Source: an uncultured Opitutia bacterium
Lineage (GTDB): Bacteria; Verrucomicrobiota; Verrucomicrobiia; Opitutales; Opitutaceae
Length of the DNA: 64,000 nt
Assembly: GCA_903902745.1 (NCBI GenBank)
Contig: CAIUWA010000047.1
Location: 1 to 64,000, forward strand
Direction of reading: 5' to 3'
Under the pieces are notes generated by a model that saw only the letters and a program-made list of their open reading frames with translations, ran no database searches and was not told the origin of the DNA. Positions within the stretch are counted from its first letter, which is position 1. Each line of letters opens with the position of its first letter. Made by a program: the position numbers and the translations under genes. This document shows, in pieces, positions 1 through 64,000 of this stretch.

Positions 1-571
1 CCTGCTGTTTGAAGGTGTCGGCGGTCTCCCGGAGCATGACCTTCTCCTGCTCGGCCACCTTCACGGCGACGGTCAGTCCCTCGATTTTCTGGCGGGCCTC
101 CGCCTGCTGCTTCTCGAGGCCGGTGAGCGCCTGCGCCTGGCGCTCGGCCTCGGCGCGCTTCTGCTCGAGTTCGCGCTGCAGCTGGGCGAGCTGCTCCTTC
201 GTCATCGTCGCCTCCTGCGTGGCGGCGGCAAACTTCTGGTTGAGCTCGGTGGCGGTGCGCTGAGTGGCCGCGAGCGTCGTCGTGAGCGTGGTCTTTTCCG
301 ACTGCAGCGCGGCAACGTTCTGCTCGCGCGCCGCCAAGGTGGATTCGGTGGAGGTGAGCTTCTCCGCGAGCTGCTGGCGTGAGGCCTGTTCGTCCGCGAG
401 CGACTGCTTCATCGCCGTGACCAGGTCCTGGTCCTTGGTCTGGGCGTTGGCATTCAGCTCGGGCACCGGCGGGTTCTTCGGCCGGGAAGGCTCCGCGTTC
501 TCCCAGCGGGTGAGCGCAAGGAGGTTCAGCAGGAGAAAGTCGCAGATGATGAGGAGCAGCGTCTTGTTCAT
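1..571 (-). CDS. Coiled-coil membrane-anchored protein, C-terminus cut by window edge
   Basis: Reading the minus strand from an ATG at 571, the frame stays open to base 1, so the gene is truncated by the window. The product begins MNKTLLLIICDFLLLNLLAL, a hydrophobic stretch that would act as a signal anchor. Then follows a Pro-rich linker and more than 120 residues of heptad-like sequence rich in Gln, Glu, Ala and Lys (for example EKLTSTESTLAAREQNVAAL), typical of a long coiled coil. It lies 49 bases after the stop of the membrane-protein gene at 621-2285 on the same strand, so the two are probably co-transcribed. Similar anchored coiled-coil proteins occur in Opitutaceae without assigned function. 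I do not recognise a specific family. Confidence 0.75.
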   Translation of the reverse strand, partial: MNKTLLLIICDFLLLNLLALTRWENAEPSRPKNPPVPELNANAQTKDQDLVTAMKQSLADEQASRQQLAEKLTSTESTLAAREQNVAALQSEKTTLTTTLAATQRTATELNQKFAAATQEATMTKEQLAQLQRELEQKRAEAERQAQALTGLEKQQAEARQKIEGLTVAVKVAEQEKVMLRETADTFKQQ

Positions 572-620
572 GGCCGGGTACGGGGGCGGGCCGCAGCGGG
601 AAAAGGGATCAGACCGGGTT

Positions 621-2285
621 TCATGCCGTCATCACGTTCGACGTGGCCTGGCTCTGCAGGATCAGGGTGCGCTTGTAGGGGCGAACGTGGCGGATCTTCA
701 CGAGCGCGACGCAGATGATGCCGAACAGGTTCGACGAATAGGCGGCGAGCAGGTCGCCGGGGATGATGTGCAGCACCTGCAGCACCAGCGCGCTGGCCGT
801 GCCGGCGATGCCGACGTAGAGGCCGCCGTCGAAGAGGTTTTCCTCGTTTTCCATGAGCTTAAGTTTCACGAGGGGCGCCACGGCGGTATGGGCGACCTCG
901 CGGATTTTGACGAGGCAGAGCAGGTACATCGAGACCTGGAGGACGGCGAAGAGGCCGATCGAGAGCAGCGTGGAGGTATCCATGGTGGGAGAAGTTTTGG
1001 CGGCGGGTGCGGAGGGAGGTTCGGCGGAAGAGGCGAGGACAGGCAGGACGAGGCGGAGTTTGAATTCGGAGGCCGGCGCGGCTTTTAGCAGGAACGGCTC
1101 GGTCCCCAGCACCAGGAGGCCCGCCATCAGCACGGCGAGCACGCCGCTTTGGAGATGAGGGAGCGCGGGACCGGTTTCACGGGTGGAGGCAAACAACGTC
1201 CCATCCAGACCGCGCAGAAGGCAAAAGGCTCCCAGCAGAAAACCCAGCCACTTCGCGACAAGCGCGAGCTTCGGGTGCAGCAGGCCAAAGGTCGCCGCCG
1301 CGCCGATGTCCGGGGCGGGGGTCCGGCTGACCGGTACCTGGCGCAGCAGCAGCAGGCGCACCGCCCCCTGCCCTTCCTTCAATGCGAGGCCCAGGTCCTC
1401 GACCCCGGCCTTGCCGTATTGGATGAGATAACTCGCGACCCGGTCGGCGGAATCGGAAAACAGCGCGGCTGTGTAAATCAACGGGAGCTGGTCGGGCGCC
1501 ACCCGCGCGAGGTGCGCGTATTCGCCGACGGTCTTGGTGCTTTCCGTGCGGCGGAGCAGTTCGCCCAGTTGCATCCAGTCGAGGCGCTGGCCCAGGGAGA
1601 GCAGATCGAGGTCAAAGCCCTCGAGCTCGCCCAACGCCTTCTGGCTCTCGGCCGCCTCGGCCAGGTTGCGCAGTTCGCGCTGGAGCGAGGGCGAGAGGTG
1701 CTCGCCCTGGTAGAGCAGCGCCGAGAGCAGGATCACGGCGTCGAGCGGCTGCCCCCCGGCGCGCGTGGCGGGGACAAAGCGGCCGGTCACAGTGAGGTCG
1801 CGCGTCTTCAGCAGGGCCTGCACGCCGAGTGAGCGGGAATTGGCGAGATAGGCGCGGAGCGTCCCGCGGGCTTTTTCCGGAATGAAAAAGGTCAACACCG
1901 GCGTGCTGGCAGCGTGGCCCTTGCTTTCACGCAGGTTGAAAAGCGGATCGAGAAAGGGATCCCAGCCGCCCCAGGCGACGAGTTCCGGCTGATGCGCCGC
2001 GAACTTGTCGATCGATTCCGCGAGTGCCGGCGCCCGCGGATCGCCGACGACGCGGGCCGTCGCCAGCACCAGCGCGGCCGGGCCGAGTTTTTCAAAATCG
2101 ACGAGATCGCGGCCAAATGCGGCGACCGAGGACGTCCCCTCGCCGGCGGCGCGCAGCAACGCCGGCGAAACCGACTTCAAGTTGACGGGCAGCGACCACG
2201 CCGCCGCCACGAACGCCACTCCGGCCGCGAGCCAGGCGAACACGGCCCACGACGGGGCTTTCCGGACTGGGGCGACGTCGCTCAT
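621..2285 (-). CDS. Multi-pass membrane protein of unknown function
   Basis: The frame continues upstream to 2810, but that part lies antisense to peptide deformylase. I place the start at the ATG at 2285, which gives about 554 residues beginning MSDVAPVRKAPSWAVFAWLA, with a first membrane segment at about 13-32. A roughly 300-residue soluble region follows, then further hydrophobic segments at about 330-350 and 370-390, and a C-terminal quarter with several more helices (FAVLQVSMYLLCLVKI and GLYVGIAGTASALVLQVL). The long middle domain suggests an extracytoplasmic region. No catalytic motif is evident. It is divergent from the def gene and upstream of the coiled-coil gene at 1-571, so an envelope-associated pair is plausible. 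Function unknown. Confidence 0.7.
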   Translation of the reverse strand: MSDVAPVRKAPSWAVFAWLAAGVAFVAAAWSLPVNLKSVSPALLRAAGEGTSSVAAFGRDLVDFEKLGPAALVLATARVVGDPRAPALAESIDKFAAHQPELVAWGGWDPFLDPLFNLRESKGHAASTPVLTFFIPEKARGTLRAYLANSRSLGVQALLKTRDLTVTGRFVPATRAGGQPLDAVILLSALLYQGEHLSPSLQRELRNLAEAAESQKALGELEGFDLDLLSLGQRLDWMQLGELLRRTESTKTVGEYAHLARVAPDQLPLIYTAALFSDSADRVASYLIQYGKAGVEDLGLALKEGQGAVRLLLLRQVPVSRTPAPDIGAAATFGLLHPKLALVAKWLGFLLGAFCLLRGLDGTLFASTRETGPALPHLQSGVLAVLMAGLLVLGTEPFLLKAAPASEFKLRLVLPVLASSAEPPSAPAAKTSPTMDTSTLLSIGLFAVLQVSMYLLCLVKIREVAHTAVAPLVKLKLMENEENLFDGGLYVGIAGTASALVLQVLHIIPGDLLAAYSSNLFGIICVALVKIRHVRPYKRTLILQSQATSNVMTA

Positions 2286-2348
2286 TGCTGGTAAGTATTC
2301 AGTTGCGGAGGCGTGGAGGCAATCCAACGCTTCAGGCTTCACCGACCG

Positions 2349-2927
2349 ATGGCACTGCCAATTGTTCACTACAACCACTCCATCCTCCGCAAAAAAGGCG
2401 CGAAAGTCACCACCTTCGACGTGGCGCTGGCCCAATTTGCCGCGGAGATGGTTGAAACGATGCATGCCGCCGGCGGCATCGGCCTCGCAGCCCAGCAGGT
2501 CGGACGCGCGGTGATGGTCTGCGTCGTGGACCTGCATGGCGCCAACGCGGAATTCACGTGGTCCCTCGACGGCACCAAGCTGCCACTTGACCTCTTCATG
2601 CCGATGACCCTCGTCAACCCCGTGGTGGCCGCCCGGCCCGCCACGCCCGAGACGATTTTCGAGGAAGGCTGCCTGTCCTTTCCCACCATCCGGGGCGATG
2701 TGGTGCGGCCGGATGAGATCACGGTGAAGTTCCAGGATGAACGCGGCCTGCCGCACGTGCTCGAGTGCGACGGCTTGCTCGGCCGCTGCGTCCAGCACGA
2801 GGTCGACCATCTCAACGGCGTGCTCTTCATCGAGCGGATGACGAAGGAAGCGCGCGCGCAGATCGACGAGGCCGTCAAGACCCTGGCCAAGGAAACCCGC
2901 GCCGCCGCCAAGGCCGCCAAGGCGTAA
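2349..2927 (+). CDS. def: Peptide deformylase
   Basis: Removes the formyl group from the N-terminal methionine of nascent proteins in the cytoplasm. All three metal-binding motifs are visible: GIGLAAQQ at residues 43-50, EGCLS at 106-110 (the Cys binds the metal) and HEVDH at 150-154. The frame opens at 2313, but the ATG at 2349 gives the family-typical start MALPIVHYNHSILRKKGA, so I chose it; the product is then 192 residues. About 20 extra residues sit between motifs I and II compared with the short E. coli type, and there is a Lys/Ala-rich tail. It is the first gene of a plus-strand run leading into the oxidoreductase at 2951. Confidence 0.95.
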   Translation: MALPIVHYNHSILRKKGAKVTTFDVALAQFAAEMVETMHAAGGIGLAAQQVGRAVMVCVVDLHGANAEFTWSLDGTKLPLDLFMPMTLVNPVVAARPATPETIFEEGCLSFPTIRGDVVRPDEITVKFQDERGLPHVLECDGLLGRCVQHEVDHLNGVLFIERMTKEARAQIDEAVKTLAKETRAAAKAAKA

Positions 2928-2950
2928 AACTATCCCTCCCTCTCACCCCC

Positions 2951-4030
2951 ATGAGCCAAAAATCCGACGGAATGAACTACGCGCCCCAGGGCAAGCCCAG
3001 CCCGGTGGTCAAACCCGGCGAATTCACCTTTGCCGCCGCCTTTCTTGAGCACGGTCACATCTTCGGCCAGTGCAACGGCCTGCTCGAGGCCGGCGCCGAG
3101 TTGAAATGGGTTTATGATCCCGACCCGAAAAAGGTCGCGGACTTCATCGCCAAGTATCCGCAGGCCAAGGCGGCCCGGTCCTTCGATGAGATCCTCGCCG
3201 ACCCGGCGGTCAAACTCGTCGCCGCCGCCGCCGTGCCCTGCGACCGCGGTGCGATCGGCGGCCGCGTGCTGGAGGCGGGCAAGGACTATTTCACGGACAA
3301 GGCCCCCTTCACCACGCTCGAGCAGCTCGCCACGGCCAAGGCCGTCGTCGCCCGCACCCGGCGCAAATACGCCGTCTACTACAGCGAGCGCCTCCACGTG
3401 GAGTCGGCCATGTTCGCCACGGACCTCGTGGCGGGCGGAGCGATCGGCCGCGTCATTCAGGTCCTCGGCCTCGGGCCGCACCGCATCGGGAACAAGGCCG
3501 CCCGCCCGGCGTGGTTTTTCCAACGCGCGAAGTACGGCGGCATCCTCTGCGACATTGGCAGCCACCAGTTCGAGCAGTTCCTCACCTTCTCCGGCGCGAC
3601 CGACGCCACCGTGACCCACGCCGCCGTGGGCAACTACGGCAATCCCGAGACGCCGGAACTCGAGGACTTCGGCGAGGCCTCGCTCCTCGGCAACAACGGC
3701 TCCACCAATTATGTCCGTGTCGACTGGTTCACGCCCGCCGGGCTGAGCACGTGGGGGGACGGCCGCACCGTCATCCTCGGCACGAAGGGCTACATCGAGC
3801 TGCGCAAATACGTCGACGTCGGCCGGGAGAAAACCTCCGACCATGTCTACATCGTGGATGAAAAGGGTGAGCAGCACCTCAACGTCACGGGCCAGGTCGG
3901 CTTCCGCTTCTTCGGGCAGCTCATCCTCGACTGCCTCAACGGCACCGAGAAGGCGATGACGCAGGAGCACACCTTCAAGGCCGCCGAACTCTGCCTGCGC
4001 GCGCAACTCGCGGCCAAGAGGATTGCCTAG
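2951..4030 (+). CDS. Gfo/Idh/MocA family NAD(P)-dependent oxidoreductase
   Basis: Soluble sugar- or inositol-type dehydrogenase of 359 residues. The N-terminal half is a Rossmann-like nucleotide domain (strands around FAAAFLEHGHIFGQ and ELKWVYDPDP, then FDEILADPAVKLVAAAAVP). The family's lysine region appears as KDYFTDKAPFTTLEQL, and the second half is the alpha/beta substrate domain with GGILCDIGSHQFEQFLTF, matching the D-x-G-x-H motif of the family. The reading frame extends upstream inside def; I chose the ATG at 2951, after the def stop. An ATG at 2972 is an alternative. The usual GxGxxG glycine pattern is degenerate here. Substrate cannot be predicted. It is followed 8 bases later by the cobalamin adenosyltransferase. 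Confidence 0.88.
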   Translation: MSQKSDGMNYAPQGKPSPVVKPGEFTFAAAFLEHGHIFGQCNGLLEAGAELKWVYDPDPKKVADFIAKYPQAKAARSFDEILADPAVKLVAAAAVPCDRGAIGGRVLEAGKDYFTDKAPFTTLEQLATAKAVVARTRRKYAVYYSERLHVESAMFATDLVAGGAIGRVIQVLGLGPHRIGNKAARPAWFFQRAKYGGILCDIGSHQFEQFLTFSGATDATVTHAAVGNYGNPETPELEDFGEASLLGNNGSTNYVRVDWFTPAGLSTWGDGRTVILGTKGYIELRKYVDVGREKTSDHVYIVDEKGEQHLNVTGQVGFRFFGQLILDCLNGTEKAMTQEHTFKAAELCLRAQLAAKRIA

Positions 4031-4038
4031 CTGGCGTT

Positions 4039-4569
4039 ATGACGCGCTCCATCGCCACCCGCACGGGCGACGACGGCACCACCAGCCTGCTTTACGGCCA
4101 GCGCGTGCCGAAGGACCATCCGCAGATCGAGGCGGTTGGGGCGTTTGACGAACTCAATGTCGCGCTGGGCGCGGCCCGGCTGCTCGTTTCGGAGCCCGCC
4201 CTCCTCGCCTTGTTGCGTGCCGTCCAGCAAAACCTCGTGGCGCTCATGGGCGAACTGGCCTGCGCCGAGGCGGATGCCGGGCGCTACCTTGATTCCAAGC
4301 TGGCGAAAATCATCCCGGCGGATGTGCAGCGGCTGGATGAGGCCGTCGCCGAATTGGAAGCGCGGGGACTGAAATTTGACGGCTGGGCCACTCCCGGGGC
4401 CAATCCGCGGGCGATCGCGCTCGACCAGGCACGGGTCACCGCCCGGCGCGCCGAGCGGCGGCTCGCCTCGCTCCCGGCGCATGGACGCAACGTCCGGCCC
4501 GAGGTTCGGCAATTTGTAAACCGCCTGTCCGACTTGCTCTGGCTGCTGGCGAGGGCCGCCGAAGCCTGA
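4039..4569 (+). CDS. PduO-type ATP:cob(I)alamin adenosyltransferase
   Basis: Transfers the adenosyl group of ATP to cob(I)alamin to make coenzyme B12. The 176-residue protein carries the family's N-terminal signature TRTGDDGTTSLLYG (residues 7-20), then RVPKDHPQIEAVGAFDELNV, and the C-terminal helix NRLSDLLWLLARAAE, which in PduO-type enzymes contributes to the trimer active site. Length is normal for the single-domain family. The start ATG lies 8 bases after the preceding stop, so co-transcription with the oxidoreductase is likely. Nothing else in the window makes or uses B12, so it probably serves a cobamide enzyme encoded elsewhere. Confidence 0.92.
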   Translation: MTRSIATRTGDDGTTSLLYGQRVPKDHPQIEAVGAFDELNVALGAARLLVSEPALLALLRAVQQNLVALMGELACAEADAGRYLDSKLAKIIPADVQRLDEAVAELEARGLKFDGWATPGANPRAIALDQARVTARRAERRLASLPAHGRNVRPEVRQFVNRLSDLLWLLARAAEA

Positions 4570-4766
4570 ACTCAGGGCCGTCACTGGAATCATTATTTCA
4601 CCTTAGCGGAAAACGGATCTCCCGGTCCGTTTCAGGGATGACACCTCCGTCGATATCGGCCGCGCGATGCCAACGGTCCGGGAGGTCCGCTCTTCACGAC
4701 ATTCGAGCAACGCAACCCCCGGCAAAAAATCCTGTCCATTCCGTTCATTCCGTTTAGAACCCAGCC
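4570..4766. other. Intergenic gap with a hairpin and a short repeat remnant
   Basis: No gene is visible. A hairpin (AAACGGATC / GGTCCGTTT, about 4610-4632) follows the adenosyltransferase and could end its transcript, but it has no T run. At about 4730-4757 lies a run of reiterated CATTCCGTT words similar to one arm of the word-repeat elements elsewhere in the window. Confidence 0.4.
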
Positions 4767-5345
4767 ATGCGTTCCGCCCTCGTCCTTATTGTGCTTGCCG
4801 CTTCGTGGCGCCTGCTTGCCGTCCACGAGCCCATGCTCGGGAATTTCTCCCCACTGATGGCGCTCACTTTCTGCGGGGCGGTTTACTTCCGCGACAAGCG
4901 GCTCTGGCTGGTGCCGTTTGCCGCGCTGGCGCTGTCGGACATCTACCTGGATTACTACTACGCGACGGCCTTCCACGAAATGTGGAGCTGGCAAAGCGTG
5001 CTGACGCGCCTCCTTTGCTTTGCCCTCGCCCTGCCCCTCGGGTGGATGGTGGCGCAGCGCAAGAACTGGCTGACGCTTTTCTGCGGGGCCCTCGGCAGTT
5101 CGCTGCTCTTCTACGTCATCACCAACACCGACGCCTGGCGGCATGATCCGCATTACATCAAGACCGCCGCCGGCTGGTGGCAGGCCCTGACGGTCGGCCG
5201 CCCCGGGTTTGCGCCCACCTACATGTTTTTCCGCAACACGCTCGTGAGTGACCTGCTGTTCACCGGCCTGTTCGCCTTCGCGATGGAATTCGCCGCCCGG
5301 CGGGCCGGTGAGTCGAGCCTGCTGAAAAAGCAGCCGACTGCCTGA
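4767..5345 (+). CDS. DUF6580 family integral membrane protein
   Basis: A 192-residue protein with about five membrane helices. The N-terminal pattern matches the DUF6580 family, which is annotated as putative transport protein: LGNFSPLMALTFCGAVYF, then a helix ending ALALSDIYLDYYY. In related proteins the N-F-x-P and S-D positions are conserved, and the fold resembles ECF-transporter S components. No energising ATPase genes are next to it, so transport is inference. A GTAG-type repeat sits directly after its stop and separates it from the convergent PIN-PhoH gene. Confidence 0.7.
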   Translation: MRSALVLIVLAASWRLLAVHEPMLGNFSPLMALTFCGAVYFRDKRLWLVPFAALALSDIYLDYYYATAFHEMWSWQSVLTRLLCFALALPLGWMVAQRKNWLTLFCGALGSSLLFYVITNTDAWRHDPHYIKTAAGWWQALTVGRPGFAPTYMFFRNTLVSDLLFTGLFAFAMEFAARRAGESSLLKKQPTA

Positions 5346-5352
5346 GATGGAT

Positions 5353-5412
5353 TGTAGCGGCGCTCGGTGAGCGCCGCTCTTTCGAAACCGGCGGTCATAG
5401 ACCGCCGCTACA
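5353..5412. repeat. REP-like double hairpin (GTAG...CTAC family)
   Basis: Two adjacent GC-rich hairpins fill the gap between convergent genes: GTAGCGGCGCTC with its near complement GAGCGCCGCT at 5354-5378, and GGCGGTC TATGA-type GACCGCC at 5390-5411 closing with CTAC. The whole element starts with GTAG and ends with CTAC, as do copies near 50.3, 51.1, 53.6 and 58.7 kb. It may also act as a transcription boundary for both genes. Confidence 0.7.
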
Positions 5413-5415
5413 ACT

Positions 5416-6957
5416 TCACAGCAGGTCGGCGGCGAGTTCGGCGAGGCGCGAACGCTCGCCCTTCATGAGCTTGACGTGCGCCGCGATCGCCTGGCCCTTC
5501 ATGCGATTGTGGCAGTAGACGAGCCCGTTGCTGCGCGAGTCGACGTAGGGATTGTCGATCTGCGTGGGATCGCCGATCAGCACGATCTTCGATCCCTCGG
5601 CGATGCGGGTGATGACGGTCTTCACCTCGTGCGGAGTGAGCTGCTGGGCCTCATCAAGGATGAAGAAGCGACGGGCGATGGAGCGGCCGCGGATGAAGGC
5701 CAGCGCCTCGATCTCGACCAGCCCGCTCTTGAGGAGGCGCTCGTAGGGCTTGGCCATGACCCCGGTGCCGTGGCCGCCGTTGTGGCTGGCGTGGCTGGGT
5801 TGCGGCGCGTTCATGGCCGACGAAAACCGCTCGTCGTGCTTCTTGTGCTTCTTCTTGGAAACCTTCTTGGCGGCGAATTGCGGTTCCTTCGGCGGTTTCG
5901 AGGGGATCAGCACCTCGAGCGCGTCGTAGTAGGGCTGCAGCCAGGGGCGCATCTTTTCCTCCAGCGTGCCGGGGAGAAAGCCGATGTCCTTGCCCAGCGC
6001 GATGACCGGGCGGGAAACAGAGACGCCGTCGTAGTGCGAGTGGTCGTCGTGCGTCTGGTGCAGCGCGCAGGCGATGGAGAGCAGGGTCTTGCCGGTGCCC
6101 GCCTTGCCGAAACAGGTCAGCATGTGGATGCTGTCGTCGAGCAGGGCATCCATGAAAAACTGCTGCTCGAGGTTGCGCGCCCGGATCGGCATGCCGCCCG
6201 GCGCCTTCACGTAATCGGGGAGCTTCAGGCGGCGCACGACACCGTCGCCATGATAGCGGGCGGGCATCGTCTTGCCCTCGTCGGAACGGAGCAGGACGTA
6301 TTCGTTCAGGTAGAGCGGCTTGGCGACGGCCTCATCGAGGTCAAAGCCCCCTTCCGAGCAGAAGCGCTGCAGCTCGTAAATGCTGAGGGGAATCTCGCGA
6401 TAGCTGGCCTCCTCGTCGCTTTCCGGGACCTTGTCGTTGAGGTAGTCCTCCGACTCCAGGCCGACGGCCCGGGCCTTGAGCTGCACGTTGACATCCTTCG
6501 TGACCAGCGTGGTCGGCGGCGGGAACTGCTCCTGGACAAAGAGCGCGGCGGCGATGATGCGGTTGTCCTTCTTGGAAAGGTCGGGCAGGATCGCGCGCAA
6601 ACGCTCCATCGCGGGCGAACTGCGCCCGCCCTCCATCAGGTAGGGGTTGATGATGATCGAGAGCGTGCCGCCGTTGGGCAGCTCGACCCCCTCGTGCATG
6701 GAACGCGAGTCGGGCAGCAGTTCCTGCAGCAGCCGGTGCACCCGGCGGGCGTTGCGGCCGCGCTCGGTCGACTGCTCGCCCTTGATGGCGTCGAGTTCCT
6801 CGAGCACCTCCACGGGTATTGCGAGGTTGTTCTCCTCGAATTTAAAAATGGACTGCGGGTCGTGCAGCAGGACATTCGTGTCGAGCACGAAGGTCTTAAC
6901 TTTTGCCGTAACCCTAAGCCGCGGATTTGAGGCTGAAGCCTCTCGCACGTTTTCCAT
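5416..6957 (-). CDS. PIN domain-PhoH-like ATPase
   Basis: Two-domain protein of about 513 residues. An N-terminal PIN nuclease domain starts at KTFVLDTNVLLHDP and carries acidic residues also seen in LEELDAIKGE and KDNRIIAAAL. The C-terminal PhoH-like P-loop domain has Walker A (GKAGTGKT) and Walker B (FFILDEAQQLTPHE). Within the PhoH part is an unusual Lys/His-rich insert (about AAKKVSKKKHKKHDERFSS). Family members are thought to be RNA helicase/nuclease fusions, as in PhoH2 and YlaK-type proteins. The frame opens with a TTG at 6981; I prefer the ATG at 6957. A strong hairpin at 7070-7099 isolates its upstream region from the gene at 7205-7525. Confidence 0.9.
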   Translation of the reverse strand: MENVREASASNPRLRVTAKVKTFVLDTNVLLHDPQSIFKFEENNLAIPVEVLEELDAIKGEQSTERGRNARRVHRLLQELLPDSRSMHEGVELPNGGTLSIIINPYLMEGGRSSPAMERLRAILPDLSKKDNRIIAAALFVQEQFPPPTTLVTKDVNVQLKARAVGLESEDYLNDKVPESDEEASYREIPLSIYELQRFCSEGGFDLDEAVAKPLYLNEYVLLRSDEGKTMPARYHGDGVVRRLKLPDYVKAPGGMPIRARNLEQQFFMDALLDDSIHMLTCFGKAGTGKTLLSIACALHQTHDDHSHYDGVSVSRPVIALGKDIGFLPGTLEEKMRPWLQPYYDALEVLIPSKPPKEPQFAAKKVSKKKHKKHDERFSSAMNAPQPSHASHNGGHGTGVMAKPYERLLKSGLVEIEALAFIRGRSIARRFFILDEAQQLTPHEVKTVITRIAEGSKIVLIGDPTQIDNPYVDSRSNGLVYCHNRMKGQAIAAHVKLMKGERSRLAELAADLL

Positions 6958-7069
6958 CGGGTGTGGATATCTTGTGAGCAACTGAGCGGGTCGCAGCGCG
7001 CTTGTCGATGCAAGAATTGTGCGATGGCGAAATTAGGCGCCTCCTCTCTCCGTGGTCGGAAAAAAAGAA

Positions 7070-7099
7070 GGCGGGCCGCCTACCCCTAAGCGGCCCGCC
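7070..7099 (-). terminator. Rho-independent terminator, minus strand
   Basis: A perfect 10-base stem (GGCGGGCCGC / GCGGCCCGCC) with a 10-base loop is followed on the minus strand by a run of T residues (seen as an A run at about 7060-7066 on the plus strand). It lies downstream of the minus-strand gene at 7205-7525 and upstream of the PIN-PhoH gene, so it most likely ends the former's transcript. Confidence 0.75.
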
Positions 7100-7204
7100 A
7101 CTGGCTTTCTTTGTTACCCCAAATCTCCCCCGCTAAGCGGAGGAGAGTTAGAACAAGGGCTATGACGCGAATCGGATGAAGTTGTTTCATCAAAATCGTT
7201 CGGT

Positions 7205-7525
7205 CTATACCCCATCCGTCGGGCCTTCTGGTGCCGGTCGCCGCGGACGGGGTGCCACCCACAGGCGCAACAGGTGCTCAGCCAAGTTGCGCATGCTGAT
7301 CCGCCGCAAACCCTCCAACCCGACTCGCTCGCGAAACGGTGCCGCCACCCGGCTCCTCTCCTCATAATAGCGCCAAAGTTCGCTATCCAGCGCCGTCGCC
7401 GCCGCATGGGTGTCCGCCGCGTGCCGGGCTGCCATTCCGCGAACTTTTTCCCGCCAGTGCTGTCCCTCTTCCGGATGCTTTTGGAGATAGTCGAAAACGA
7501 GCTGCTCGGCACGGTTGAGGCTCAT
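7205..7525 (-). CDS. Small cytoplasmic protein of unknown function
   Basis: A 106-residue protein starting MSLNRAEQLVFDYLQKHPEE from the ATG at 7525; the frame runs further upstream but without a better start. It is highly charged and helical, with pairs such as HWREKVR and ELWRYYEERSRV, and a basic C-terminus. No signal peptide or membrane segment is visible, and no catalytic motif. It is followed by a strong terminator and preceded by a divergent gene at 7652, so it is a stand-alone unit. I recognise it only as the kind of short conserved hypothetical protein common in Opitutaceae. Confidence 0.65.
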   Translation of the reverse strand: MSLNRAEQLVFDYLQKHPEEGQHWREKVRGMAARHAADTHAAATALDSELWRYYEERSRVAAPFRERVGLEGLRRISMRNLAEHLLRLWVAPRPRRPAPEGPTDGV

Positions 7526-7651
7526 AAGCGCCAACGTGCGTCCAAAGGCTTGGAAAACAACCACAAACCCGCCCCTACAGCGGGATTGCAATTTATCCCC
7601 CAACTGCTAACCGTGCGCTAACTCTAAGCTTCAACCTAGACCGTTCCTACC

Positions 7652-8467
7652 ATGTGGCAAAAAACCAAAGAACAGATTCCCGCGATCATCCTGACCGCCC
7701 TCATTATCGTGGGTGCGGCTTACTGGCTGCACCAGAAGACCATCGAGGAGGTCGATGCCATGCAGCAGGCCAAGCTGACCGAACAGCGGTCGCAATTTGA
7801 CGCCCAGATCAAGGCGGCTTCCGAGGACACCCGCCACCAGATCGATGCCGTGGACAAGCTCCTCAAGGATGCCATCTCCAAGCGTGCCGCAGACGTCTTC
7901 ATGACCGACGACGAGGTCGCCAAGCTTAATGCCGAGAAGGTCAACCAGCTCGCCGAGGCGATCGCCAAGAAGGTTCAGCCCTACAACCCGCTCCCCAAGA
8001 CCCCGGAGGAGGCGGAAAAGATGCAGAACGAGCAGGTGGACAAGGTTTCCTCGCGCATGGCGGACAAAATCCAGCCTATCCTCGCCGAAATGTCGAAGGA
8101 CCAGAATCTGACCCGCGAGTCCATCGCCGGCTACAGCCAGCGCATCTCGGACCAGGTCGGCCGGGTGCTGACCGCCGAGCTGGCCAAGAACCAGCAGCTG
8201 AATAACAATCTCATGTCCACGCAGTCCATTGCGCAGGACTCGCTCAAGCTCTCCCACGAGATTACCGCGCTCTATCTCGCCTCCTTCAAGGACCAGGGTC
8301 TCATCACCCGCCTGCTCACCCTGCCGGCCAACGTCGTCCGCGACGCCACCAGCATGAGCATCGTCAGCAGCACGGAGCGCAAGAAGATCGAGCAGGATCT
8401 GGTCAACCGGATGAACGACATCGACAAGCGGCTGGCCGAGTCGCAGGCGCAGCAGCCCAAGAAGTGA
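7652..8467 (+). CDS. Signal-anchored coiled-coil envelope protein, unknown function
   Basis: The 271-residue product has a single N-terminal membrane anchor (PAIILTALIIVGAAYWL, residues 10-26) and is then almost entirely helical and charged, with Gln/Lys/Glu-rich heptads, for example DAVDKLLKDAISKRAAD and QNEQVDKVSSRMADKIQPI. This predicts a rod projecting from the inner membrane. The ATG at 7652 is preceded by pyrimidine-rich sequence (CCGTTCCTACC) and no Shine-Dalgarno. It is followed by a clear terminator at 8498-8533, so it appears monocistronic. No catalytic or binding motif is seen and no family is recognised. Confidence 0.75.
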   Translation: MWQKTKEQIPAIILTALIIVGAAYWLHQKTIEEVDAMQQAKLTEQRSQFDAQIKAASEDTRHQIDAVDKLLKDAISKRAADVFMTDDEVAKLNAEKVNQLAEAIAKKVQPYNPLPKTPEEAEKMQNEQVDKVSSRMADKIQPILAEMSKDQNLTRESIAGYSQRISDQVGRVLTAELAKNQQLNNNLMSTQSIAQDSLKLSHEITALYLASFKDQGLITRLLTLPANVVRDATSMSIVSSTERKKIEQDLVNRMNDIDKRLAESQAQQPKK

Positions 8468-8497
8468 GCGGCACTTCCCTCCCCTCCCTTTAACCCA

Positions 8498-8533
8498 AAG
8501 CTACGCTCCCCTGGTGCGTAGCTTTTTTGTTTT
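8498..8533 (+). terminator. Rho-independent terminator
   Basis: The stem AAGCTACGC / GCGTAGCTT with a short loop runs directly into a T-rich stretch, 31 bases after the stop of the coiled-coil gene. It has the classical form and orientation for ending that gene's transcript. Confidence 0.88.
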
Positions 8534-8576
8534 TGGGCAAAACCCGGGGGCGCGTTGAATTCCCGACGGTCATTTG

Positions 8577-9251
8577 ATGGAAACGAGGCCGGCACTTTTC
8601 ATCCGCATGCAGGGGAAGGCCCGCGGACCCTTTGCCCTCGAGCAACTGCGGGAATTGGTCGCGGGTGGTTCCGTCACCCCTGACTCGGAGGCCGCCGTGA
8701 ATCCGGAAGGCCCATGGGGCCCGTTGCAGTCCTTCCCGGTGCGCGTCCTGCTGTTTTCGCAGGGCGCGCCGATCAAGGCGTCGGAATTTGACCGCGCCAA
8801 CCTGGGCACCACCCCACCGGTCGATCACCATGTGTTGATCGCCGCGGCCAACCGGCCGGGACCCGGCCGGCCGGCGGGGGCCACCGCGCCGGCCACGGCA
8901 CCCGCCTCGCCCGCCCACGATATCCGAAGCTTGCTCCGCCATAATCTGAGGAGGGAAAAGGCCCGCGGGCTTCATGAGCTGGCGCCGCGTGCGCCAAGAA
9001 AATCCCGCCGCCAGCGCGATTATTTCCTCCTGCTCGGCGGCATCGGCGTGCTGATTTTTGTCGTGCTTGTCTTCGAGTCCGTGCTGGCGGTCTCGCTGCA
9101 GGTGATGGCGGCGCATATGCCGGACCAATTCTGGCCGATTCTCAGCCTGGTCCTGTTCCACAGCCCGATTCTGGCATGGGGACTGGCCGCCCTGTTCTGC
9201 TACTGGGCGGCCCTGACCTGGCTCATGTTCGTCGTCATGGAGGACTATTGA
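8577..9251 (+). CDS. GYF_2-domain membrane protein
   Basis: The N-terminal 50 residues (FIRMQGKARGPFALEQLREL and GGSVTPDSEAAVN) match the bacterial GYF_2 pattern, a small domain read as a peptide-binding or regulatory module. A disordered Pro/Ala/Gly-rich linker follows at about 95-115. The C-terminal part has two membrane helices (DYFLLLGGIGVLIFVVLVF and FHSPILAWGLAALFCYWAAL). A TTG immediately precedes the ATG at 8577; I use the ATG. The cytoplasmic GYF_2 domain tethered to two helices is a common bacterial arrangement with no defined role. It ends next to a small hairpin repeat and converges on the acid phosphatase gene. Confidence 0.75.
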   Translation: METRPALFIRMQGKARGPFALEQLRELVAGGSVTPDSEAAVNPEGPWGPLQSFPVRVLLFSQGAPIKASEFDRANLGTTPPVDHHVLIAAANRPGPGRPAGATAPATAPASPAHDIRSLLRHNLRREKARGLHELAPRAPRKSRRQRDYFLLLGGIGVLIFVVLVFESVLAVSLQVMAAHMPDQFWPILSLVLFHSPILAWGLAALFCYWAALTWLMFVVMEDY

Positions 9252-9257
9252 TTGCAG

Positions 9258-9283
9258 TAGGGCGTCCCTTGTGGACGCCCAAC
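9258..9283. repeat. Small GTAG-type hairpin between convergent genes
   Basis: AGTAGGGCGTCC with its complement GGACGCCC around a four-base loop lies between the convergent GYF_2 and phosphatase genes. It resembles the other GTAG-led hairpins of the window and may serve as a bidirectional transcription stop. Confidence 0.5.
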
Positions 9284-9288
9284 CATTT

Positions 9289-9939
9289 TCACTGCGTGGT
9301 ATAAAACGGGTTCGGCAGCTTGAACGTCCGCTCGGCAAACCCACCCGCGAGGTCGCTGTCCTGGTCCCCGATATTCGCGATGATCACGTGGCCTTCGCCG
9401 GCGAGCCGCCGGCGCTGGGCCGACTTGAATTCAGCCGCGGTCTCCTTCGAGGCGTCCGGCTTCAGGAGCAGCACCGCATAATCTTCGTAGCCGCCGGCGC
9501 GCAGGCCCCGCTCCGTGACCGCCCGCTCGTGTTCGCGCCGGTCGGTGAGCAGGATTACCTCCACGCCCAGCCGCCGGGCCGCCAGATAGACGTCGCGTAC
9601 CGGCCCGATGGCCGGCGCCCTGGCCTCCGCCTCCCACACCTCCCAGATCGCCGGCACATAGACGAAGTCGGTTTGGACGATTTCCGTCCAGTTCGACAGC
9701 AGGGTTTCGTCGATATCAAACACGATCGCGAGCCGCTCGCCTTCCGTTCGTTTCGCCGCCCGCTGCTCCACCCACGTGCGGGCCCGGGCCGCCACCGCCG
9801 CGAGGTCTCGCTCATACCAGCCGGAATCCACGTAGCGATGCAGCTCCGGGCCGGAGCGATGGGCCTGCGCAGGCTCATGCGAACCAGTCGCGCAACCCGC
9901 CGCCACCATCACCCCCAAGACGCAGATCCACCTTCTCAT
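9289..9939 (-). CDS. HAD-family acid phosphatase lipoprotein
   Basis: Predicted surface or periplasmic phosphatase of 216 residues. The ATG at 9939 gives a lipoprotein signal peptide, MRRWICVLGVMVAAGC, with the lipobox Cys. The HAD motif I is IVFDIDETLLSN, in which two Asp residues would form the nucleophile and acid/base; motif II is the ILLTDRRE region and the C-terminal acidic motif is NIGDQDSD. This matches the HAD acid phosphatase family that includes class B-like and e(P4)-type phosphomonoesterases. Its start overlaps the stop of parC in an ATGA arrangement, so translation is probably coupled to the topoisomerase gene, an odd partnership. Confidence 0.88.
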   Translation of the reverse strand: MRRWICVLGVMVAAGCATGSHEPAQAHRSGPELHRYVDSGWYERDLAAVAARARTWVEQRAAKRTEGERLAIVFDIDETLLSNWTEIVQTDFVYVPAIWEVWEAEARAPAIGPVRDVYLAARRLGVEVILLTDRREHERAVTERGLRAGGYEDYAVLLLKPDASKETAAEFKSAQRRRLAGEGHVIIANIGDQDSDLAGGFAERTFKLPNPFYTTQ

Positions 9940-12119
9940 TCCAAGGCCAGGTCGGTCCGCTTGACCTCTTTCACCGACCACTTGGTGACGGTCAGGCCCT
10001 TCGCGTTGCGGGTGCTGACCGGCACCTTGGTCAGGTCGAAGTCAATTTCCCGGACGCGCGCACCGCTGCGGCCATCGAGCGAGATGTGCACGGTCTTCGG
10101 CATGTCCTTCTCGCTCTTGTTGACCTCGAGAAAGACCACCTTCGAGCCCTCGCTCTTCACGAGGGGATAGAGCTTGTCGCGGGAGAGGCCGCCGATCTGG
10201 AACTTTTTGGCGAAGGCCTTCCCGCTCTCCTTGTCCTGGTAGACCATCGTGTAGAAGTTCTTGTCTCCCTCGGCGGGAAACACCGCGCAGTGGAGGATGT
10301 CGCGGCCCATGAAAGTCTTGTCGGCCACCTTGGACACCTTGAGCGAGCCGTCGGCCATGAGGCACAGCACGCTGTCGAGGATCGTGCACTCTTGCACGAA
10401 CTCGTGCTGGCGCCAGTTGAGGCCGATGAAGCCCTCCTCGCGGTTGACGTACAGGCGTTGGTTGGCCGACACGACCTCGGCGGCGCTGATCTGCTCGATC
10501 TCGTCGTAGCTCGTGCGGCGCTTGTGGCCCTTGCCGTATTTCTCGGCCAGCGTCTCGAACCACTTAATGGCGTAGTCCGTCAGGTTCTTGAGGTTGAACT
10601 TAACCTCCTTCATCTCGGCCTCCGTCTTCTTCATGGCCTCGTCGGCCTGGAACCGGTTGAAGGCGGAGATGCGCTTGATGCGGATTTCCGTGAGGCGGGC
10701 GAGGTCATCGTCCGTCACCTCGCGGCGGAGCTGCTTCAGGAACGGCTGCAGACCCTCCCGGATTTCCGCGAGCACGCTCTCCCAGGTCTTCGACTTCTCG
10801 ATGCGGCGGTAGATGCGTTCCTCGATGAAGATGCGCTCGAGCGAGTCCCAATGCCACTGCTGGTCCAGTTCGCCCAGCCGGATCTCCAGCTCGCGCTTCA
10901 GCAGCGCCCGGGTCTGCTCCACGCTGCGCTTGAGGATCTCGCGGACGCCGAGGAACTCAGGCTTGTCCTGGCCGGTTTTCGCGTCCTGCACGATCACGCA
11001 GGCCGCCGGCGAAAGGTTCTGCTGGCAGCCCGTGAACACGTAGAGCTGCTGCATGACCTGGTCCGGGTCGCTGCCCTGCGGCAGATGGACGAGGATCTCG
11101 ACCGCGTCGGCGGTGTTGTCGTCGACATGCTTGATCTTGATCTTGCCCTTCGCGTTCGCGGCGAGGATCGACTCGATCAGCGACTCGGTCGTCGTGCCGT
11201 AGGGCAGCTCGGTGATGGCGAGGACATTCTTGCCGCGCGCCTCAATCTTCGCCCGGACCTTCACCTTGCCGCCGCGCTCGCCATCATTGTATTCGGCGAA
11301 ATCCGCGATGCCGCCCGTCGGGAAATCCGGGAAGATGCGGAAGGTTTTTCCCTGGAGATGGTTGATCGCCGCCCGGCAGAGGTCGTTGAAATTATGTGGC
11401 AGGATCTTCGTCGAGAGGCCGACGGCGATGCCCTCCGCGCCGTCGAGCAGCACGATGGGGAATTTGGCCGGCAGCGTGACCGGTTCCTTGGCCCGGCCGT
11501 CGTAGCTGAGCTGCCACGTGGTCGTCTTCGGGTTGAAGAGCACGTCCTTCGCAAACGGCGTCAGCCGGGCCTCGATGTAGCGCGGGGCGGCGGCCTCGTC
11601 GCCGGTGAGCATGTTGCCGTAGTTGCCCTGCGGCTCGATGAGGAAGCCGCGCTGGCCGATGGCCACGAGGGCCGCGCCGATGGAGGCGTCGCCGTGCGGA
11701 TGGAAGCGCATGCACGCGCCGACCACATTGGCGACCTTGTGAAACCGCCCGTCGTCCATTTCCCACAGCGTGTGGAGAATGCGCCGCTGCACCGGTTTCA
11801 ATCCGTCGTCGAGGTGCGGCACGGCCCGGTCCAGGATCACGTAGCTCGCATATTCGAGAAACCACCCGCGATAGCTCGACGCCAGCGGCGCCTTGTCGTC
11901 CTGGATCTTCTCCCCCTTTTTGCGCGGCGGGGGCGGAGCCACCACTGCGACCACCTCGGCCGGTTCAACCGGGGCGGCTGCCTTCACGGCCGCAGCCTCC
12001 GCCTTCGGATCCTTTGCCTTCCGCCTTCCCCCTTTCTCCTCGGCTGCCGGCGCAGTCGCGGCGGTCTCCAGGGGCAATTCAGGCTGGTCGGGGGATTTGG
12101 CGGATTTTTTCTTGGGCAT
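9936..12119 (-). CDS. parC: DNA topoisomerase IV subunit A (ParC/GyrA family)
   Basis: Breakage-reunion subunit of a type IIA topoisomerase. The catalytic tyrosine is in AAPRYIEARLT (Tyr181), preceded by the winged-helix region DGLKPVQRRILHTLWEMDDG and the FHPHGDAS motif. The first 75 residues are a low-complexity Lys/Ala/Pro extension not typical of the family. The C-terminal part diverges from GyrA and has no recognisable GyrA box, which favours a ParC-like, decatenating role. At 727 residues it is shorter than GyrA. The ParE-like partner lies at 14388-16229 on the same strand with two genes between. The next gene downstream overlaps by 4 bases. Confidence 0.9.
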   Translation of the reverse strand: MPKKKSAKSPDQPELPLETAATAPAAEEKGGRRKAKDPKAEAAAVKAAAPVEPAEVVAVVAPPPPRKKGEKIQDDKAPLASSYRGWFLEYASYVILDRAVPHLDDGLKPVQRRILHTLWEMDDGRFHKVANVVGACMRFHPHGDASIGAALVAIGQRGFLIEPQGNYGNMLTGDEAAAPRYIEARLTPFAKDVLFNPKTTTWQLSYDGRAKEPVTLPAKFPIVLLDGAEGIAVGLSTKILPHNFNDLCRAAINHLQGKTFRIFPDFPTGGIADFAEYNDGERGGKVKVRAKIEARGKNVLAITELPYGTTTESLIESILAANAKGKIKIKHVDDNTADAVEILVHLPQGSDPDQVMQQLYVFTGCQQNLSPAACVIVQDAKTGQDKPEFLGVREILKRSVEQTRALLKRELEIRLGELDQQWHWDSLERIFIEERIYRRIEKSKTWESVLAEIREGLQPFLKQLRREVTDDDLARLTEIRIKRISAFNRFQADEAMKKTEAEMKEVKFNLKNLTDYAIKWFETLAEKYGKGHKRRTSYDEIEQISAAEVVSANQRLYVNREEGFIGLNWRQHEFVQECTILDSVLCLMADGSLKVSKVADKTFMGRDILHCAVFPAEGDKNFYTMVYQDKESGKAFAKKFQIGGLSRDKLYPLVKSEGSKVVFLEVNKSEKDMPKTVHISLDGRSGARVREIDFDLTKVPVSTRNAKGLTVTKWSVKEVKRTDLALE

Positions 12120-12426
12120 TGCGGGCTGAAGGGAGAATGGAAACGGGCAGGCTGGCAGGGAGACGTCGGATCGGTCAAGGGGGCGCGTGGCCCTCTTGCT
12201 TTGGCAGGGGAAGTTGCCGCGCCCCGTTCGTCACCGAAAGTCCCCCACACGTCAACCGCCCGGTGCTCCACCGCCGGAAACCGTCTCCCCCTGACGTGGA
12301 ACTTACTTTCTCCGCTCCAGTCCGACATTATTCGGTCGCGTCCGCGGCCGGTGCGCCTGAAACCAATGCCGGCAGTCCGCCTCGTCGAGGTTACCTTTAG
12401 CTCCCCAACCCCGTCCGGCGAGAACC
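12120..12426. promoter_or_regulatory. Divergent intergenic region between parC and a secreted-protein gene
   Basis: About 300 bases separate the two divergent start codons, so promoters for both directions must lie here or nearby. I see no convincing sigma70-type box pair, no gene and no obvious large hairpin. The plus-strand start at 12427 is preceded by pyrimidine-rich sequence. Confidence 0.4.
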
Positions 12427-12981
12427 ATGAAAAGAGTCTGCGCTTTGTTTGTCCTGGGAGCCTCCCTGCTGGGCGGAGCCGACCCAAAGCCGTCGGCGGC
12501 GGAACGTCTCGGCATTTCGTTCAACCCGCCGAAGGAGCCGGAAGCCATCGCCGTCCCAGCCGCCCCGCCCGGGACGATCATGCTGCCCAAATTTGAAATC
12601 AAGGACAGCCGCCTGAAGCTGACTGCGCAGGATCTGGTTTCACCGGCGGAAAAACTGACCGAGGCCAAGGATAAATATATCAGCCCGGTCTACGCGGTGA
12701 CATTCGGGCCGTTGTCCCAGCTCGCCGGCTATTATATGAATTTCCTCAACCTTCTGGGGGGCTGGCATCCGAACGACACCGAAGCCACGGTCCTATATGT
12801 CCAGGACGCACGGCTGCGCAAGATGCGTGAGTTCGACGACCTCATCGACCTTGTGCGTCTGGCCGATCCCAAGGAGGCGAAGGAACTGACAAAATTGCGT
12901 CCAGTAATTTTTCGTCAGCCCCAAAAGGATGAGGCCAAGTTCAATCGCACCGACCTGCAGCAGCACGACCACGTGAAATAG
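12427..12981 (+). CDS. Secreted protein of unknown function
   Basis: A 184-residue protein with a short signal peptide (MKRVCALFVLGASLLGGA). The mature part has a Pro-rich segment, then LPKFEIKDSRLKLTAQDL and YAVTFGPLSQLAGYYMNFLN, a pattern I associate with small exported Opitutaceae proteins without assigned role. The C-terminus is charged and His-rich (LQQHDHVK). No enzymatic motif is seen. The gene stands alone, divergent from parC, and is followed by two hairpins at 12990-13061 that probably end its transcript before the convergent protease gene. Confidence 0.65.
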   Translation: MKRVCALFVLGASLLGGADPKPSAAERLGISFNPPKEPEAIAVPAAPPGTIMLPKFEIKDSRLKLTAQDLVSPAEKLTEAKDKYISPVYAVTFGPLSQLAGYYMNFLNLLGGWHPNDTEATVLYVQDARLRKMREFDDLIDLVRLADPKEAKELTKLRPVIFRQPQKDEAKFNRTDLQQHDHVK

Positions 12982-12989
12982 GAGCAGAG

Positions 12990-13061
12990 GCCCGAGCAAG
13001 CTCGGGCACTCAACCTTTCCAGCAGCAAAAATTCCTTGTAGGGCCCGACCTTGGTCGGGCC
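12990..13061. repeat. Two hairpins between convergent genes, second GTAG-led
   Basis: The first hairpin is GCCCGAGC / GCTCGGGC at 12990-13007. The second begins with GTAG at 13038 and has the perfect stem GGCCCGACC / GGTCGGGCC at 13042-13061. Similar GGCCCGACC-type hairpins recur near 17.14 and 17.99 kb. They lie where two convergent transcripts must stop. Confidence 0.55.
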
Positions 13062-13071
13062 TTCCGGCGCT

Positions 13072-14280
13072 TCAGGGTGCCGCCAAAACGTGCAATGCCG
13101 CCTCGAGATCACGGTCCCGCCCGGCGCGCAGATCGGCCAGCGTCAGGGTCACGGGCACATCAGGCTCCACGCCATGGCCCTCGCCTTCCAGGCGCCGGCC
13201 TGCGGGAGTGGCATAATCCTCGACACTGAGCTGGAGATCGCCCCGGTCCGGCAGGGAATAGAAGCGGCTCGCGAGCACCGCTCCCATCGTCTTGCGGCCG
13301 ATGATCACCGCCCGGTGCTGCTCCTGCAGCACCGCGGAAAAAATCTCGGCGGCGCTCGCCGAGCCCCCACTGGTCAGCAGCACCACCCGGCCGCGATAAT
13401 GCACCGAGCCAAACTGCCACGAGCCCGCCTCGTCACCGGCCTGTTCGCGCCGCGTGAAGGTGCCGACCTCCACCTTCCGGTCAAAAAATTCCCCGATCAT
13501 CTCCCGCAGCCAGAACGTGCCGCCGCCCGGATTGGAACGCAGGTCGATCACGAGTGCCGGCGCTGCCCGATGCGCGATCAACTCGCGATGCAACCAGCGG
13601 CGGGTCGCATAGGCGAATCCGTCAAGCCGGAGATAAACCACCCCGCCCTCCAGCACGCGGGATTCCTGGCGCGGCGCCGTGGAGATCAGCTTGGCCACGA
13701 GGGCGAGCGTCACGGGGCGATCCGCCTCGTCGAGGAACTCCCACTGCGCCACCTCATCCGTCGCGGGATGAAAATCGACCCGGTCCCGCAGCTCCTGTCC
13801 ATTGCGTGCCCTCACCAGCCAGCCGGGTTTCACCCCCGCGGTGTCGGCCGGGCTGCCCGGCACCACCTCGGTGACCACCCATTGATTCTCGATTTTCATC
13901 AGCCCGAAGCCTGATCGCGCGCGCTCCTGGGAGCGGCGCTCCTTCGCCCGCGCCGGCGCCAGGGCATGGGTGTGGCTGTCCTTGAGCAGTCCGATCATGG
14001 CGTTGATTGACTCATAGAGTGCATCGTCATCGGCCGCCGCCGCGGCCTTCGGGCCGTAGGTCAGGGCGGCGGCGTGCCAGTCCACCTGCTGGAATTTCAC
14101 ATCGTAATATTTCCGGTTCACGAGATCCCAGACGGAGTCGAAGACCCGGAGATTGCGCTCGGCGCGGTCGGCCTGTTCCGGCGCCAGGCCGGCCGTGACC
14201 ACGCGCGGCGCCGGCGAGATCGCGGTCGCACAACCCGCCAGCAACAGGCCGGCCAGCAGCCCCAGGGCTAGGCGTCCCAC
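13072..14280 (-). CDS. S41-family (C-terminal processing) peptidase lipoprotein
   Basis: Serine protease of the tail-specific family with a PDZ-like domain (KIENQWVVTEVVPGSPADTA, GVKPGWLVRARNG). The S41 catalytic core contains ALVIDLRSNPGGGTFWLREM and the nucleophile region LLTSGGSASAAEIFSAVLQ. A GTG at 14280 gives a lipoprotein signal, VGRLALGLLAGLLLAGC, and I chose it. An ATG at 14391 overlaps the parE stop as ATGA, but that longer N-terminus is translated from a dispersed repeat (residues SSFAKASADKS) and would push the signal peptide 37 residues in. The protein would sit in the periplasm, lipid-anchored. Start choice is the main uncertainty. Confidence 0.87.
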   Translation of the reverse strand: MGRLALGLLAGLLLAGCATAISPAPRVVTAGLAPEQADRAERNLRVFDSVWDLVNRKYYDVKFQQVDWHAAALTYGPKAAAAADDDALYESINAMIGLLKDSHTHALAPARAKERRSQERARSGFGLMKIENQWVVTEVVPGSPADTAGVKPGWLVRARNGQELRDRVDFHPATDEVAQWEFLDEADRPVTLALVAKLISTAPRQESRVLEGGVVYLRLDGFAYATRRWLHRELIAHRAAPALVIDLRSNPGGGTFWLREMIGEFFDRKVEVGTFTRREQAGDEAGSWQFGSVHYRGRVVLLTSGGSASAAEIFSAVLQEQHRAVIIGRKTMGAVLASRFYSLPDRGDLQLSVEDYATPAGRRLEGEGHGVEPDVPVTLTLADLRAGRDRDLEAALHVLAAP

Positions 14281-14282
14281 CG

Positions 14283-14345
14283 ACTTGTCCGCCGAAGCCT
14301 TGGCGAAGGAGGAGCCGCGGCTCACCCGGAGGGTTCGCCCTACCA
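14283..14345. repeat. Dispersed repeat between parE and the S41 peptidase gene
   Basis: Contains TTGTCCGCCGAAGCC and TTGGCGAAGG, a hairpin-forming unit that translates as FAKASADK in one frame. It is followed by a 24-base stretch (14321-14344, ending GGGTTCGCCCTACC) that is identical to 33291-33314. Insertion here would have separated the peptidase from parE and extended its open frame. Confidence 0.7.
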
Positions 14346-14387
14346 ACAGCCAATTATCGCGCGACGTTGGGATAACGCCCCCCGCCC

Positions 14388-16229
14388 TCATGCCTCGATG
14401 AGATCCTTCTCGATCCGGAGGTTGCCGATGATGAAGTCCTGGCGCTCGGGGGTGTTCTTGCCCATGAAGAACGCCAGCAGCTCGTCAATGTTGTGCAGAT
14501 GGGCCAGCGAGACGGGCTCCAGCCGGATGTTTTCCCCGATGAAGTCCTTGAACTCGCCCGCTGAGATTTCGCCCAAGCCCTTGAAGCGCGTGATCTCGTG
14601 GCTCGCGCCCAGCTTGACGACCGCGGCCTGCTTCTCCTCCTCGGAATAGCAGTAGATGGTCTCCTTCTTGTTGCGCACGCGGAATAGCGGGGTCTCGAGG
14701 ATGTGAAGGTGGCCGCGCGCGATCAGGTCGGGAAAGAACTGCAGGAAAAACGAGATGAGCAGCAGGCGGATGTGCATGCCGTCCACGTCGGCGTCGGTCG
14801 CGATGACCACCTTGTTGTAACGCAGGCCGTCGGGGCCCTCCTCGATGTTCAGCGCCGACTGCAGGAGGTGAAACTCCTCGTTCTCGTAGATGACCTTCTT
14901 GCTGAGGCTGTAGGTGTTGAGCGGCTTGCCCTTGAGGGCGAAGACGGCCTGCGTCTGGACGTCACGGCAGGCCGTGAGCGAGCCGGCGGCGGAGTCACCC
15001 TCGACGATGAAGAGGCTCGATTCCTCGGCGCGCGGGTTCTTGTCCCCGAGGTGGAGGCGGCAGTCGCGGAGCTTGCGGTTGTGCAGCGAGGCCTTCTTCG
15101 CGCGTTCCCGGGCGATGCTGCGGATGCCGGCGAGCTCCTTCCGCTCGTGCTCGCTCGCCTCGATCTTCTGCCGGATCGCCTCGGCGGTCTCCGGATTACG
15201 GTGGAGATGGACGTCGAGGCTCTGCTGGACGAACTTGCCGATGAACTCGCGGATGGAGGGGCCGTTCGGGCCGATGTCGTTCGACCCGAGCTTGGTCTTG
15301 GTCTGCGACTCGAAGACCGGCTCGACGACGCGTACCGAGACCGCCGCCACGATGGACTGGCGGATGTCCGCGGCGTCGAATTCCTTCTTGTAGAAGTTGC
15401 GCACCGTCTCGACGACGGCCTCGCGGAATGCCGCCTGATGGGTGCCGCCCATCGTCGTGTGCTGACCGTTGACGAAGGAGAAATAATCCTCGCCGTAGTG
15501 CGAGCCGTGCGTGAGCGCGATCTCGATGTCCTCGCCCTCGAGGTGGATGACCGGATAGAGCGTCTCGCCGGTGAGGTTTTTCTCGAGGAGGTCCTTCAGG
15601 CCGTGCTCCGACTTGAACGGCTTGCCGTTCAACGTGAGCGTGAGGCCACGGTTGAGGAAGGCGTAGTTCCACAGCATGTCCTCGATGAACTCGGGGCGGA
15701 AACGGAAATCCTTCCCGAAGAGTGTCTCGTCGGGGGTGAACGCGATGATCGTGCCGTTGCGCTCCTCGGTCTTGGCGGCCTTGTGGTCCTTCTTCAGCTT
15801 GCCGCGGGAAAACTCAACCACCTTGGTCTGCCCCTCGCGTACGGCCTGGGCGTAATACTCGACCGCGAGGGCGTTGACCGCCTTCTGGCCGACGCCGTTC
15901 AGGCCGACGGATTTCTGGAAGGTCTCGCTGTCGTACTTGGCGCCGGTGTTGATGACCGAGACGCAGTCGATGAGCTTGCCGAGCGGGATACCGCGGCCGT
16001 AGTCGCGCACACGCACGGTGCGGTCGCTCAGCTCGACCTCGATTTTCTTGCCGGCGCCCATCGTGAACTCGTCGATGGCGTTATCGATCGTTTCCTTCAG
16101 CAGGACGTAGATGCCGTCCTCGGCGTGGGCCCCGTTGCCGAGGCGGCCGATGTACATGCCGGGGCGGATCCGGATGTGCTCGAGCGAGGAAAGGGTCTTG
16201 ATGCTGGCTTCAGTATAGTTGGAGGCCAT
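14388..16229 (-). CDS. parE: DNA topoisomerase IV subunit B (ParE/GyrB family)
   Basis: ATPase subunit of the type IIA topoisomerase. The GHKL ATP site has [11 protein letters not shown] (residues 46-56, with the Mg-binding Asn), [10 protein letters not shown] and [12 protein letters not shown] (109-120). The TOPRIM domain has [13 protein letters not shown] and [11 protein letters not shown]. The ATG at 16229 yields [20 protein letters not shown], the expected N-terminus; the frame extends 16 codons further without support. At 613 residues it lacks the extra insert of proteobacterial GyrB, consistent with a ParE-type protein. Its partner subunit is at 9936-12119. That the two act together is inferred from strand and proximity. 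Confidence 0.92.
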
Positions 16230-16355
16230 GGCGGAGGGTATCCGGGGGTAGCGTCGGGCCGCGCGCGGTCGTGACAAGCGAAATTACCACCGCGCGCACC
16301 AGACTTGCCGCCCTCGCGTCCCTGCCTACCCTGCAGTTCCTACCCCTCCTCGATC

Positions 16356-17099
16356 ATGAAGAAAAAACTCCTCTATCTCGGCGGCATCCTCCTCGTCCTC
16401 GCCCTTGTCACTTATGTCGGCTTGCAGTTTTTTCTCGGGTCGATCGTGAAGCAGGGGGTCAACAGCTTTGCGCCCAAGCTGACCCAGACCAAGGTCGAGC
16501 TGGCCGAAGCGAATATTTCGCCACTCTCCGGAGTCGGCACCCTCCGGGGCCTGTATGTGGGCAATCCCAAGGGCTGGACGGACGGAAAGGCCTTTTACCT
16601 TGGCCAGATCCACGTCGATCTCGCGCCCTTTTCGATCCTGGGCGACCATATCGTGATCAACGAGATCAGCATCGACCAGCCGGAGTTCGTCTATGAAACC
16701 CGGCTCGTCTCCAGCAACATTGGCGACCTGCTCAAAAACATCGAGGCGGTCACGGGCGGCAAGAGCGACAGCCCGCAGGCGACCGCCAAGAACGGCAAGC
16801 CGATCAAGTTCGAGGTCAAAAAATTCGTGCTGACCAATGGCAAGATCACGCTGGGTGTTGGTGTGGCGGCGATGACCCTGCCCATGCCGCCGATCACGCT
16901 CGAGAACCTCGGCGCCAAGGAGGGCGGGATTACGCCCGGCGAGCTCACGTTCGCCGTCATGCGCAGCGTGACGAGCAGCATCGTGAGCGCCACCCTGCAG
17001 GCCGCGGGCAAGATCGGCTCGACCTCCGGCGCTGCGGCCACGGAAGGCGTGAAGAAGGCCGGCGAGGCCATCAAGGGGCTCTTCGGCGGCAAGAAGTGA
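16356..17099 (+). CDS. AsmA-like envelope protein
   Basis: A 247-residue protein with an N-terminal signal anchor (KKKLLYLGGILLVLALVTYVG). It then reads like the start of AsmA/DUF748-type proteins: VEINISPLSG-like wording here as VELAEANISPLSGVGTLRG, followed by YVGNPKGW and the strand HIVINEISIDQPEF. Such proteins are bitopic, with a periplasmic beta-rich groove linked to lipid transport or envelope homeostasis. This one is much shorter than AsmA and ends in a Lys/Gly tail after a helix (AATEGVKKAGEAIKGLF). The ATG at 16356 follows the C-rich motif CCTACCCCT by 8 bases. Divergent from parE. Confidence 0.7.
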   Translation: MKKKLLYLGGILLVLALVTYVGLQFFLGSIVKQGVNSFAPKLTQTKVELAEANISPLSGVGTLRGLYVGNPKGWTDGKAFYLGQIHVDLAPFSILGDHIVINEISIDQPEFVYETRLVSSNIGDLLKNIEAVTGGKSDSPQATAKNGKPIKFEVKKFVLTNGKITLGVGVAAMTLPMPPITLENLGAKEGGITPGELTFAVMRSVTSSIVSATLQAAGKIGSTSGAAATEGVKKAGEAIKGLFGGKK

Positions 17100-17251
17100 G
17101 GTGGGGCGCGTTGTCCCCAACGCGCTGGATCGCTCAGTCTTGTAAGGCCCGGCCTCGGTCGCGGCCCGTGACGTTGCCGGAGCCAAACCCTTTCGACCGG
17201 CTCAAACTTCACGCGTTGACGCGTCCGGCGCGGCGCGCTGCGCTCCCTGCG
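17100..17251. other. Intergenic gap with a hairpin repeat
   Basis: No gene seen. A GGCCCGGCC / GGTCGCGGCC-type imperfect hairpin at about 17142-17168 resembles the hairpins near 13.05 and 17.99 kb, and a GCGC-rich stretch precedes the next start codon. Confidence 0.4.
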
Positions 17252-17911
17252 ATGAAAATCACCTATTACCTCGAGATCATGTCGTCCTGGTGCGCGTGGG
17301 TGGAGCCAACCTGGGCGGAGCTCAAGGCGCGCTATGCCGGACGCGTGGAGTTCGACTGGAAAATCGCGTTGATGAGCACCGGTGACTTCCCAGCCTCGCG
17401 CGCGCAATGCGACTGGGCCTACCAGCGCAGCGGCGGCACGGTGATGCATTCGCCGTTCATGCTCAGCTCGGGCTGGTTCGAGCCGGCGCGCAAGGGCCTC
17501 TATCCCGCCCCCAATCTTGTTGCCGAAGCCGGCCGGGATTTCGGTTTCACCGGCGACGAATTGCGCCTCGCCCTCGCCCACGCGGCCCTGCGCGAAGGCC
17601 GCAAGCTCGGTGATATGGACGAGTCCATCGCGGTCGCCGTGCAGGCGACCAAGCTCAATGCCAGGAAGCTTCGCGCCCGCGCCGAGTCGGACGAGGTGAA
17701 GGCCCGTGTGCACACGAGCACCGCCGCCTTTCACGCCCACCAGATAACCCAGCGTCCCGCTTTCATCCTGGAGGACGCCATCCTCGACAAGGCGGTGTTT
17801 TCCGGCCTCGTCAAAGTTGAGCCCTTGGCCGCCACCATCGATGCGATGCTGGCCGACACGGCCGCTTACGCGGCCCACGCCGCGCATTTCGGCAAGCCGC
17901 CGGCGAGTTGA
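17252..17911 (+). CDS. DsbA/FrnE-like thioredoxin-fold protein with a single active-site Cys
   Basis: A 219-residue cytoplasmic protein. The N-terminus KITYYLEIMSSWCAWVEPTW aligns with the first strand and active site of DsbA-family FrnE-like proteins (2-hydroxychromene-2-carboxylate isomerase/DSBA-like thioredoxin domain), where the motif is usually C-P-W-C. Here the second Cys is Val (C14-A-W-V17). The helical insertion (residues about 60-160) and the cis-Pro region TQRPAFILEDAIL are present. The frame extends 52 codons upstream through a repeat-like gap; the ATG at 17252 fits the fold best. Loss of the resolving Cys argues against a classical oxidoreductase. Function unknown. Confidence 0.75.
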   Translation: MKITYYLEIMSSWCAWVEPTWAELKARYAGRVEFDWKIALMSTGDFPASRAQCDWAYQRSGGTVMHSPFMLSSGWFEPARKGLYPAPNLVAEAGRDFGFTGDELRLALAHAALREGRKLGDMDESIAVAVQATKLNARKLRARAESDEVKARVHTSTAAFHAHQITQRPAFILEDAILDKAVFSGLVKVEPLAATIDAMLADTAAYAAHAAHFGKPPAS

Positions 17912-17992
17912 CCGGCTCATGCTGTTCGAGGGTATCGAACGGCCGCGAGCGAGCTCGGGCCCTGCATCCATGAGCCTGCCCTTGTATGGCCC

Positions 17993-18011
17993 GACCGTGT
18001 TCGGGCCTTCA
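17993..18011. repeat. GGCCCGA-type hairpin repeat
   Basis: GGCCCGACC-GTGT-TCGGGCC, led by GTAT rather than GTAG, lies in the gap after the DsbA-like gene. It is close in sequence to the hairpin at 13038-13061. Confidence 0.45.
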
Positions 18012-18071
18012 GCGCTGTCCGCCCCAGCATCGTTACCTCGGCCGCCAACCTCCGCCGACGTGTCCGGGCAC

Positions 18072-18104
18072 AAAAAAGGAGGCCCGAAACCGGGCCTCCT
18101 TTTG
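18072..18104. terminator. Bidirectional terminator hairpin
   Basis: A perfect 10-base stem AGGAGGCCCG / CGGGCCTCCT is flanked by six A residues on the left and TTTT on the right, so it can end transcripts in both directions. The minus-strand gene at 18132-18542 ends 28 bases away and is the likely client. Confidence 0.82.
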
Positions 18105-18131
18105 TAAAGAGGAGAAAACCACTGAGCCGGA

Positions 18132-18542
18132 TTACATCTTGGCCTTGGTAGCTACCCAGTCACGGGGCATGGGCTCGGCACCACCACGGCCGGGAGCCAA
18201 AACGGTCCCAGTGATGGTGTCACCAGCGAGCTTGCCGGTGTACTTGGTGACCTGCTTGCCATTTTGGCCTTCGCGGACCGTCGAGAAGGCGACCATGTCA
18301 TCCTTGAAGGAAGCATCGGAAATCTCGATGGGCGTCGGCTCGCCGCCGCCACGGCCGGGTTGCATCACGGAACCGGTGAGCTTGCCGTCCTTGAGGACGA
18401 GCTTGGCGGTGATTTCCTGGGGCTGGCCACCTTGGCGGCCGGGCTGGGACCATTTCCACGAACCAGTGGGGTCAGCCGCATAGGCGGCCGAGATCATGCA
18501 AACAGCGGCGATGGCCGCGAAGGCGAAGCGTAGTGATTTCAT
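18132..18542 (-). CDS. Small secreted protein, tandem paralogue 1 of 3
   Basis: A 136-residue protein with a signal peptide (MKSLRFAFAAIAAVCMISAA, cleavage after AYA). The mature part starts ADPTGSWKWSQPGRQGG and has two Arg-Gly-Gly motifs (MQPGRGGGEP and LAPGRGGAEP), alternating beta-strand-like segments (AKLVLKDGKLTGSV, TKYTGKLAGDTITGTV) and ends DWVATKAKM. This looks like a small extracytoplasmic beta-barrel or sandwich. It shares most of its sequence with the genes at 18693 and 19411. I do not recognise a named family; the strand pattern resembles lipocalin-like small proteins found across Verrucomicrobia. Each copy has its own terminator. Confidence 0.8.
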   Translation of the reverse strand: MKSLRFAFAAIAAVCMISAAYAADPTGSWKWSQPGRQGGQPQEITAKLVLKDGKLTGSVMQPGRGGGEPTPIEISDASFKDDMVAFSTVREGQNGKQVTKYTGKLAGDTITGTVLAPGRGGAEPMPRDWVATKAKM

Positions 18543-18627
18543 GTTTGGGGAGGGGTTGAGACTGGGAAGACGTGTTTGGCCCGCATCGGTTGCACAAAAT
18601 GAGCAAGTTTCAGCCTGCCCGTGTGAC

Positions 18628-18660
18628 AAAAAAAGTCCCGCTCCGGAAGGAGCGGGACTT
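18628..18660 (-). terminator. Terminator of paralogue 2
   Basis: The stem AGTCCCGCTCC / GGAGCGGGACT follows the stop at 18693 on the minus strand and is trailed by a T run (A run on the plus strand at 18628-18634). The stem is identical to that at 19337-19368. Confidence 0.85.
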
Positions 18661-18692
18661 GGGAATCAAAGGGGCGAAATAAATCCGCCTGA

Positions 18693-19106
18693 TTACATCT
18701 TGGCCTTGGTGGCCGCCCAGTCACGGGGCATGGGCTCGGCACCGCCACGGCCCGGGGCCAGAACGGTCCCGGTGATGGTGTCACCAGCGAGTTTGCCGGT
18801 GTACTTGGTCACGCGCTTGTTGCCCTGGAACTCCTGCACCGTCGAGAAGGCGATCATGTCGTCCTTGAACGAAGCATCGCTGATCTCGATGGCCGTCGGC
18901 TCGGCACCGCCACGGCCGGGCTGCATCACGGAACCGGTGAGCTTGCCGTCCTTGAGGACGAGCTTGGCGGTGATTTCCTGGGGCGTGCCACCCTGGCGGC
19001 CAGGCTGGGACCATTTCCACGAACCGGAGGGGTCGGCGGCAAACGCGGCAGCCGTCATTAAGCAAGAGGCGACGAAGGCCGTCGCGAGGATACGGAGGGA
19101 TTTCAT
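18693..19106 (-). CDS. Small secreted protein, tandem paralogue 2 of 3
   Basis: A 137-residue paralogue of the flanking genes, with signal peptide MKSLRILATAFVASCLMTAA and mature start ADPSGSWKWSQPGRQGG. Compared with copy 1 it differs mainly in the signal peptide and in the stretch after FKDDMIAFSTV (QEFQGNKR). Both Arg-Gly-Gly segments are kept. Its signal peptide is nearly the same as copy 3 while its mature C-terminus (GTVLAPGRGGAEPMPRDWAA) is nearly the same as copy 1, which suggests recombination between copies. No enzymatic residues are evident. It is preceded by upstream DNA similar to that of copy 1. Confidence 0.82.
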   Translation of the reverse strand: MKSLRILATAFVASCLMTAAAFAADPSGSWKWSQPGRQGGTPQEITAKLVLKDGKLTGSVMQPGRGGAEPTAIEISDASFKDDMIAFSTVQEFQGNKRVTKYTGKLAGDTITGTVLAPGRGGAEPMPRDWAATKAKM

Positions 19107-19336
19107 ATGTCTGGATGGAGTCGAGGTTGGGGAAACCGCTTTACGGCCACATGGGTTGTACGGAATGTACAAGTTTGCAGCCGGCCTGCGGGTTCCGTGG
19201 GGAAGGTCAAGGTGCCAATCCCGCCCCCGGTGTCAGCTAAAAATTGCGGAAAATTGGCCTGGTCGTGCAAACCCATTGCCGGGCAAGGCTCCGGACGGCT
19301 CCGGGTATCCCTGCCGCCGGTCGATCCGGCTGATAA

Positions 19337-19368
19337 CAAAAAGTCCCGCTCCGGGTGGAGCGGGACTC
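19337..19368 (-). terminator. Terminator of paralogue 3
   Basis: The same stem as at 18628-18660 (AGTCCCGCTCC / GGAGCGGGACT) with an A run on its left, placed after the minus-strand stop at 19411. The duplicated terminator shows that the duplication unit included the 3' flank. Confidence 0.85.
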
Positions 19369-19410
19369 GAAAGTTGGCAGAAAAGGCCCGGAATTCACCG
19401 GGCCGCCTTG

Positions 19411-19818
19411 TTACATCTTGGCCTTGGTGGCTGCCCAGTCGGACTTGGTCGCCTCTTGGCCATTGAACGCACCGCGTTCGATGGTGCCCTTGATGCTGTC
19501 GCCATCGAGTTTGCCCTCATACTTCGTGACGATCTTGTTATCACCGAATGTCCGCACGGTGGAGAAAGCCACCACGTCGCCCTTGAAGGAGGCATCGGAA
19601 ATATCGATGGGCATCGGCTCGCCGCCGCCACGGCCGGGTTGCAGCACGGAGCCCGTCAGCTTGCCGTCCTTGAGGACGAGCTTGGCGGTGATTTCCTGCT
19701 GGCCTTGGCGGCCCGCTTGGGACCACTTCCAGGAGCCGGAGGGATCGGCGGCGAACGCCGCGGCAGTCATGAGGCAGGAGGCGACGAAAGTCGCCGCGAG
19801 GATACGGAGGGATTTCAT
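19411..19818 (-). CDS. Small secreted protein, tandem paralogue 3 of 3
   Basis: A 135-residue paralogue with signal peptide MKSLRILAATFVASCLMTAA and mature start ADPSGSWKWSQAGRQGQQ. The first Arg-Gly-Gly motif (LQPGRGGGEP) is kept but the second is replaced by IERGAFNGQEATKSDWAATK, so this is the most divergent copy. The overall strand pattern is unchanged (KYEGKLDGDSIKGTI). It would be the first gene read in the minus-strand direction of the array. Because each copy carries its own upstream region and terminator, the three are likely separate transcripts rather than an operon. Function unknown. Confidence 0.82.
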   Translation of the reverse strand: MKSLRILAATFVASCLMTAAAFAADPSGSWKWSQAGRQGQQEITAKLVLKDGKLTGSVLQPGRGGGEPMPIDISDASFKGDVVAFSTVRTFGDNKIVTKYEGKLDGDSIKGTIERGAFNGQEATKSDWAATKAKM

Positions 19819-19923
19819 ATTTTCAGGGGGTTAAACAAACGAAACTGATGCGCCTGACACCGTACATACCGGCCTTGGGTTGTTCCAGCCTTTTGTGTGG
19901 AAGCTCGGTGCCGCCGGGGCGGT

Positions 19924-20661
19924 TTACTTCATGAGGTCGGCCAGCGGCTGCTTGATCGCCGCGGCCCAGATCTCGTAACCCTTTTCGCTCGGGTGCAGCA
20001 AATCGGGCATGATCTCCTTGGAGAACGTGCCATCGGGCTCCAGGAATTTCGGGCCGATGTCGAGAAACCGGATGAATTTGCCGTCGTCGAGCTTCGCCAA
20101 GCCCGCGTTGACGTCCTTGATCTGGGTTGAGCCGGGCGGCGGGCCCTTGGGATCCGCTCGCGGGAAGACCGCCAACAGCAGGATTTTCGATGTCGGCAGT
20201 TTGGTCCGAAGCGTCTGGACGACCTTGGTGACGCCCTCGATGGCCTCCTCGGTCGTATTGCGCGGCGACCCGTTGGTCTCGACGCCCGTGTTGTTGGTGC
20301 CGATCAGGAGCACGACGACCTTGGGTTTGATGCCGTCGACCTCGCCGTTATTCAGCCGCCACAGCACGTGCTGGGTGCGGTCGGCGCTGATGCCGAAGTT
20401 GGCGGCATGCATATCGGCATAATTCTTGTCCCACACCGCCTTGCCGCGGCTGCGCCAGAAATCGGTGATGGAATCGCCGAGGAACAGCACGTCGATCCCG
20501 CCCTTTTGGGCGAGCGCGACGAAATCCTGGTGCATCTGGGCCGGCCCGCCGTTGCGCGGTACCGGTTCGATCGCCGTGTTGGCCGAGGCGGTGGAGGCCG
20601 CCGCGATCAGGGCGACAGCGGCCAGCAGGGATTGAAAAGGCAGACGGAGGCTGAATTTCAT
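19924..20661 (-). CDS. Secreted SGNH/GDSL-type esterase
   Basis: Exported hydrolase of 245 residues with signal peptide MKFSLRLPFQSLLAAVALIA. The four SGNH blocks are visible: FLGDSITDFW (Ser64), the Gly of NFGISADRTQ, IGTNNTG (Asn), and DLLHPSEKGYEIW (Asp and His near the C-terminus). The sequence resembles the platelet-activating-factor acetylhydrolase IB-like group, which in Verrucomicrobia and Planctomycetes often deacetylates polysaccharides. The frame runs 45 codons upstream but without signal-peptide sense; the ATG at 20661 is preceded by CCGCACCCCTC. No neighbouring lyase is close, so substrate is uncertain. Confidence 0.88.
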   Translation of the reverse strand: MKFSLRLPFQSLLAAVALIAAASTASANTAIEPVPRNGGPAQMHQDFVALAQKGGIDVLFLGDSITDFWRSRGKAVWDKNYADMHAANFGISADRTQHVLWRLNNGEVDGIKPKVVVLLIGTNNTGVETNGSPRNTTEEAIEGVTKVVQTLRTKLPTSKILLLAVFPRADPKGPPPGSTQIKDVNAGLAKLDDGKFIRFLDIGPKFLEPDGTFSKEIMPDLLHPSEKGYEIWAAAIKQPLADLMK

Positions 20662-20819
20662 GAGGGGTGCGGGGTTGCTTCGGGCGGGAATAACGCGCGT
20701 GCGGAGGCAATGGTTGCCATATTTCGATTCACAAAGTCGATCAATTCCTTGCCGGGCCGGCTCTCGCGCGCAAAGGCTGGAACTTGACCGAGCCATCCCC
20801 TTAGTCTGCTGATGTTCCC

Positions 20820-21167
20820 ATGCCCCACCCCTGCATCATTCCCTGGAACGAGGCCAGCGCCCGCCGGCACGACAAGGGGCTCATGCATCCCTTCGTCGGG
20901 GAATCCTGCGGGGCCAACCAGCTGCGGCTGCACGTTTCTGTCATCAACCCCGGCGAGGCCGCCCACCCGCCGCACCAGCACGCCGGCGAGGAAATCATCT
21001 ATCTGCTCGAGGGCCAGGGCGAGGCCACCATCGGCGACGAAAAGCATCCCATGCAGCCGATGAGCGCCCTGTTTTGCCCCGAGCATGTCATGCATGGTCT
21101 GCGCAACTCGGGTTCAACCCCCATCAAATACCTCGTGATCCGCGTGCCGGAGATTCCGGCCACCTAA
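20820..21167 (+). CDS. Cupin-domain protein
   Basis: A 115-residue single-domain beta-barrel. Cupin motif 1 is HPPHQHAGEEIIYLLEGQGE, with two His and a Glu placed to bind a metal, and motif 2 is ALFCPEHVMHGLRNSG with the third His. No signal peptide, so cytoplasmic. Such small cupins range from sugar isomerases to dioxygenase-like or regulatory proteins, and nothing here discriminates. The gene is divergent from the SGNH hydrolase and 60 bases upstream of the lactonase, so it may share regulation with either. Confidence 0.85.
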   Translation: MPHPCIIPWNEASARRHDKGLMHPFVGESCGANQLRLHVSVINPGEAAHPPHQHAGEEIIYLLEGQGEATIGDEKHPMQPMSALFCPEHVMHGLRNSGSTPIKYLVIRVPEIPAT

Positions 21168-21227
21168 CTGATCTTCGGGCCGTCCTGCCGCAGCTGTTTT
21201 CTCCCCTACCCCTTGAGATATTTCCCC

Positions 21228-22367
21228 ATGAATCGCCTACCCCGTCTTCTCCGTTTCTCCGCGCTGGGTCTGCTTGCTACCCTGCTCCTTCCCCCGGTCG
21301 CCACCGCGACGGACATGTTCGTCTATTTCGGCTCGCACCGCGCGGGACCCAACATCGGCTTTTCCCTCGCCCACTTCGACACCGACACCGGCGTCCTGAC
21401 GAAACCCGAGTTCCTGCTCGAGGCCCGGGCGCCCGCCTATTTCATCATTCATCCCGACGGCCGGCATCTCTACACCTGCAACTCCGGCAGCCCAGGCGGA
21501 GTCGCCGCCTACGAGATCGATCCGCACACGGGGCATCTCACCTTCCTCAACCGGGAACTCGCCGGCGGCGGGGACACCAGCTACATCAGTCTCGACCACA
21601 CGGGACGTTACGCCCTGGCCGCCAATTACGATGGTGGCAACATCGCCGCCTTCGCGCTCCGGCCCGACGGCCGCATCGGCGACTGGACCGCGTTCGTCCA
21701 GCACACCGGCAAGGGCGTGAACCCGCAGCGCCAGACCCACCCCTACGCCCACTCCATCATTGTCGATCCGACCAACCGCTTCGCCCTCGTCGCCGACCTC
21801 GGCGTGGACAAGGTTTTCATCTACCGCTTCAACGAAAAGGACGGCTCACTCACGCCGCACAACCCTGCTTCCGTTTCGGTCGCCCCCGGCTCCGGGGCCC
21901 GGCACGTCAAGTTTCACCCCAACGGCCACTGGGTTTACCTCATCAATGAAATCGGCTCCACGGTCATCGCCTTCAACTGGGATTCCGCCAAGGGCACGCT
22001 CACGGAGTTCCAGACCGTCTCCACCCTGCCGGCGGATTTCAAGGGCGAGAACGCGTGCGCTGAGATGGACATCCATCCCAATGGCAAATTCCTCTACGGC
22101 ACCAACCGCGGCCACGACAGCCTCGCCGCGTTCGCCATCGACCAGGAAAACGGCCGGCTGACTCCAATCCAGCACATCTCCACCCAGGGCAAGACGCCGC
22201 GGAACTTCGCCTTCGACCCCACCGCCAAGTGGATCATCTGCACAAACCACGGCAGCGACAATGCCGTCGTCTTTCGCGTGGATGAGAACACCGGCCAATT
22301 GACCCAGACCGGCCAGCCGGTTTCCGTGCCCTATCCTTTCTGCGAACGGTTCCTCCCCGTCCGCTAA
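21228..22367 (+). CDS. Secreted lactonase, 7-bladed beta-propeller (6-phosphogluconolactonase-like)
   Basis: A 379-residue protein with a signal peptide (LLRFSALGLLATLLLPPVAT). Repeated propeller blades are visible as HPDGRHLYTCN, DHTGRYALAANYDGG, DPTNRFALVADLGVDKV, HPNGHWVYLINE and HPNGKFLYGTNRGHDS, the pattern of the Pgl/YkgB lactonase family. The export signal argues against a pentose-phosphate role; exported members are thought to act on lactones or other cyclic sugar derivatives outside the cytoplasm. A TTG lies five codons upstream in frame; the ATG at 21228 is preferred and follows CCTACCCCT by 14 bases. It is followed 24 bases later by the serine hydrolase. Confidence 0.87.
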   Translation: MNRLPRLLRFSALGLLATLLLPPVATATDMFVYFGSHRAGPNIGFSLAHFDTDTGVLTKPEFLLEARAPAYFIIHPDGRHLYTCNSGSPGGVAAYEIDPHTGHLTFLNRELAGGGDTSYISLDHTGRYALAANYDGGNIAAFALRPDGRIGDWTAFVQHTGKGVNPQRQTHPYAHSIIVDPTNRFALVADLGVDKVFIYRFNEKDGSLTPHNPASVSVAPGSGARHVKFHPNGHWVYLINEIGSTVIAFNWDSAKGTLTEFQTVSTLPADFKGENACAEMDIHPNGKFLYGTNRGHDSLAAFAIDQENGRLTPIQHISTQGKTPRNFAFDPTAKWIICTNHGSDNAVVFRVDENTGQLTQTGQPVSVPYPFCERFLPVR

Positions 22368-22391
22368 TCGAAAACCCAACCCAACTCCCCC

Positions 22392-23624
22392 ATGAATGCC
22401 CGCCGCCTGTCCTGGCTTCCCGCCCTTGCCCTCGCCTTCCTGCTGCCCGCCGTCGTCGCGCCGGCGCAGGACAGGTTCGCCGCCATCACGCCACAGATGC
22501 AGGCGTTCGTGGACCGCAACGAGATTTCCGGCATCGTCACGCTTGTCGCCACCAAGGACCGCGTGCTCCACCTTGCGGCGGTCGGCAGCAGCGACCTGGC
22601 CGCCGGGCGCAAGATGCAGACCGACGATTTTTTCTGGATTGCCTCGATGACCAAGCCCATCACCGGCCTGGCCATCGCGATGCTGGTGGACGATGGAAAG
22701 CTGAAGTTCGATGACCCGGTCGAGAAATACATCCCGGAATTCGCCCACGCCACCGTCGTCGAGCGTCCGGCGGGTGGCGGCCGCGGTGGCGCCCCAGCGC
22801 AACCCGCCGCCCCTCCCGCGGCCCCGCAGCCGGCCAGCCGCCCGATCACGTTGCGCGACCTGCTCACCCACACCAGCGGGATGGGCGAGCTGAGCACGCG
22901 GGCCCCGCACCTGACCCTGGCCGAGACCGCCGCGCTCGCCGGAAAGCTCCCCCTCCTCTTTCAGCCCGGCTCCCGCTGGCAATACTCCACGACGGGCCTC
23001 GATATGCTCGGGCGCGTGGTGGAAGTGGCCGGGGGCATGTCCTTCGACGCCTTCCTGCAAAAACGCTTGTTCGACCCGCTCGGCATGAAGAACACAACTT
23101 TCTGGCTCACGCCGGAACAGGAGAAGCGCTATGCCAAAAGTTACGTCCTGAACGCCGACACCAAGAAGCTGGAGGAGACACCCATCAGCTACATGTATAA
23201 CACCGCCGTCACCGACCGCGGCCGGCCGCCCCTGGGTGGAGCCGGACTTTTCTCCACCGCCGAGGACATCGCCAAGGTTTACCAGATGATGCTCAACCAC
23301 GGTGAGTTTAACGGCAAACGCATCCTCCGGCCCGAGACCGTGGCCGAGATGACGCGCAAGCAGACCGGCGACCTCAAGGCCCGCGCCGGCATGCCCTGGG
23401 CCCTGGCCTTCTGCGTGGTCGAGGATCCAAAGGCGATGGAAGCCAATGTCATGCTCACGCCCGGTTCGTTCGGCCACGGCGGCGCCTACGGCACCAACAG
23501 CTGGGCCGATCCCGGCAAGGGCGTCGTCTACATCCTGATGCTCCAGCGCAACCGCATGGGCAACCCGGACAATTCGCCGATGCACCAGGCCTTTCAGATC
23601 GCCGCCGCCGCCGCGTTGCCGTGA
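22392..23624 (+). CDS. Class C beta-lactamase-related serine hydrolase, secreted
   Basis: A 410-residue exported protein. The signal peptide covers about 25 residues (ALALAFLLPAVVAPAQ). The penicillin-binding-fold motifs are SMTK at 85-88 (nucleophile Ser85 and Lys88), YST at 198-200 where the family usually has Y-x-N, and HGGAYGT near the C-terminus in place of K-T-G. This is the EstB/class C esterase-like group rather than a proven beta-lactamase. A Pro/Ala/Gly-rich insert lies at about 126-150. It probably forms an operon with the upstream lactonase. The natural substrate could be an ester or a peptide; sequence alone does not decide. Confidence 0.87.
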   Translation: MNARRLSWLPALALAFLLPAVVAPAQDRFAAITPQMQAFVDRNEISGIVTLVATKDRVLHLAAVGSSDLAAGRKMQTDDFFWIASMTKPITGLAIAMLVDDGKLKFDDPVEKYIPEFAHATVVERPAGGGRGGAPAQPAAPPAAPQPASRPITLRDLLTHTSGMGELSTRAPHLTLAETAALAGKLPLLFQPGSRWQYSTTGLDMLGRVVEVAGGMSFDAFLQKRLFDPLGMKNTTFWLTPEQEKRYAKSYVLNADTKKLEETPISYMYNTAVTDRGRPPLGGAGLFSTAEDIAKVYQMMLNHGEFNGKRILRPETVAEMTRKQTGDLKARAGMPWALAFCVVEDPKAMEANVMLTPGSFGHGGAYGTNSWADPGKGVVYILMLQRNRMGNPDNSPMHQAFQIAAAAALP

Positions 23625-23649
23625 CGCGCGGCGCAGCGCCGCGCGGGTA

Positions 23650-23800
23650 GTTGGGAGTTGGAAGTTTGGAATTGGGAATTGGGAATTAGGAATTGGCGGG
23701 AAGTGCAAATTCGTGGCGGCTCTGATAGCCGTAATTTTCGAACTCCGAACTCCGAACTCCGAACTCCCAATTCCCAATTCCCAATTCCAAACTACAATTC
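23650..23800. repeat. Long inverted repeat of AATTGGG words
   Basis: The arm at 23664-23687 (GTTTGG then reiterated AATTGGG) has an exact 24-base complement at 23770-23793. The spacer contains reiterated TCCGAAC words. Translated, the arms read as NSELRTPNS-type peptides, which explains an N-terminal extension of the next open frame that I exclude. Confidence 0.85.
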
Positions 23801-23858
23801 CCCCCTCCCCGCAAAGCGTCTGAAACATTCGCGCGCCTTTACCGTCTTCCTCAGTGAC

Positions 23859-24725
23859 ATGCCCAAACCCGCCGCTGCTTTCCTTGTCCTCCTCGCCGTC
23901 CTGACCGGCTTGTCCCGTCCGCTGCGCGCGATCGATGATCCGGTCGCCGTGGCCTCCACGTCCTCGGAGGAATACGCCCGGGAGAAGTTCGGCCCGGCGG
24001 CGCCCAAGCCGGAGTCCTACCTGTTCTTTGAGGGGAAATTTTTCGGCGGCACGACCCGCGATCCCAACCTGGAGCATGCGCAGTTCCTCGCGATCGCCAA
24101 AACCCTCGGCGAAAATCTCGTCCGCCAGAATTATTTCCCCACCAAGGACCAGAAAAAGGCCGACCTCCTCATCGTGGTGCACTGGGGTGTGACCACGACC
24201 TACGAGGATCCCAACAAGCAGGATGGCCTCGACCGGCTGAATGGCGCCATCGCCGCCGAGCAGGCCGCGGCGCCGTCCATGGATCACTCGGCCCTGAACT
24301 CGGAACTGGCCATCGCGGACCTCGAGCGGGGTACCACGGAGAATTCCATCGCCTACAATTCCCGCCTGCTGGGCTTCCGCGGGGAGATCGCCAAGGTGGA
24401 AAACCAAGTGTCGGCTTCCGGCAGTGGCGTGACGTCCGAGGAAATGGCCCTGCGACTGGCCCTCAACGAGGAACGCTACTTCATCATCCTCATGGCCTAT
24501 GATTATCACACCATGAAAAAGGGCACGAAGCCCACGCTGCTCTGGTCCACCCGCTTCAGCATCCGCGCCCCCGGCAACAGCTTCACCCAGGCCCTGCCCG
24601 TAATGAGTCGCGTGGCGGCGGATTACTTCGGCCACGCCGTCGACGGGCTGAAGATCGAAACCCTGGACGCGCCCAAGGGCAAAGTGGAGATCGGCATTCC
24701 CAAGGTGGTCGGCGACGGCAAGTAG
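23859..24725 (+). CDS. Exported protein of unknown function, tandem paralogue A
   Basis: A 288-residue protein with signal peptide PAAAFLVLLAVLTGLSRPL. The mature sequence starts IDDPVAVASTSSEEYAREKF and contains a conserved core shared with the next gene (FFEGKFFGGTTRDPNLEHAQ, LVRQNYFPTKDQKKADLLIV, MSRVAADYFGHAVDGLKIET). The LLIVVHWGVTT strand followed by acidic and His residues is suggestive of a structured domain, but I recognise no known fold. The open frame starts 67 codons earlier in the AATTGGG repeat; the ATG at 23859 gives the signal peptide. Roughly two thirds identical by eye to paralogue B. Confidence 0.78.
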   Translation: MPKPAAAFLVLLAVLTGLSRPLRAIDDPVAVASTSSEEYAREKFGPAAPKPESYLFFEGKFFGGTTRDPNLEHAQFLAIAKTLGENLVRQNYFPTKDQKKADLLIVVHWGVTTTYEDPNKQDGLDRLNGAIAAEQAAAPSMDHSALNSELAIADLERGTTENSIAYNSRLLGFRGEIAKVENQVSASGSGVTSEEMALRLALNEERYFIILMAYDYHTMKKGTKPTLLWSTRFSIRAPGNSFTQALPVMSRVAADYFGHAVDGLKIETLDAPKGKVEIGIPKVVGDGK

Positions 24726-24785
24726 GTGGCGGTTGGAATTGGGAGTTTGGAATTGGGAATTGGGGGGCGGATCGGAGAGGGTCAG
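24726..24785. repeat. AATTGGG repeat copy after paralogue A
   Basis: Directly after the stop codon: GCGGTTGGAATTGGGAGTTT, then GGCGGATCGGAGAGGGTCAG. Almost the same sequence follows paralogue B at 25778-25842, so the duplication unit included this 3' repeat. Confidence 0.8.
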
Positions 24786-24871
24786 GTCTTCCCCCTTCTG
24801 AATTTATCCGTGCCCAACCGTGTAATCCGTGGTTCAACTGCCTGGTTCCGGTTCAGCCTACCCCTCCTGAC

Positions 24872-25777
24872 ATGACCACAACCACCCGCGCGTGCCTGTT
24901 GCTCCTCGCCGGGCTGGCCGATTTCGCCGGCCCGCTGCGGGCAGGCATGGATCCCGTCGCCGTGTCGTCCACGTCCTCCGAGGACTATGCGCTGGAGAAA
25001 TTCGGCGCCGGCACGCCCAAACCCGAGACCTATGTTTTTTTCGAGGGCAAGTTTTTCGGCGGCACGGTCCGCGATACCAATCTGGAGCATGCGCAGTTTC
25101 TCACCATCGCGAAAACCCTGGGTGAAAACCTGGTCCGCCAGAATTATTTTCCCACCAAGGATCCGAAAAGCGCCGATCTGCTCATCGTGGTGCACTGGGG
25201 CGTGACCACGGTTTACGAGGATCCCAACCGGCAGCTGAACAGCGAAAACCGCAGCTCCGAGCTCACCAAGTACAACGCCGCCGTGGCCGCGGCTGCCGCC
25301 CCCTCCGACAACTTTCTCGACCATCTCGCGCCCGGGACCGGCGCGTTGAACAACGAACTCGCCATCGCCGACCTTGAGCAGATGTCCACGGGCAATTCCA
25401 TTGCCAGCAATGCGCAGCTGCTGGGCTTCCGCCAGCAACTGACCCGGGCGCAAAACCAGGTGTCGGCCGCCGCCAATGGCGCGACCGCGGAGGAAATGGG
25501 ACTGCAACAGCTCCTCGCCGAGGAACGCTATTTCGTCATCCTCATGGCCTACGACTTCCACACCATGAAGCAGGGCTACAAGCCCGATCTGCTCTGGTCG
25601 ACGCGGTTCAGCGTCCGCTCGCCCGGCAATACCTTCACCAAGGCCCTGCCCGCGATGAGCCGCGTGGCGGCGGACTATTTCGGCCACGCCCTCGACGGCC
25701 TGAAGTTCGAGACCCCCGACGCCCCGAAGGGAAAAGTCGACGTCGGTACACCGAAAGTCGTCGGTGACGGCAAGTAG
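24872..25777 (+). CDS. Exported protein of unknown function, tandem paralogue B
   Basis: A 301-residue paralogue of the previous gene, with signal peptide RACLLLLAGLADFAGPLRAG. The core blocks are kept (FFEGKFFGGTVRDTNLEHAQ, LVRQNYFPTKDPKSADLLIV, LAEERYFVILMAYDFHTMKQ). It differs mainly by an insert around NRQLNSENRSSELTKYNAAV. The ATG at 24872 follows the C-rich motif CCTACCCCT by six bases, a motif that paralogue A lacks. Neither copy shows catalytic motifs. A lipoprotein or outer-envelope role would be guesswork. Confidence 0.78.
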   Translation: MTTTTRACLLLLAGLADFAGPLRAGMDPVAVSSTSSEDYALEKFGAGTPKPETYVFFEGKFFGGTVRDTNLEHAQFLTIAKTLGENLVRQNYFPTKDPKSADLLIVVHWGVTTVYEDPNRQLNSENRSSELTKYNAAVAAAAAPSDNFLDHLAPGTGALNNELAIADLEQMSTGNSIASNAQLLGFRQQLTRAQNQVSAAANGATAEEMGLQQLLAEERYFVILMAYDFHTMKQGYKPDLLWSTRFSVRSPGNTFTKALPAMSRVAADYFGHALDGLKFETPDAPKGKVDVGTPKVVGDGK

Positions 25778-25842
25778 ATGGCGGATGGAATTGGGAGTTT
25801 GGAATTGGGAATTAGTGGGCGGATCGGAGAGGGTCAGTCTGA
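25778..25842. repeat. AATTGGG repeat copy after paralogue B
   Basis: The second copy of the 3' flanking repeat: GCGGATGGAATTGGGAGTTT followed by GGCGGATCGGAGAGGGTCAG, adjoining a GTCAGTCTGACCCC hairpin. Confidence 0.8.
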
Positions 25843-26097
25843 CCCCCTCGGATCGGCCTTCGGCTCGGTCCTGCTCGGTTCCATTGAAAGCATTCTTGCC
25901 AGAAAAAACTTAACTGCGCGGGATCTAAAACCACCTCCCAAGGATGCCCACAGATCATCCGCAATGTTAGTCTGTCCAGTTGATCTAGCTAGACGTATAA
26001 GCTGACTAAATTTCCTAGCAGTTATGTAAGCTGCCGACAAATGAACAATGGCGCCGACACAGATTGGGTATAGGATGATATATATGTATATAATCAC
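25834..26097 (-). CDS. Possible small membrane protein in an AT-rich island
   Basis: An 87-codon frame whose base composition is far lower in GC than any neighbour (codons such as ATA, AGA, TTT, ACT are frequent). It starts MIIYIYIILYPICVGAIVHL, one membrane helix, then ARKFSQLIRLARSTGQTNIA and LGGGFRSRAVKFFLARMLS, which reads like real protein. The last 18 codons run into the repeat at 25778-25842, so the original 3' end may be lost. It could be a foreign or decaying gene. There is no neighbour support. Confidence 0.4.
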   Translation of the reverse strand: MIIYIYIILYPICVGAIVHLSAAYITARKFSQLIRLARSTGQTNIADDLWASLGGGFRSRAVKFFLARMLSMEPSRTEPKADPRGSD

Positions 26098-26194
26098 ATT
26101 TTATATACAACAATGCGGCGCTGTAATCGTTATTGCCGGCGTAGGTTTCAGCTTGGATATGCCGGAGGGGATCATGTCGTGACAATTGTCAGAG
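26098..26194. other. AT-rich non-coding segment
   Basis: Contains TATATATGTATATAATC-type sequence, the lowest-GC stretch in the window, between the small AT-rich frame and the end of the GH28 gene. No gene is seen. It could hold the promoter of the small frame. Confidence 0.4.
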
Positions 26195-27625
26195 CTATCC
26201 GATCGCCGTCTTACCGGCCGAGGTTAGCAACTTCGGCTGCGGGATGTTTTGGCAGTCCTCGAGTTTAACCGGGGCACCGTCGTCGGTGGTGACCACCACG
26301 TTCTCCAGCGTCCAGTCCCGGGCGTGGCGGATTTGGCCGGCGCTCGCGGCCTCGATGCTGACGTTTTCCCAGTGCAGTCCGCTCATCGGTTTCTCCGCGT
26401 AAGCCTCGATGTCAAAGGCGAGCGAGGCCAAGGGGTCGGGCGTGTGCATCAGCACCGATGATGATGGCTCGGCGGCGGTCGCCGGGCGGTTCATTTTCTT
26501 CACGCTGATGTTCGTGAAGGTGATGTTGCGAAATTCAGGAATCCCCCGCTCGGGCGGGATCACCGGTTGCGTGAGCACTTTCCAGTGCACCGGCAGCTCG
26601 CCCTGCCAGCCGGGCGGCATCTGCGGGTAACTGTACGCGGGCAGCCAGTTCAGGGTGAAGCGGAACGGCCGGGGCACGTCCACCATGTCGATGTCGTGGA
26701 TCGAGATGTTTTCCACCACGCCGCCGCGGGTGCGGGCCGATTTGAAGCTGAAGCCAATCCAGGTGCCGCGCGCCTTCAGGTTGAAGACCTCCACGTTGCG
26801 CACCCCGCCCGCCGTCTCGCTGCCGATGGTGAACAGGCCGTGGCCCGCATGGACGATACAATCGCGGATCACCACGTTTTCCGTCGGCCGGTTCACGCGC
26901 AGGCCGTCGGCGTCGCGCCCGGCCTTGAGGCAGATGGCGTCGTCATTGCAGTCCACGTCGCAGTTCTTGACCAACACCTCCGAGGAGGAGTCTATGTCGA
27001 TCCCGTCCGAGCTCGGCCCCAGGTTTTCGCGGATGATGATGCCGTCGACCGTGATGTTTTTCGAGAAGCAGACATGCACCGTCCAGAACGGCGCCCGCTT
27101 CAGCGTGAGATTCTGCAGCACGACCTCCGACGATTTATAGACGAGGATGACCCGCGGGCGCTTGCAGTCGTAGTCCACCGCCCAGCGCAGGCCCTTCGCG
27201 TCGTAGTCCTTGAGCATGCCGCCGCGTTCGTCCGGGCCCCAATACTTGTGCCACCAGAAATCGCCCTGCCCGTTGATCACGCCCTCGCCGGTGATTTTGA
27301 CGTCCTGCTGCTCGTAGACATTGATCAGCGCGCTCGGCCAGGACATCTCGATCCCGGCCACCCGCGACCAGATGTCCGGATAGGCGGCCTCATCCTGTAC
27401 GCCAGTCAGTTCGACGCCGCGATCAACGCGCAGCTCCACGTGGGATTTCACGAACAAAGCGCCGGTCAGATACGAGCCCGGCGCAAACGTGACGATGCCC
27501 CCGCCTGCTGCGGCCGCCGCGTCAATCGCCCGCTGAATGGCGACCGTGCACGGCGTCGGTCCGCCCGGTTGGGCGCCGAAATCGGCGACACGAAATTCAC
27601 TCCCTTTCTTTTGCGGGCTCTCCAT
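26195..27625 (-). CDS. Glycoside hydrolase family 28 (polygalacturonase-like)
   Basis: Right-handed beta-helix pectinase of 476 residues. The GH28 signatures are SSDGIDID (206-212 region, catalytic Asp), CNDDAICLK (Asp228 and Asp229), GHG (261-263) and a basic pair in FSFKSARTRGG. The pectate-lyase-3-like start FRVADFGAQPGG with TVAIQRAIDAAAAAGGG is typical. No signal peptide follows the ATG at 27625, so it would be cytoplasmic, acting on imported oligogalacturonides or related rhamnogalacturonan fragments. Divergent, across a repeat, lies a PL11-type lyase fusion, which supports a pectin-degradation context. Confidence 0.92.
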   Translation of the reverse strand: MESPQKKGSEFRVADFGAQPGGPTPCTVAIQRAIDAAAAAGGGIVTFAPGSYLTGALFVKSHVELRVDRGVELTGVQDEAAYPDIWSRVAGIEMSWPSALINVYEQQDVKITGEGVINGQGDFWWHKYWGPDERGGMLKDYDAKGLRWAVDYDCKRPRVILVYKSSEVVLQNLTLKRAPFWTVHVCFSKNITVDGIIIRENLGPSSDGIDIDSSSEVLVKNCDVDCNDDAICLKAGRDADGLRVNRPTENVVIRDCIVHAGHGLFTIGSETAGGVRNVEVFNLKARGTWIGFSFKSARTRGGVVENISIHDIDMVDVPRPFRFTLNWLPAYSYPQMPPGWQGELPVHWKVLTQPVIPPERGIPEFRNITFTNISVKKMNRPATAAEPSSSVLMHTPDPLASLAFDIEAYAEKPMSGLHWENVSIEAASAGQIRHARDWTLENVVVTTDDGAPVKLEDCQNIPQPKLLTSAGKTAIG

Positions 27626-27713
27626 GGGGTTGGCTGAGGGAAGCGGCCCGCGGAATGCAGCGCAAGCCGGTGATTCCTAAAACCCAGCCGTGCCAACGCA
27701 GCATCGATCTCCC

Positions 27714-27840
27714 GGATTTTTGGCCACAAAAAGGCACGAAATGACACGAAAGAGGATTGGGATCTCGGCATCCGAACCCTCAATCCGTTCCGAACGGTTT
27801 CTACCGTGTCATTTTGTGCCTTTTCGTGGCCAAAAAATCC
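27714..27840. repeat. Long inverted repeat of GGCACGAAA words
   Basis: The arm GGCCACAAAAAGGCACGAAA (from 27722) pairs with GTGCCTTTTCGTGGCC-type sequence ending at 27831, with matching flanks GGATTTTT and AAAAAATCC. The spacer is about 55 bases. It occupies most of the gap between the divergent GH28 and PL11-fusion genes. Confidence 0.85.
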
Positions 27841-27906
27841 GTCGTCTGTTTTGCGCGGGCCCACGCCTTGGGTTGACCCGGCGAAGGTGGCCTGAAGACT
27901 TTGGGC

Positions 27907-30315
27907 ATGAGCCCCAAGTTACCCCTGCTCCTGGTTCTGTGTCTCGGTTGTGCCCACGCGGCCGATTTTGTCCCGATCAAAGGCGGCGTCCTGCGCCCCG
28001 GCATCCGGCTGGATGATTTCGAGATGCTCGACCATCCCGTGACCAACGCCGAATACAAGGTCTTCGTCGACGACGCGAAATATCCGGCGCCGCCCTACTG
28101 GCAAAACGGCCGCATCCCCGCCGGCCTGGAAAACCACCCCGTGGTCTTCGTCAGCCGCTACAACGACGTGCGCGCCTACACGAACTGGCGCACCCAGAAG
28201 GAAGGCCGCGTCTACCGGCTGCCGACCGCCTCCGAATTCGAATACGCCGCGCGCGCCGGCCGTGGCGACATCAAATACGCCTGGGGCAACGAGGCGCCGG
28301 CGGGCCACGCGAATTTTTCCGAGAAGGGCGAGCGCGACATCAGCATCTGGCGCACGCGGCTGCAACCGGTGAAGAAGTTCCCGGCGAATCCGTGGGGGCT
28401 CTTCGACATGGCCGGCAACATCTTTCAGATGGTCGATTACTATCCCGACCAAACGCTCGGCGGGTTTGTCTTCCGCATCACGTCGGCGGACGACCGTGAA
28501 GGCTGGGCGATGGGCGGCTCGTGGGCGCGCACCGCCTACTACATGGAGCTCGGCAACGCCGCCTACCAGTTGGAGGGCATCCGGCACGCCGACCTCGGCT
28601 TCCGCCTCGTGCGCGAGCCCGAAGGCTCGACTCATTTCCGCCGGCAGAACCGCCGCCTTGTCGCCGCCTCCGCCGGCGACCGCAAGATCTTCATCAGTTG
28701 GAATCTCCTGGCCGACGACCCGGCCAGCATCGGCTTCAACGTCTACCGCTCGCAGTACCGGCACGCCGCCGGCGAGAAGCTCACCGCGACCCCGATCACC
28801 AACTCGACCAACTTCATCGATCCCAATCCGCCCGCAGCGCGCCCCGTCCAGCACACCCGCGGCGAGGGGCCCGACCAGCCCGACGGCGAGCTGATCTGCT
28901 ATTACCGCGTGCGGGCTGTCTATCCCGACGGCCGTGAGGGCCCGCCGTCCGAGTGGGCCGGCCGTGAACCGGCCGACAAGAAGAGCGGCCTCATCGCCAC
29001 GTTTCAGCCCAACACCAAGATCGGCGGCTTCACCGCGGCGTTCGGCGACCTCGACGGCGATGGCGTGACCGACGCTGTCTTCCGCCTCGACAACGGCATC
29101 AACGAGCGCTCAGTCGATCCGGGCGTGCCGGTCGAGATCGAGGCCATCACCAGCTACGGCAAGAGCATCTGGCGGCGCCCGCTGGTCGGTTGGTCGCAGT
29201 GCTTCGGCAGCCACAGCAACAGCCCGGTGCTGCTCTACGACCTCGATGGCGACGGCAAGGACGAGGTCATCTGCCGCGCGGCGGAGGGCGACCAGGTTTA
29301 CCTCGCCGTGCTCAACGGCATGACCGGTGAGACGATCCGCCGGACGCCCTGGACGCCGATGGTGTCCGATTTCTCGCGCTCCTCCACGCGCATCGTGATG
29401 GGCATCGCCTACCTCGACGGCGTGCACCCCGCGATTATCACGCAGTCCGGCCTCTACGAAAATGAGATCTTCACCGCCTACGACGGCCGCGACCTGAAGC
29501 AGCTCTGGCAGTTCAAGAGCTTCGGCGAGACCAACGGCAGCGGCGCCCACTACATCGTCAACGCGGACGTCGACGGCGACGGCAAGGACGAGGTCTTCGA
29601 CGGCACCACCTGCCTCAATTCCGACGGCACGGTGCGCTGGTCCATCTACGCCGGCCATCCCGACACGGTGTCGGTAAAGCACATCATTCCCGGCCTGCCG
29701 GGCCGCCAGGTGTTCTACGGCATCGAGGACAACACCAACGCCGGTGCCTATGTGGTCGACGCCAACACGGGCAAGGTGATCTGGAAGATAAACCGCGAGG
29801 ATGACCCGCGCTGGACGCACAACCACACGGGCTGGGTCGCGGACATCCTCCCGGATTCTCCCGGCCTGGAAATCATGGGCAATCGCGACGGCCATTTCGT
29901 CCGCGACACCGTGCTCTTCGACGCCCAGGGCAAGATCATCCTGCAGCCGTGGGTCGGCGGCTGGTCGCCGGTCAACTGGCTCGGCGGTCAGCACGAGATG
30001 ATCTCGTCCGACGGCCGGCACGTCGGGAAATTCAACGGCAAGGGCCTGGACATCATTCCCGACGTGGTGCCGAACGAAAGCAGCGGTCGCGTCATGTACA
30101 CCGCCGACCTGATGGGCGATTATCGCGACGAGCTCATCTGCACGACCACCACCAATGGCAAGTCCAGCGTCTCGATCTACACGAACACGGCTCCCATCAC
30201 CAGCCGCGACGTCACGCGCCTCGCCGATCGCGAATACCGCACCTGGCTCGCGCGCAACCTGACCTCCGGCTACGGCGCCTATTTCGAGTGGCAGCCCCCG
30301 GACAAGAAAAAGTAA
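27907..30315 (+). CDS. Secreted fusion: SUMF1/FGE-like domain plus PL11-type rhamnogalacturonan lyase
   Basis: An 802-residue exported protein. A signal peptide (KLPLLLVLCLGCAHA) is followed by a formylglycine-generating-enzyme-like domain at about 20-237: HPVTNAEYKVFV, VSRYNDVRAYTNW, YRLPTASEFEYAAR, NPWGLFDMAGNIFQM, HADLGFRLVRE. From about 260 the sequence reads as PL11: a fibronectin-like start (ISWNLLADDPASIGFNVYRS), then Ca-binding D-x-D-x-D-G loops (FGDLDGDGVTDAVF, YDLDGDGKDEVICR, ADVDGDGKDEVFDG) of a beta-propeller. PL11 enzymes cleave the rhamnogalacturonan I backbone. The FGE-like part lacks the usual C-terminal Cys pair. The ATG at 27907 is preferred to a TTG at 27901. Confidence 0.85.
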   Translation: MSPKLPLLLVLCLGCAHAADFVPIKGGVLRPGIRLDDFEMLDHPVTNAEYKVFVDDAKYPAPPYWQNGRIPAGLENHPVVFVSRYNDVRAYTNWRTQKEGRVYRLPTASEFEYAARAGRGDIKYAWGNEAPAGHANFSEKGERDISIWRTRLQPVKKFPANPWGLFDMAGNIFQMVDYYPDQTLGGFVFRITSADDREGWAMGGSWARTAYYMELGNAAYQLEGIRHADLGFRLVREPEGSTHFRRQNRRLVAASAGDRKIFISWNLLADDPASIGFNVYRSQYRHAAGEKLTATPITNSTNFIDPNPPAARPVQHTRGEGPDQPDGELICYYRVRAVYPDGREGPPSEWAGREPADKKSGLIATFQPNTKIGGFTAAFGDLDGDGVTDAVFRLDNGINERSVDPGVPVEIEAITSYGKSIWRRPLVGWSQCFGSHSNSPVLLYDLDGDGKDEVICRAAEGDQVYLAVLNGMTGETIRRTPWTPMVSDFSRSSTRIVMGIAYLDGVHPAIITQSGLYENEIFTAYDGRDLKQLWQFKSFGETNGSGAHYIVNADVDGDGKDEVFDGTTCLNSDGTVRWSIYAGHPDTVSVKHIIPGLPGRQVFYGIEDNTNAGAYVVDANTGKVIWKINREDDPRWTHNHTGWVADILPDSPGLEIMGNRDGHFVRDTVLFDAQGKIILQPWVGGWSPVNWLGGQHEMISSDGRHVGKFNGKGLDIIPDVVPNESSGRVMYTADLMGDYRDELICTTTTNGKSSVSIYTNTAPITSRDVTRLADREYRTWLARNLTSGYGAYFEWQPPDKKK

Positions 30316-30333
30316 ACGCAGCCTTTTCGGACT

Positions 30334-30420
30334 ATTTGCCACAAAGGCACGAAGACACGAAGGTCGATCCCACCGATTCCTCATTTCGATCTCCGTGACT
30401 TTGTGCCTTTGTGGCCAAAA
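30334..30420. repeat. Long inverted repeat of GGCACGAAG words
   Basis: The arm TTTGCCACAAAGGCACGAAG (30335-30354) pairs with CTTTGTGCCTTTGTGGC-type sequence ending at 30419. It belongs to the same class as the element at 27714-27840 and sits just after the stop codon of the lyase fusion. Confidence 0.85.
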
Positions 30421-30512
30421 TCTAATCTCCCGCAACGTCAGTCCCTCTTTAGCGTCAGCCTGCGTTGACCAATTCCTCCCGCCCCCGGCTTCCATCCCCT
30501 ACCCCTACCCTC

Positions 30513-31541
30513 ATGAAAATCATGCTTCGCTTCCTGCCCCTGTTCCTTGCCTCCACCCTCGCGGGCTTCGCCGCCGATGTCCCCGCTCCCGCCGGCGCGC
30601 CGGCTCCCACGCCACCTGCTGCCGGAGGGGGCCGGGGCGGCGCCCGGCCGCCGGTTCCGGCCGGCGCCAATGACTATGATCTCGGGCCCGATTCCCTCGT
30701 GCAGCCCGGAGTACCGCAGGGGACATGGGACAAGTTCGTCTGGGACAAAAGTGAAATCTACCCCAACACCATCCGCGATGTCTGGGTCTACATTCCCGCG
30801 CAGTACGATCCGAAGGTGCCGGCCGCCCTCATGGTCATCCAGGATGGCGTGCGGCAATATGCGGCGCGCGAAGCCAACGACGACAACCGGGCCCACCGCC
30901 GCACGCCCGAGTACTGCACGCCCACCGTCCTCGACAACCTGATCGCCCGCAAGGAACTGCCCGTGATCATCACCGTGTTCATCAATCCCGGCAGCTTCAA
31001 GATCAGCCCCACCGGCACGCCGGACTTCGCCAACCGCAGTGTCGAGTATGACACCGTCTCCGACCTGTACTCCCAATTCCTCGCGAAGGAGATCCTCCCG
31101 CCAATCGAGCAGAAGTATAACATTCGCAAGGACGTGGCCGGCCGGTGCATCGCCGGCATCAGCTCGGGCGCCATCTGCGCGTTCACCGTCGCCTTCAACC
31201 ATCCCGACTGGTTCAGCAAGGTGATCAGCGACGTCGGCAGCTTCACCGCCATCCGCGGCGGCGATGTCTATCCCCAGCTCGTCCGCGACGGCGGCAAGAA
31301 GCCCCTGCGCGTCCACCTCGAAGATGGGACCAATGACAACCGCAGCCCCGATAGCCCGAAGCGCGACTGGTACCTGCAGAACCGGCTCATGCTCGAGGCG
31401 CTCGTGGACATGAATTACGAGGTGCAATACGTGCTCGGCCACGGCTCGCACGGCAGCAAGCACGCCGGGGCCGTATTCCCGGATACGCTGCGCTGGACCT
31501 GGCGCAACGAGGCGCCGGGGGCGAAAGCCTCCAAGATGTAG
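30513..31541 (+). CDS. Secreted esterase D/CE1-like hydrolase
   Basis: A 342-residue alpha/beta hydrolase with a signal peptide (MLRFLPLFLASTLAGFAAD) and a Pro/Gly/Ala-rich linker. The domain opens with RDVWVYIPAQYDPKVPAALM, then has FINPG, the nucleophile elbow CIAGISSGAICAF and a C-terminal histidine in VLGHGSHGSKH. This matches the esterase D / enterochelin-esterase-like family that includes carbohydrate esterases. Located after the PL11 fusion on the same strand, it may remove acyl groups from pectic polysaccharides, but this is inference. The ATG at 30513 follows CCTACCCCT by six bases. Confidence 0.85.
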   Translation: MKIMLRFLPLFLASTLAGFAADVPAPAGAPAPTPPAAGGGRGGARPPVPAGANDYDLGPDSLVQPGVPQGTWDKFVWDKSEIYPNTIRDVWVYIPAQYDPKVPAALMVIQDGVRQYAAREANDDNRAHRRTPEYCTPTVLDNLIARKELPVIITVFINPGSFKISPTGTPDFANRSVEYDTVSDLYSQFLAKEILPPIEQKYNIRKDVAGRCIAGISSGAICAFTVAFNHPDWFSKVISDVGSFTAIRGGDVYPQLVRDGGKKPLRVHLEDGTNDNRSPDSPKRDWYLQNRLMLEALVDMNYEVQYVLGHGSHGSKHAGAVFPDTLRWTWRNEAPGAKASKM

Positions 31542-31610
31542 GACGGTAGGGGGCACCGGGCAGGTCGAAACCCTGCCGGTAGAGCCCTCATTTTAAAAAA
31601 ATGCATTGCG

Positions 31611-31699
31611 GGTAGGGCGAACCGTCCCAGTGAGCCGCGGCTCGGCAGGGACGCCTCGCCCTACCAAAAATTCGGACGGCCCGGCGGGCCGTCCCTACC
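31611..31699. repeat. GTAGGGCGA-type double hairpin repeat
   Basis: One part runs from GGTAGGGCGA at 31611 to TCGCCCTACC at 31664, with an inner GAGCCGCGGCTC palindrome. The other is GGACGGCCCG / CGGGCCGTCC at 31674-31693, closing with CTACC. It lies between convergent genes and is related to the elements at 14283 and 33233. Confidence 0.75.
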
Positions 31700-31706
31700 C
31701 CAAAAC

Positions 31707-31732
31707 AAAAGCCCGCATTGCTGCGGGCTTCA
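31707..31732. terminator. Terminator hairpin of the first DUF1552 gene
   Basis: The stem AAGCCCGC / GCGGGCTT has an A-rich flank on its left, which is a T-rich tail on the minus strand. It follows the minus-strand stop at 31756 and may also stop plus-strand transcription from the esterase gene. The loop and stem are nearly identical to 33330-33356. Confidence 0.82.
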
Positions 31733-31755
31733 TTATTTGAAGGCCTTGAACCGGC

Positions 31756-33108
31756 TCAGGCAATCGCCTCCAGCCGACCCGTGCTGTCGCCAAAGCGCTC
31801 AGCGCGGACTCCGGCCCGGTCGAGCATCGCGGTGTAGAGGTTCGTCATCGGCGTCGGCGACAGCTTGAGGTGTCGGCCCGGCGTGATCGTGCCACCACCG
31901 CGGCCCGCCAGGATCGTCGGCAGGTTGTCGCTCAAGTGCTGGTTGGGATCGGCGAGGCCGGAGCCATAGGTGATCATGCAGTTGTCGAGCAGCGTGCCCT
32001 CCCCTTCCTTCACTGACTTCAGCTTATCGAGGAAATAGCCGAACTGCGTGACATGCCATTTGTCGATCTTGGCGAGATTCGCCAGCTTGTCCGGGTTGTT
32101 GCCGTGGTGGGACATCGAGTGGTGACCCGACGGAACCCCGGCGAAGGGATACGGCCGGTTGCCGCCATCGTGCGAAACCAGGAAGCTGGCGACGCGCGTG
32201 CTGTCGGTCTGGAACGAGAGCGTCATCATGTCGAACATGAGGCGGACATGCCGCTCGAAGGTATACTCGCCATCCATGTCGCCCATCGCGCCCTCGGGCA
32301 CCGGCGGAGGCATTTTGCCATTCTGGTCGATCCGCTTTTCGACATCACGGATAGCCGTGAGATACTCGTCCAGCTTGTTGCGATCATTCGAGCCCAGCCC
32401 GCGCTGCAGGTCCCGGGTTTGCCCGAGCACGAAATCAAGCACGCTCTTGTTCTGGTTTTCACGCCGCATGCGGGCTTCGCGGGATTCGTCGGCGGAGCCG
32501 CCGCCAAAGAGCCGGTCGAACGCCGCCTTCGGCTCGATCTCCGGATTCATCGGCTGGGTCTCTGACCGCCACGAAATGTTGAACTGGTACGCGCAGCTGT
32601 AGCCGGAGTCGCACGAGCCGGCTTCCTGCCCGCGGTCGCAGCTCAGTTGCAGCGACGGGAAACGGGTCTGGTCCCCGATCGCGTTCGCCGCGACCTGGTC
32701 GACGGAAATGCCGATATGGATGTCCGAGGCCGACTTCTTCGCCTGGGCGCCGGTAAGGTAAGTCGCGGAAGCACGGGCATGCCCGCCACCGCCATCGCCG
32801 TTGGCCTTGGCCTTCTGGTGGACGATGCCGCTGATGACATTGAAATCCGCCTTATGCGCCGCCAGCGGCTCAAGCGTCGGGGACAGCTTGTAGTCGGCGC
32901 CCACGCCCTCGGGGGCCCACTTCGCCATGTTCATGCCGTTGGGCAGGTAGACAAAGGCCATGCGGCGGGGAAAGGTCCCCGGCGCGGCGCCGGCGGTCGC
33001 AGCCAGCGCGCTCATCGAGGGAAACATGGCATCGAGAACCGGCAGGGCGATGACGGTGCCCATGCCGCGAAGGAAGGTTCGGCGGGGTATCTGCCAGTTT
33101 TTGCTCAT
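31756..33108 (-). CDS. DUF1552 protein with Tat signal, copy 1
   Basis: A 450-residue exported protein. The twin-arginine signal is RRTFLRGMGTVIALPVLDAM near the N-terminus. The DUF1552 core includes RRMAFVYLPNGMNMAKWAPE, DRGQEAGSCDSGYSCAYQFN, DRLFGGGSADES and the C-terminal YGSGLADPNQHLSDNLPTIL with GGGTITPGRHL. The family has a sulfatase/alkaline-phosphatase-like fold and always occurs with DUF1592 proteins in Planctomycetota, Verrucomicrobiota and Myxococcota; the reaction is unknown. The ATG at 33108 is chosen because the Tat motif follows it directly. It is over 80 percent identical by eye to the copy at 33381. Confidence 0.9.
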   Translation of the reverse strand: MSKNWQIPRRTFLRGMGTVIALPVLDAMFPSMSALAATAGAAPGTFPRRMAFVYLPNGMNMAKWAPEGVGADYKLSPTLEPLAAHKADFNVISGIVHQKAKANGDGGGGHARASATYLTGAQAKKSASDIHIGISVDQVAANAIGDQTRFPSLQLSCDRGQEAGSCDSGYSCAYQFNISWRSETQPMNPEIEPKAAFDRLFGGGSADESREARMRRENQNKSVLDFVLGQTRDLQRGLGSNDRNKLDEYLTAIRDVEKRIDQNGKMPPPVPEGAMGDMDGEYTFERHVRLMFDMMTLSFQTDSTRVASFLVSHDGGNRPYPFAGVPSGHHSMSHHGNNPDKLANLAKIDKWHVTQFGYFLDKLKSVKEGEGTLLDNCMITYGSGLADPNQHLSDNLPTILAGRGGGTITPGRHLKLSPTPMTNLYTAMLDRAGVRAERFGDSTGRLEAIA

Positions 33109-33232
33109 AAGGGGGGAATAGCCGCCTGACGCTTGGCCGACTGGGAAGTGATGGGGAAATGAAAGCATCCTCAACGGCGTTTTTGATACCCACGTCCCTT
33201 TGTTAATAGAGTATCGCAGTCTAACTGTCCGG
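33109..33232. other. Upstream region of DUF1552 copy 1
   Basis: About 120 bases carry the presumed promoter or intergenic leader of copy 1. The bases before the start on the minus strand are CTATTCCCCCCTT, again C-rich without a Shine-Dalgarno. No other feature seen. Confidence 0.35.
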
Positions 33233-33315
33233 TGGCAGGGCGAGGCGTCTCTGCCGGTCCGCGATCGCGGACCGTGAGCTTGTCGAACGGCTCACCCGGA
33301 GGGTTCGCCCTACCC
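33233..33315. repeat. GCAGGGCGA...TCGCCCTACC repeat
   Basis: The outer arms are GGCAGGGCGA and TTCGCCCTACC, with an inner GGTCCGCGATCGCGGACC palindrome. Bases 33291-33314 are identical to 14321-14344. It sits between the two DUF1552 copies, upstream of copy 1. Confidence 0.75.
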
Positions 33316-33329
33316 AAAATTCACCAACA

Positions 33330-33356
33330 AAAAGGCCCGCATTGCTGCGGGCCTTC
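33330..33356 (-). terminator. Terminator hairpin of the second DUF1552 gene
   Basis: The stem AAGGCCCGC / GCGGGCCTT with an ATTGCT loop, the same loop as at 31707-31732, follows the minus-strand stop at 33381. The A run to its left gives the T tail on the minus strand. Confidence 0.83.
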
Positions 33357-33380
33357 TGGCTTTAAGAATTTGCAGAGCGC

Positions 33381-34733
33381 TCAGGCAATGACCTCAAACT
33401 TGCCCTTGCTGTCACCGAAACGCTCGACCGGCGCGCCCATGCGGCTCAGCAGCGAGGAGTAGAGGTTGGTCATCGGGGTCTCGTCGACCTTGATGTGGCG
33501 GCCCGTCGTGATCGTGCCACCGCCGCGGCCGGCCAGCACGATGGGCAGATTGTCGTGCAAGTGCTGGTTCGGATCGCTGATGCCCGCGCCGAAGACGACC
33601 ATGCAGTTGTCGAGCAGCGTGCCGTTGCCTTCCTTCACCGACTTCAGCTTTTCGAGGAAGTAGGCGAACTGGACGTTGTGCCAGTGGTCGATCTTGGCGA
33701 GATTCGCCAGCTTCTCCGGATTGTTGCCGTGGTGGGACATCGAGTGGTGGCCCGAGGGGACACCGGCGAAGGGATACGGCCGGTTGCCGCCGTCGTGCGA
33801 AACGAGGAAGCTGGCGATGCGGGTGCTGTCGGTCTGGAACGAGAGCGTCATCATGTCGAACATGAGGCGCATGTGCCGCTCGAAGGTGTACTCGGCCTCC
33901 ATGTCGCCCATCGCGCCCTCGGGCACGGGCGGCGGCATCTTGCCGTTCTGGTCGATGCGCTTTTCCACCTCGCGGATGGCCGTGAGATACTCGTCCAGTT
34001 TGTTGCGGTCGTTCGAGCCAAGGTTGCGCTGCAGCCCGCGCGTCTGGTCCAGCACGAAGTCGAGCACGCTCTTGTTCTGGTTTTCCCGCCGCAGGCGGGC
34101 CTCGCGGGATTCGTCGGCGGAGCCGCCGCCAAAGAGCCGGTCGAACGCCGCCTTCGGCTCGATCTCGGGGTTCATCGGCTGCGTCTCGGAGCGCCACGAA
34201 ATGTTGAACTGGTACGCGCAGCTGTAGCCGGAGTCGCACGAGCCGGCTTCCTGGCCGCGATCACAGCTCAGTTCCAGCGAGGGAAAGCGGGTCTGGTCCC
34301 CGATCGCGTTCGCCGCGACCTGGTCCACCGAGATGCCGATATGGATGTCCGAGGCCGACTTCTTCGCCTGGCAGCCGGTGAGGAAGGTCGCCGAGGAGCG
34401 GGCGTGGTCACCACCGCCGTCGCCATTGCCGAATGCCTTCCGGTGCGCGAGGCCGCTGATGACGTTGATATCCGCCTTGTGCGCGGCCAGCGGCTCCAGC
34501 GTCGAGGACATCGTGTAATCGGTGCCCACGCCTTCGGGCGCCCACTTCGCCATGTTCATGCCGTTGGGCAGGTAGACGAAGGCCATGCGCTTGGGCATGC
34601 CGGCCGGCGTGGTGCCAACGGTCGCCGCCAGCGCGCTGACGGAGGGAAGCATGGCGTCCAACACCGGCAGGGCGATCACGGTGCCCATGCCGCGGAGAAA
34701 AGTCCGACGGGGAATCTGCCAATTTGTGCTCAT
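33381..34733 (-). CDS. DUF1552 protein with Tat signal, copy 2
   Basis: A 450-residue close paralogue of copy 1, with Tat signal RRTFLRGMGTVIALPVLDAM. Differences cluster in the N-terminal signal region and the extreme C-terminus (LYSSLLSRMGAPVERFGDS). The three cysteines of DRGQEAGSCDSGYSCAYQFN and the His-rich PSGHHSMSHHGNNPEKL are conserved in both and are candidates for metal binding. It lies downstream of the esterase and DUF1592 genes on the same strand, with a 118-base gap. The presence of an intact terminator after each copy suggests gene plus terminator were duplicated together. Confidence 0.9.
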   Translation of the reverse strand: MSTNWQIPRRTFLRGMGTVIALPVLDAMLPSVSALAATVGTTPAGMPKRMAFVYLPNGMNMAKWAPEGVGTDYTMSSTLEPLAAHKADINVISGLAHRKAFGNGDGGGDHARSSATFLTGCQAKKSASDIHIGISVDQVAANAIGDQTRFPSLELSCDRGQEAGSCDSGYSCAYQFNISWRSETQPMNPEIEPKAAFDRLFGGGSADESREARLRRENQNKSVLDFVLDQTRGLQRNLGSNDRNKLDEYLTAIREVEKRIDQNGKMPPPVPEGAMGDMEAEYTFERHMRLMFDMMTLSFQTDSTRIASFLVSHDGGNRPYPFAGVPSGHHSMSHHGNNPEKLANLAKIDHWHNVQFAYFLEKLKSVKEGNGTLLDNCMVVFGAGISDPNQHLHDNLPIVLAGRGGGTITTGRHIKVDETPMTNLYSSLLSRMGAPVERFGDSKGKFEVIA

Positions 34734-34851
34734 AATAGGGGAAGGTTAGAAGGGCTGACGGCTTGATGGGGTGTAAGTGACGTTAAAACGGCCAATGGGC
34801 GGGGACAAGTTTGGATTTGAAATCACCCGGCCAGGAGAGCCCGGGTCTGGG

Positions 34852-36864
34852 TCAGAGTTTGGCGGCAAGTTTCCAGGATTCGTCGAACACGCCCTCGTCC
34901 GCCGTTTCGGAGGAAAACTGGCCGTCGGCCTGCTTGGTGACCTTGAGCACGGCATAGTCGCCGTAGCCCCCGGTCACGCCGCGGCCCTGGGGAGGCAGGC
35001 CGGTATTGATGACCACGTAATGCCTGGGGTTGAGCGGATTGGGATAGATGAGCACCGGCACATGGTCAGCGGAGCTGTAGGTCTTGCCGCCGACGATGAT
35101 GCTGTCCTTGGTCCACTTCACCGGCAGCTTGCCGGCGATCTGGCCGAGGATCTTGTTGCTGGCGGGATCGCCGAAGAGGACGAGATTGTTGCCGGCGATG
35201 TCATCGGCCGTGATCGCGGTGTCATCCTTGGTGCGCGCCTCGCCGCAATAATCGCGTGCGAACATCATCTTGAAGCGCTCGAGCTCCTGCTTGCCGCGCT
35301 CATCGGCGACGGGGTTGTTCGGGCGGCCGGTCGGGGCCACGCAAAGGAACGCCTCGAAGAAGCCGTCGTAGATCGGCCCCTGGAGGTTGTGTTGCTTGCG
35401 CAGGCCGGTGTCGGCGCCGGCCTTGGCCGTCTGCCAGTGGCCGCCATTGCGGACGAGCAGGAGACTGGCGGCGGGCTTGACGCTGAGCGTGTCGCCATCG
35501 ATCAAGATTTTCTGCGCCGCCACGGTCTCGGTCAGGAGCAGCCGCGAGACGTTGCTGGTCTTGATCGTGTAACTCGCCTTCGCCGCATCGCGCTCGGCGT
35601 CGACGCTGGCCCGGTCGAAATGCTGCTGCAGGCCGTCCACCGTGACCCAATGGCTGCGGTTGTAGCGGGTCGTGTAGGTGATGAAGCGGATGTGGTCGGG
35701 CACCACGATGCCGCGCGCAAAATTCGCCGCGGTGAAGGCGTCGATGATTTTCGCCGTCTCCCCGGTCGCGTGCGAATGGCCCTGGCCGGGATTGGCGAGG
35801 AAGATCGCATTGATGTCCTTGCCCGTGAAAACATACTGGCTGGTCCGGTCGATCGTGTAGCCTTCGCGTCCGAGCTGGGTGCGGATGCTGGTGGAGGACG
35901 CGAGCTGCGCGTCGTTCGCGCCGGCGTAGCCGACGAGCGGAATGTTAAAGACGTTCAGCGCGTGGTCGACCTGGATGTTGTAAGTGACATTCGTGGCCTT
36001 CTGAACCGGCGTGAGGCCGTCCATGTTGACGCGGTTGCCGATCACGCCCGCATCAATCTCCAGGCCGCAGAACAGGTCCGCGTTGTGCAGGCCGATCTGC
36101 CATCCACCCGCGCCGCCCATCGAGAAGCCGGCCAGCAGGATCCGCTTCGGGTCGATGTTGTAGCGCTTTTGCACGGCCGCGATGACCTCGAAGACATCCG
36201 TCTCACCGGCCCAGCGGAAGGAATTGTTGCCCCGACCGAAGACGTTCACGCGGATAAAACCGGCGTTGCCTCCCCCACCCGCGGCCCGCTCGCTGGGACG
36301 GTCGTTGCCGCCCACCTGCGTGAGCCCGAGGTCGGGCGTGTCATGGCTCCGGCCGTGAAGATAAACGTAGAGCGGCATCGGCTTGGCCGGATCGTACGAG
36401 GACGGGATACTGATCGTGTAAGGCTGCGCCGTGCCATCGACGGCGGAGCGGTAGGCGCGATGGACACTGCCCTTCAGCTGCGGCCAGGCCGCGGTGCCGG
36501 CCTTGATCTCGGCCGCGCGGCGCAGGCCGTCGTCGAGAACCGAGACGCAGCGTCCGGCGGCTTCCTTGTTGATGAATCCGCCGGGCACCCGCACGACGTT
36601 TTCCACCACCCAAAGACAGGACTCGGCATCGACCACCAGCGTGTCGTCGGCCTTGGCGGCCTTGAGCGCGGCGATGGCGGCCCGCAACTGGACCAGCCGT
36701 GATTGGATGGCCTGCATCTGCCCGTCCGTGGGCGTGATCGGCGCGGGCGGCGGCACCGTATCGCCGGCACCTACCACCGGCTGGCCGGCGAAGGGAAGGT
36801 CTTCGGCGGCGGCCCGCCCGACCAATGCGGTCATCAGGGCGGCCGAAAGCAGGATTTTCTTCAT
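34852..36864 (-). CDS. Secreted alpha/beta hydrolase (esterase/prolyl-oligopeptidase-like)
   Basis: A 670-residue exported protein with signal peptide MKKILLSAALMTALVGRAAA. A helical region of about 120 residues precedes the hydrolase core: YTISIPSSYDPAKPMPLYVY, the oxyanion segment LHGRS, the nucleophile elbow GFSMGGAGGW, and a histidine in NPGQGHSHATGE. A C-terminal beta-rich domain of about 300 residues follows (GHWQTAKAGA, PVLIYPNPLNPRHYVVINTG). The layout resembles planctomycete and verrucomicrobial 'phospholipase/prolyl oligopeptidase' proteins near sulfatases and DUF1592 genes. It starts 8 bases after the DUF1592 stop, so the two are translationally linked in one transcript. Confidence 0.85.
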   Translation of the reverse strand: MKKILLSAALMTALVGRAAAEDLPFAGQPVVGAGDTVPPPAPITPTDGQMQAIQSRLVQLRAAIAALKAAKADDTLVVDAESCLWVVENVVRVPGGFINKEAAGRCVSVLDDGLRRAAEIKAGTAAWPQLKGSVHRAYRSAVDGTAQPYTISIPSSYDPAKPMPLYVYLHGRSHDTPDLGLTQVGGNDRPSERAAGGGGNAGFIRVNVFGRGNNSFRWAGETDVFEVIAAVQKRYNIDPKRILLAGFSMGGAGGWQIGLHNADLFCGLEIDAGVIGNRVNMDGLTPVQKATNVTYNIQVDHALNVFNIPLVGYAGANDAQLASSTSIRTQLGREGYTIDRTSQYVFTGKDINAIFLANPGQGHSHATGETAKIIDAFTAANFARGIVVPDHIRFITYTTRYNRSHWVTVDGLQQHFDRASVDAERDAAKASYTIKTSNVSRLLLTETVAAQKILIDGDTLSVKPAASLLLVRNGGHWQTAKAGADTGLRKQHNLQGPIYDGFFEAFLCVAPTGRPNNPVADERGKQELERFKMMFARDYCGEARTKDDTAITADDIAGNNLVLFGDPASNKILGQIAGKLPVKWTKDSIIVGGKTYSSADHVPVLIYPNPLNPRHYVVINTGLPPQGRGVTGGYGDYAVLKVTKQADGQFSSETADEGVFDESWKLAAKL

Positions 36865-36871
36865 GGAGTGA

Positions 36872-39805
36872 TTACTGTGAGGCAACCATCGCGGTTTCCG
36901 TCCGCTGCTTGTCGAACGGAACGCTCTTCACCACCGCCAGCACGACATCAGAGAAATGGTAGCCGCCGGTGGCCACGTCCTTCACGATCCGGTCGACGGC
37001 CGGGCGGTCGGAGCGGTCCGTCCCGCGGCCGAGGGAGTAAATCAGCATCTTGTCGGCGAGATTGCGCACGAAGCTGTCGCGTTTCTTGTCCGCGAGGATG
37101 CCGATCAGCTCGGTCGTCCCGTTGAAGGATTCGCCCGAGGTCAGCTTGCCGGAGGCGTCGACGACATCCTCGCCGTCCTTCGCCCGCCAGGCGCCGATCG
37201 CGTCAAAGTTTTCCAGGCCGAATCCGATGGGATCCATGCGCGCATGGCAGGAGGCGCAGACCGGATTGGCACGGTGCTCCTCCATCTGGTGCCGCAGCGT
37301 GCCGGTCACCTGCTTGCTGTCGCCCGCCAGGGGCGGCACATCGGGTGGCGGGGGCGGCGGCGGGGTGCCCAGCAGATTTTCCAGAACCCACTTGCCGCGC
37401 TTCACGGGCGAGGTGCGGGTTGGCGCCGAGGTGATGGTCAGCACACTCGCCTGCGTCAGGACGCCGCGGCGGGGGGTGTCCTTGAGCGAGACCCGGCGGA
37501 ATTCATCCCCGGTGACCCCGGGCAGGCCGTAGTATTTGGCCAGGCGCTCGTTGACGAATGTGTAGTCGGCGTTGACGAAATCCATCACGCTGCGGTTTTC
37601 CCGCACGATGCTTTCAAAGAATTTCTCGGTCTCCGTCTGCATGGCGTCGCGCAGCTCATCGTCGAAGCCGGGGAAGAGCTTTTTGTCCGGCGCGACAAAC
37701 TTGAGGTTGCGGATCTCCAGCCATTGGCCCGCGAAGTTCACGACCAGCGCGTTGGCCTTGGGCGAGGCGAGCATCCGGCGCACCTGCGCGTCGAGGTTCT
37801 TGCGCAGCGCGCCGCGCTCGGCGAGGTCGAGCAGCTCGTCGTCCGGCATGCTGCTCCACAGGAAATAGGACAGGCGCGACGCCAGCGCGACCTCTCCGAC
37901 CGGCCGGGCCAGCACAGGCGCGCTGGCCAGCTGCACCGTGGCCGGCGCCTCGCCGCGGAACAGGAAATAGGGCGAAACCAGCACCGCCTGCAGCGCGAAC
38001 TTCACGTTCGCCTCAAGCGACCCGCCCTGTGCGGCGGCCGCCGTATAGAGTTTCATCAGCGAGTCGACCTCCGCCGGCTCGACCGGCCGGCGCCAGGCGC
38101 GGCGGGTGAAGTCCGTGATGATGACGCGGGCCTGCTCGGCTGACGCCGGGGTCGGCGCCTTCCGGCCCGTCATCCGGGCGAAAACCCCGCCAATGCCCGT
38201 CAGGGGCGCCGGGGTGGCGGCCTTGGCGAAGAGCGCCTGGATGGCCTGAGGCCGGTCGGGCAGCCGGGCCGGCTCGGTCAGGCTGGAAATTTCGAGGTAA
38301 TCGACGATGAGGTTCCGGTTGCGCAGGTTCGGGTTCTTGTTCTCGGGATCGGCAAAATCGTTGATGAAGGCTGCGGCAAACCGGTGTTCGCCGGGGGGCA
38401 GTTTCATCCGGTACTCGTAGACCTGCGGGATCGCATTGAGCAGCACCGTGGAGAAAACCCGCTGGCCCTCGATCGGCACCAGCTTCGCCGGCGCAAGCAC
38501 GTCAAAGGTCTGGACCGGCTTGCCATCGACGCGGAATTCCATCCTCGCCGGATCGTCCCCGGACTGCTGCGCGTAGGCCTGCGCGCGCAAGATGTATTCG
38601 GCCTCCGCCGGTACCTGGTACTTCAGCGCGGCTTCACCTTCGTGGTCGAAGATGCGCTCGCCCTGCGCCGTCAATTTCGACCCCGTGCCAGTGACCTCGA
38701 GCTGGTCCGCCGAAACCCGGCGGGTTGCGGTCTGCAGCGGCCCCTCGATGTCGACCGTCTTGATATAAATCGTGCCGCCCTGCTTCGGCCCGAGTCGGCC
38801 GTTGCCCATCTCCAGCTCGTATTTGCCGCCCCGGAGGTGGTGATTGACGAACGCCAGGCGGTGTTTGCCGGCGGGCATGCCAATGCGCATCTCAAAGGTC
38901 TCCGGCTTGCCTTCCGGCGCCGCGATCTTCCAAGTGCCGACAATGGAGTCGTCGACCATGCAGGTAAGGACAATCGGCACCTCGGAGAGCGGTTTGTTGG
39001 ACGAGGCATATTTGCCCTTGGGCGTGGCGAAAGCCTCGACCTTCACAATGTAGTCGCCGGGCGCCATCGTCATGCGCGTGGCGAGCCCGTCCTCCTCCAG
39101 TGAGCCGAGCGGCATCCAGCCGTCGCCGCGGTCACCCTCGGCGTTGAAGCCGACTTCCATCAGGTTGGCCCGCAGGTGGACCTTTTTGGTCTGGATCGCC
39201 TCGGTGGGAATCGCGTCGTTCAGGATGTTGCGAGCGGCGGTGAGATATTTTTCCAACAGCACGGGCGGCAGCGAGAGCACGTCACTAATGTTGTCGAAGC
39301 CGTAGCCGGAGTTGTCGGCGGGGAAGTCATCGGCGGGCTTGAAGTCCACCCCGACGAGGTCGCGGATGGTGTTGTTGTACTCCGTGCGGTTCAGCCGGTG
39401 GATGGTGACGCGGCCCGGGTCGGGGTTCGCCGGGTCGACATGGAACAGCTCCCGCTCGATCCAATTGCTGATCAGGTCGCGCTCGGCCTGCTGCGGCAGG
39501 GCGTCGGCGTCATCCGGCGGCATCTCCTGGGTGTGGACGCGCTCCATCACGGTCTCCCACTTTTTCGCGTTCTTGTGGATGTCCGCGAGCGTCTGGTCGG
39601 AGTCGAGGGTGACATCGCCCTTGTGCCGGCCGTTGCCGTGGCACTCGTAGCAGTACTTCTCGAGCAGCGGCTTGACGTTCTTGTCGAACGCGGCCGTCGC
39701 GTTCGTCATCTCGGCGGCGCGGCCGAGGCTGCCGGCACCAAGCGCGGCCAGGCAAAGGACGGTTAAACGAAACGGGGCGGGGGCGGAGCCAGAGATCATG
39801 GCCAT
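36872..39805 (-). CDS. DUF1592-type protein with cytochrome-like CxxCH motifs
   Basis: A 977-residue exported protein. After a signal peptide (FRLTVLCLAALGAGSLGRAA) comes a PSCyt1-like segment with CYECHGNGRHKGDVTLDSD, then DUF1587 (HRLNRTEYNNTIRDLVGVDF), a central carbohydrate-binding-like beta region at about 250-500, DUF1595 and DUF1592 (RLSYFLWSSMPDDELLDLAE), DUF1588 (PVCASCHARMDPIGFGLENF) and DUF1585 (SFVRNLADKMLIYSLGRGTD). CxxCH motifs suggest covalent haem. These multi-domain proteins pair with DUF1552 partners, as here. A second ATG lies two codons in (39799). It is the first gene of the minus-strand group. Confidence 0.9.
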   Translation of the reverse strand: MAMISGSAPAPFRLTVLCLAALGAGSLGRAAEMTNATAAFDKNVKPLLEKYCYECHGNGRHKGDVTLDSDQTLADIHKNAKKWETVMERVHTQEMPPDDADALPQQAERDLISNWIERELFHVDPANPDPGRVTIHRLNRTEYNNTIRDLVGVDFKPADDFPADNSGYGFDNISDVLSLPPVLLEKYLTAARNILNDAIPTEAIQTKKVHLRANLMEVGFNAEGDRGDGWMPLGSLEEDGLATRMTMAPGDYIVKVEAFATPKGKYASSNKPLSEVPIVLTCMVDDSIVGTWKIAAPEGKPETFEMRIGMPAGKHRLAFVNHHLRGGKYELEMGNGRLGPKQGGTIYIKTVDIEGPLQTATRRVSADQLEVTGTGSKLTAQGERIFDHEGEAALKYQVPAEAEYILRAQAYAQQSGDDPARMEFRVDGKPVQTFDVLAPAKLVPIEGQRVFSTVLLNAIPQVYEYRMKLPPGEHRFAAAFINDFADPENKNPNLRNRNLIVDYLEISSLTEPARLPDRPQAIQALFAKAATPAPLTGIGGVFARMTGRKAPTPASAEQARVIITDFTRRAWRRPVEPAEVDSLMKLYTAAAAQGGSLEANVKFALQAVLVSPYFLFRGEAPATVQLASAPVLARPVGEVALASRLSYFLWSSMPDDELLDLAERGALRKNLDAQVRRMLASPKANALVVNFAGQWLEIRNLKFVAPDKKLFPGFDDELRDAMQTETEKFFESIVRENRSVMDFVNADYTFVNERLAKYYGLPGVTGDEFRRVSLKDTPRRGVLTQASVLTITSAPTRTSPVKRGKWVLENLLGTPPPPPPPDVPPLAGDSKQVTGTLRHQMEEHRANPVCASCHARMDPIGFGLENFDAIGAWRAKDGEDVVDASGKLTSGESFNGTTELIGILADKKRDSFVRNLADKMLIYSLGRGTDRSDRPAVDRIVKDVATGGYHFSDVVLAVVKSVPFDKQRTETAMVASQ

Positions 39806-40030
39806 GAATTTGGAGGGATTGCTGATGCGATGCGGGGGACAGGCTCGACGACCGGTGCGGGGTGCAAACAGGGGGGAAAGACACCGGTTACGGGCCTCAA
39901 GACCTACAGTTAAAGGTTAACGCAGGCCAAGGGGAAAAGTTGCCCGGTATTTGCCCGCTGCAGCGCGGTTAATTATCGTGCCTTTTCGCGGCGAAAGTCC
40001 GGAGATGGCCCGGTCGAAACCCCGCGCCCC
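39806..40030. promoter_or_regulatory. Divergent intergenic region, DUF1592 gene and Tat TIM-barrel gene
   Basis: About 225 bases separate two divergent starts, so promoters for both groups should lie here. The plus side has a GTTAAAGGTTAACG imperfect palindrome near 39910-39923, a possible operator, but nothing identifies its regulator. No gene is seen. Confidence 0.35.
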
Positions 40031-41515
40031 GTGCCCCCATCGGATATCAACCGCCGTGAATTCATCCGGGTCTCCGCTGCCGGCGCGGCGGGCCTCGGCT
40101 TGCTCGCCCGCGCCGGTGCCGCGGAGCCATCCCCCGCCCTGCGGGCCACCCGAAAACCCATGGTAGGCATCCAAATCGGCGCGGGCGTCCTGGCGCAGAA
40201 CCAGGAGCGCGTGCTCGATGATATCCAGCAGCGCGCCGGCGTGAACACGCTCTTTCCCTTCATCTACAGCCACATCAGCACCTGGGCCGGCATGCCCGCC
40301 GCCGGTTATCGCGGGGGCAATTTTTCCGTGCCCCACATGCAGTATTACAAGGACACCCTCCTCACCTACGAGGACATGCGCGCGCCGGAATTCGGCAACC
40401 TCGACCTGCTGGCGAACCTGATTCCCGCCGCGCGCCGGCGCGGCATGAAGACCTTTGCCTGGATCATTGAGGACAATGTGCGCCCCCCGGTGGCGCACTG
40501 GGAATCGCTCTACGAAATCGATTTCCATGGCCGCCGGACCGACCGCCATCCCGCCGGGCCGTGCTATAACCATCCGCAGTATCGCGGCTATCTCCTCGGA
40601 TTGGTGGAGGACTACGCGCGCTCCTACGACATCGATGGCATCATGTGGTCGTCCGAGCGCCAGGGCGGCCTGTGGAACGCGCTCGGCGCCTTCCACAACG
40701 GCGCGGGCGCCGACCCGGGCCAGGCCACGTGCTTCTGCGAGTTCTGCCAGCAGAAGGCCAAAGCGCAGGGCATCAATGTCGAGCGTGCCCGCGCCGGCTT
40801 CACCGCCCTCGAGGCCTACGTGCGTGCCGGCCGCGCCCAACAGCGGCCGCGCGACGGTTACCACGTCGAGTTCTGGCGCATCCTGCTCCGCCATCCCGAG
40901 CTGCTCGCGTGGGAAAATTTGTGGCTGCGCAGCCGCGAGGAGGTCCAGGCCGCGATGTTCCAGAAGGCGAAGTCCATCAAGCCCGCCCTGCAGGTCGGCT
41001 GGCACATCTGGCACAATGTCTCCTTCAGCCCGTTCCACCGCGCCGAGGAGGATTACGCCGCGATGACCGCCTGGTCCGACTTCATCAAGCCCGTGCTCTA
41101 CAGCAATTGCGCGGGCCGCCGCATGCAGCAGTTCATCGAGAGCACGCGGGAAAATGTCTTCGGCGACCTGACCAACCAGCAGGCCCTCGATTTCGCCTAC
41201 CGCGCCTTGAACTACGAGGAGGCCCCGTGGGACCGCATGACGTCCGCCGGTTTCTCCGGCGATTACGTGCGGCGTGAAACCCGGCGCGCCTGCGATGCCG
41301 TGGCCGGCACTCCAACCGTCATCTGGCCGGGCATCGACATCGACGTGCAGTGGGAGGGCGTTGGCCCCTGCACGCCCGAGGGCGTGCAGCGGTCGGTCAA
41401 GGGCGCCTTCCAAGGCGGCGCCGACGGCGTGCTGCTGTCCCGCACCTACTCCGAGATGAAACCCGAAAATCTCTCCGCCGCCGGCACCGCGTTGCGGGAT
41501 CTTGGATTGATGTAG
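40031..41515 (+). CDS. Tat-exported TIM-barrel protein, putative glycoside hydrolase
   Basis: A 494-residue protein from a GTG start. The twin-arginine signal is NRREFIRVSAAGAAGLGLLA. The mature part looks like a (beta/alpha)8 enzyme: MVGIQIGAGVLAQ, VNTLFPFIYSH, GMKTFAWIIED, YDIDGIMWSSERQGGLW (acidic residues after strand 4), and a cysteine pair in ATCFCEFCQQKA. Similar proteins are annotated as hypothetical or GH-like in Verrucomicrobia. The catalytic acid is not assignable. It shares the C-x-C-x-x-C motif after a barrel strand with the two Tat proteins at 41664 and 45701, suggesting one superfamily. Confidence 0.75.
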   Translation: MPPSDINRREFIRVSAAGAAGLGLLARAGAAEPSPALRATRKPMVGIQIGAGVLAQNQERVLDDIQQRAGVNTLFPFIYSHISTWAGMPAAGYRGGNFSVPHMQYYKDTLLTYEDMRAPEFGNLDLLANLIPAARRRGMKTFAWIIEDNVRPPVAHWESLYEIDFHGRRTDRHPAGPCYNHPQYRGYLLGLVEDYARSYDIDGIMWSSERQGGLWNALGAFHNGAGADPGQATCFCEFCQQKAKAQGINVERARAGFTALEAYVRAGRAQQRPRDGYHVEFWRILLRHPELLAWENLWLRSREEVQAAMFQKAKSIKPALQVGWHIWHNVSFSPFHRAEEDYAAMTAWSDFIKPVLYSNCAGRRMQQFIESTRENVFGDLTNQQALDFAYRALNYEEAPWDRMTSAGFSGDYVRRETRRACDAVAGTPTVIWPGIDIDVQWEGVGPCTPEGVQRSVKGAFQGGADGVLLSRTYSEMKPENLSAAGTALRDLGLM

Positions 41516-41564
41516 GGGCGCAGCCTTTCGGGGCGCGGTATGCGATTGGCCATGCCAAACCCGT

Positions 41565-41655
41565 TTTTCGCGCAGAGACACGAAGAAGCCGGATAAAGCC
41601 GGTGCGCTGCTGTCCAATAAATCTGCGCTGCCTCTCCGCGCCTCTGCGCGAAATT
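41565..41655. repeat. Long inverted repeat of CGCGCAGAG words
   Basis: TTTCGCGCAGAG (41567-41578) pairs exactly with CTCTGCGCGAAA (41642-41653). The spacer carries further ACACGAAG and CTCCGCGCC words. It fills the gap between two convergent genes. The same arm sequence recurs at 49657-49763. Confidence 0.85.
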
Positions 41656-41663
41656 CGTCCGTC

Positions 41664-43940
41664 TTACACGTCCACCGCGACGACTTCGTGCGCGAGGATC
41701 GACGGCACGATGACCTCGAGCCATTCACCCGTCTGCCGCGTCGGGACCGTCTGGTTGGCGACGAGCAGCCGCACGGTCTTTGCCTTGAGGCCGTCGGGCA
41801 GCCGGACGCGCACTTGCTGTGCGCTCAGCGGAATGAACTCGCGGATCGGCCCCTTCATCATCATCGGGTTCGACAGATTGACGAGGTGGACGGTCAGCGA
41901 GCTCTTTTGCTGCCAGACGGTCACGTCCATCATGCCCGCGCCCGTGACAGTGACCGGTGCGGCCTCGTTCGTGGCCCAGGCCACCGCGTTGCGGAGCAGC
42001 TTGTAGTGGTCGATCGCGAGCACTTCCCAGAAGGTGCGATCGATGTCCCACGGAAAATATGCCACGCGTCCGCCGCCCGGGATTTCCCGCAGGAAGGCCT
42101 GCGAAATGTCGGTCTTCGGCTGGCGCGCGTAAACCTTCTCCATCGGCAGGTCCGGATAGGACTGCACGAGCGTGAGCGGGGTCGCGGCAAATTTCTCCCG
42201 CGCGACGACATCGAGGCGCCAGACGCCGTTGATGATGCGCGGCGCATCCTCAAGGCCCGAGAGCAGCGGATGGTGTGGCTCAGCCTCGTGCTCAAGGCGG
42301 AGGTAGGAATTGCGCATCGGGCCTTCGCCGGTGCCCTTGAAGTTCACGCCGAACAGATCCGCGAGGCCGAAGTCTTTCCGCTTCACGCCCCATTCGTCGT
42401 AGAGTGAGGTCTCATACGTCGCCACGATGCCGCCGCCGCGGCCCGCGAAGTCGCGCAACTGGCCGCACTGCGCGTCCGACAGCGCCGCGATGTTGGGAAG
42501 GATGAGCGTCTTGAAGGCCGCGAGGTGCTCCGCGTCGAGCAGGCCGTCGTGCACCATTTCGAAGGGCACGCGCGCCTCGACCAGCGCCTGGTACCAGCCG
42601 AGCGCGGGGTCCTCGACCGTGCCGCGACCGCCGCCGCTGCCGTAGAACCAGGCCGTCTGCTGCGAATACACCAGCCCCACGCGGGCCAGCGGTCGCTCGT
42701 TGCGCAGATAGGGCTCCGCGCCATGGCACCAGGTGTAGATTTCCTCCACGGGCTTGAGCCAGCGCGCGTCGTTGAGCACGGCGCCGAACTTCGTGAACCA
42801 CGGGCGCATGCCGTTGGCGATGGCCTCGGCCACCCACAGCTTGATTTCCGCGGGGCTCTGCACCGAGTCCTTCCAGCGGTAGGCCTCCTCCACCCCGACG
42901 CTGAAAATCCCCACGACCGGCTTCCGGCCCAGGGTCGCGCGGTATTCCTTGCCGTTCTTGCCGTTCGCCCACGGCGCCTCCAGGCCGCGGCGGGCCTGCG
43001 CGTCGGCCATCAGCGTCGGTGCGAGCTCGCCGATCTGCTTCATGTCGAGCGTGCTCCCGGCGCCGCCGCCGGTGTTGGGGATGACGCACGAATCCGGGTT
43101 GATCTTGCGGACCTCACCATCCCACAAGCGCCAGAGCGAGAACAGCCGCTGCTGCCGCCACAGCAAGTAGGCGCGGCGCGCCGGATCCTGCGCGTTCGTG
43201 GTGCGCGGCAGCTCGTGGCCCGTGGCCGACTTGAAATTTTCCTGGCAGTGCCGGCAGTAACACATGCCCGAGCCGTCCCAGCGGTTGATGAAGATGCCGT
43301 CCACGCGGTAGCGGGTCATGATCTCCTTCTTCACTTCCGTCATGAACTCGAAGTTGTACGGCCCGAGGCCGCAGGTGATCCACATCTCGGGCGACGACGC
43401 GTGTCGCCGGGGCTTGCCGGCGGCGTCCACCGCGATCCAGTCGGGATGCGCCGCCTGCGCATCGTCGTAGGTCGCGTGCGGGTCGGTGCGCGCGATGACC
43501 GTCATGCCGAGCTTGCGGCAGCCGGCCACGAGGTCGCCGACGACATCGCTGTCGCCGAGCCACGCGCTGCGGTGGTGGAAGGGAATCTGCGTCGGATAAT
43601 ACGCCACGCAGCCCCCGCCGCTGAGGCAGATGGCGTCCGAGTGCGTGCGCTTGAAGTAGTCGAGCCAGAACGCGAGGTCGAAGCTGCCCGGGTCGTTCTC
43701 GACCAGCGTGAGCTGGGCCCAGCGCATGGGCTTGTCGGCCCACGACGGACTCGCGGAGAGGGCGGCGCGGGCCGCGGGCTCGGCGGCGCCGAGCTGCGCG
43801 AGGGAAAATTCCCCGAGCGTCACGGCCGCGCCGGCAACCGCGGAGGCCTTCAGGAAATCACGGCGTCCGCCTGCGCCGGGCTTCGGCGTGACAGGTCCTT
43901 TGGGGTCCGGCGGCGGCGGGGAGACGGGATCGGGGTTCAT
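41664..43940 (-). CDS. Tat-exported GHL/beta-galactosidase-trimerisation-like protein
   Basis: A 758-residue exported protein. After a Pro-rich start comes the Tat signal GRRDFLKASAVAGAAVTLGE. The N-terminal half is a TIM barrel (RTHSDAICLSGGGCVAYYPT, GMTVIARTDPHATYDDAQA, YRVDGIFINRWDGSGMCYCR, again with C-x-C-x-x-C). The second half contains a glutamine-amidotransferase-like trimerisation domain (RVGLVYSQQTAWFY, LILPNIAALSDAQCGQLRDF, GGGIVATYETSLYDEWG) and a C-terminal beta domain. This layout matches hypothetical glycosyl hydrolase families with a beta-galactosidase trimerisation domain. The ATG at 43940 is used; an upstream extension translates a dispersed repeat. Confidence 0.82.
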   Translation of the reverse strand: MNPDPVSPPPPDPKGPVTPKPGAGGRRDFLKASAVAGAAVTLGEFSLAQLGAAEPAARAALSASPSWADKPMRWAQLTLVENDPGSFDLAFWLDYFKRTHSDAICLSGGGCVAYYPTQIPFHHRSAWLGDSDVVGDLVAGCRKLGMTVIARTDPHATYDDAQAAHPDWIAVDAAGKPRRHASSPEMWITCGLGPYNFEFMTEVKKEIMTRYRVDGIFINRWDGSGMCYCRHCQENFKSATGHELPRTTNAQDPARRAYLLWRQQRLFSLWRLWDGEVRKINPDSCVIPNTGGGAGSTLDMKQIGELAPTLMADAQARRGLEAPWANGKNGKEYRATLGRKPVVGIFSVGVEEAYRWKDSVQSPAEIKLWVAEAIANGMRPWFTKFGAVLNDARWLKPVEEIYTWCHGAEPYLRNERPLARVGLVYSQQTAWFYGSGGGRGTVEDPALGWYQALVEARVPFEMVHDGLLDAEHLAAFKTLILPNIAALSDAQCGQLRDFAGRGGGIVATYETSLYDEWGVKRKDFGLADLFGVNFKGTGEGPMRNSYLRLEHEAEPHHPLLSGLEDAPRIINGVWRLDVVAREKFAATPLTLVQSYPDLPMEKVYARQPKTDISQAFLREIPGGGRVAYFPWDIDRTFWEVLAIDHYKLLRNAVAWATNEAAPVTVTGAGMMDVTVWQQKSSLTVHLVNLSNPMMMKGPIREFIPLSAQQVRVRLPDGLKAKTVRLLVANQTVPTRQTGEWLEVIVPSILAHEVVAVDV

Positions 43941-43970
43941 GGGAATTCCCCGTTTGGGGGTGAAAGCAGA

Positions 43971-44010
43971 ATTAACCACGAAGCCACGAAGGCACGAAGA
44001 AAACCGCGGG
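43971..44010. repeat. Single arm of a CACGAAG word repeat
   Basis: AACCACGAAGCCACGAAGGC continues to ACGAAG, matching the left arm of the inverted repeats at 27714 and 30334. No right arm is seen nearby, so this is a partial copy. It lies upstream of the Tat gene at 41664-43940. Confidence 0.7.
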
Positions 44011-44155
44011 GAATTTTTCCCGCGGATGGCTCGGATGGGCGTTGTGGCCCCGAGCAGAACTTTCCTGAAAGAAGGGAGGATCCAGGGACGTTTCATGGGG
44101 TGAATGCCATTCCACCGTCCAGCCGGATCCTACGGCGTTCACACGTTTGTCCACC

Positions 44156-44171
44156 ACATCAATATTGATGT
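44156..44171. promoter_or_regulatory. Operator-like perfect 16-base palindrome before the toxin-antitoxin pair
   Basis: ACATCAAT followed by its exact complement ATTGATGT ends 9 bases before the toxin start codon. An AT-rich perfect dyad in a GC-rich genome at this place is what an antitoxin HTH dimer would bind for autorepression. The binding is inferred. Confidence 0.7.
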
Positions 44172-44180
44172 TGAATAACC

Positions 44181-44534
44181 ATGGAATTCTCCGTCGAGTT
44201 CTACGAAACTAGGGAAGGAAGATGCCCCGTGCAGGAATTTCTCGACGACCTCAAGGCCAGTGATCCCGGAGACTTCGCTGCCATTATGGCGGGGCTGGCG
44301 AAGCTGCGCCATCGTGTGTACCATCGCGAACCATTGTCCAAAGCCCCGGGTGACGGCCTGCTCGAGCTGCGCCATATCGGCAAACTCAACACCCGGCTCT
44401 TCTGGTTCTTCATGCCGGGCCGCCGGATAGTCGCCGTGCACGGCATCCGCAACAAAAGCCGGGACATTCCCGCCCGCGACCTGGCCACGGCCCGCGCGCG
44501 TCGGGGAGACTGGCTCGGGAGGCAACCGGCATGA
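44181..44534 (+). CDS. HigB-like (RelE superfamily, Gp49-type) toxin
   Basis: A 117-residue protein of the phage-derived Gp49-like/HigB group, predicted to cleave mRNA at the ribosome. Family features: FSVEFYETREGRCPVQEFLD at the N-terminus, a central helix pair, then LLELRHIGKLNTRLFWFFMP, where the E-L-R and the basic/aromatic pattern form the RelE-type core, and GIRNKSRDIPARDLATARAR as the Lys/Arg-rich end. Toxin precedes antitoxin, as is usual for HigBA. Its stop overlaps the antitoxin start by 4 bases (ATGA). It sits between Tat-exported enzyme genes with no other mobile genes. Confidence 0.9.
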   Translation: MEFSVEFYETREGRCPVQEFLDDLKASDPGDFAAIMAGLAKLRHRVYHREPLSKAPGDGLLELRHIGKLNTRLFWFFMPGRRIVAVHGIRNKSRDIPARDLATARARRGDWLGRQPA

Positions 44535-44851
44535 AAAAAACCAATTTCGACCAGTACCTGGCGGAGCAACTCCGCGATCCCGGGTTCGCGACCAGATTCA
44601 AGCGGGCGGGCGAAGCGTGGGATGTCGCCTTGCGGATCACCGCGCTGCGGGAGCGGGCGGGCCTCTCGCAAGGCCAGCTGGCCGCCCTCCTCAAGACCTC
44701 GCAACAGCAGATCAGCCGCTTGGAATCTCCCGGTTACGAGGGCCATTCCCTCAGCATGCTGCGGCGTGTCGCGCGGGCCCTCCACGCCCGCGTGCGCGTG
44801 AGCTTCGAGCCGGAAACGCTCCCCCGCCGTTTCCCGCGCAAGGGACGCTGA
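44531..44851 (+). CDS. HigA-like XRE-family antitoxin
   Basis: A 106-residue DNA-binding antitoxin. A helical N-terminus (NFDQYLAEQLRDPGFATRFK) is followed by an HTH_3 domain at about 40-95: ITALRERAGLSQGQLAALLK, TSQQQISRLESPGYEGHSLS and MLRRVARALHARVRVSFEP. Pairing with the toxin gene through a 4-base overlap indicates coupled translation. The likely operator is the 16-base palindrome at 44156-44171. The product neutralises the toxin and represses the pair, by analogy with the family. Confidence 0.92.
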   Translation: MKKTNFDQYLAEQLRDPGFATRFKRAGEAWDVALRITALRERAGLSQGQLAALLKTSQQQISRLESPGYEGHSLSMLRRVARALHARVRVSFEPETLPRRFPRKGR

Positions 44852-44867
44852 AGGGAAAAGGCCAATC

Positions 44868-44952
44868 TGAGGGGGACAGGTCCATTTTCTTGAGGTTGGA
44901 CTGGCAAGTAGAGGGCTGATTGCCTCAAGAAAATAGACTTGGGCCCTCCCCT
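44868..44952. repeat. Inverted repeat with CAAGAAAAT arms after the toxin-antitoxin pair
   Basis: TCCATTTTCTTGAGG at 44881-44895 pairs with CCTCAAGAAAATAGA at 44923-44937 (14 of 15 bases). It is preceded by GAGGGGGACAGG and followed by GGGCCCTCCCCTG. This GGGGACAGGT...TTTTCTTGAGG type resembles flanks of REP-associated transposase genes known in other genomes. Confidence 0.7.
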
Positions 44953-44983
44953 GCACCGGAAGAAATCCCAGCCCCCCATATTC

Positions 44984-45151
44984 ATGCACGCACAAACTCC
45001 CGAATTCTTCGTTGGATGGGGCACGCTGGCGCTGATCAACGCGGGGCTCGCCCAGGCGAAGAATCGCAGCGGGGCCGGCTGGTTCCTCGGCAGCCTGTTC
45101 CTCGGACCGGTGGCGACGCTCATCATCGTCGTGCTCGACCGGAAAATGTGA
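44984..45151 (+). CDS. Short membrane protein of unknown function
   Basis: A 55-residue protein from the ATG at 44984: MHAQTPEFFVGWGTLALINA, then AQAKNRSGAGWFLGSLFLGP and a C-terminal helix VATLIIVVLDRK. Two hydrophobic segments separated by a basic loop with GAGWFLGSLFLGPVATL, a pattern seen in many small bacterial membrane proteins. The frame opens 15 codons earlier in repeat sequence, which I exclude. It is followed by another small membrane gene on the same strand. Function unknown. Confidence 0.65.
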   Translation: MHAQTPEFFVGWGTLALINAGLAQAKNRSGAGWFLGSLFLGPVATLIIVVLDRKM

Positions 45152-45212
45152 AACAACGCGGCATAACGCCGCTCCCACAGTTGTCCCTTCTCAACCTGGC
45201 TGAACCTATCCC

Positions 45213-45440
45213 ATGCCGCTCCCTCCCTTTCTTGCCGGGATCCTCCGTTTCGTCCTGATCGGCCTCGGGGCCATGGCCGTGTTGTCGGCGATGGTTAATA
45301 TCGTCAGCGCCATCCAGCTCATTGAGCCGGCCGACGAGGAGGCGCTCGGCCTCAGCCGCAACTTGGTGGTCGCCGAATACTCGGTCCAGTTGCTGCTCGG
45401 CGCAGCGATGCTGTATTTCGGCTTCCGACGACGGAAGTGA
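45213..45440 (+). CDS. Short two-helix membrane protein
   Basis: A 75-residue protein with helices at about 8-33 (AGILRFVLIGLGAMAVLSAM) and 53-70 (YSVQLLLGAAMLYFGF) and an acidic loop between (EPADEEALG). The basic tail FRRRK suggests that the C-terminus faces the cytoplasm. No family recognised. It lies 61 bases after the previous small gene, with a short CGGC...GCCG hairpin between, so the two could share a transcript. Confidence 0.6.
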   Translation: MPLPPFLAGILRFVLIGLGAMAVLSAMVNIVSAIQLIEPADEEALGLSRNLVVAEYSVQLLLGAAMLYFGFRRRK

Positions 45441-45456
45441 GGCGACTTCGGAATTT

Positions 45457-45575
45457 TTCACACGGAGGCACGGAGAACACGGAGTGTGATTGATCAGCGA
45501 TCGGAGTGGCTTTGATGCAGAAGCCAAATCCATCCATCATGCTTCCGAACTCCGTGTCCTCCGTGCCTCCCTGTC
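45457..45575. repeat. Long inverted repeat of CACGGAG words
   Basis: The left arm CACACGGAGGCACGGAGAAC (from 45460) continues to ACGGAGT; the right arm ACTCCGTGTCCTCCGTGCCT ends near 45570. The spacer is about 60 bases. Same architecture as the CACGAAG elements with different words. Confidence 0.8.
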
Positions 45576-45700
45576 CGCCGAAGCCTGGCGAAGGTGGATG
45601 CGCGAAACCTTCCGAATGCTTTATTTGGCGGCCGGCAGGAGAATCTCGGGGCGGATTGAGAGCGTGGTCTCGGTTAGAAAATCCGCCGACACCGGGAAAG
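45576..45700. other. Intergenic gap, no gene seen
   Basis: Contains a TCCGCCGAAGCCTGGCGAAG unit (45582-45601), a copy of the repeat seen at 14283, then about 95 bases with no clear signal before the end of the next minus-strand gene. Confidence 0.4.
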
Positions 45701-46990
45701 TCACAGTGAGGCCAGACGCACGCCCGGCACCTTCGCCGCCACCAGGCCGGCGCGGATGCCACGCAACATCGGGAAGGTCGCGCCGTCGTAGTGGCCCAGC
45801 GCGACTCCGTCCATGCCGGTCTCCACCGCGATTTGCACGCCCTCGCTGATCAACTCCGGCGTCGCCTTCAGCCGGACACCGATGGCGGAGATCATCGGCC
45901 AGTCCCGGCCGGAGTCCTTCCGCAGCCCGTTGAGCCACTGCCGCTTTTTGTCCATCAGGGCGGGATCACCCTCCTGCTCGGTGTAATCCATGATCCGCAG
46001 CGAGTCCACGTGCGGCTGCATGGCAGTCAGCTTCACGCCCCAGTCGAGCGGGTTGGTCATGTGCAGGTTGTACCGGACATCGATGTCCCGCTTCCGCGCG
46101 TGGACGCTCGCATGAAACGTCTGATAAAATCGCGCGGCGGATTGGTAGCGAAACTCCTGCCATTCGCCCAGGGCCGGCTGCGCTGTCGGGTCCGCGAGCA
46201 GCGTGGTCTGGATTTTCCCGAGATCGAGGCCGTGTTCCCGGGCGGTGCGCTTGCAGGCCTCGCAGAAGCAGCCTCCGCCCCGGTCGGGCCGGCCCCCGAC
46301 GGACTCGTCGAACAGGATCATGCACGACTGGAAGTAATCCACATCGTAGCTCGCGATCACGTCGGCCGCCAGCGCCTGCACATATTCGCGCACGGCGGGT
46401 TGGTTCGGGCAGAGCGGACGCAGCCAGTCCCGGACGTGCGTGAACTCCCCGTGGATGTTGCGCTGGGCGAGGTCGGCGAATTCGCCTTCCGCGCGCGCCT
46501 TGTCCACCAGCGCGTGCGACTGCTCGATGCCGAACTTGAGCCCGCGCTTGCGCGCCGCGTCCGCCAGCACCCGCGCCCAGTCCGTCCCGTTCAGCCAGTC
46601 GTTGTCCGACAGCCGCGGCTTGATGCGTCCGTATTTCTTCAGATCCGGCTGCCAGTAGCAGCGGGCGTCCTCGGCCATCCAGGTCTGGCGGGCCGGATTG
46701 TGCGGAAAGTTGCCCTCGCGAAAGGGCCGCCGCTCCGGATGCATCACGCCGATGAGGTAAACGGAGTTGACCGCGGCCATCCCCTGCAGGTTGTCGAGGA
46801 CGCGTTCGACGCCCTCGTCGTGCAGTTCCCAGGCGTAAAGGCTGGCGGAAACCTCAAACGGGCGGCGCGGGGTGGCCGCCTGCACGGCGCGGGGCAGAAC
46901 CGCAGCCGCGGCCGCGGCGGCACCGGCCATTTTCAGGAAATCCCGCCGGCTGGGCGCCGGCGAATCGAAAGCAGCAGGGGTCGGGCTCAT
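45701..46990 (-). CDS. Tat-exported TIM-barrel protein, putative glycoside hydrolase
   Basis: A 429-residue protein. The ATG at 46990 gives the Tat signal SRRDFLKMAGAAAAAAAVLP. The mature part has barrel strands such as FEVSASLYAWELHDEG, AVNSVYLIGVMH, GLKFGIEQSHALVD, YDVDYFQSCMILFDE and a cysteine cluster GGGCFCEACKRTAREHGLDL in the same place as in the Tat protein at 40031. DVRYNLHMTNPLDWG and SLRIMDYTEQEGD follow. It is closer to the 40031 protein than to the 41664 protein, judging by the C-x-C-x-x-C block and the length. No catalytic residues can be assigned. Confidence 0.76.
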   Translation of the reverse strand: MSPTPAAFDSPAPSRRDFLKMAGAAAAAAAVLPRAVQAATPRRPFEVSASLYAWELHDEGVERVLDNLQGMAAVNSVYLIGVMHPERRPFREGNFPHNPARQTWMAEDARCYWQPDLKKYGRIKPRLSDNDWLNGTDWARVLADAARKRGLKFGIEQSHALVDKARAEGEFADLAQRNIHGEFTHVRDWLRPLCPNQPAVREYVQALAADVIASYDVDYFQSCMILFDESVGGRPDRGGGCFCEACKRTAREHGLDLGKIQTTLLADPTAQPALGEWQEFRYQSAARFYQTFHASVHARKRDIDVRYNLHMTNPLDWGVKLTAMQPHVDSLRIMDYTEQEGDPALMDKKRQWLNGLRKDSGRDWPMISAIGVRLKATPELISEGVQIAVETGMDGVALGHYDGATFPMLRGIRAGLVAAKVPGVRLASL

Positions 46991-47193
46991 GCGGGGTGAA
47001 CCCAAAAAGCGCCGCCCGCCCCACGATGTCAACCGGCTGGAGCGAGGATCACAACGGACTGGCGTCGAACCCCGGTTTCCGCCGCAAAAAATCCGTGTCA
47101 GGTCTGCGCAGGGAGTTGGTACGCGCAAAAAATTTTCTGTTCTCGGCGCCATAATCCACCAAAGTGACCGGCCAACCCCTACCCCTTACCCCC
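46991..47193. promoter_or_regulatory. Divergent intergenic region, Tat gene and TonB-C gene
   Basis: About 200 bases hold the upstream regions of both genes. CATAAT at about 47148-47153 could be a -10 element for the plus-strand gene, but no convincing -35 is seen. No gene found. Confidence 0.35.
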
Positions 47194-48057
47194 ATGAATA
47201 CCCGCTTGCTTTGCCTTGCCCTGTTCGCAGCCGTCCCCGCGGCTCTGGCTCAAAACGTCCTCACCGTCCTCGAACCCAACGGCCCGCAAGTCGTGCGCGC
47301 AGCCGATCTGGGCAATTCCCTCATCGAGGTAAATGGCAAGCTGGTCGCCAGCAAAGGCACGCAATACGGGCTCAGGAAGGTCGCGGCCTACCGCAAGGGC
47401 CTGGTCAAGTTCTCCCAGCTAGCCGTGAAGGAAACCCGGACCGAGGATAATTCCCTCGTGCTCTATGGTAACGACTTCGATGCCTATGTCGGGTCGGACG
47501 TCCCCTTGAAACATTGCTTCCTCGTGCTGGAAATCACCATCGAGAACGAGCATCGGCTCATCATGAGCGAGCTGAAGGATCTCAACCCCGGCGAGCAGCT
47601 GAAGATCCGCATCAGTTCCCGCACCAATGAGCACCTCGATGAAAAGCACTATTTGCTGCATGTATTTTCCGACGGGCTGGAACTCCTGAATTCCACAATG
47701 AGCGAAGACTACATCGCGCAACAGGCGAAGAAAACCGACGAACTCCTCATGAAGAACCGGCCGGACAGCCCGGTGCGGATGGCCCGCGGCACCGCGCCGG
47801 CGGTTCCGGTCCATCCCGCCGAACTCCTCGCGCAGGGCGTGGCCGGCACGGCCAAGGTCAGTTGCAGCATTGATGCCCAGGGCACCGTCACCGCCGTGGA
47901 GGTGGTGGAGGCGACCCATCCGCAGTTCGGCGAAGCGCTCGCCGCCGCGGCCCGCCAGTGGAAATTCGAGCCCGCGGTCAAGGACCACCAGTATGTGGCT
48001 GCGACCGCCGTCATCCCCTACAGCTTCAAGCTGCCGGCACCGGCAGCGGCGAAGTAG
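47194..48057 (+). CDS. Secreted protein with a TonB C-terminal domain
   Basis: A 287-residue protein with signal peptide MNTRLLCLALFAAVPAALA. The N-terminal two thirds are unrelated to known domains (VRAADLGNSLIEVNGKLVAS, HCFLVLEITIENEHRLIMSE). The last 85 residues form a TonB_C domain: YPAELLAQGVAGTAKVSCSI-like wording (HPAELLAQGVAGTAKVSCSI), DAQGTVTAVEVVEATHPQFG and ALAAAARQWKFEPAVKD. There is no anchoring helix or Pro-rich spacer, so this is not a classical energy transducer; free TonB_C domains may act as peptidoglycan-side or structural modules. The ATG at 47194 follows CCTACCCCT by seven bases. Confidence 0.8.
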   Translation: MNTRLLCLALFAAVPAALAQNVLTVLEPNGPQVVRAADLGNSLIEVNGKLVASKGTQYGLRKVAAYRKGLVKFSQLAVKETRTEDNSLVLYGNDFDAYVGSDVPLKHCFLVLEITIENEHRLIMSELKDLNPGEQLKIRISSRTNEHLDEKHYLLHVFSDGLELLNSTMSEDYIAQQAKKTDELLMKNRPDSPVRMARGTAPAVPVHPAELLAQGVAGTAKVSCSIDAQGTVTAVEVVEATHPQFGEALAAAARQWKFEPAVKDHQYVAATAVIPYSFKLPAPAAAK

Positions 48058-48077
48058 GACTTCGTCCGTCGGCAGAA

Positions 48078-48103
48078 AGAGGGCGGGTCTCTAACCCGCC
48101 CTT
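48078..48103 (+). terminator. Probable terminator after the TonB-C gene
   Basis: The stem GGGCGGGT / ACCCGCCC at 48081-48101 lies 20 bases after the stop codon. The T tail is short (CTT), so the call is moderate. Confidence 0.5.
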
Positions 48104-48118
48104 GCTGGCTTCGGAGTG

Positions 48119-48193
48119 GCTCACGCGAAGCCGCGAAGGACGCGAAGTTTTGTTTGGGGGACGGATCCCAACCCCGACCGGCTTCGCGTGAAA
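48119..48193. repeat. Inverted repeat of GCGAAGC words
   Basis: TCACGCGAAGCC (48121-48132) pairs with GGCTTCGCGTGA (48180-48191), with further GCGAAGGACGCGAAG words inside. The element at 59167-59251 uses the same arm sequence. Confidence 0.8.
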
Positions 48194-48232
48194 CCTGCCG
48201 GGAGGGGCGGAGACCGCCCCGCTTTTACCGCC

Positions 48233-48562
48233 TTACTTCTTCACCAGCTCGATGCTCGTGGCGGTGATTTCCTTCTTGCCGCCCACATCCTTCACCACGC
48301 CGACCACCTTGATCGACTTCGTCTCCGTGCAGACGCTGTCATGGAATTTCAGGCTCAGCGCATTCTGCGCGAGATAGTAGATCTGCTCCTTGCCGCCCTC
48401 GGTGACGACCACGACGTTCTGGCAGGTGTCCGACTTGCCTAGCGAGCACTTGGCGCATTGACCCTCACCCACGAGGGTGACGGCCGCGGGTTCGGCGGCA
48501 AAGGCGAGAGTGACGGTGAGCAAACCGGCGGACAGCAGGGCGAGGAGGGATGATTTTTTCAT
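48233..48562 (-). CDS. DUF6370 family secreted protein
   Basis: A 109-residue exported protein with signal peptide KKSSLLALLSAGLLTVTLAF. The mature sequence has the family pattern GEGQCAKCSLGKSDTCQNVV, with the C-x-x-C and a third Cys, then GGKEQIYYLAQNALSLKFHD, SVCTETKSIKVVGVVKDVGG and KKEITATSIELV. Four cysteines could bind metal or form disulfides. The fold resembles an OB-like small barrel, with unknown role in Bacteroidota and Verrucomicrobiota. Convergent with the TonB-C gene across repeats, divergent from the hydrolase at 48790. Confidence 0.8.
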   Translation of the reverse strand: MKKSSLLALLSAGLLTVTLAFAAEPAAVTLVGEGQCAKCSLGKSDTCQNVVVVTEGGKEQIYYLAQNALSLKFHDSVCTETKSIKVVGVVKDVGGKKEITATSIELVKK

Positions 48563-48673
48563 GATAATCTGAGGGTGAAAGTTTGGCGGTTGAGGAGGTG
48601 CAGACTGGTTGAACCGCAGTTTGCGAATGTCGTCTGCGGATGCAAGGCGTCACATCAGCAGGACTGCATGAGA

Positions 48674-48724
48674 TGTAGGCCGCCTCGCTGAGGTGGCTGC
48701 CAGGTCAGCGACCTGGCCTACAGC
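48674..48724. repeat. GTAG-type double hairpin repeat
   Basis: From TGTAGGCCGCCTC at 48674 with the partial complement GAGGTGGC, then CCAGGTC / GACCTGG, closing in CCTACAG. It lies in the divergent promoter region between DUF6370 and the hydrolase. Confidence 0.65.
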
Positions 48725-48789
48725 TAATTTCCATATAGAATTAAAATTTGCCCGGCCCGGGATTTCGGTTAGCCACACCCTTCTACCCT
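48725..48789. promoter_or_regulatory. Probable promoter region of the hydrolase gene
   Basis: An AT-rich stretch, TTCCATATAGAATTAAAATT at 48729-48748, stands out from the surrounding GC-rich DNA about 45 bases before the start codon, followed by TTCTACCCT directly before the ATG. This is consistent with a promoter, though exact boxes cannot be fixed. Confidence 0.4.
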
Positions 48790-49644
48790 ATGAAAACCCG
48801 TTTACTCCTCGGCTTGATCCTGGGGGCCGTGCTGAGCGCGCGCGCCGCCGTCCAGACTGACATCGAATACGGCAATGTCGGCGGAGAGAAGCTGCTGCTC
48901 GACGCCTCCATTCCCGACGGTCCCGGCCCCTGGCCCGCCGTGATCCTGGTCCACGGCGGCGGCTGGACGGCCGGCGACAAAAGCGGCGGCCCGCAAAAGG
49001 GCTACATGGCCCCGATGCACGAGCCGCTGTCAAAGGCCGGCTTCGCGTGGTTTTCCATCAACTACCGCCTCGCGCCGAAGCACCGCTGGCCCGCGGGGCT
49101 GGAGGATGTCGAAACCGCGATCCGCTGGGTCAAGGCCCACGCGGCGCAATACCACCTCGATCCCCAGCGCATCGTTCTCTCCGGCGAATCCGCCGGCGGC
49201 CAGCTCATCAACATGGCCGCCGTGCGCGCCACGCCCGAGACCCGGGTCGCGGCGGTCGTGACCTTTTATGGCTCGGCCAACCTCCTGTTGAACGCCCAGG
49301 ATCCCGACGGCAAGCTGGGCGCCAGCCGCGCCGCGCTGCTTGGCCGCACCGAATTCGACGAGCCGACCAAGGCTATGCTCCAGGAGGCGTCGGCCATCAA
49401 CTTCATCAAGCCGGGCTTGCCGCCGTTCCTGCTCGTGCACGGCACGAAGGATGAGAAGGTGCCCTACGAAGGCTCCGTGGCATTCCAGGCGAAGCTGCGC
49501 GCCGCCGGCGTGCCCTGCGAACTCATCACGATCAAGGACGGTCCGCACGGCATGCTGCCCTGGCCGCCGCTCGCGCCCCATTTCAAGGACGAGGTTGTCG
49601 CGTGGCTCCGGACCACGCTGAAGCTCCCCGCCGCAAAGCCGTAG
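48790..49644 (+). CDS. Secreted BD-FAE-type alpha/beta hydrolase, paralogue 1
   Basis: A 284-residue exported esterase-like enzyme. Signal peptide MKTRLLLGLILGAVLSARA. The oxyanion motif is VHGGGWTAGDKSGG, the nucleophile elbow is SGESAGGQLINMAA, an acid lies in LVHGTKDEKVPYEG and the catalytic His in IKDGPHGMLPW. The HGGGW motif and the layout match the BD-FAE (bacterial feruloyl-esterase-like) group that deacylates plant polysaccharides, though many members have other esters as substrate. A second copy lies at 57820-58659, about 60 percent identical by eye. Single gene, apparently. Confidence 0.88.
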   Translation: MKTRLLLGLILGAVLSARAAVQTDIEYGNVGGEKLLLDASIPDGPGPWPAVILVHGGGWTAGDKSGGPQKGYMAPMHEPLSKAGFAWFSINYRLAPKHRWPAGLEDVETAIRWVKAHAAQYHLDPQRIVLSGESAGGQLINMAAVRATPETRVAAVVTFYGSANLLLNAQDPDGKLGASRAALLGRTEFDEPTKAMLQEASAINFIKPGLPPFLLVHGTKDEKVPYEGSVAFQAKLRAAGVPCELITIKDGPHGMLPWPPLAPHFKDEVVAWLRTTLKLPAAKP

Positions 49645-49656
49645 GCACCGGACGTT

Positions 49657-49769
49657 GGTTTCGCGCAGAGGCGCGGGGTCGCGGAGAATACCCATGCCCC
49701 GGTCGCCTGATCTCTCCGGTCATCCCTGCCCCGCTTTGCGCCACCGTGTCTCTGCGCGAAACCGGTTCG
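49657..49769. repeat. Long inverted repeat of CGCGCAGAG words
   Basis: GGTTTCGCGCAGAG (49657-49670) and its exact complement CTCTGCGCGAAACC (49750-49763) flank a spacer of about 80 bases. Same word set as the element at 41565. Confidence 0.85.
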
Positions 49770-49827
49770 GAATCGGTTCTGCGAACTTGACACCACGCGT
49801 CGGCTGATTGTCCTTCCGCCTGCAATC

Positions 49828-49926
49828 ATGAACCTTCCCGGCACCGCCTCACGCGTTTCGCTCCCCGGATTTATTTCCGTGGCCGTCTCCGTCGTTTCGC
49901 TGCGCTCCACGCCGCGAGGGTACTGA
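49828..49926 (+). CDS. Possible 32-residue leader peptide before a strong terminator
   Basis: The ATG at 49828 opens a 32-codon frame: MNLPGTASRVSLPGFISVAV, then SVVSLRSTPRGY. A TTGACA sequence lies at 49789-49794, and a strong terminator starts 15 bases after the stop codon. The order promoter-like box, short frame, terminator, next frame (50029) has the form of a transcription-attenuation leader. No run of a single amino acid stands out, although Val and Ser are frequent. It may alternatively be a small RNA without coding function. Confidence 0.4.
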   Translation: MNLPGTASRVSLPGFISVAVSVVSLRSTPRGY

Positions 49927-49941
49927 TTCATTCCTGAATTT

Positions 49942-49977
49942 GCCCCTCCGGTGCTGCCACCGGAGGGGCTTTTTTTT
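49942..49977 (+). terminator. Strong rho-independent terminator
   Basis: The stem GCCCCTCCGG / CCGGAGGGGC with a TGCTGCCA-type loop is followed by eight T residues. It is one of the clearest terminators in the window and has no long gene directly upstream, only the short frame at 49828-49926. Confidence 0.9.
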
Positions 49978-50028
49978 GGCCCGATCCGGTGACCGGCCAG
50001 GGAGGGGCGCAACCACCGCCCATCCACC

Positions 50029-50226
50029 ATGAACACGACCACCGCCCTCCAACGAAACCTGCTGCTCACGCAGCATGACATCCGCCTGCCCGCCGGTTTT
50101 CCCGGCGGCCAGCTCCCACCGACCCGCGAAACGCCCGGGCATGATTTCCTCGTGCTGAACCAGCACCCGGATTTCACCCCGGAGGTTTTCCACTGGGACG
50201 GCGCAGCGGCACCGCAAAGAAAATGA
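50029..50226 (+). CDS. Small protein of unknown function
   Basis: A 65-residue frame from the ATG at 50029, within 52 bases of the strong terminator. The product (MNTTTALQRNLLLTQHDIRL, then PGHDFLVLNQHPDFTPEVFH) has no signal peptide or membrane segment and no known motif. The sequence does not look like repeat translation. Placed behind a leader-like frame and terminator, it may be the regulated gene of an attenuator. Coding status is moderately supported. Confidence 0.45.
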   Translation: MNTTTALQRNLLLTQHDIRLPAGFPGGQLPPTRETPGHDFLVLNQHPDFTPEVFHWDGAAAPQRK

Positions 50227-50260
50227 ATGCCGTGAAGCCAAGCCATATCCGTGATCGCGC

Positions 50261-50350
50261 TGTAGCGGCGCTCTACTTGTCCGCCCTTGCTTCAGCGACG
50301 GCGGGTGAGCGCCGATCTTCCCGACCGGCGGTCGTAGACCGCCGCTACAT
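50261..50350. repeat. REP-like element (GTAG...CTAC) with TTGTCCGCC core
   Basis: Runs from TGTAGCGGCGCTC to GACCGCCGCTAC. Inside is ACTTGTCCGCCCTTGCTTCA with GCGACGGCGGG, a nested hairpin. The same nested organisation recurs at 51054 and 53638. Confidence 0.82.
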
Positions 50351-50459
50351 TTGAAAAATGATCCCGTTCGAAGAGTCTTCACCCAACGACGCCAAAATTG
50401 AGCGAGAATCCGTGGGTTACCGCCGGAACCACCCGCGGGCCGGCAGGACTATGGGCGTT

Positions 50460-50990
50460 ATGAACATGAACTCTTCAAAAACCTACGTCATCGCACTGGC
50501 CTTGGCCGCCCTCTTCGCCGGTTGCGTGGGCTCGGGACCGAACACGGAACAGGGCGCGGTGGGCGGCGCTGCATTGGGCGCCGTCGCGGGCGCCATCGTC
50601 GGTAATAACAGCGGGAGCCACAATGCCCTCGGCGGCGCGTTGATCGGCGGCGTGGCGGGCGGGATCGCGGGCGGCGCGATCGGCAACAGCCTCGATCACC
50701 AGCGCGGAACGATCTACCACTCGGAAACCGAGGCGACGACCGATGTCGTCGTGGAGCGGGCTCCGCCTCCGCCGCCGCGGCAGCGGGAAGTCGTGATCCA
50801 GCGGCCCGCCCCGGACATGGTTTGGGTCGCGGGCTATTATGCCTATGCCGGCCAGAACCGCGAGGGCCGGCATTATGAATGGGTGCCCGGCCACTGGGAG
50901 CGACCCGAGCCCCAGTACCGGACCTTCGTCGAGCCCCACTGGGCCCGCCGCGGTCGCGGCTATGTTTACGTCGACGGTTACTGGCGCTGA
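50460..50990 (+). CDS. Glycine-zipper lipoprotein with YXWVPGHW-type repeat
   Basis: A 176-residue lipoprotein. The ATG at 50460 gives the signal sequence SSKTYVIALALAALFAGC with a lipobox Cys. A glycine-zipper helix pair follows (GAVGGAALGAVAGAIVGNNS and GALIGGVAGGIAGGAIGNSL), then a linker with PPPPPRQREVV, and a C-terminal domain with the motifs VWVAGYYAY, YEWVPGHWERP and YVYVDGYWR, seen in the outer-membrane YXWVPGHW family. The zipper can insert in the outer membrane. The terminator at 51016 ends the transcript. The open frame starts 34 codons earlier, without signal sense. Confidence 0.85.
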   Translation: MNMNSSKTYVIALALAALFAGCVGSGPNTEQGAVGGAALGAVAGAIVGNNSGSHNALGGALIGGVAGGIAGGAIGNSLDHQRGTIYHSETEATTDVVVERAPPPPPRQREVVIQRPAPDMVWVAGYYAYAGQNREGRHYEWVPGHWERPEPQYRTFVEPHWARRGRGYVYVDGYWR

Positions 50991-51015
50991 ACTCTTCCCC
51001 TCTTCCTCTCTGCCC

Positions 51016-51048
51016 AAGAGCCGGTCTCCGACCGGCTCTTTTTATTTT
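51016..51048 (+). terminator. Rho-independent terminator
   Basis: The perfect stem AAGAGCCGGTC / GACCGGCTCTT with a TCC loop is followed by TTTTATTTT, 26 bases after the stop codon of the glycine-zipper gene. Confidence 0.92.
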
Positions 51049-51053
51049 CGAAT

Positions 51054-51148
51054 TGTAGCGGCGGTCTACTTGTCCGCCCTAGCCCTGGTCGCCTCTGGCG
51101 CCGCCAATGGAGGGTAAACTTCGGCGACGGCGGATGACCGCCGCTACA
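51054..51148. repeat. REP-like element (GTAG...CTAC) with TTGTCCGCC core
   Basis: Starts TGTAGCGGCGGTCTACTTGT and ends GGATGACCGCCGCTACA. The internal part (CTTCGGCGACGGCGGATGAC) pairs with the TTGTCCGCC part. It lies directly behind a terminator. Confidence 0.82.
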
Positions 51149-51293
51149 AATACCGATCCTCCACACGGATTAAAGACCGGCAATCTGTGTTATCAGTGCA
51201 ATCAGTGGCTAAAATTCTGAATTTGAGGGCGGTTAAAATCCGGCGGGCCGGAATTGCATTCTCCCCGGCTTTGTGCGCGACTGGACGAACCCC
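51149..51293. other. Intergenic gap with half of an ATCTGTG-word repeat
   Basis: From about 51168, CACACGGATTAAAGACCGGC is followed by AATCTGTGTTATCAGTGC-type words, a partial copy of the CAGATTA/ATCTGTG element class. About 70 further bases up to the next start show no clear signal. Confidence 0.4.
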
Positions 51294-53615
51294 ATGCTGC
51301 CGTATGCGCTTACCATTTTCACCGGCGCGTTCCTGCTTTTCCAGGTCCAGCCCCTGATCGGAAAATATATCCTGCCGTGGTTCGGCGGCGGCCCCGGGGT
51401 CTGGACGACCTGCCTGCTGTTTTTCCAGACGCTGCTGCTCGGGGGTTATGCGTACGCGCATTTTTCGTCGAAGCATCTGAAGCCGCGGCAGCAGGCGGTG
51501 GTGCACGGCGTCCTGCTGCTGCTGGCGGTGGCGCTGCTGCCGATCATCCCGTCCGAGAGCTGGAAGGCGCATCTCGCGGGTGATCCGATCTCGCACATTC
51601 TCCTGCTGCTCACGGTCTGCCTCGGCCTGCCCTACTTCGTGCTCTCATCCACCGGGCCGCTGATGCAGCAGTGGTTCAGCCAGACCCAGCCCGGGGTCTC
51701 GCCGTACCGCCTCTATGCGCTATCCAACATCGGCTCGCTGCTCGCCCTGATCAGCTACCCGTTCTACTTCGAGTCCCATTTTACGCGGCAGGCCCAGGCG
51801 AACCTGTGGTCAGCCGGCCTCGGCTTCTTCGTGCTGTGCTGCGGATATTGCGCGTGGCGGCTGTGGCAAACCCCGGCGGCGGCGGGCAGCCCGGCCGCGG
51901 CACCGGCCGAATCATCGGATGCGGCCGCGGAAGCAACGTCGTCGATGGACAAGCTGCTTTGGCTCAGCCTGCCCGCCATCGCCTCGATCCTGCTGCTCGC
52001 GACCACCAACAAGCTCTGCCAGGAGGTGGCCGTCGTGCCCTTCCTCTGGGTGCTGCCGCTGAGCCTTTATCTCCTCAGCTTCATCCTCTGCTTCGATCAT
52101 CCGCGGTGGTACCGGCGCGGGCCGTTCATTGCGCTGCTCGTCGTGGGCATCGCCGCGGTCTGTCACCTGCTGGCTGAGGGCAACTCCGCCCCGCTGGCGC
52201 AGCAGATCACCGGCTACACCGCGACCCTGTTCGTCGCCTGCATGATCTGCCACGGGGAACTCTACCGGATCAAGCCGCCGCCGCGCCGGCTGACGTCCTA
52301 TTTTCTCTTCATCGCCGCGGGCGGCGCCCTCGGCGGCTTCCTCGTCGCCGTGGTGGCCCCGCTGTTGTTCAATGAATACTGGGAACTGCAGGCGGGCTAC
52401 TGGGCGCTCAGTTACTTCCTCGGCGTGCTCTGCTTCCGGCACAAGACCCGGGACTTTGTCTACGGGACCGGCGCCGGGCTGCTGCTGGCGTCGCTCGTCG
52501 TGCCGCTGCTGCGGGCCTCGCTCAAGACCAGCCCCGGCCTCTGGGACCAATTTCAGGAGTTGGTCCAGCATTACTTCGGCGCCTCGAAGTTCGCCGAGGA
52601 GATCAAGGACTTCTACGCCAGCCACTGGCCGTGGCTCACGCTGGCGCTCGTGTCCTTCGGCTGGTGCGTCCTCGGCCCGCGCCGGCGCCGCTGGCTGCGG
52701 GAGTGGCAGCCGCGCATGGTCGGCTTTCTGATGCTCGTGTCGGTTGGGCTCGGCCTCGTCTTCCTCGTCCAGATGCGCCGCAGCAACGACGAGGACCCGG
52801 ACCGCATCAAGGTCAGTTCCTCGCGCAACTTCTACGGCACGCTCAAAGTCTACGATTACAAGTCGGACACTGCGGAGGGGCGCTACTACTCGCTGCTAAA
52901 CGGGGCGATCACCCATGGCATCCAGTTCAAGGAGATGCCGCAGGCCATGTGGGCCACGAGCTACTACGGGGAATCCAGCGGCATCGGCCTCGCGATCAGC
53001 CACCTGCCGGACCAAGGCCGGCGCATCGGCCTGGTCGGGCTCGGCACCGGCAGCCTCGCCGCGCACGGCCGCGCCGGCGATTACCTGCGCATCTACGAGA
53101 TCAATCCCGCCGTCCAGCGGCTCGCCCTCGACCGGTTCACCTATATCTCCCGCTGCCCCGCTAAGGTCGAAATCGCGCTGGGCGACGCCCGGCTGTCGAT
53201 GGAGCAGGAACTCGCGGCCGGCCAGCCGCAGCACTTCGACCTGCTGGCGCTGGATGCGTTCAGCAGCGACGCCATCCCGGTGCACCTGCTGACGAAGGAG
53301 TCGTTTGAAATCTATCTCAAGCACCTGAAGCCCGATGGTGTGATCGCCGTGCACACGTCCAACCGCTACCTGGACCTGCGCCCCATCGTGGAAAATCTCG
53401 CCAAGGTCTTCGGCCTCGGGGTCGCGGTCATTTCCGACGACGACGAAAAGGACTGGTGGATCTACCGCACGACGTGGATCCTGGTGACCAAAAACCGGGC
53501 CCTGCTCGACAACGACGCGATCAGCAGCGTCACCGACAAGACGGAACCCGCCGCCAAATCCGCCGGCCTGCTGTGGACCGACGACCACGCCAGCCTGTAC
53601 GAGATTCTGAAGTAG
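51294..53615 (+). CDS. Fused MFS-like transporter / spermidine-synthase-like protein
   Basis: A 773-residue membrane protein. The N-terminal 500 residues hold about ten or more helices, starting MLPYALTIFTGAFLLFQVQP and LPWFGGGPGVWTTCLLFFQT, the typical opening of the fused MFS/spermidine synthase family. The C-terminal 240 residues are a class I methyltransferase-fold spermidine synthase domain: GLVGLGTGSLAAHG, IYEINPAVQRLALDRF, ALGDARLSMEQEL and DLLALDAFSSDAIPVHLLTK. The pairing suggests that a polyamine-like compound is made and exported, but no member has a settled function that I know. A GTG at 51273 is an alternative start; I prefer the ATG at 51294. Confidence 0.88.
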   Translation: MLPYALTIFTGAFLLFQVQPLIGKYILPWFGGGPGVWTTCLLFFQTLLLGGYAYAHFSSKHLKPRQQAVVHGVLLLLAVALLPIIPSESWKAHLAGDPISHILLLLTVCLGLPYFVLSSTGPLMQQWFSQTQPGVSPYRLYALSNIGSLLALISYPFYFESHFTRQAQANLWSAGLGFFVLCCGYCAWRLWQTPAAAGSPAAAPAESSDAAAEATSSMDKLLWLSLPAIASILLLATTNKLCQEVAVVPFLWVLPLSLYLLSFILCFDHPRWYRRGPFIALLVVGIAAVCHLLAEGNSAPLAQQITGYTATLFVACMICHGELYRIKPPPRRLTSYFLFIAAGGALGGFLVAVVAPLLFNEYWELQAGYWALSYFLGVLCFRHKTRDFVYGTGAGLLLASLVVPLLRASLKTSPGLWDQFQELVQHYFGASKFAEEIKDFYASHWPWLTLALVSFGWCVLGPRRRRWLREWQPRMVGFLMLVSVGLGLVFLVQMRRSNDEDPDRIKVSSSRNFYGTLKVYDYKSDTAEGRYYSLLNGAITHGIQFKEMPQAMWATSYYGESSGIGLAISHLPDQGRRIGLVGLGTGSLAAHGRAGDYLRIYEINPAVQRLALDRFTYISRCPAKVEIALGDARLSMEQELAAGQPQHFDLLALDAFSSDAIPVHLLTKESFEIYLKHLKPDGVIAVHTSNRYLDLRPIVENLAKVFGLGVAVISDDDEKDWWIYRTTWILVTKNRALLDNDAISSVTDKTEPAAKSAGLLWTDDHASLYEILK

Positions 53616-53637
53616 CGCGGTCGGACGGTGAATCGGT

Positions 53638-53695
53638 GTAGCGGCGGTCTACTTGTCCGCCATAGCTTCAGCGAAGGCGGATGACCGCCGAGCTT
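53638..53695. repeat. REP-like element (GTAG...), nested TTGTCCGCC core
   Basis: GTAGCGGCGGTCTACTTGTC, then CGCCATAGCTTCAGCGAAGG and CGGATGACCGCCG. The closing CTAC is replaced by AGCTT, so this copy is decayed at its right end. It follows the transporter fusion's stop. Confidence 0.78.
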
Positions 53696-53918
53696 GGATC
53701 GGTCAGGACGAGCCCGCTCGTCCGCCCACCCGGCCCCTGATCAACCGCCCTCCGGAGGGCCGATCAATTCTTCCCCTTTCGTCTGAAAAAGCCGGGGAAC
53801 CTTGGTGACTTCCGGGCCACCATGAGTGTGCACCATCCGTCGCCGAGTCATATGCGTGATCGTAAAACTCTTGAGAAACCAAGGGGCCTTCGGAGCCGCT
53901 TGGATGCGATTTAAAATC
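53696..53918. other. Intergenic gap before a lipoprotein gene
   Basis: Contains a CCCTCCGGAGGG palindrome near 53750 and a GGACGAGCCCGCTCGTCC palindrome near 53706-53723. No gene is visible. The region should contain the promoter of the lipoprotein gene. Confidence 0.4.
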
Positions 53919-54434
53919 ATGAAAACTTACCACGCTCCATCTCTCACCGCGGTCATAGGCCTCGTCATCTTTTCCCTAACCGGTTGCTCCGGCCGCGCCG
54001 AGGACAAGGTTTCCCCGCCCACTCCCCCGGTCGTCGTCACGCCTCCCGCCGCGCCGGCACCTCCCGCGAACAAGGGCGAAGTTGCCGAGGAGGATGCCTC
54101 GACCACCGCCACGGCCACCTGGGCCGCGATCAAGGATTATCCCTTTGCCCGGCGCGCCGATGTCATTGCCGGACTCACCTACATGACCAAAAAACTGGAC
54201 GCCGGCATGCTGGTCCTGAGTGCCAAGCGCGCCGGCATGACGGATGCGGCCGCCAAGGACTGGGATTTCAACCTGAAGGAGTTGAACGACGCCCGCGCCT
54301 ATTTGCAGTCCATGGGCACCGGGCTGGAGAAAGCCGGTGACGACACGTGGAATGATGCGAAGGACAAGATTGACCAAGCTTGGCAGCGCGTGCGGAACGC
54401 CTACGCCAAGGTCCGGCAGAGCACGACGTCCTAG
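53919..54434 (+). CDS. Helical lipoprotein of unknown function
   Basis: A 171-residue lipoprotein with signal sequence SLTAVIGLVIFSLTGC. After a Pro-rich, disordered linker (VSPPTPPVVVTPPAAPAPPA) the domain at about 65-165 is fully helical and acidic/basic: YPFARRADVIAGLTYMTKKL, DAGMLVLSAKRAGMTDAAAK and WNDAKDKIDQAWQRVRNAYA. It looks like a four-helix bundle similar to periplasmic apolipophorin-like or Lpp-associated proteins. No named family is certain. The frame extends 31 codons upstream without support. A weak hairpin with T run follows at 54481-54516. Confidence 0.72.
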   Translation: MKTYHAPSLTAVIGLVIFSLTGCSGRAEDKVSPPTPPVVVTPPAAPAPPANKGEVAEEDASTTATATWAAIKDYPFARRADVIAGLTYMTKKLDAGMLVLSAKRAGMTDAAAKDWDFNLKELNDARAYLQSMGTGLEKAGDDTWNDAKDKIDQAWQRVRNAYAKVRQSTTS

Positions 54435-54480
54435 TTTGTTCCTGATTGGCTGCAGCGATGGGCGCTCGGCAGATCTCAAT

Positions 54481-54516
54481 CATCGCGGCGTAAAGCCGCT
54501 CCTACCGTTTTTAACT
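54481..54516 (+). terminator. Possible terminator after the helical lipoprotein
   Basis: GCGGC-GTAAA-GCCGC (54485-54499) followed by CTCCTACCGTTTTT. The stem is short and the T run is 15 bases from it, so this may be a REP remnant rather than a true terminator. Confidence 0.4.
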
Positions 54517-54683
54517 GAAGCACCGCGCGACCTCGCATTTCGACCGTCAGCTTCATGCGTGGGTCAATGGGGCCCAATGTTCGGTCAGCGGTCGGTAGCC
54601 ATCGGGGAACATCCGGAGTTTTCATGCTACTATGGCAGACAACCTAAGTCGGAAGAAAAATTAACCCTCGATCCTTCACTCCC
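54517..54683. other. Intergenic gap, no clear feature
   Basis: I see no gene. CTACTATGGC near 54627 and the AT-rich TCGGAAGAAAAATTAA before the next short gene could belong to a promoter and leader. Confidence 0.3.
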
Positions 54684-54809
54684 ATGACCATGCTGATGCT
54701 CCTTCCTCCCCTGGCCGCCGCCGGCTATTCCCTGCTTTATCTTCTTTTCGGCGGCGGCTTGGCCGGCGCCGTCGTGATCTTTCTTGTCGCCAAGATGTTT
54801 GGCAAATGA
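54684..54809 (+). CDS. 41-residue membrane peptide
   Basis: A frame too short for most ORF filters: MTMLMLLPPLAAAGYSLLYL, then LFGGGLAGAVVIFLVAKMFG and K. It has one or two hydrophobic segments with a Gly hinge and codon use like the GC-rich neighbours. The start is preceded by CGATCCTTCACTCCC, the same C-rich, non-Shine-Dalgarno context as other genes here. No family recognised. It may be a small membrane regulator. It is followed directly by a DUF2934-like remnant. Confidence 0.5.
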   Translation: MTMLMLLPPLAAAGYSLLYLLFGGGLAGAVVIFLVAKMFGK

Positions 54810-54838
54810 AGGTGCCGGAGCCGTCTTTCACCTAAGAT

Positions 54839-54997
54839 AAAATCTCCGCGCGGGCCCGCGAGCTCTGGCTGATTGCCGGCCGGCCGGATCGCCGGGATAT
54901 GGAATTCTGGCTCGCCGCCGAAGCCGAGCTGCACCGCGAGTGCCGCGTGATGGGCCGGGCTACCATCAGTCCACCCGCCGCGCGCCGCCGTCGCTGA
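54839..54997 (+). pseudogene. DUF2934-like remnant without a start codon
   Basis: In one frame the sequence reads ARELWLIAGRPDRRDMEFWL, then AAEAELHRECRVMGRA and a basic end to a TGA at 54995-54997. This matches the DUF2934 pattern (A-x-x-L-W-x-x-x-G-R-P, x-x-x-F-W-L-x-A-E). A TAA stop lies two codons before it and there is no ATG, GTG or TTG between the stop and the conserved part, so it lacks a usable start. It looks like the 3' part of a lost gene. Confidence 0.5.
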
Positions 54998-55127
54998 GTA
55001 TATTGGTTGCGTTCAGGATGCAGCAATCGAGGTAGGGACGGGCCGCCCGCCCGTCCGGTACCGGTCTGAAACCGCATTTCTCCTCGTCAGCCCGGGGACC
55101 GATTGCTACTGCTCGCCGGCCATCACG
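54998..55127. other. Upstream region of the TIR fusion gene
   Basis: Contains GGTAGGGACGGGCCGCCCGC at about 55033-55052, a short hairpin of the GTAG type. No gene seen. Confidence 0.4.
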
Positions 55128-57683
55128 ATGTCTGCAGAATCCAGCCGAGCGGTTTTTCTCAGCTACGCCTCGCAGGATGCGGAAGCGGCGAGACGCATTT
55201 GTCAGGCACTGCGAGCCGCCGGAGCCGAGGTTTGGTTCGACCAAAGCGAACTCGTCGGCGGAGATGCCTGGGACGCCAAGATTCGCCGGCAGATCAAGGA
55301 GTGCGTGCTCTTCGTGCCGATGATCTCGGCCAGCACCCAGGCGCGGGCCGAGGGATATTTCCGGCGCGAGTGGAAACTGGCGGTCGAGCGGACCCACGAC
55401 ATGGCCGACCATGTGGCGTTCCTGCTGCCGGTGGTGCTCGATGGGACGACGGATCGCGAGGCCCATGTGCCGGAAAAATTTCGCGAGGTGCAATGGACGC
55501 GCGTGCAAACGGCCGGGGCTGAGACGGCCTTCGCGCAGCGGGTGATCAAGCTGCTCGGGGTCACGCCTCCGCCCGCTTCGCTCCCGGACAGCGCAGCACC
55601 CCGTTCCGAGGGAAAAACCACCGCGCCGCTCGTCGCCAGCACCAGCCCGCGGCCGGGACTGAAGGCGCGGCCTCCGCACCGATGGCCGGCCGCGGCCGCG
55701 GTGGCCCTGGTGCTCGCGTTGGGCATCACCATCGCCTGGTTCTGGCAGCGGAACACCCGGCTCCGCCATGTGCAGGAAACGATGCTGCCGGAAATCGAGC
55801 GGCTGATCGCCGCGCGGAATTTTGGCGCCGCCTTCGACTTGGCGGTAGCCGCCGAGCGTGAGGTGCCCACCAACACCGCGGTCAAAGCCTTCTGGCCGCG
55901 CATCGCCGTGACGACATCCGTTGAGACCACGCCGGCTGGCGCAGACATTTACGTGAAGGAATACTACCAGCCACAATCCGAGTGGCGTTATCTCGGAAAG
56001 ACCCCGTTGCGCGAGGTGCGGTTGCCGAAGGTCTATTCTCGTTGGAAAATACAGCAGGAGGGCTGCGCTCCGCTCGAGCGTGCGCTGGGCGTAGACGCCC
56101 TGGTCCATTTCGATCTCGATCCGGCGGCCGCCATCCCCGCCGACATGGTGAAGGTCGGCGCCGGGAGCCTGCTGTCCATTTTCACCGGATTTCCCAGTCT
56201 CAAACTGGATGAGTTTCTCATCGACCGTTACGAGGTCACCAACCGGCAGTTCAAGAAATTTGTCGACGCCGGGGGCTACCAGAACCCCGCTTTTTGGCGG
56301 CAGCCTTTTGTGCGCGCGGGCAAGGCGCTGAGCCGGGAGGAGGCGTTCGCGGAGTTTCACGACAGCACGGGCCAGCCGGGCCCGGCGACTTGGAAGAACG
56401 GAACCTATCCGGACAGTGAAGCCGATTTTCCCGTCACGGGCGTCAGTTGGTTCGAGGCCGCAGCCTACGCTGAGTTCGCGGGCAAGCGGTTGCCGTCGGT
56501 CTATCACTGGAGCGTGGCGGCGCAGGTGGCGGAGTTCGAATCGCTGGTCCCGCTGAGCAATCTGGCCGGCCGCGGTCTGGCGCGAGGCGGGACCTTTCAA
56601 GGCATGAGCGCGTGGGGCGCCTACGATCTGGCAGGCAATGCGAAGGAATGGTGTTGGAATGCGGGCGGCGGCGAGACGCGCTACGTGCTCGGCGGGGCAT
56701 GGCGCGAGCCGGGCTACATGTTTGCGCAAAAGGATGCGCAGGCCCCCTTCGACCGGGCCGCAACCTACGGCTTCCGTTGCATGAAGCTGATCGGAGCTGA
56801 TCCATTGCCGGCGCAGGTCGACGCCGAGCTTGCCCTCCAACTCCGCAACTATGCCGAGGAGCGGCCCGTCAGCGACGAGGTTTACCGGGCGTTCCGCGGT
56901 CTTTATTATTACGACAAGTCGCCGCTGGAGGCCCGCACCGAGGCCGTGGACGAGGCGGACCCGCGGTGGCGGAGGGAAAAAATATCCTTCCGCGCGGCCT
57001 ACGGCAACGAGCGGATCCCGGCGTTGCTGTATCTGCCCAAGAATGCCACGCCGCCTTTTCAGACCATCATCTACTTTCCCACCAGCGATGCCAACCGGGT
57101 GAAATCCCCCGACGAAGCGGTGGAAGACATGGCGATGGTCGCCATGCTCGTGGCGAGTGGCCGGGCGTTGATCTACCCCACCTACAAAGGGACCTTTGAC
57201 CGTTACGATAAATTTCCGCCGGGCACGCTGTTGAGCTCTTTCCGCGATCAGATGGTGATGGTCGCGAAAGATTTGGGGCGGACGATCGATTATTTGGAAA
57301 CGCGGCCCGACATCCAAACCGGCCAGCAGGCTTTCTTCGGCTACAGTGCCGGCGGCACCAACGGTTCGATCCTTCCGGCAGTCGAGACTCGCCTGAAGGC
57401 CAGTATTCTGGTGGCCGCAGGCTTCTCCCAGGGAAAGTCATTGCCCGAAGCGGACCCGATCAACTTCGCGTCCCGCAACCTGGTCCCCACCCTCATGCTC
57501 AATGGCCGTTACGATTTCGCCCGTCCCGTGGAGCTAAGCCAGCTTCCCCTGTTCCGACTACTCGGCGCGACGCCCGAAAACAAACGCCATGTTTTGTTCG
57601 ACACCGGTCATACGTTAAGGCCGGAGCAGGTGGCCAGCGAAGTGTATGTCTGGCTCGATCGCTATCTCGGAATGGTGAAATGA
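55128..57683 (+). CDS. TIR - transmembrane - PEGA-like - SUMF1/FGE-like - alpha/beta hydrolase fusion
   Basis: An 851-residue five-part protein. (1) TIR domain, 7-145: AVFLSYASQDAEAARRICQA, EVWFDQSELVGGDAWDAKIR, and Glu81 in YFRREWKLA at the place of the catalytic Glu of TIR NADases. (2) A linker and one membrane helix, 187-206. (3) A PEGA-like domain, about 260-330 (TTPAGADIYVKEYY, YLGKTPLREVRLP). (4) A SUMF1/FGE-like domain, 335-555 (LIDRYEVTNRQFKKFVDAGG, PVTGVSWFEAAAYAEFAGKR, YDLAGNAKEWCWN). (5) An alpha/beta hydrolase, 600-851: FGYSAGG (Ser740), Asp796 and His828. In related proteins part 1 is a Ser/Thr kinase. TIR would be cytoplasmic, the rest periplasmic. Confidence 0.88.
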   Translation: MSAESSRAVFLSYASQDAEAARRICQALRAAGAEVWFDQSELVGGDAWDAKIRRQIKECVLFVPMISASTQARAEGYFRREWKLAVERTHDMADHVAFLLPVVLDGTTDREAHVPEKFREVQWTRVQTAGAETAFAQRVIKLLGVTPPPASLPDSAAPRSEGKTTAPLVASTSPRPGLKARPPHRWPAAAAVALVLALGITIAWFWQRNTRLRHVQETMLPEIERLIAARNFGAAFDLAVAAEREVPTNTAVKAFWPRIAVTTSVETTPAGADIYVKEYYQPQSEWRYLGKTPLREVRLPKVYSRWKIQQEGCAPLERALGVDALVHFDLDPAAAIPADMVKVGAGSLLSIFTGFPSLKLDEFLIDRYEVTNRQFKKFVDAGGYQNPAFWRQPFVRAGKALSREEAFAEFHDSTGQPGPATWKNGTYPDSEADFPVTGVSWFEAAAYAEFAGKRLPSVYHWSVAAQVAEFESLVPLSNLAGRGLARGGTFQGMSAWGAYDLAGNAKEWCWNAGGGETRYVLGGAWREPGYMFAQKDAQAPFDRAATYGFRCMKLIGADPLPAQVDAELALQLRNYAEERPVSDEVYRAFRGLYYYDKSPLEARTEAVDEADPRWRREKISFRAAYGNERIPALLYLPKNATPPFQTIIYFPTSDANRVKSPDEAVEDMAMVAMLVASGRALIYPTYKGTFDRYDKFPPGTLLSSFRDQMVMVAKDLGRTIDYLETRPDIQTGQQAFFGYSAGGTNGSILPAVETRLKASILVAAGFSQGKSLPEADPINFASRNLVPTLMLNGRYDFARPVELSQLPLFRLLGATPENKRHVLFDTGHTLRPEQVASEVYVWLDRYLGMVK

Positions 57684-57819
57684 CCGTGCGTGCGACGTAT
57701 CCGGCTTTCGTGCTCGGTGGCGCAAAGGCTGGTGCTTAAACATCAGGCACCTTCTCCCCTTTTCCCGCGTCTTATCTCTTCACCTGCAAACTCCCCTTCC
57801 TTCCGGTCTCCCCCACCCC
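57684..57819. other. Intergenic gap before the second hydrolase
   Basis: No gene or hairpin is evident. The bases before the start at 57820 are CTCCCCCACCCC, again C-rich. Confidence 0.35.
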
Positions 57820-58659
57820 ATGAAACGATTCCTGCTTTCCGCCTGCACGCTCGTCCTCTGCTCCCTGGCCCGGGCCGGGCTCACTACGGACATCGAATAT
57901 GCCAACGTTGACGGCGAGAGCATCCGCCTCGATGCCTTTGTCCCCGATGGCCCGGGACCGTTTCCCACGGTCATCATGGTGCATGGCGGTGGCTGGAACA
58001 GCGGCGACAAATCCGGCGGCCGGAGCAAGGGGCTCATGGCGCCGATGGACGAGCCACTGTCCCGCGCGGGCTTCGTCTGGTTTGAGATCAACTACCGGCT
58101 GACGCCCAAGTATCTCTATCCGGCTTGCATCAATGATGTCGAAGCAGCGATCCGCTGGGTCAAGGCCCACGCCGCCGAATATCATGTCGATCCGAGCCGC
58201 ATCGCGCTCGCCGGTGAGTCCTCCGGCGGACATCTCGTCGACCTGGCCGCGGCGCGCGCGGACAAGTCGACGCAGGTCGCCGCGGTGGTTTCATTCTATG
58301 GGGTCGATGACCTCGTGGCCCAGGCGAAGGCGAAGTCGGCCGACGGCAATGTGTTCAAGCTCTTCGGCATCACGCAGCTCGATTTGAAGACGATCCCCAT
58401 GCTCCAAGCCGCCTCGGCCGCCACCTACCTCAAGCCGGGGCTGCCGCCCTTTCTCCTCGTGCATGGTGACGCCGACCAGAAGGTGCCCTATGAGCAGGAC
58501 GTCCTTTTCCGCACCAAGCTCCTCGCCCTCGGCGTGCCCTGTGAGCTGATCACCATCCACGGCGGCGCGCATGGCATGAACAGCTGGGAAAAGGTCGCGC
58601 CAGAGTACAAGGACCAGGTCGTCGCCTGGCTCCGGAAGACCCTGGCTGCGCATCCCTGA
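57820..58659 (+). CDS. Secreted BD-FAE-type alpha/beta hydrolase, paralogue 2
   Basis: A 279-residue exported paralogue of the protein at 48790-49644. Signal peptide MKRFLLSACTLVLCSLARA. The motifs are VHGGGWNSGDKSGG, AGESSGGHLVDLAA (nucleophile), VHGDADQKVPYEQD and IHGGAHGMNSW. Compared with copy 1, the segment after FYGVDDLVAQAKAK is rearranged (FKLFGITQLDLKTIPML), which lies over the active site and could change specificity. It is preceded by the TIR fusion gene with a 136-base gap and followed by a REP element, so it may be transcribed alone. Confidence 0.87.
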   Translation: MKRFLLSACTLVLCSLARAGLTTDIEYANVDGESIRLDAFVPDGPGPFPTVIMVHGGGWNSGDKSGGRSKGLMAPMDEPLSRAGFVWFEINYRLTPKYLYPACINDVEAAIRWVKAHAAEYHVDPSRIALAGESSGGHLVDLAAARADKSTQVAAVVSFYGVDDLVAQAKAKSADGNVFKLFGITQLDLKTIPMLQAASAATYLKPGLPPFLLVHGDADQKVPYEQDVLFRTKLLALGVPCELITIHGGAHGMNSWEKVAPEYKDQVVAWLRKTLAAHP

Positions 58660-58677
58660 GTCGGGATCATTCAGATG

Positions 58678-58704
58678 TAGCGGCGGTCTATGACCGCCGC
58701 TACA
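58678..58704. repeat. Minimal perfect GTAG...CTAC palindrome
   Basis: GTAGCGGCGGTC, a 3-base loop, and its exact complement GACCGCCGCTAC: the simplest copy of the family. It overlaps the final codons of the minus-strand DoxX gene and supplies its TAG stop (58700-58702). Confidence 0.9.
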
Positions 58705-59098
58705 TCTCCGAACCAGTCTCACGCTTCTGACCCAGCCCCGCCACCCACCACACCCACGCCATAAACCCGGCTTGGAACGGCAGCCGCAGCCACAGGATGA
58801 GCGGCGAGAAATCGAAACCGGACATCCGGCCCTGCAGGGCGACGTGAAGATTCGCGGGAAAAATCGCGACGAGCAGCACCAGCAAACCCCAGCCGGCCAA
58901 CCGGCGCACCGCCGGCACCAGCAGGCCGAGGCCGCCCAGGATTTCCGCGGCCCCGCTGATGAGGTTCATCGCCGACGGCGCCGGCAGCCACGGCGGCATC
59001 ATGCCGAGATAGGTTTCCGGCATCCGGAAATGATTCGCCCCCGCCAGCACGAAAAAAATCGCGAGGATCCAGCGCAGGAGGATCTTGAGCTTGCCCAT
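58700..59098 (-). CDS. DoxX-family membrane protein
   Basis: A 132-residue protein with four membrane helices. The start MGKLKILLRWILAIFFVLAG is typical of the DoxX group, followed by NHFRMPETYLGMMPPWLPAP, SGAAEILGGLGLLVPAVRRL and a C-terminal helix FQAGFMAWVWWVAGL. An ATG three codons upstream (59107) is an alternative start. The family is tied to thiosulfate:quinone oxidoreductase subunits in archaea, but in bacteria most members lack a role. The TAG stop comes from a REP element. It is convergent with the hydrolase gene at 57820. Confidence 0.82.
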   Translation of the reverse strand: MGKLKILLRWILAIFFVLAGANHFRMPETYLGMMPPWLPAPSAMNLISGAAEILGGLGLLVPAVRRLAGWGLLVLLVAIFPANLHVALQGRMSGFDFSPLILWLRLPFQAGFMAWVWWVAGLGQKRETGSEM

Positions 59099-59163
59099 GT
59101 GCACCATGACAGCGGCGGAGGCGGCGGGTTGCAATCGGACATCCCGAGGAGTGGAGGATGCAG

Positions 59164-59254
59164 GTTTCACGCGAAGCCGCGAAGCTCGAGAAGAATTTAA
59201 AACCCATGGATTGGGCGGCCTTCCCTTCGCGAACTTCGCGGCTTCGCGTGAGAC
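59164..59254. repeat. Long perfect inverted repeat of GCGAAGC words
   Basis: TCACGCGAAGCCGCGAAG (59167-59184) pairs exactly with CTTCGCGGCTTCGCGTGA (59234-59251). The spacer is about 50 bases. It sits between the M50-like gene and DoxX on the minus strand. Confidence 0.88.
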
Positions 59255-59276
59255 AGTCCAATCCTCCGAAAAGGCC

Positions 59277-60137
59277 TTAGGCCTCAGCCTCGTCATCTCG
59301 GCTGCTACGAAATTTTTCCATTATGCGTTCCGGTATCCGGTTCAACCGCAGGGCAAAAATCGCATAGACGATCACGAGCGCCGCGAGACAGACATTTCCG
59401 AGGTGATTGTAGGTGGCGATGATCTGGCGGTCGCTCCAGCCGAAATCCGCCGACAGGGTGTCGAGGTCGCCGCTCGCGTCCTCCTCGCCGTTGACCATTG
59501 AGCCATAGGGCAGCGGCACCATGCCGTACTTCACTTTCCGCCAGAACGTATACGTCTCGTAGAAGCTGCTCGCACCGATGAAAAGGAAAACATAGCGGCA
59601 GGCGCCCCATTTGAATTTTTCCGGAAATTCAAAGTAAAACAGCGCCACCATCAGCGCGCTGAGATAGAACTGCCCGCCGCAGCCGCCAAAGACGATCCAC
59701 AGCCGTGCCTGCTCGGCCGGCAGCAGCCAGGTCATCCCGGCCTGCAATACCGCGAGCCCCGCGGCGAAGATCACCGGCCAGGGCTTCCGTTCCTGCCAGC
59801 CGGCGGCGAACAGGAGCCCGAGGAGGAAAAGAATGCCGACGTAGACGAAAAAGGATTTGTCCGGCGAGATGTTGGTCCACCCGATCGGCAGCGGCAGCGC
59901 CTTCTTCCCGGTGAACCAGGCGACCGTCGCATGCCCGAACTCATGCACCCACACATGGAAGCCCTGCAGAAAAAATCCGAGGAAGCTTTGCGTGACGAGA
60001 ATCGCCAGCCCCCCCACCAGTGGAACCGCGACGAGGTTTACGACCGGGCGGTCGAAAGCCAACGGCTGGAAGGAATCCGCCGGCGGCGGGGGTGGCACAT
60101 AAACCGGGCGGGACGATGGCGGGATGCTCTCGGGCAT
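59277..60137 (-). CDS. Membrane-embedded M50-like metallopeptidase
   Basis: A 286-residue protein with about six helices. After a Pro-rich cytoplasmic start (PPSSRPVYVPPPPPADS) comes a first helix (LVAVPLVGGLAILVTQSFLG) and the zinc motif HVWVHEFGHATVAW, with HEFGH at 65-69 in a hydrophobic context as in site-2 proteases. The usual C-terminal metal-binding N-x-x-P-x-x-x-x-D-G is not recognisable, so the family assignment is partial. Further helices follow (FFVYVGILFLLGLLFAAGW, FGGCGGQFYLSALMVALFYF). The ATG at 60137 is preferred to the longer frame, which contains no further family sequence. Substrate unknown. Confidence 0.68.
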   Translation of the reverse strand: MPESIPPSSRPVYVPPPPPADSFQPLAFDRPVVNLVAVPLVGGLAILVTQSFLGFFLQGFHVWVHEFGHATVAWFTGKKALPLPIGWTNISPDKSFFVYVGILFLLGLLFAAGWQERKPWPVIFAAGLAVLQAGMTWLLPAEQARLWIVFGGCGGQFYLSALMVALFYFEFPEKFKWGACRYVFLFIGASSFYETYTFWRKVKYGMVPLPYGSMVNGEEDASGDLDTLSADFGWSDRQIIATYNHLGNVCLAALVIVYAIFALRLNRIPERIMEKFRSSRDDEAEA

Positions 60138-60233
60138 GGCTTTCCAAGTTTCCGGCCGAGCATGGATCCCTCTCCTGGGATGTCGAACGCGGACTCCTCG
60201 GGTTGTGTTCTCCCATCGGCCTAGCGGATGTTT

Positions 60234-60345
60234 AGCCACAGATTACACCGATGAGCACAGATCGTCGCATGCGTTATCCGTGCCCACATGTCCGGCGTAG
60301 CCTTGGCGATGTCGGATCTGTGTAGTCGATGGCCGATCTTTCGGC
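60234..60345. repeat. Degenerate CAGATTA/ATCTGTG word repeat
   Basis: AGCCACAGATTACACCGATG and GAGCACAGATCG at the left; TTATCCGTGCCCAC and GGATCTGTGTAG at the right. The arms are imperfect but the layout is that of the other word repeats. It is upstream of the M50-like gene and downstream of the small gene at 60347. Confidence 0.6.
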
Positions 60346-60346
60346 G

Positions 60347-60511
60347 TCAGGCCGAGGCCAGATGCCAGTGGTGGCAGATCGGGCAGACATAGGCCTTTCG
60401 TCCCCGCTCGGCGCCGGCGAGTAACGCCGCATCCAAGGCGTCGCCCTGGCTGCGATACCGGCGCTTGCGCACGCACCGGTGTTGTTTCTCTTCCCGTGTG
60501 GGCTTCTTCAT
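60347..60511 (-). CDS. 54-residue protein with a C-terminal CxxC-HxxH motif
   Basis: A short gene: MKKPTREEKQHRCVRKRRYR, then SQGDALDAALLAGAERGRKA, and a zinc-ribbon-like end YVCPICHHWHLAS. The Cys and His residues could bind one zinc together with the N-terminal H-x-C. Similar short proteins with the sequence RRY-x-S-x-x-A-L-D and C-P-x-C-x-x-W-H-L occur in many bacteria, which makes coding status good despite the length. The role is unknown; a nucleic-acid-binding knuckle is a guess. ATG at 60511. Confidence 0.72.
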   Translation of the reverse strand: MKKPTREEKQHRCVRKRRYRSQGDALDAALLAGAERGRKAYVCPICHHWHLASA

Positions 60512-60544
60512 GGTCGGATTGACGGGAATTCAATTCATCCCTCC

Positions 60545-60868
60545 TCACCTATCGCTGACTACCCGCGGTATCAGGTGCCTGCGATCCGGCTCGGCCAGAA
60601 TCTTCCGGCAAAGGCTCTCCCCGCGGTTGAACTCGCGGCAAGTCCGTGGCCGGTCCTCATAGATAGTGCAGAGCCGCGTCAGCGCATCCAAGGCGACACA
60701 GGCTCCGTCTCCGCGCTGGTCCATGCACCGCACCCCGTCGTGCTCCACCACTAGCACCTCGGGCACGTGGTCCACGCCGGCGATGAGCTCGACCACCAGG
60801 TGGCAGCAGCGGCCGCAGCCGGCGCAGGCGGGAATGTCATCTGGAAGGTTCGTGGCGATGCCTCCCAC
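60545..60868 (-). CDS. YkgJ-family cysteine-cluster protein
   Basis: A 107-residue protein with the family's signature CAGCGRCC near the N-terminus and further conserved cysteines in DGVRCMDQRGDGACVALDAL, TRLCTIYEDRPRTCREFNRG and SLC. Eight or more cysteines suggest an Fe-S or zinc centre. The family is uncharacterised biochemically. The GTG start at 60868 has a GGGAAG sequence about 15 bases upstream, one of few purine-rich leaders in the window. It follows the lipocalin gene by 71 bases on the same strand. Confidence 0.88.
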   Translation of the reverse strand: MGGIATNLPDDIPACAGCGRCCHLVVELIAGVDHVPEVLVVEHDGVRCMDQRGDGACVALDALTRLCTIYEDRPRTCREFNRGESLCRKILAEPDRRHLIPRVVSDR

Positions 60869-60939
60869 ATGGCCATCACTTCCCGCGACTGGCGACCCTT
60901 AAGGCAACGAACTCACTGCCGCGGACCCCGGCGCGCCAC

Positions 60940-61500
60940 TCAGGGGCCGGTCTCCGTGGAAGCGGACTGCGGCACTTTGACGAGCTTGGACGGATCGAGA
61001 CCTTGCCGGGCGATGCGATCCTGGATGTCGCGATATACAGCGTCGGGCAGCGACCGTTGGCGCGCCAGCACCCAAAGCAACTTACCCCCGTTGGAACCCA
61101 CCACCGCCCATTGATAGTCCGGGTCGAGCTCGAGCAGCAGATAATCCGCGGTGAACGGCCAGAAGAGCCGGACCTTCCATTCAGCCTGGCTCGCCGTGTC
61201 GGTCACCCAGCCCAGGCCCTTCCATTGCTTTTCCGGGGCTTCGAGGGACTCTTTGCGAAAGCCGAAGATCACGTCGATTTTCCCATCAGGCCGCAGCGCG
61301 TACTCGTCAAAGGTCCCCACCTTCCCGTTTTCGAGAAAATTGGGAATGTTCGAGACGACCCACCAGCGGCCCATGTAGCGGGGCAGCTCAAGGCGGGAAA
61401 CCGTGTGAAGTTTTTGGGCAGGCATGTGGGTGCAACCGGTCAGCGCAACCAGTCCGGCGAGCAGCAGGGCGTAAAGTCGGGGGTGCGCAGTCATCGTCAT
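60940..61500 (-). CDS. Bacterial lipocalin (Blc-type lipoprotein)
   Basis: A 186-residue outer-membrane lipoprotein. The ATG at 61500 gives the signal YALLLAGLVALTGC with a lipobox Cys. The lipocalin motif 1 is LELPRYMGRWWVVSNIPNFL (G-x-W) and the closing strand motif is YLLLELDPDYQWAVVGSNGG, followed by LLWVLARQRSLPDAVYRDIQ. Blc-type proteins bind lysolipids or other hydrophobic ligands. Its ATG shares one base with the TAA stop of the LLM oxidoreductase (TAATG), so translation is probably coupled. Confidence 0.9.
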   Translation of the reverse strand: MTMTAHPRLYALLLAGLVALTGCTHMPAQKLHTVSRLELPRYMGRWWVVSNIPNFLENGKVGTFDEYALRPDGKIDVIFGFRKESLEAPEKQWKGLGWVTDTASQAEWKVRLFWPFTADYLLLELDPDYQWAVVGSNGGKLLWVLARQRSLPDAVYRDIQDRIARQGLDPSKLVKVPQSASTETGP

Positions 61501-62528
61501 TACTGAGTCCGAACCGGTCCCAAGGTTCCTTCCGCCGCGGAAATCTGCTTCCTCGTCTGGGCGATCAATTCGAACGAGCGCAGGCGCGCGGCGTGGTCGT
61601 AAATCGCCGCAGTCACCATCAGTTCGTCCACGCCGGTGCGTCTGACGAATGCCTTGATCCCGCGCTCCACCGTCGCCAGCGAGCCCACGACCGCCTCGCT
61701 GAAGGCGTGGCTGACCATGGCCTGCTCCGCTGGCGACCACCGGCCGTCCATGCTGTCGACCGGTGGCGGCAGCGGGCCCGGCGAGCCGCGGCGGAGATTA
61801 ATGAAGCTCTGCTGCAGCGAGGTGAACAGCCGCGCCGCTTCCGCATCGGTCGCGGCCGCGAACACGGCGATCGCCGCCATGGCATGCGGCTGCGGCCAGG
61901 CGGCGGACGGACGGAACTCGGTGCGATAGACCTCGAGGGCCTCGGCGAGATGGTCGGGGGCAAAGTGCGAGGCAAACGCGAACGGCAACCCGAGCGCCGC
62001 CGCCAGCTGCGCGCTGAACAGACTCGAGCCCAGCAGCCAGATCGGCACCGCGAGGCCCGCCCCAGGAACCGCCTGCACCGCCTGGTTCGGCCCGGCGGGG
62101 CGGAAGTAGGCCTGCAATTCCATGACGTCGCGCGGAAACTCGTCGGCCGAGTCGAGGTTGCCGCGGCGCAGCGCGCGGGCGGTCAACTGGTCGCTGCCCG
62201 GGGCCCGGCCGAGGCCGAGATCAATCCGCCCGGGAAAAAGCGACTCCAGGGTGCCGAACTGCTCGGCAATCACCAGCGGCGCATGATTCGGCAGCATTAC
62301 GCCGCCCGAGCCGACGCGAATGGTGGAAGTGCCCGCCGCGATATGGCCGATGACCACCGCGGTGGCCGCGCTCGCGATGCCCGGCATGTTGTGGTGCTCG
62401 GCCACCCAGTAGCGGTGATAGCCGAGCCGCTCCGCGTGGCGGGCCAGATCGAGCGAGCGCTGCAACGCCTGCCCCGCCGTGCCGCCCTGAACGATGGGGG
62501 AAAGGTCGAGGATCGAAAACGGAACCAT
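61500..62528 (-). CDS. LLM-class flavin-dependent oxidoreductase (YhbW-like)
   Basis: A 342-residue luciferase-like TIM barrel. The N-terminus [20 protein letters not shown] and the segment [20 protein letters not shown] are typical of the single-component LLM group related to YhbW, along with [20 protein letters not shown] and [13 protein letters not shown]. These proteins use FMN or F420; F420 use is not indicated by any neighbour. The lipocalin is translationally linked downstream and a VOC protein lies 30 bases upstream, so the three may work on one small hydrophobic compound, but this is only inferred from synteny. Confidence 0.9.
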
Positions 62529-62558
62529 GCGGCAGTCTGCGCAGGTCCGCCAAATTTG

Positions 62559-62942
62559 CTACTTCGCGGCCTTCTTTTTGCGTTGGTGCAGCGCCAGTTT
62601 GTTGCCGTCCGGATCGCGGATTGCCACCATGCGGCAAAGCGGCGCGTCGATCGGCCCCATCGCAAATTTTATCCGATGCCGCTTCAGGTGCGCCAGCGTT
62701 GCGTCGAAATCAACCACCTCCAGCGCCACGACGCAGCCATCCTTCGACGGTTTCCAAGCGGGGGACGAGCCGATCGCGAGCGTGCCGGATGATCCGACGG
62801 AGTATTCAATGAATTTGGCCGACTTGAGCCGGCGGGCGAAGCCGTTCGACTTCAGCCCCAGCACGCCTTCGTAGAATTTTCGCGCACGGGCCATGCGGGT
62901 GACCGGATAGGTCACAAAACCCAGTTCCTTGTATTTGATCAT
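62559..62942 (-). CDS. VOC-family (glyoxalase/dioxygenase-like) protein
   Basis: A 127-residue protein with two beta-alpha-beta-beta-beta modules. The N-terminus KYKELGFVTYPVTRMARARK is followed by FYEGVLGLKSNGFA and FIEYSVGSSGTLAIG, and the second module ends with CRMVAIRDPDGNKLALHQ, the typical D-P-D-G-N signature. Metal ligands are partly conserved (the Glu of FIEY and the His near the end). Substrate unknown. A Lys-rich tail (QRKKKAAK) closes it. Same strand as the LLM oxidoreductase, with a 30-base gap. Confidence 0.87.
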   Translation of the reverse strand: MIKYKELGFVTYPVTRMARARKFYEGVLGLKSNGFARRLKSAKFIEYSVGSSGTLAIGSSPAWKPSKDGCVVALEVVDFDATLAHLKRHRIKFAMGPIDAPLCRMVAIRDPDGNKLALHQRKKKAAK

Positions 62943-62979
62943 GAGGGTGCCGTTTGGGACGCAGAAAGTTTAGTCCCGT

Positions 62980-63156
62980 TTACTTGGAAATTTTCCTGGC
63001 AATCAGGAGAGCCGCGATGAGCAGAATGAGGAAGATCGTCACGGAGATGAAAAACAAGATCTTGGCGACCAAGGCCGCGGCGCCCGCGACTCCGGTGAAG
63101 CCCAGGGCCCCGGCGACAATGGCAATCAAGGCGAAGATTAAAGCCCATTTAAGCAT
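62980..63156 (-). CDS. DUF1328-family small membrane protein
   Basis: A 58-residue protein with two helices: MLKWALIFALIAIVAGALGF, TGVAGAAALVAKILFFISVT and a C-terminal IFLILLIAALLIARK. The sequence WALIFALIAIVAGALGFTGV is diagnostic of DUF1328 (YtjA-type) proteins, often induced by envelope or osmotic stress. The ATG at 63156 lies inside a longer frame whose upstream part has no such sense. It stands 37 bases before the VOC gene on the same strand. Confidence 0.9.
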   Translation of the reverse strand: MLKWALIFALIAIVAGALGFTGVAGAAALVAKILFFISVTIFLILLIAALLIARKISK

Positions 63157-63271
63157 AGGAGGAGTTGCCTGCACCGACCGACAAATCCCCTCTCGGTTGC
63201 GCACCATCTGCCTCCCGTCCACTTTCCCCGGTCCTCCGTCTCCCGTCCCCTGTCCACCATCACCTGAGCCC
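63157..63271. other. Short gap, no clear feature
   Basis: Bases 63200-63265 are rich in CCGTCC and TCCCCTG-type words, possibly a decayed arm of a word repeat. No gene seen. Confidence 0.3.
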
Positions 63272-64000
63272 TCACGGATCAACCACCACCGGCAAACCCA
63301 CCCAGGCAAGCTCGAGCAACAACTGCGCATCCCAGTTCGCCAGGCGAAAGCAGCCGTGCGACTCCGTGCGGCCCACTTGCTCCGGCACCGGCGTGCCATG
63401 AATGCCATAGCCCGGACGATCGAGCCCGACCCAGGCCACGCCCACCGGATTGTTCGGGCCCGGCGGGATCACGAGCTTGCGGCCGAGCTCCCGGCCTTCC
63501 TCGGACTCGGGAAACACCGCGGGATCGAAGGTGTAGTTGGGATTAGGGATGACCACAGTCACATGCAGTTCGCCCTCAGGCCGCTTCTCCGCCATGCGCG
63601 CGATGCTCACGGGAAAATGCGCGATCAAGCCGCCCTCGGCATCGCGCGCTTCCAGCACATGGGCCGACAGATAGATGTGCAGATGGGCCGCCACGCCAGC
63701 CGGCTTCACGCGCCCGATGATCGGCACCGTCAGGCTGATGCCGGCCAGCGGCTTGGCCCAGTCCACCGCCGGGTTCAGCCGGCGGATGAGCGCCGGGCTC
63801 GCGTGCGCGCGTTCCGCCACCAGCTCGAGCGCGGTTTCATAGTCTAGTGCGGTCTGCTGGGATTTCCCGAGCCAAGTCGGGCTGAGGGGTTGCAGCCGCG
63901 CGAGATCCTCGGGCGCCAGCGTCAATTGCCCCAACGCCGGCAGGGTGAGTCCGAGTTGCGCCGTCGTCGCCTCGTCCAGCACGCCAGTCGCGGGCAGGCC
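63272..64000 (-). CDS. L,D-transpeptidase (YkuD), N-terminus cut by window edge
   Basis: The frame remains open to base 64000, so the gene continues beyond the window. The visible 242 residues begin GLPATGVLDEATTAQLGL, the end of a PG_binding_1 peptidoglycan-binding domain. The YkuD catalytic domain at the C-terminal half has LHIYLSAHVLEARDAEGGLI, the motif GYGIHGTPVPEQVGRTESHG and CFRLANWDAQ, with the conserved His, Ser, His, Gly, Cys and Arg. It would cross-link or modify peptidoglycan in the periplasm. The signal peptide is outside the window. Confidence 0.93.
   Translation of the reverse strand, partial: GLPATGVLDEATTAQLGLTLPALGQLTLAPEDLARLQPLSPTWLGKSQQTALDYETALELVAERAHASPALIRRLNPAVDWAKPLAGISLTVPIIGRVKPAGVAAHLHIYLSAHVLEARDAEGGLIAHFPVSIARMAEKRPEGELHVTVVIPNPNYTFDPAVFPESEEGRELGRKLVIPPGPNNPVGVAWVGLDRPGYGIHGTPVPEQVGRTESHGCFRLANWDAQLLLELAWVGLPVVVDP

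Follow-up and report, generated by a model that had tools for sequence, protein, structure and literature searches.

The window, by which the whole 64,000-nucleotide stretch of DNA analysed here is meant, carries at 55128..57683 (+) a gene that is a single open frame of 851 aa with no internal stop. Its product combines a TIR domain, one transmembrane helix (TM) and an outer module of three parts. The features of the gene are as follows.

55128..57683 (+): whole gene, 851 aa, TIR - TM - PEGA-like - FGE-fold - CE7-like hydrolase
55152..55532 (+): TIR_2 domain, residues 9-135 (Pfam and AlphaFold2 model)
55368..55370 (+): Glu81, candidate catalytic glutamate (conservation, SPARTA alignment, model helix 77-89)
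55689..55745 (+): single transmembrane helix, residues 188-206 (hydropathy)
55746..55913 (+): juxtamembrane helices, residues 207-262 (outer-module model)
55911..56096 (+): PEGA-like beta domain, residues 262-323 (weak Pfam match, model)
56199..56783 (+): FGE/SUMF1-fold domain without the catalytic Cys pair, residues 358-552 (Pfam and fold match)
56844..57674 (+): CE7-like alpha/beta hydrolase, residues 573-849 (fold match of the model)
57345..57347 (+): Ser740, nucleophile in GYSAGG (invariant in 21 outer modules)
57513..57515 (+): Asp796 (invariant in 21 outer modules)
57609..57611 (+): His828 (invariant in 21 outer modules)

The initial annotation read these as five modules in one frame, and the same layout was recovered, at 74% identity across 851 residues, in a protein from another genus of Opitutaceae (L032/L051). 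Further full-length relatives were 55% (L052) and 41-44% (L054/L055/L056/L072) identical. In a codon comparison with the 74% relative, dN/dS was 0.20 over the gene as a whole, 0.14 in the TIR domain and 0.20 in both the FGE and the hydrolase domains, and the linker (0.39) and the helix (0.54) were less constrained. As dN/dS is low in each, the TIR half and the outer half are both maintained by purifying selection within one gene. Two merged genes, a frameshift or an assembly error, the first two of which the annotation had itself raised, were ruled out by the full-length relatives and the uniform purifying selection.

Comparison of gene neighbourhoods, also proposed earlier, gave nothing conserved: the neighbours of the window gene had no counterparts beside the relatives in L032, L034, L031 or L052, which rules out a conserved operon, and neither a partner gene nor a downstream effector could be identified at these loci. 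The window also encodes, at 48748-49644 and 57820-58659, two esterases that are related to each other and predicted to be of the LipQ / hormone-sensitive lipase type, the latter directly downstream of the TIR gene; both have an apparent N-terminal signal peptide, as judged by eye, and may be secreted.

The N-terminal domain was correctly named as TIR. Pfam TIR_2 matched residues 9-135 (E 4.6e-20, 72.8 bits against a cut-off of 28), and structure prediction of residues 1-150 with AlphaFold2, which had been suggested as a check, returned a flavodoxin-like TIR fold (pLDDT 86.9) with VIA Z scores of 16.6 to the RUN1 TIR, 15-16.5 to SPARTA TIRs and 15.4 to AbTir; among the matches listed, which also include SARM1, Z ranged from 13.7 to 16.6. 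Glu81, picked out beforehand as the candidate catalytic residue, is well placed in a REWK motif and is identical in 161/161 related TIR domains. Profile alignment to the SPARTA TIR 8qlo sets it on the glutamate counted as E77, the position of the catalytic mutant (PMC10474274), and it sits within helix 77-89 of the model. The conserved glutamate that catalytic TIR NADases have in helix alpha-C is thus present, and a place for Glu81 in the pocket is predicted from alignment and secondary structure. Ser12 does not vary within the same 161 domains, and Asp38 is conserved in 99% of them; by residue count these are S140 and D167 of AbTir, positions reported to affect NADase activity (PMC11374754). 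The Trp of the WxxxE motif (AbTir Trp204) is replaced by Tyr77, so that the motif reads YxxxE here, and Tyr occupies this position in 96% of the 161 TIRs. Because that Trp is strongly conserved in TIRs making cyclic ADP-ribose (PMC11374754), a non-cyclic product, plain ADP-ribose, may be the likelier guess. Cleavage of NAD+ by the TIR domain, set off by binding or hydrolysis of an envelope ligand at the outer module, is probable.

The segment behind the helix was modelled as residues 207-851 (pLDDT 87.0). The juxtamembrane region forms helices 2-22, 26-39 and 44-53 of this model, and the alignment shows these helices (residues 207-262) to be conserved with the kinase-bearing relatives. The PEGA-like segment of the annotation fell short of the Pfam cut-off in the window protein itself (residues 262-323, E 0.059, a weak match of 13.7 bits against 20.8); PEGA was over the cut-off at the same place in the homologues L057, L059, L061 and L069, and the segment is all-beta in the model. 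Residues 358-552 matched Pfam FGE-sulfatase (E 8.4e-26), and this part gave VIA Z scores of 21-22.7 to EgtB (22.7) and CalU17, so that the SUMF1-like domain stands as a fold. It does not stand as a formylglycine-generating enzyme: the redox-active Cys pair of FGE, which by reference to SUMF1 we take to follow a GGS(F/W) motif, was absent at its position in 21/21 aligned proteins, GGxWxEPxYM standing at the Cys-motif place in the outer-module alignment, and an active enzyme of this kind was ruled out. As the catalytic pair is lacking, the domain is probably a binding domain.

For the C-terminal third of the window protein no Pfam match to a hydrolase was obtained, and in the homologues this third was matched by the Pfam DLH, AXE1, PETase or Abhydrolase models. 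The hydrolase model had VIA Z scores of 25.2 to the acetyl xylan esterase of Bacillus pumilus and about 25 to cephalosporin C deacetylase. Ser740, Asp796 and His828, the triad given in the initial annotation, are kept without exception in the 21 aligned outer modules (alignment columns S534, D590 and H622). From the triad and the model, this part is probably an active esterase or deacetylase.

One strongly hydrophobic segment, residues 188-206, was found (hydropathy 2.17 over 19 residues) with no other strong hydrophobic stretch, in agreement with the single helix first described, and every TIR, STK (Ser/Thr kinase) and wHTH (winged-helix DNA-binding) relative has a helix in the corresponding position. 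Since wHTH, kinase and TIR domains need the cytoplasm (for DNA, ATP and NAD), we infer that the part C-terminal to the helix lies outside the inner membrane. The net charge of the flanking residues averages +3.2 before the helix and +2.4 after it, and the positive-inside rule, applied to these sequences, weakly backs the same orientation.

The outer module (residues 207-851) was searched for in genome contigs and whole genomes, and the sequences compared include metagenome-assembled genomes (MAGs). It was found in 33/297 sampled Acidobacteriota genomes, in 7/252 genomes of Opitutaceae (the family of the window), in 1/388 sampled genomes of the window's phylum (the window's own genome) and in 1/274 genomes of the sampled proteobacterial class (the centre genome itself), and is mostly acidobacterial. 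Among 55 distinct outer modules the N-terminal partner was a kinase in 38, TIR in eight, TIR plus kinase in two, wHTH in two and wHTH plus kinase in one. The remaining four had no detected N-terminal domain, and at least some of these are incomplete, cut by contig ends. Pkinase, Trans_reg_C and TIR_2 were confirmed by Pfam in representatives; no kinase domain was found by Pfam in the window protein.

The statement that a Ser/Thr kinase occupies the TIR position in related bacterial proteins was thus borne out, with the same outer module behind the kinases, and these kinases retain the HRD and DFG motifs. The genome-wide search for the TIR form, another of the suggested checks, showed the architecture to be present in four or more Opitutaceae genomes and in four MAGs labelled Proteobacteria or Gammaproteobacteria, with one TIR-bearing outer module from each of these four. 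Both TIR-STK outer-module genes (L033/L053 and L105) contain in-frame stop codons and may be decayed or mis-assembled; the two copies that document the TIR-STK intermediate are thus imperfect ones. Stops are likewise seen in further TIR genes from the L033 genome. At L168:22-3513 (G745) a wHTH and a Ser/Thr kinase both stand ahead of the PEGA-FGE-hydrolase module.

The TIR-membrane half occurs in front of other modules as well. At least 99 of 161 distinct TIRs are followed by a TolB-like segment, as a rule accompanied by TPR repeats, and genes of this TIR-TM-TolB/TPR type often stand in tandem arrays, the longest with about ten members. The closest TIR outside the family of the 851-aa protein belongs to a TIR-TolB/TPR protein in the window's genus (78% identity), and the TIR of L052 is 89% identical to that of a TPR-type protein in the same genome. 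Because the closest TIRs sit in TPR-type proteins of the same genus or genome, repeated capture of TIR domains from resident arrays is likely, as far as sequence identity can tell.

Several further TIR loci were noted. The window's own genome has five TIR_2 matches in all and includes an array of three TIR-TM genes (L031:2274-9514, G000:C12), at least two of them with TolB-like/TPR modules. At L190:2619-7895 (G000:C12) of this genome lie two adjacent genes, both with a membrane helix and repeats; the start of the first resembles DUF4062 by eye, and the second is TIR-like with WD40-like repeats. DUF4062 is a TIR-like NADase family (PMC13174449). In L036:2431-7061 (-), L039:10180-15296 (-) and L047:6794-11932 (+) a short TIR gene (~145 aa) inside a TIR-TM-TPR array adjoins a gene of 1075-1112 aa, in which Pfam found nSTAND1 in L036 and L047. 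PADLOC gave no match for the short-TIR/nSTAND1 loci L036 and L047, and the short TIR with nSTAND1 looks like an undescribed conflict pair.

In the outer-module tree the ten TIR-bearing entries did not form one clade (AU p 2.7e-8), and a single origin of all TIR versions was rejected on this tree. From the outermost branch inward, the window's clade consists of STK versions (L143, L177, L057), TIR-STK versions (L105, L033/L053) and TIR versions (L052, L032 and the window). Starred support was obtained for the five-member TIR/TIR-STK set (99/96) and for the three-member TIR set (100/100). The proteobacterial TIR group was placed elsewhere, beside kinase versions (97/87), and L178, a TIR version from Opitutaceae, occupies a third place with its exact sister unsure (81/95). 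On starred branches the TIR label must change at least three times. The exchange of kinase for TIR suggested by the initial annotation is supported by this tree and by the TIR-plus-kinase proteins in between. With the tree rooted at its midpoint, kinase to TIR is the simplest direction, as kinases occur throughout it.

In the tree of TIR domains the L052 TIR fell in another starred set than that of the window, from which a separate gain of TIR within the window's own clade is suggested. For TIR domains only, one TIR origin had an AU p of 0.04 (six entries), and the hypothesis that the TIRs of the window, L032 and L052 arose once was not rejected (AU p 0.136, on a short domain). An unbroken fusion of TIR, Ser/Thr kinase, TM and TPR_10/TPR_12 in a further genome, at L188:1366-4125 (G1069), encodes a two-output receptor and shows a second instance of TIR being fused to a kinase receptor, so that the fusion step occurred elsewhere too.

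Taken together, we assign a probability of about 0.6 to the reading that the window protein is a one-component transmembrane receptor whose kinase output has been exchanged for TIR, and for which we infer NAD+ cleavage, topology and ligand. In this receptor the PEGA-like, FGE-fold and CE7-like domains would bind, and probably deacylate, a ligand outside the inner membrane, which could be of envelope or environmental origin, perhaps an acylated glycan. Binding or clustering would be relayed inward by the juxtamembrane helices and the one helix that spans the membrane, and the cytoplasmic TIR domains would be brought together, a step proposed because SPARTA TIRs are activated in that way (PMC10474274). 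The assembled TIRs would then cleave NAD+ via the candidate Glu81, yielding nicotinamide and ADP-ribose or a related nucleotide signal. Such a receptor would have arisen from an ancestral Ser/Thr kinase, ahead of which TIR was first added and from which the kinase was then lost; the gene is in this way one product of a system in which TIR, kinase and wHTH are swapped on one outer module, and TIR itself among several outer modules.

An envelope-facing defence receptor, which would sense phage attachment, envelope damage or the product of a competitor and whose TIR would deplete NAD+ and kill or arrest the cell, is in our judgement unlikely. TIRs of this type do occur in anti-phage systems (SPARTA, AbTir-like folds), and the tandem arrays in which related TIR-TM-TPR genes are found change fast, some of them holding a TIR gene beside an nSTAND1 gene, an arrangement of the conflict-system type (PMC10907252, PMC7159879). 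Against this, the PADLOC match to the window protein is limited to its TIR domain, the best one joining protein residues 8-112 to 5-107 of a 430-position model. A known TIR defence system was ruled out on such purely local matches, and in line with the first remark on the layout no PADLOC model of a TIR defence system was matched by the full protein. The window copy stands alone, no known defence gene having been recognised among its neighbours. On the same outer module, kinase and wHTH versions point to ordinary regulation, and the dN/dS of 0.20 in the outer module carries no arms-race signal.

We think it improbable that the protein is a membrane-anchored periplasmic carbohydrate deacetylase, held on the cell wall by its FGE/PEGA-like parts and with a TIR domain that is structural and non-catalytic. 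The invariant Ser-Asp-His triad on a CE7-like fold would suit such an enzyme, as would the change of Trp to Tyr in the TIR WxxxE motif. A scaffold, however, would have no need for Glu81, Ser12 and Asp38, which are near-invariant in the 161 TIRs, nor would it explain a TIR dN/dS (0.14) among the lowest of the domains, and the kinases in the same position retain HRD and DFG. Hardly any credence is given to a functionless chimera of a TIR-TPR gene and a kinase-receptor gene, formed by mis-assembly or recent recombination, for although the nearest outside TIR is that of the same-genus TIR-TolB/TPR protein (78%) and the L052 TIR has its 89% match in the same genome, the architecture recurs in the Opitutaceae genomes and proteobacterial-labelled MAGs listed above and the 74% relative is full-length with a dN/dS of 0.20.

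Read as a receptor with a TIR output, the protein has several close counterparts. One group, known from Acidobacteriota, Myxococcota and Verrucomicrobiota, consists of STK - TM - PEGA - FGE-sulfatase - hydrolase proteins (for example L060, L058, L057). Their outer modules are homologous to that of the window protein over 640 residues (42-53%), with the same single helix and the same invariant triad; their cytoplasmic output is a kinase, whereas that of the window protein is TIR. The wHTH (Trans_reg_C, CadC-like) - TM - FGE - hydrolase proteins (L067, L152) likewise share the outer module and helix, with a DNA-binding domain as output in place of TIR. In the TIR - TM - TolB-like/TPR proteins of Opitutaceae and Proteobacteria the TIR is about 60-78% identical and the helix lies at the same place, but these proteins carry TolB-like and TPR parts as their outer module, and their genes often form tandem arrays.

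SPARTA TIR-APAZ, AbTir and RUN1 share the TIR fold (Z 15-16.6), and the SPARTA catalytic glutamate is aligned; unlike the window protein they are soluble, are triggered by guide/target nucleic acid or effectors and have no membrane helix, and AbTir has WxxxE where the window protein has YxxxE. Toll-like receptors consist of an ectodomain, a single helix and a cytoplasmic TIR, and animal TIRs recruit adaptors. The window protein is alike in outline, but it has the opposite chain polarity and an unrelated ectodomain and is not a member of that family. The CE7 acetyl xylan esterases and cephalosporin C deacetylases have the same fold (Z 25) and a Ser-Asp-His triad at 15-19% identity; the window hydrolase differs from them in being fused to a membrane receptor. 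FGE and EgtB share the fold of the middle domain (Z 21-23) and its Pfam FGE-sulfatase match, without the FGE Cys pair being present in the window protein. TIR and the FGE-type CLec fold are both among the domains of sensors diversified by diversity-generating retroelements (DGRs), for which a role as conflict sensors is proposed (PMC10907252). In contrast to those sensors the FGE domain here is internal and conserved, and a DGR target was ruled out, no RVT_1 reverse transcriptase being found in the 98%-complete window genome.

The domains are each known already, and STK receptors carrying the same outer module are frequently found in public genomes. No description of a TIR in the kinase position with a kinase-to-TIR series was found in the open-licence literature, which is weak evidence of novelty. 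Bacterial TIRs are known mainly from soluble defence systems. A TIR at the position of a kinase or transcription factor, with intermediates preserved, makes a role of NAD-derived signals in routine transmembrane signalling testable, and the STK, TIR-STK and TIR versions on one outer module form a natural domain-swap series for a change of receptor output. Outwardly the window receptor recalls Toll-like receptors, from which it is of independent make. The findings suggest that, in bacterial surface receptors, the TIR domain is one of several signal outputs that can be swapped for one another. More tentatively, and as a generalization that we would put at somewhat less than even odds, TIR may be, across one-component membrane receptors of bacteria in general, an exchangeable output that is positionally equivalent to kinases and wHTH domains and has replaced kinases more than once, via TIR-kinase intermediates in the window's clade; by NAD+ chemistry it would then relay signals from the envelope into the cell in ordinary regulation and not only in suicide defence.
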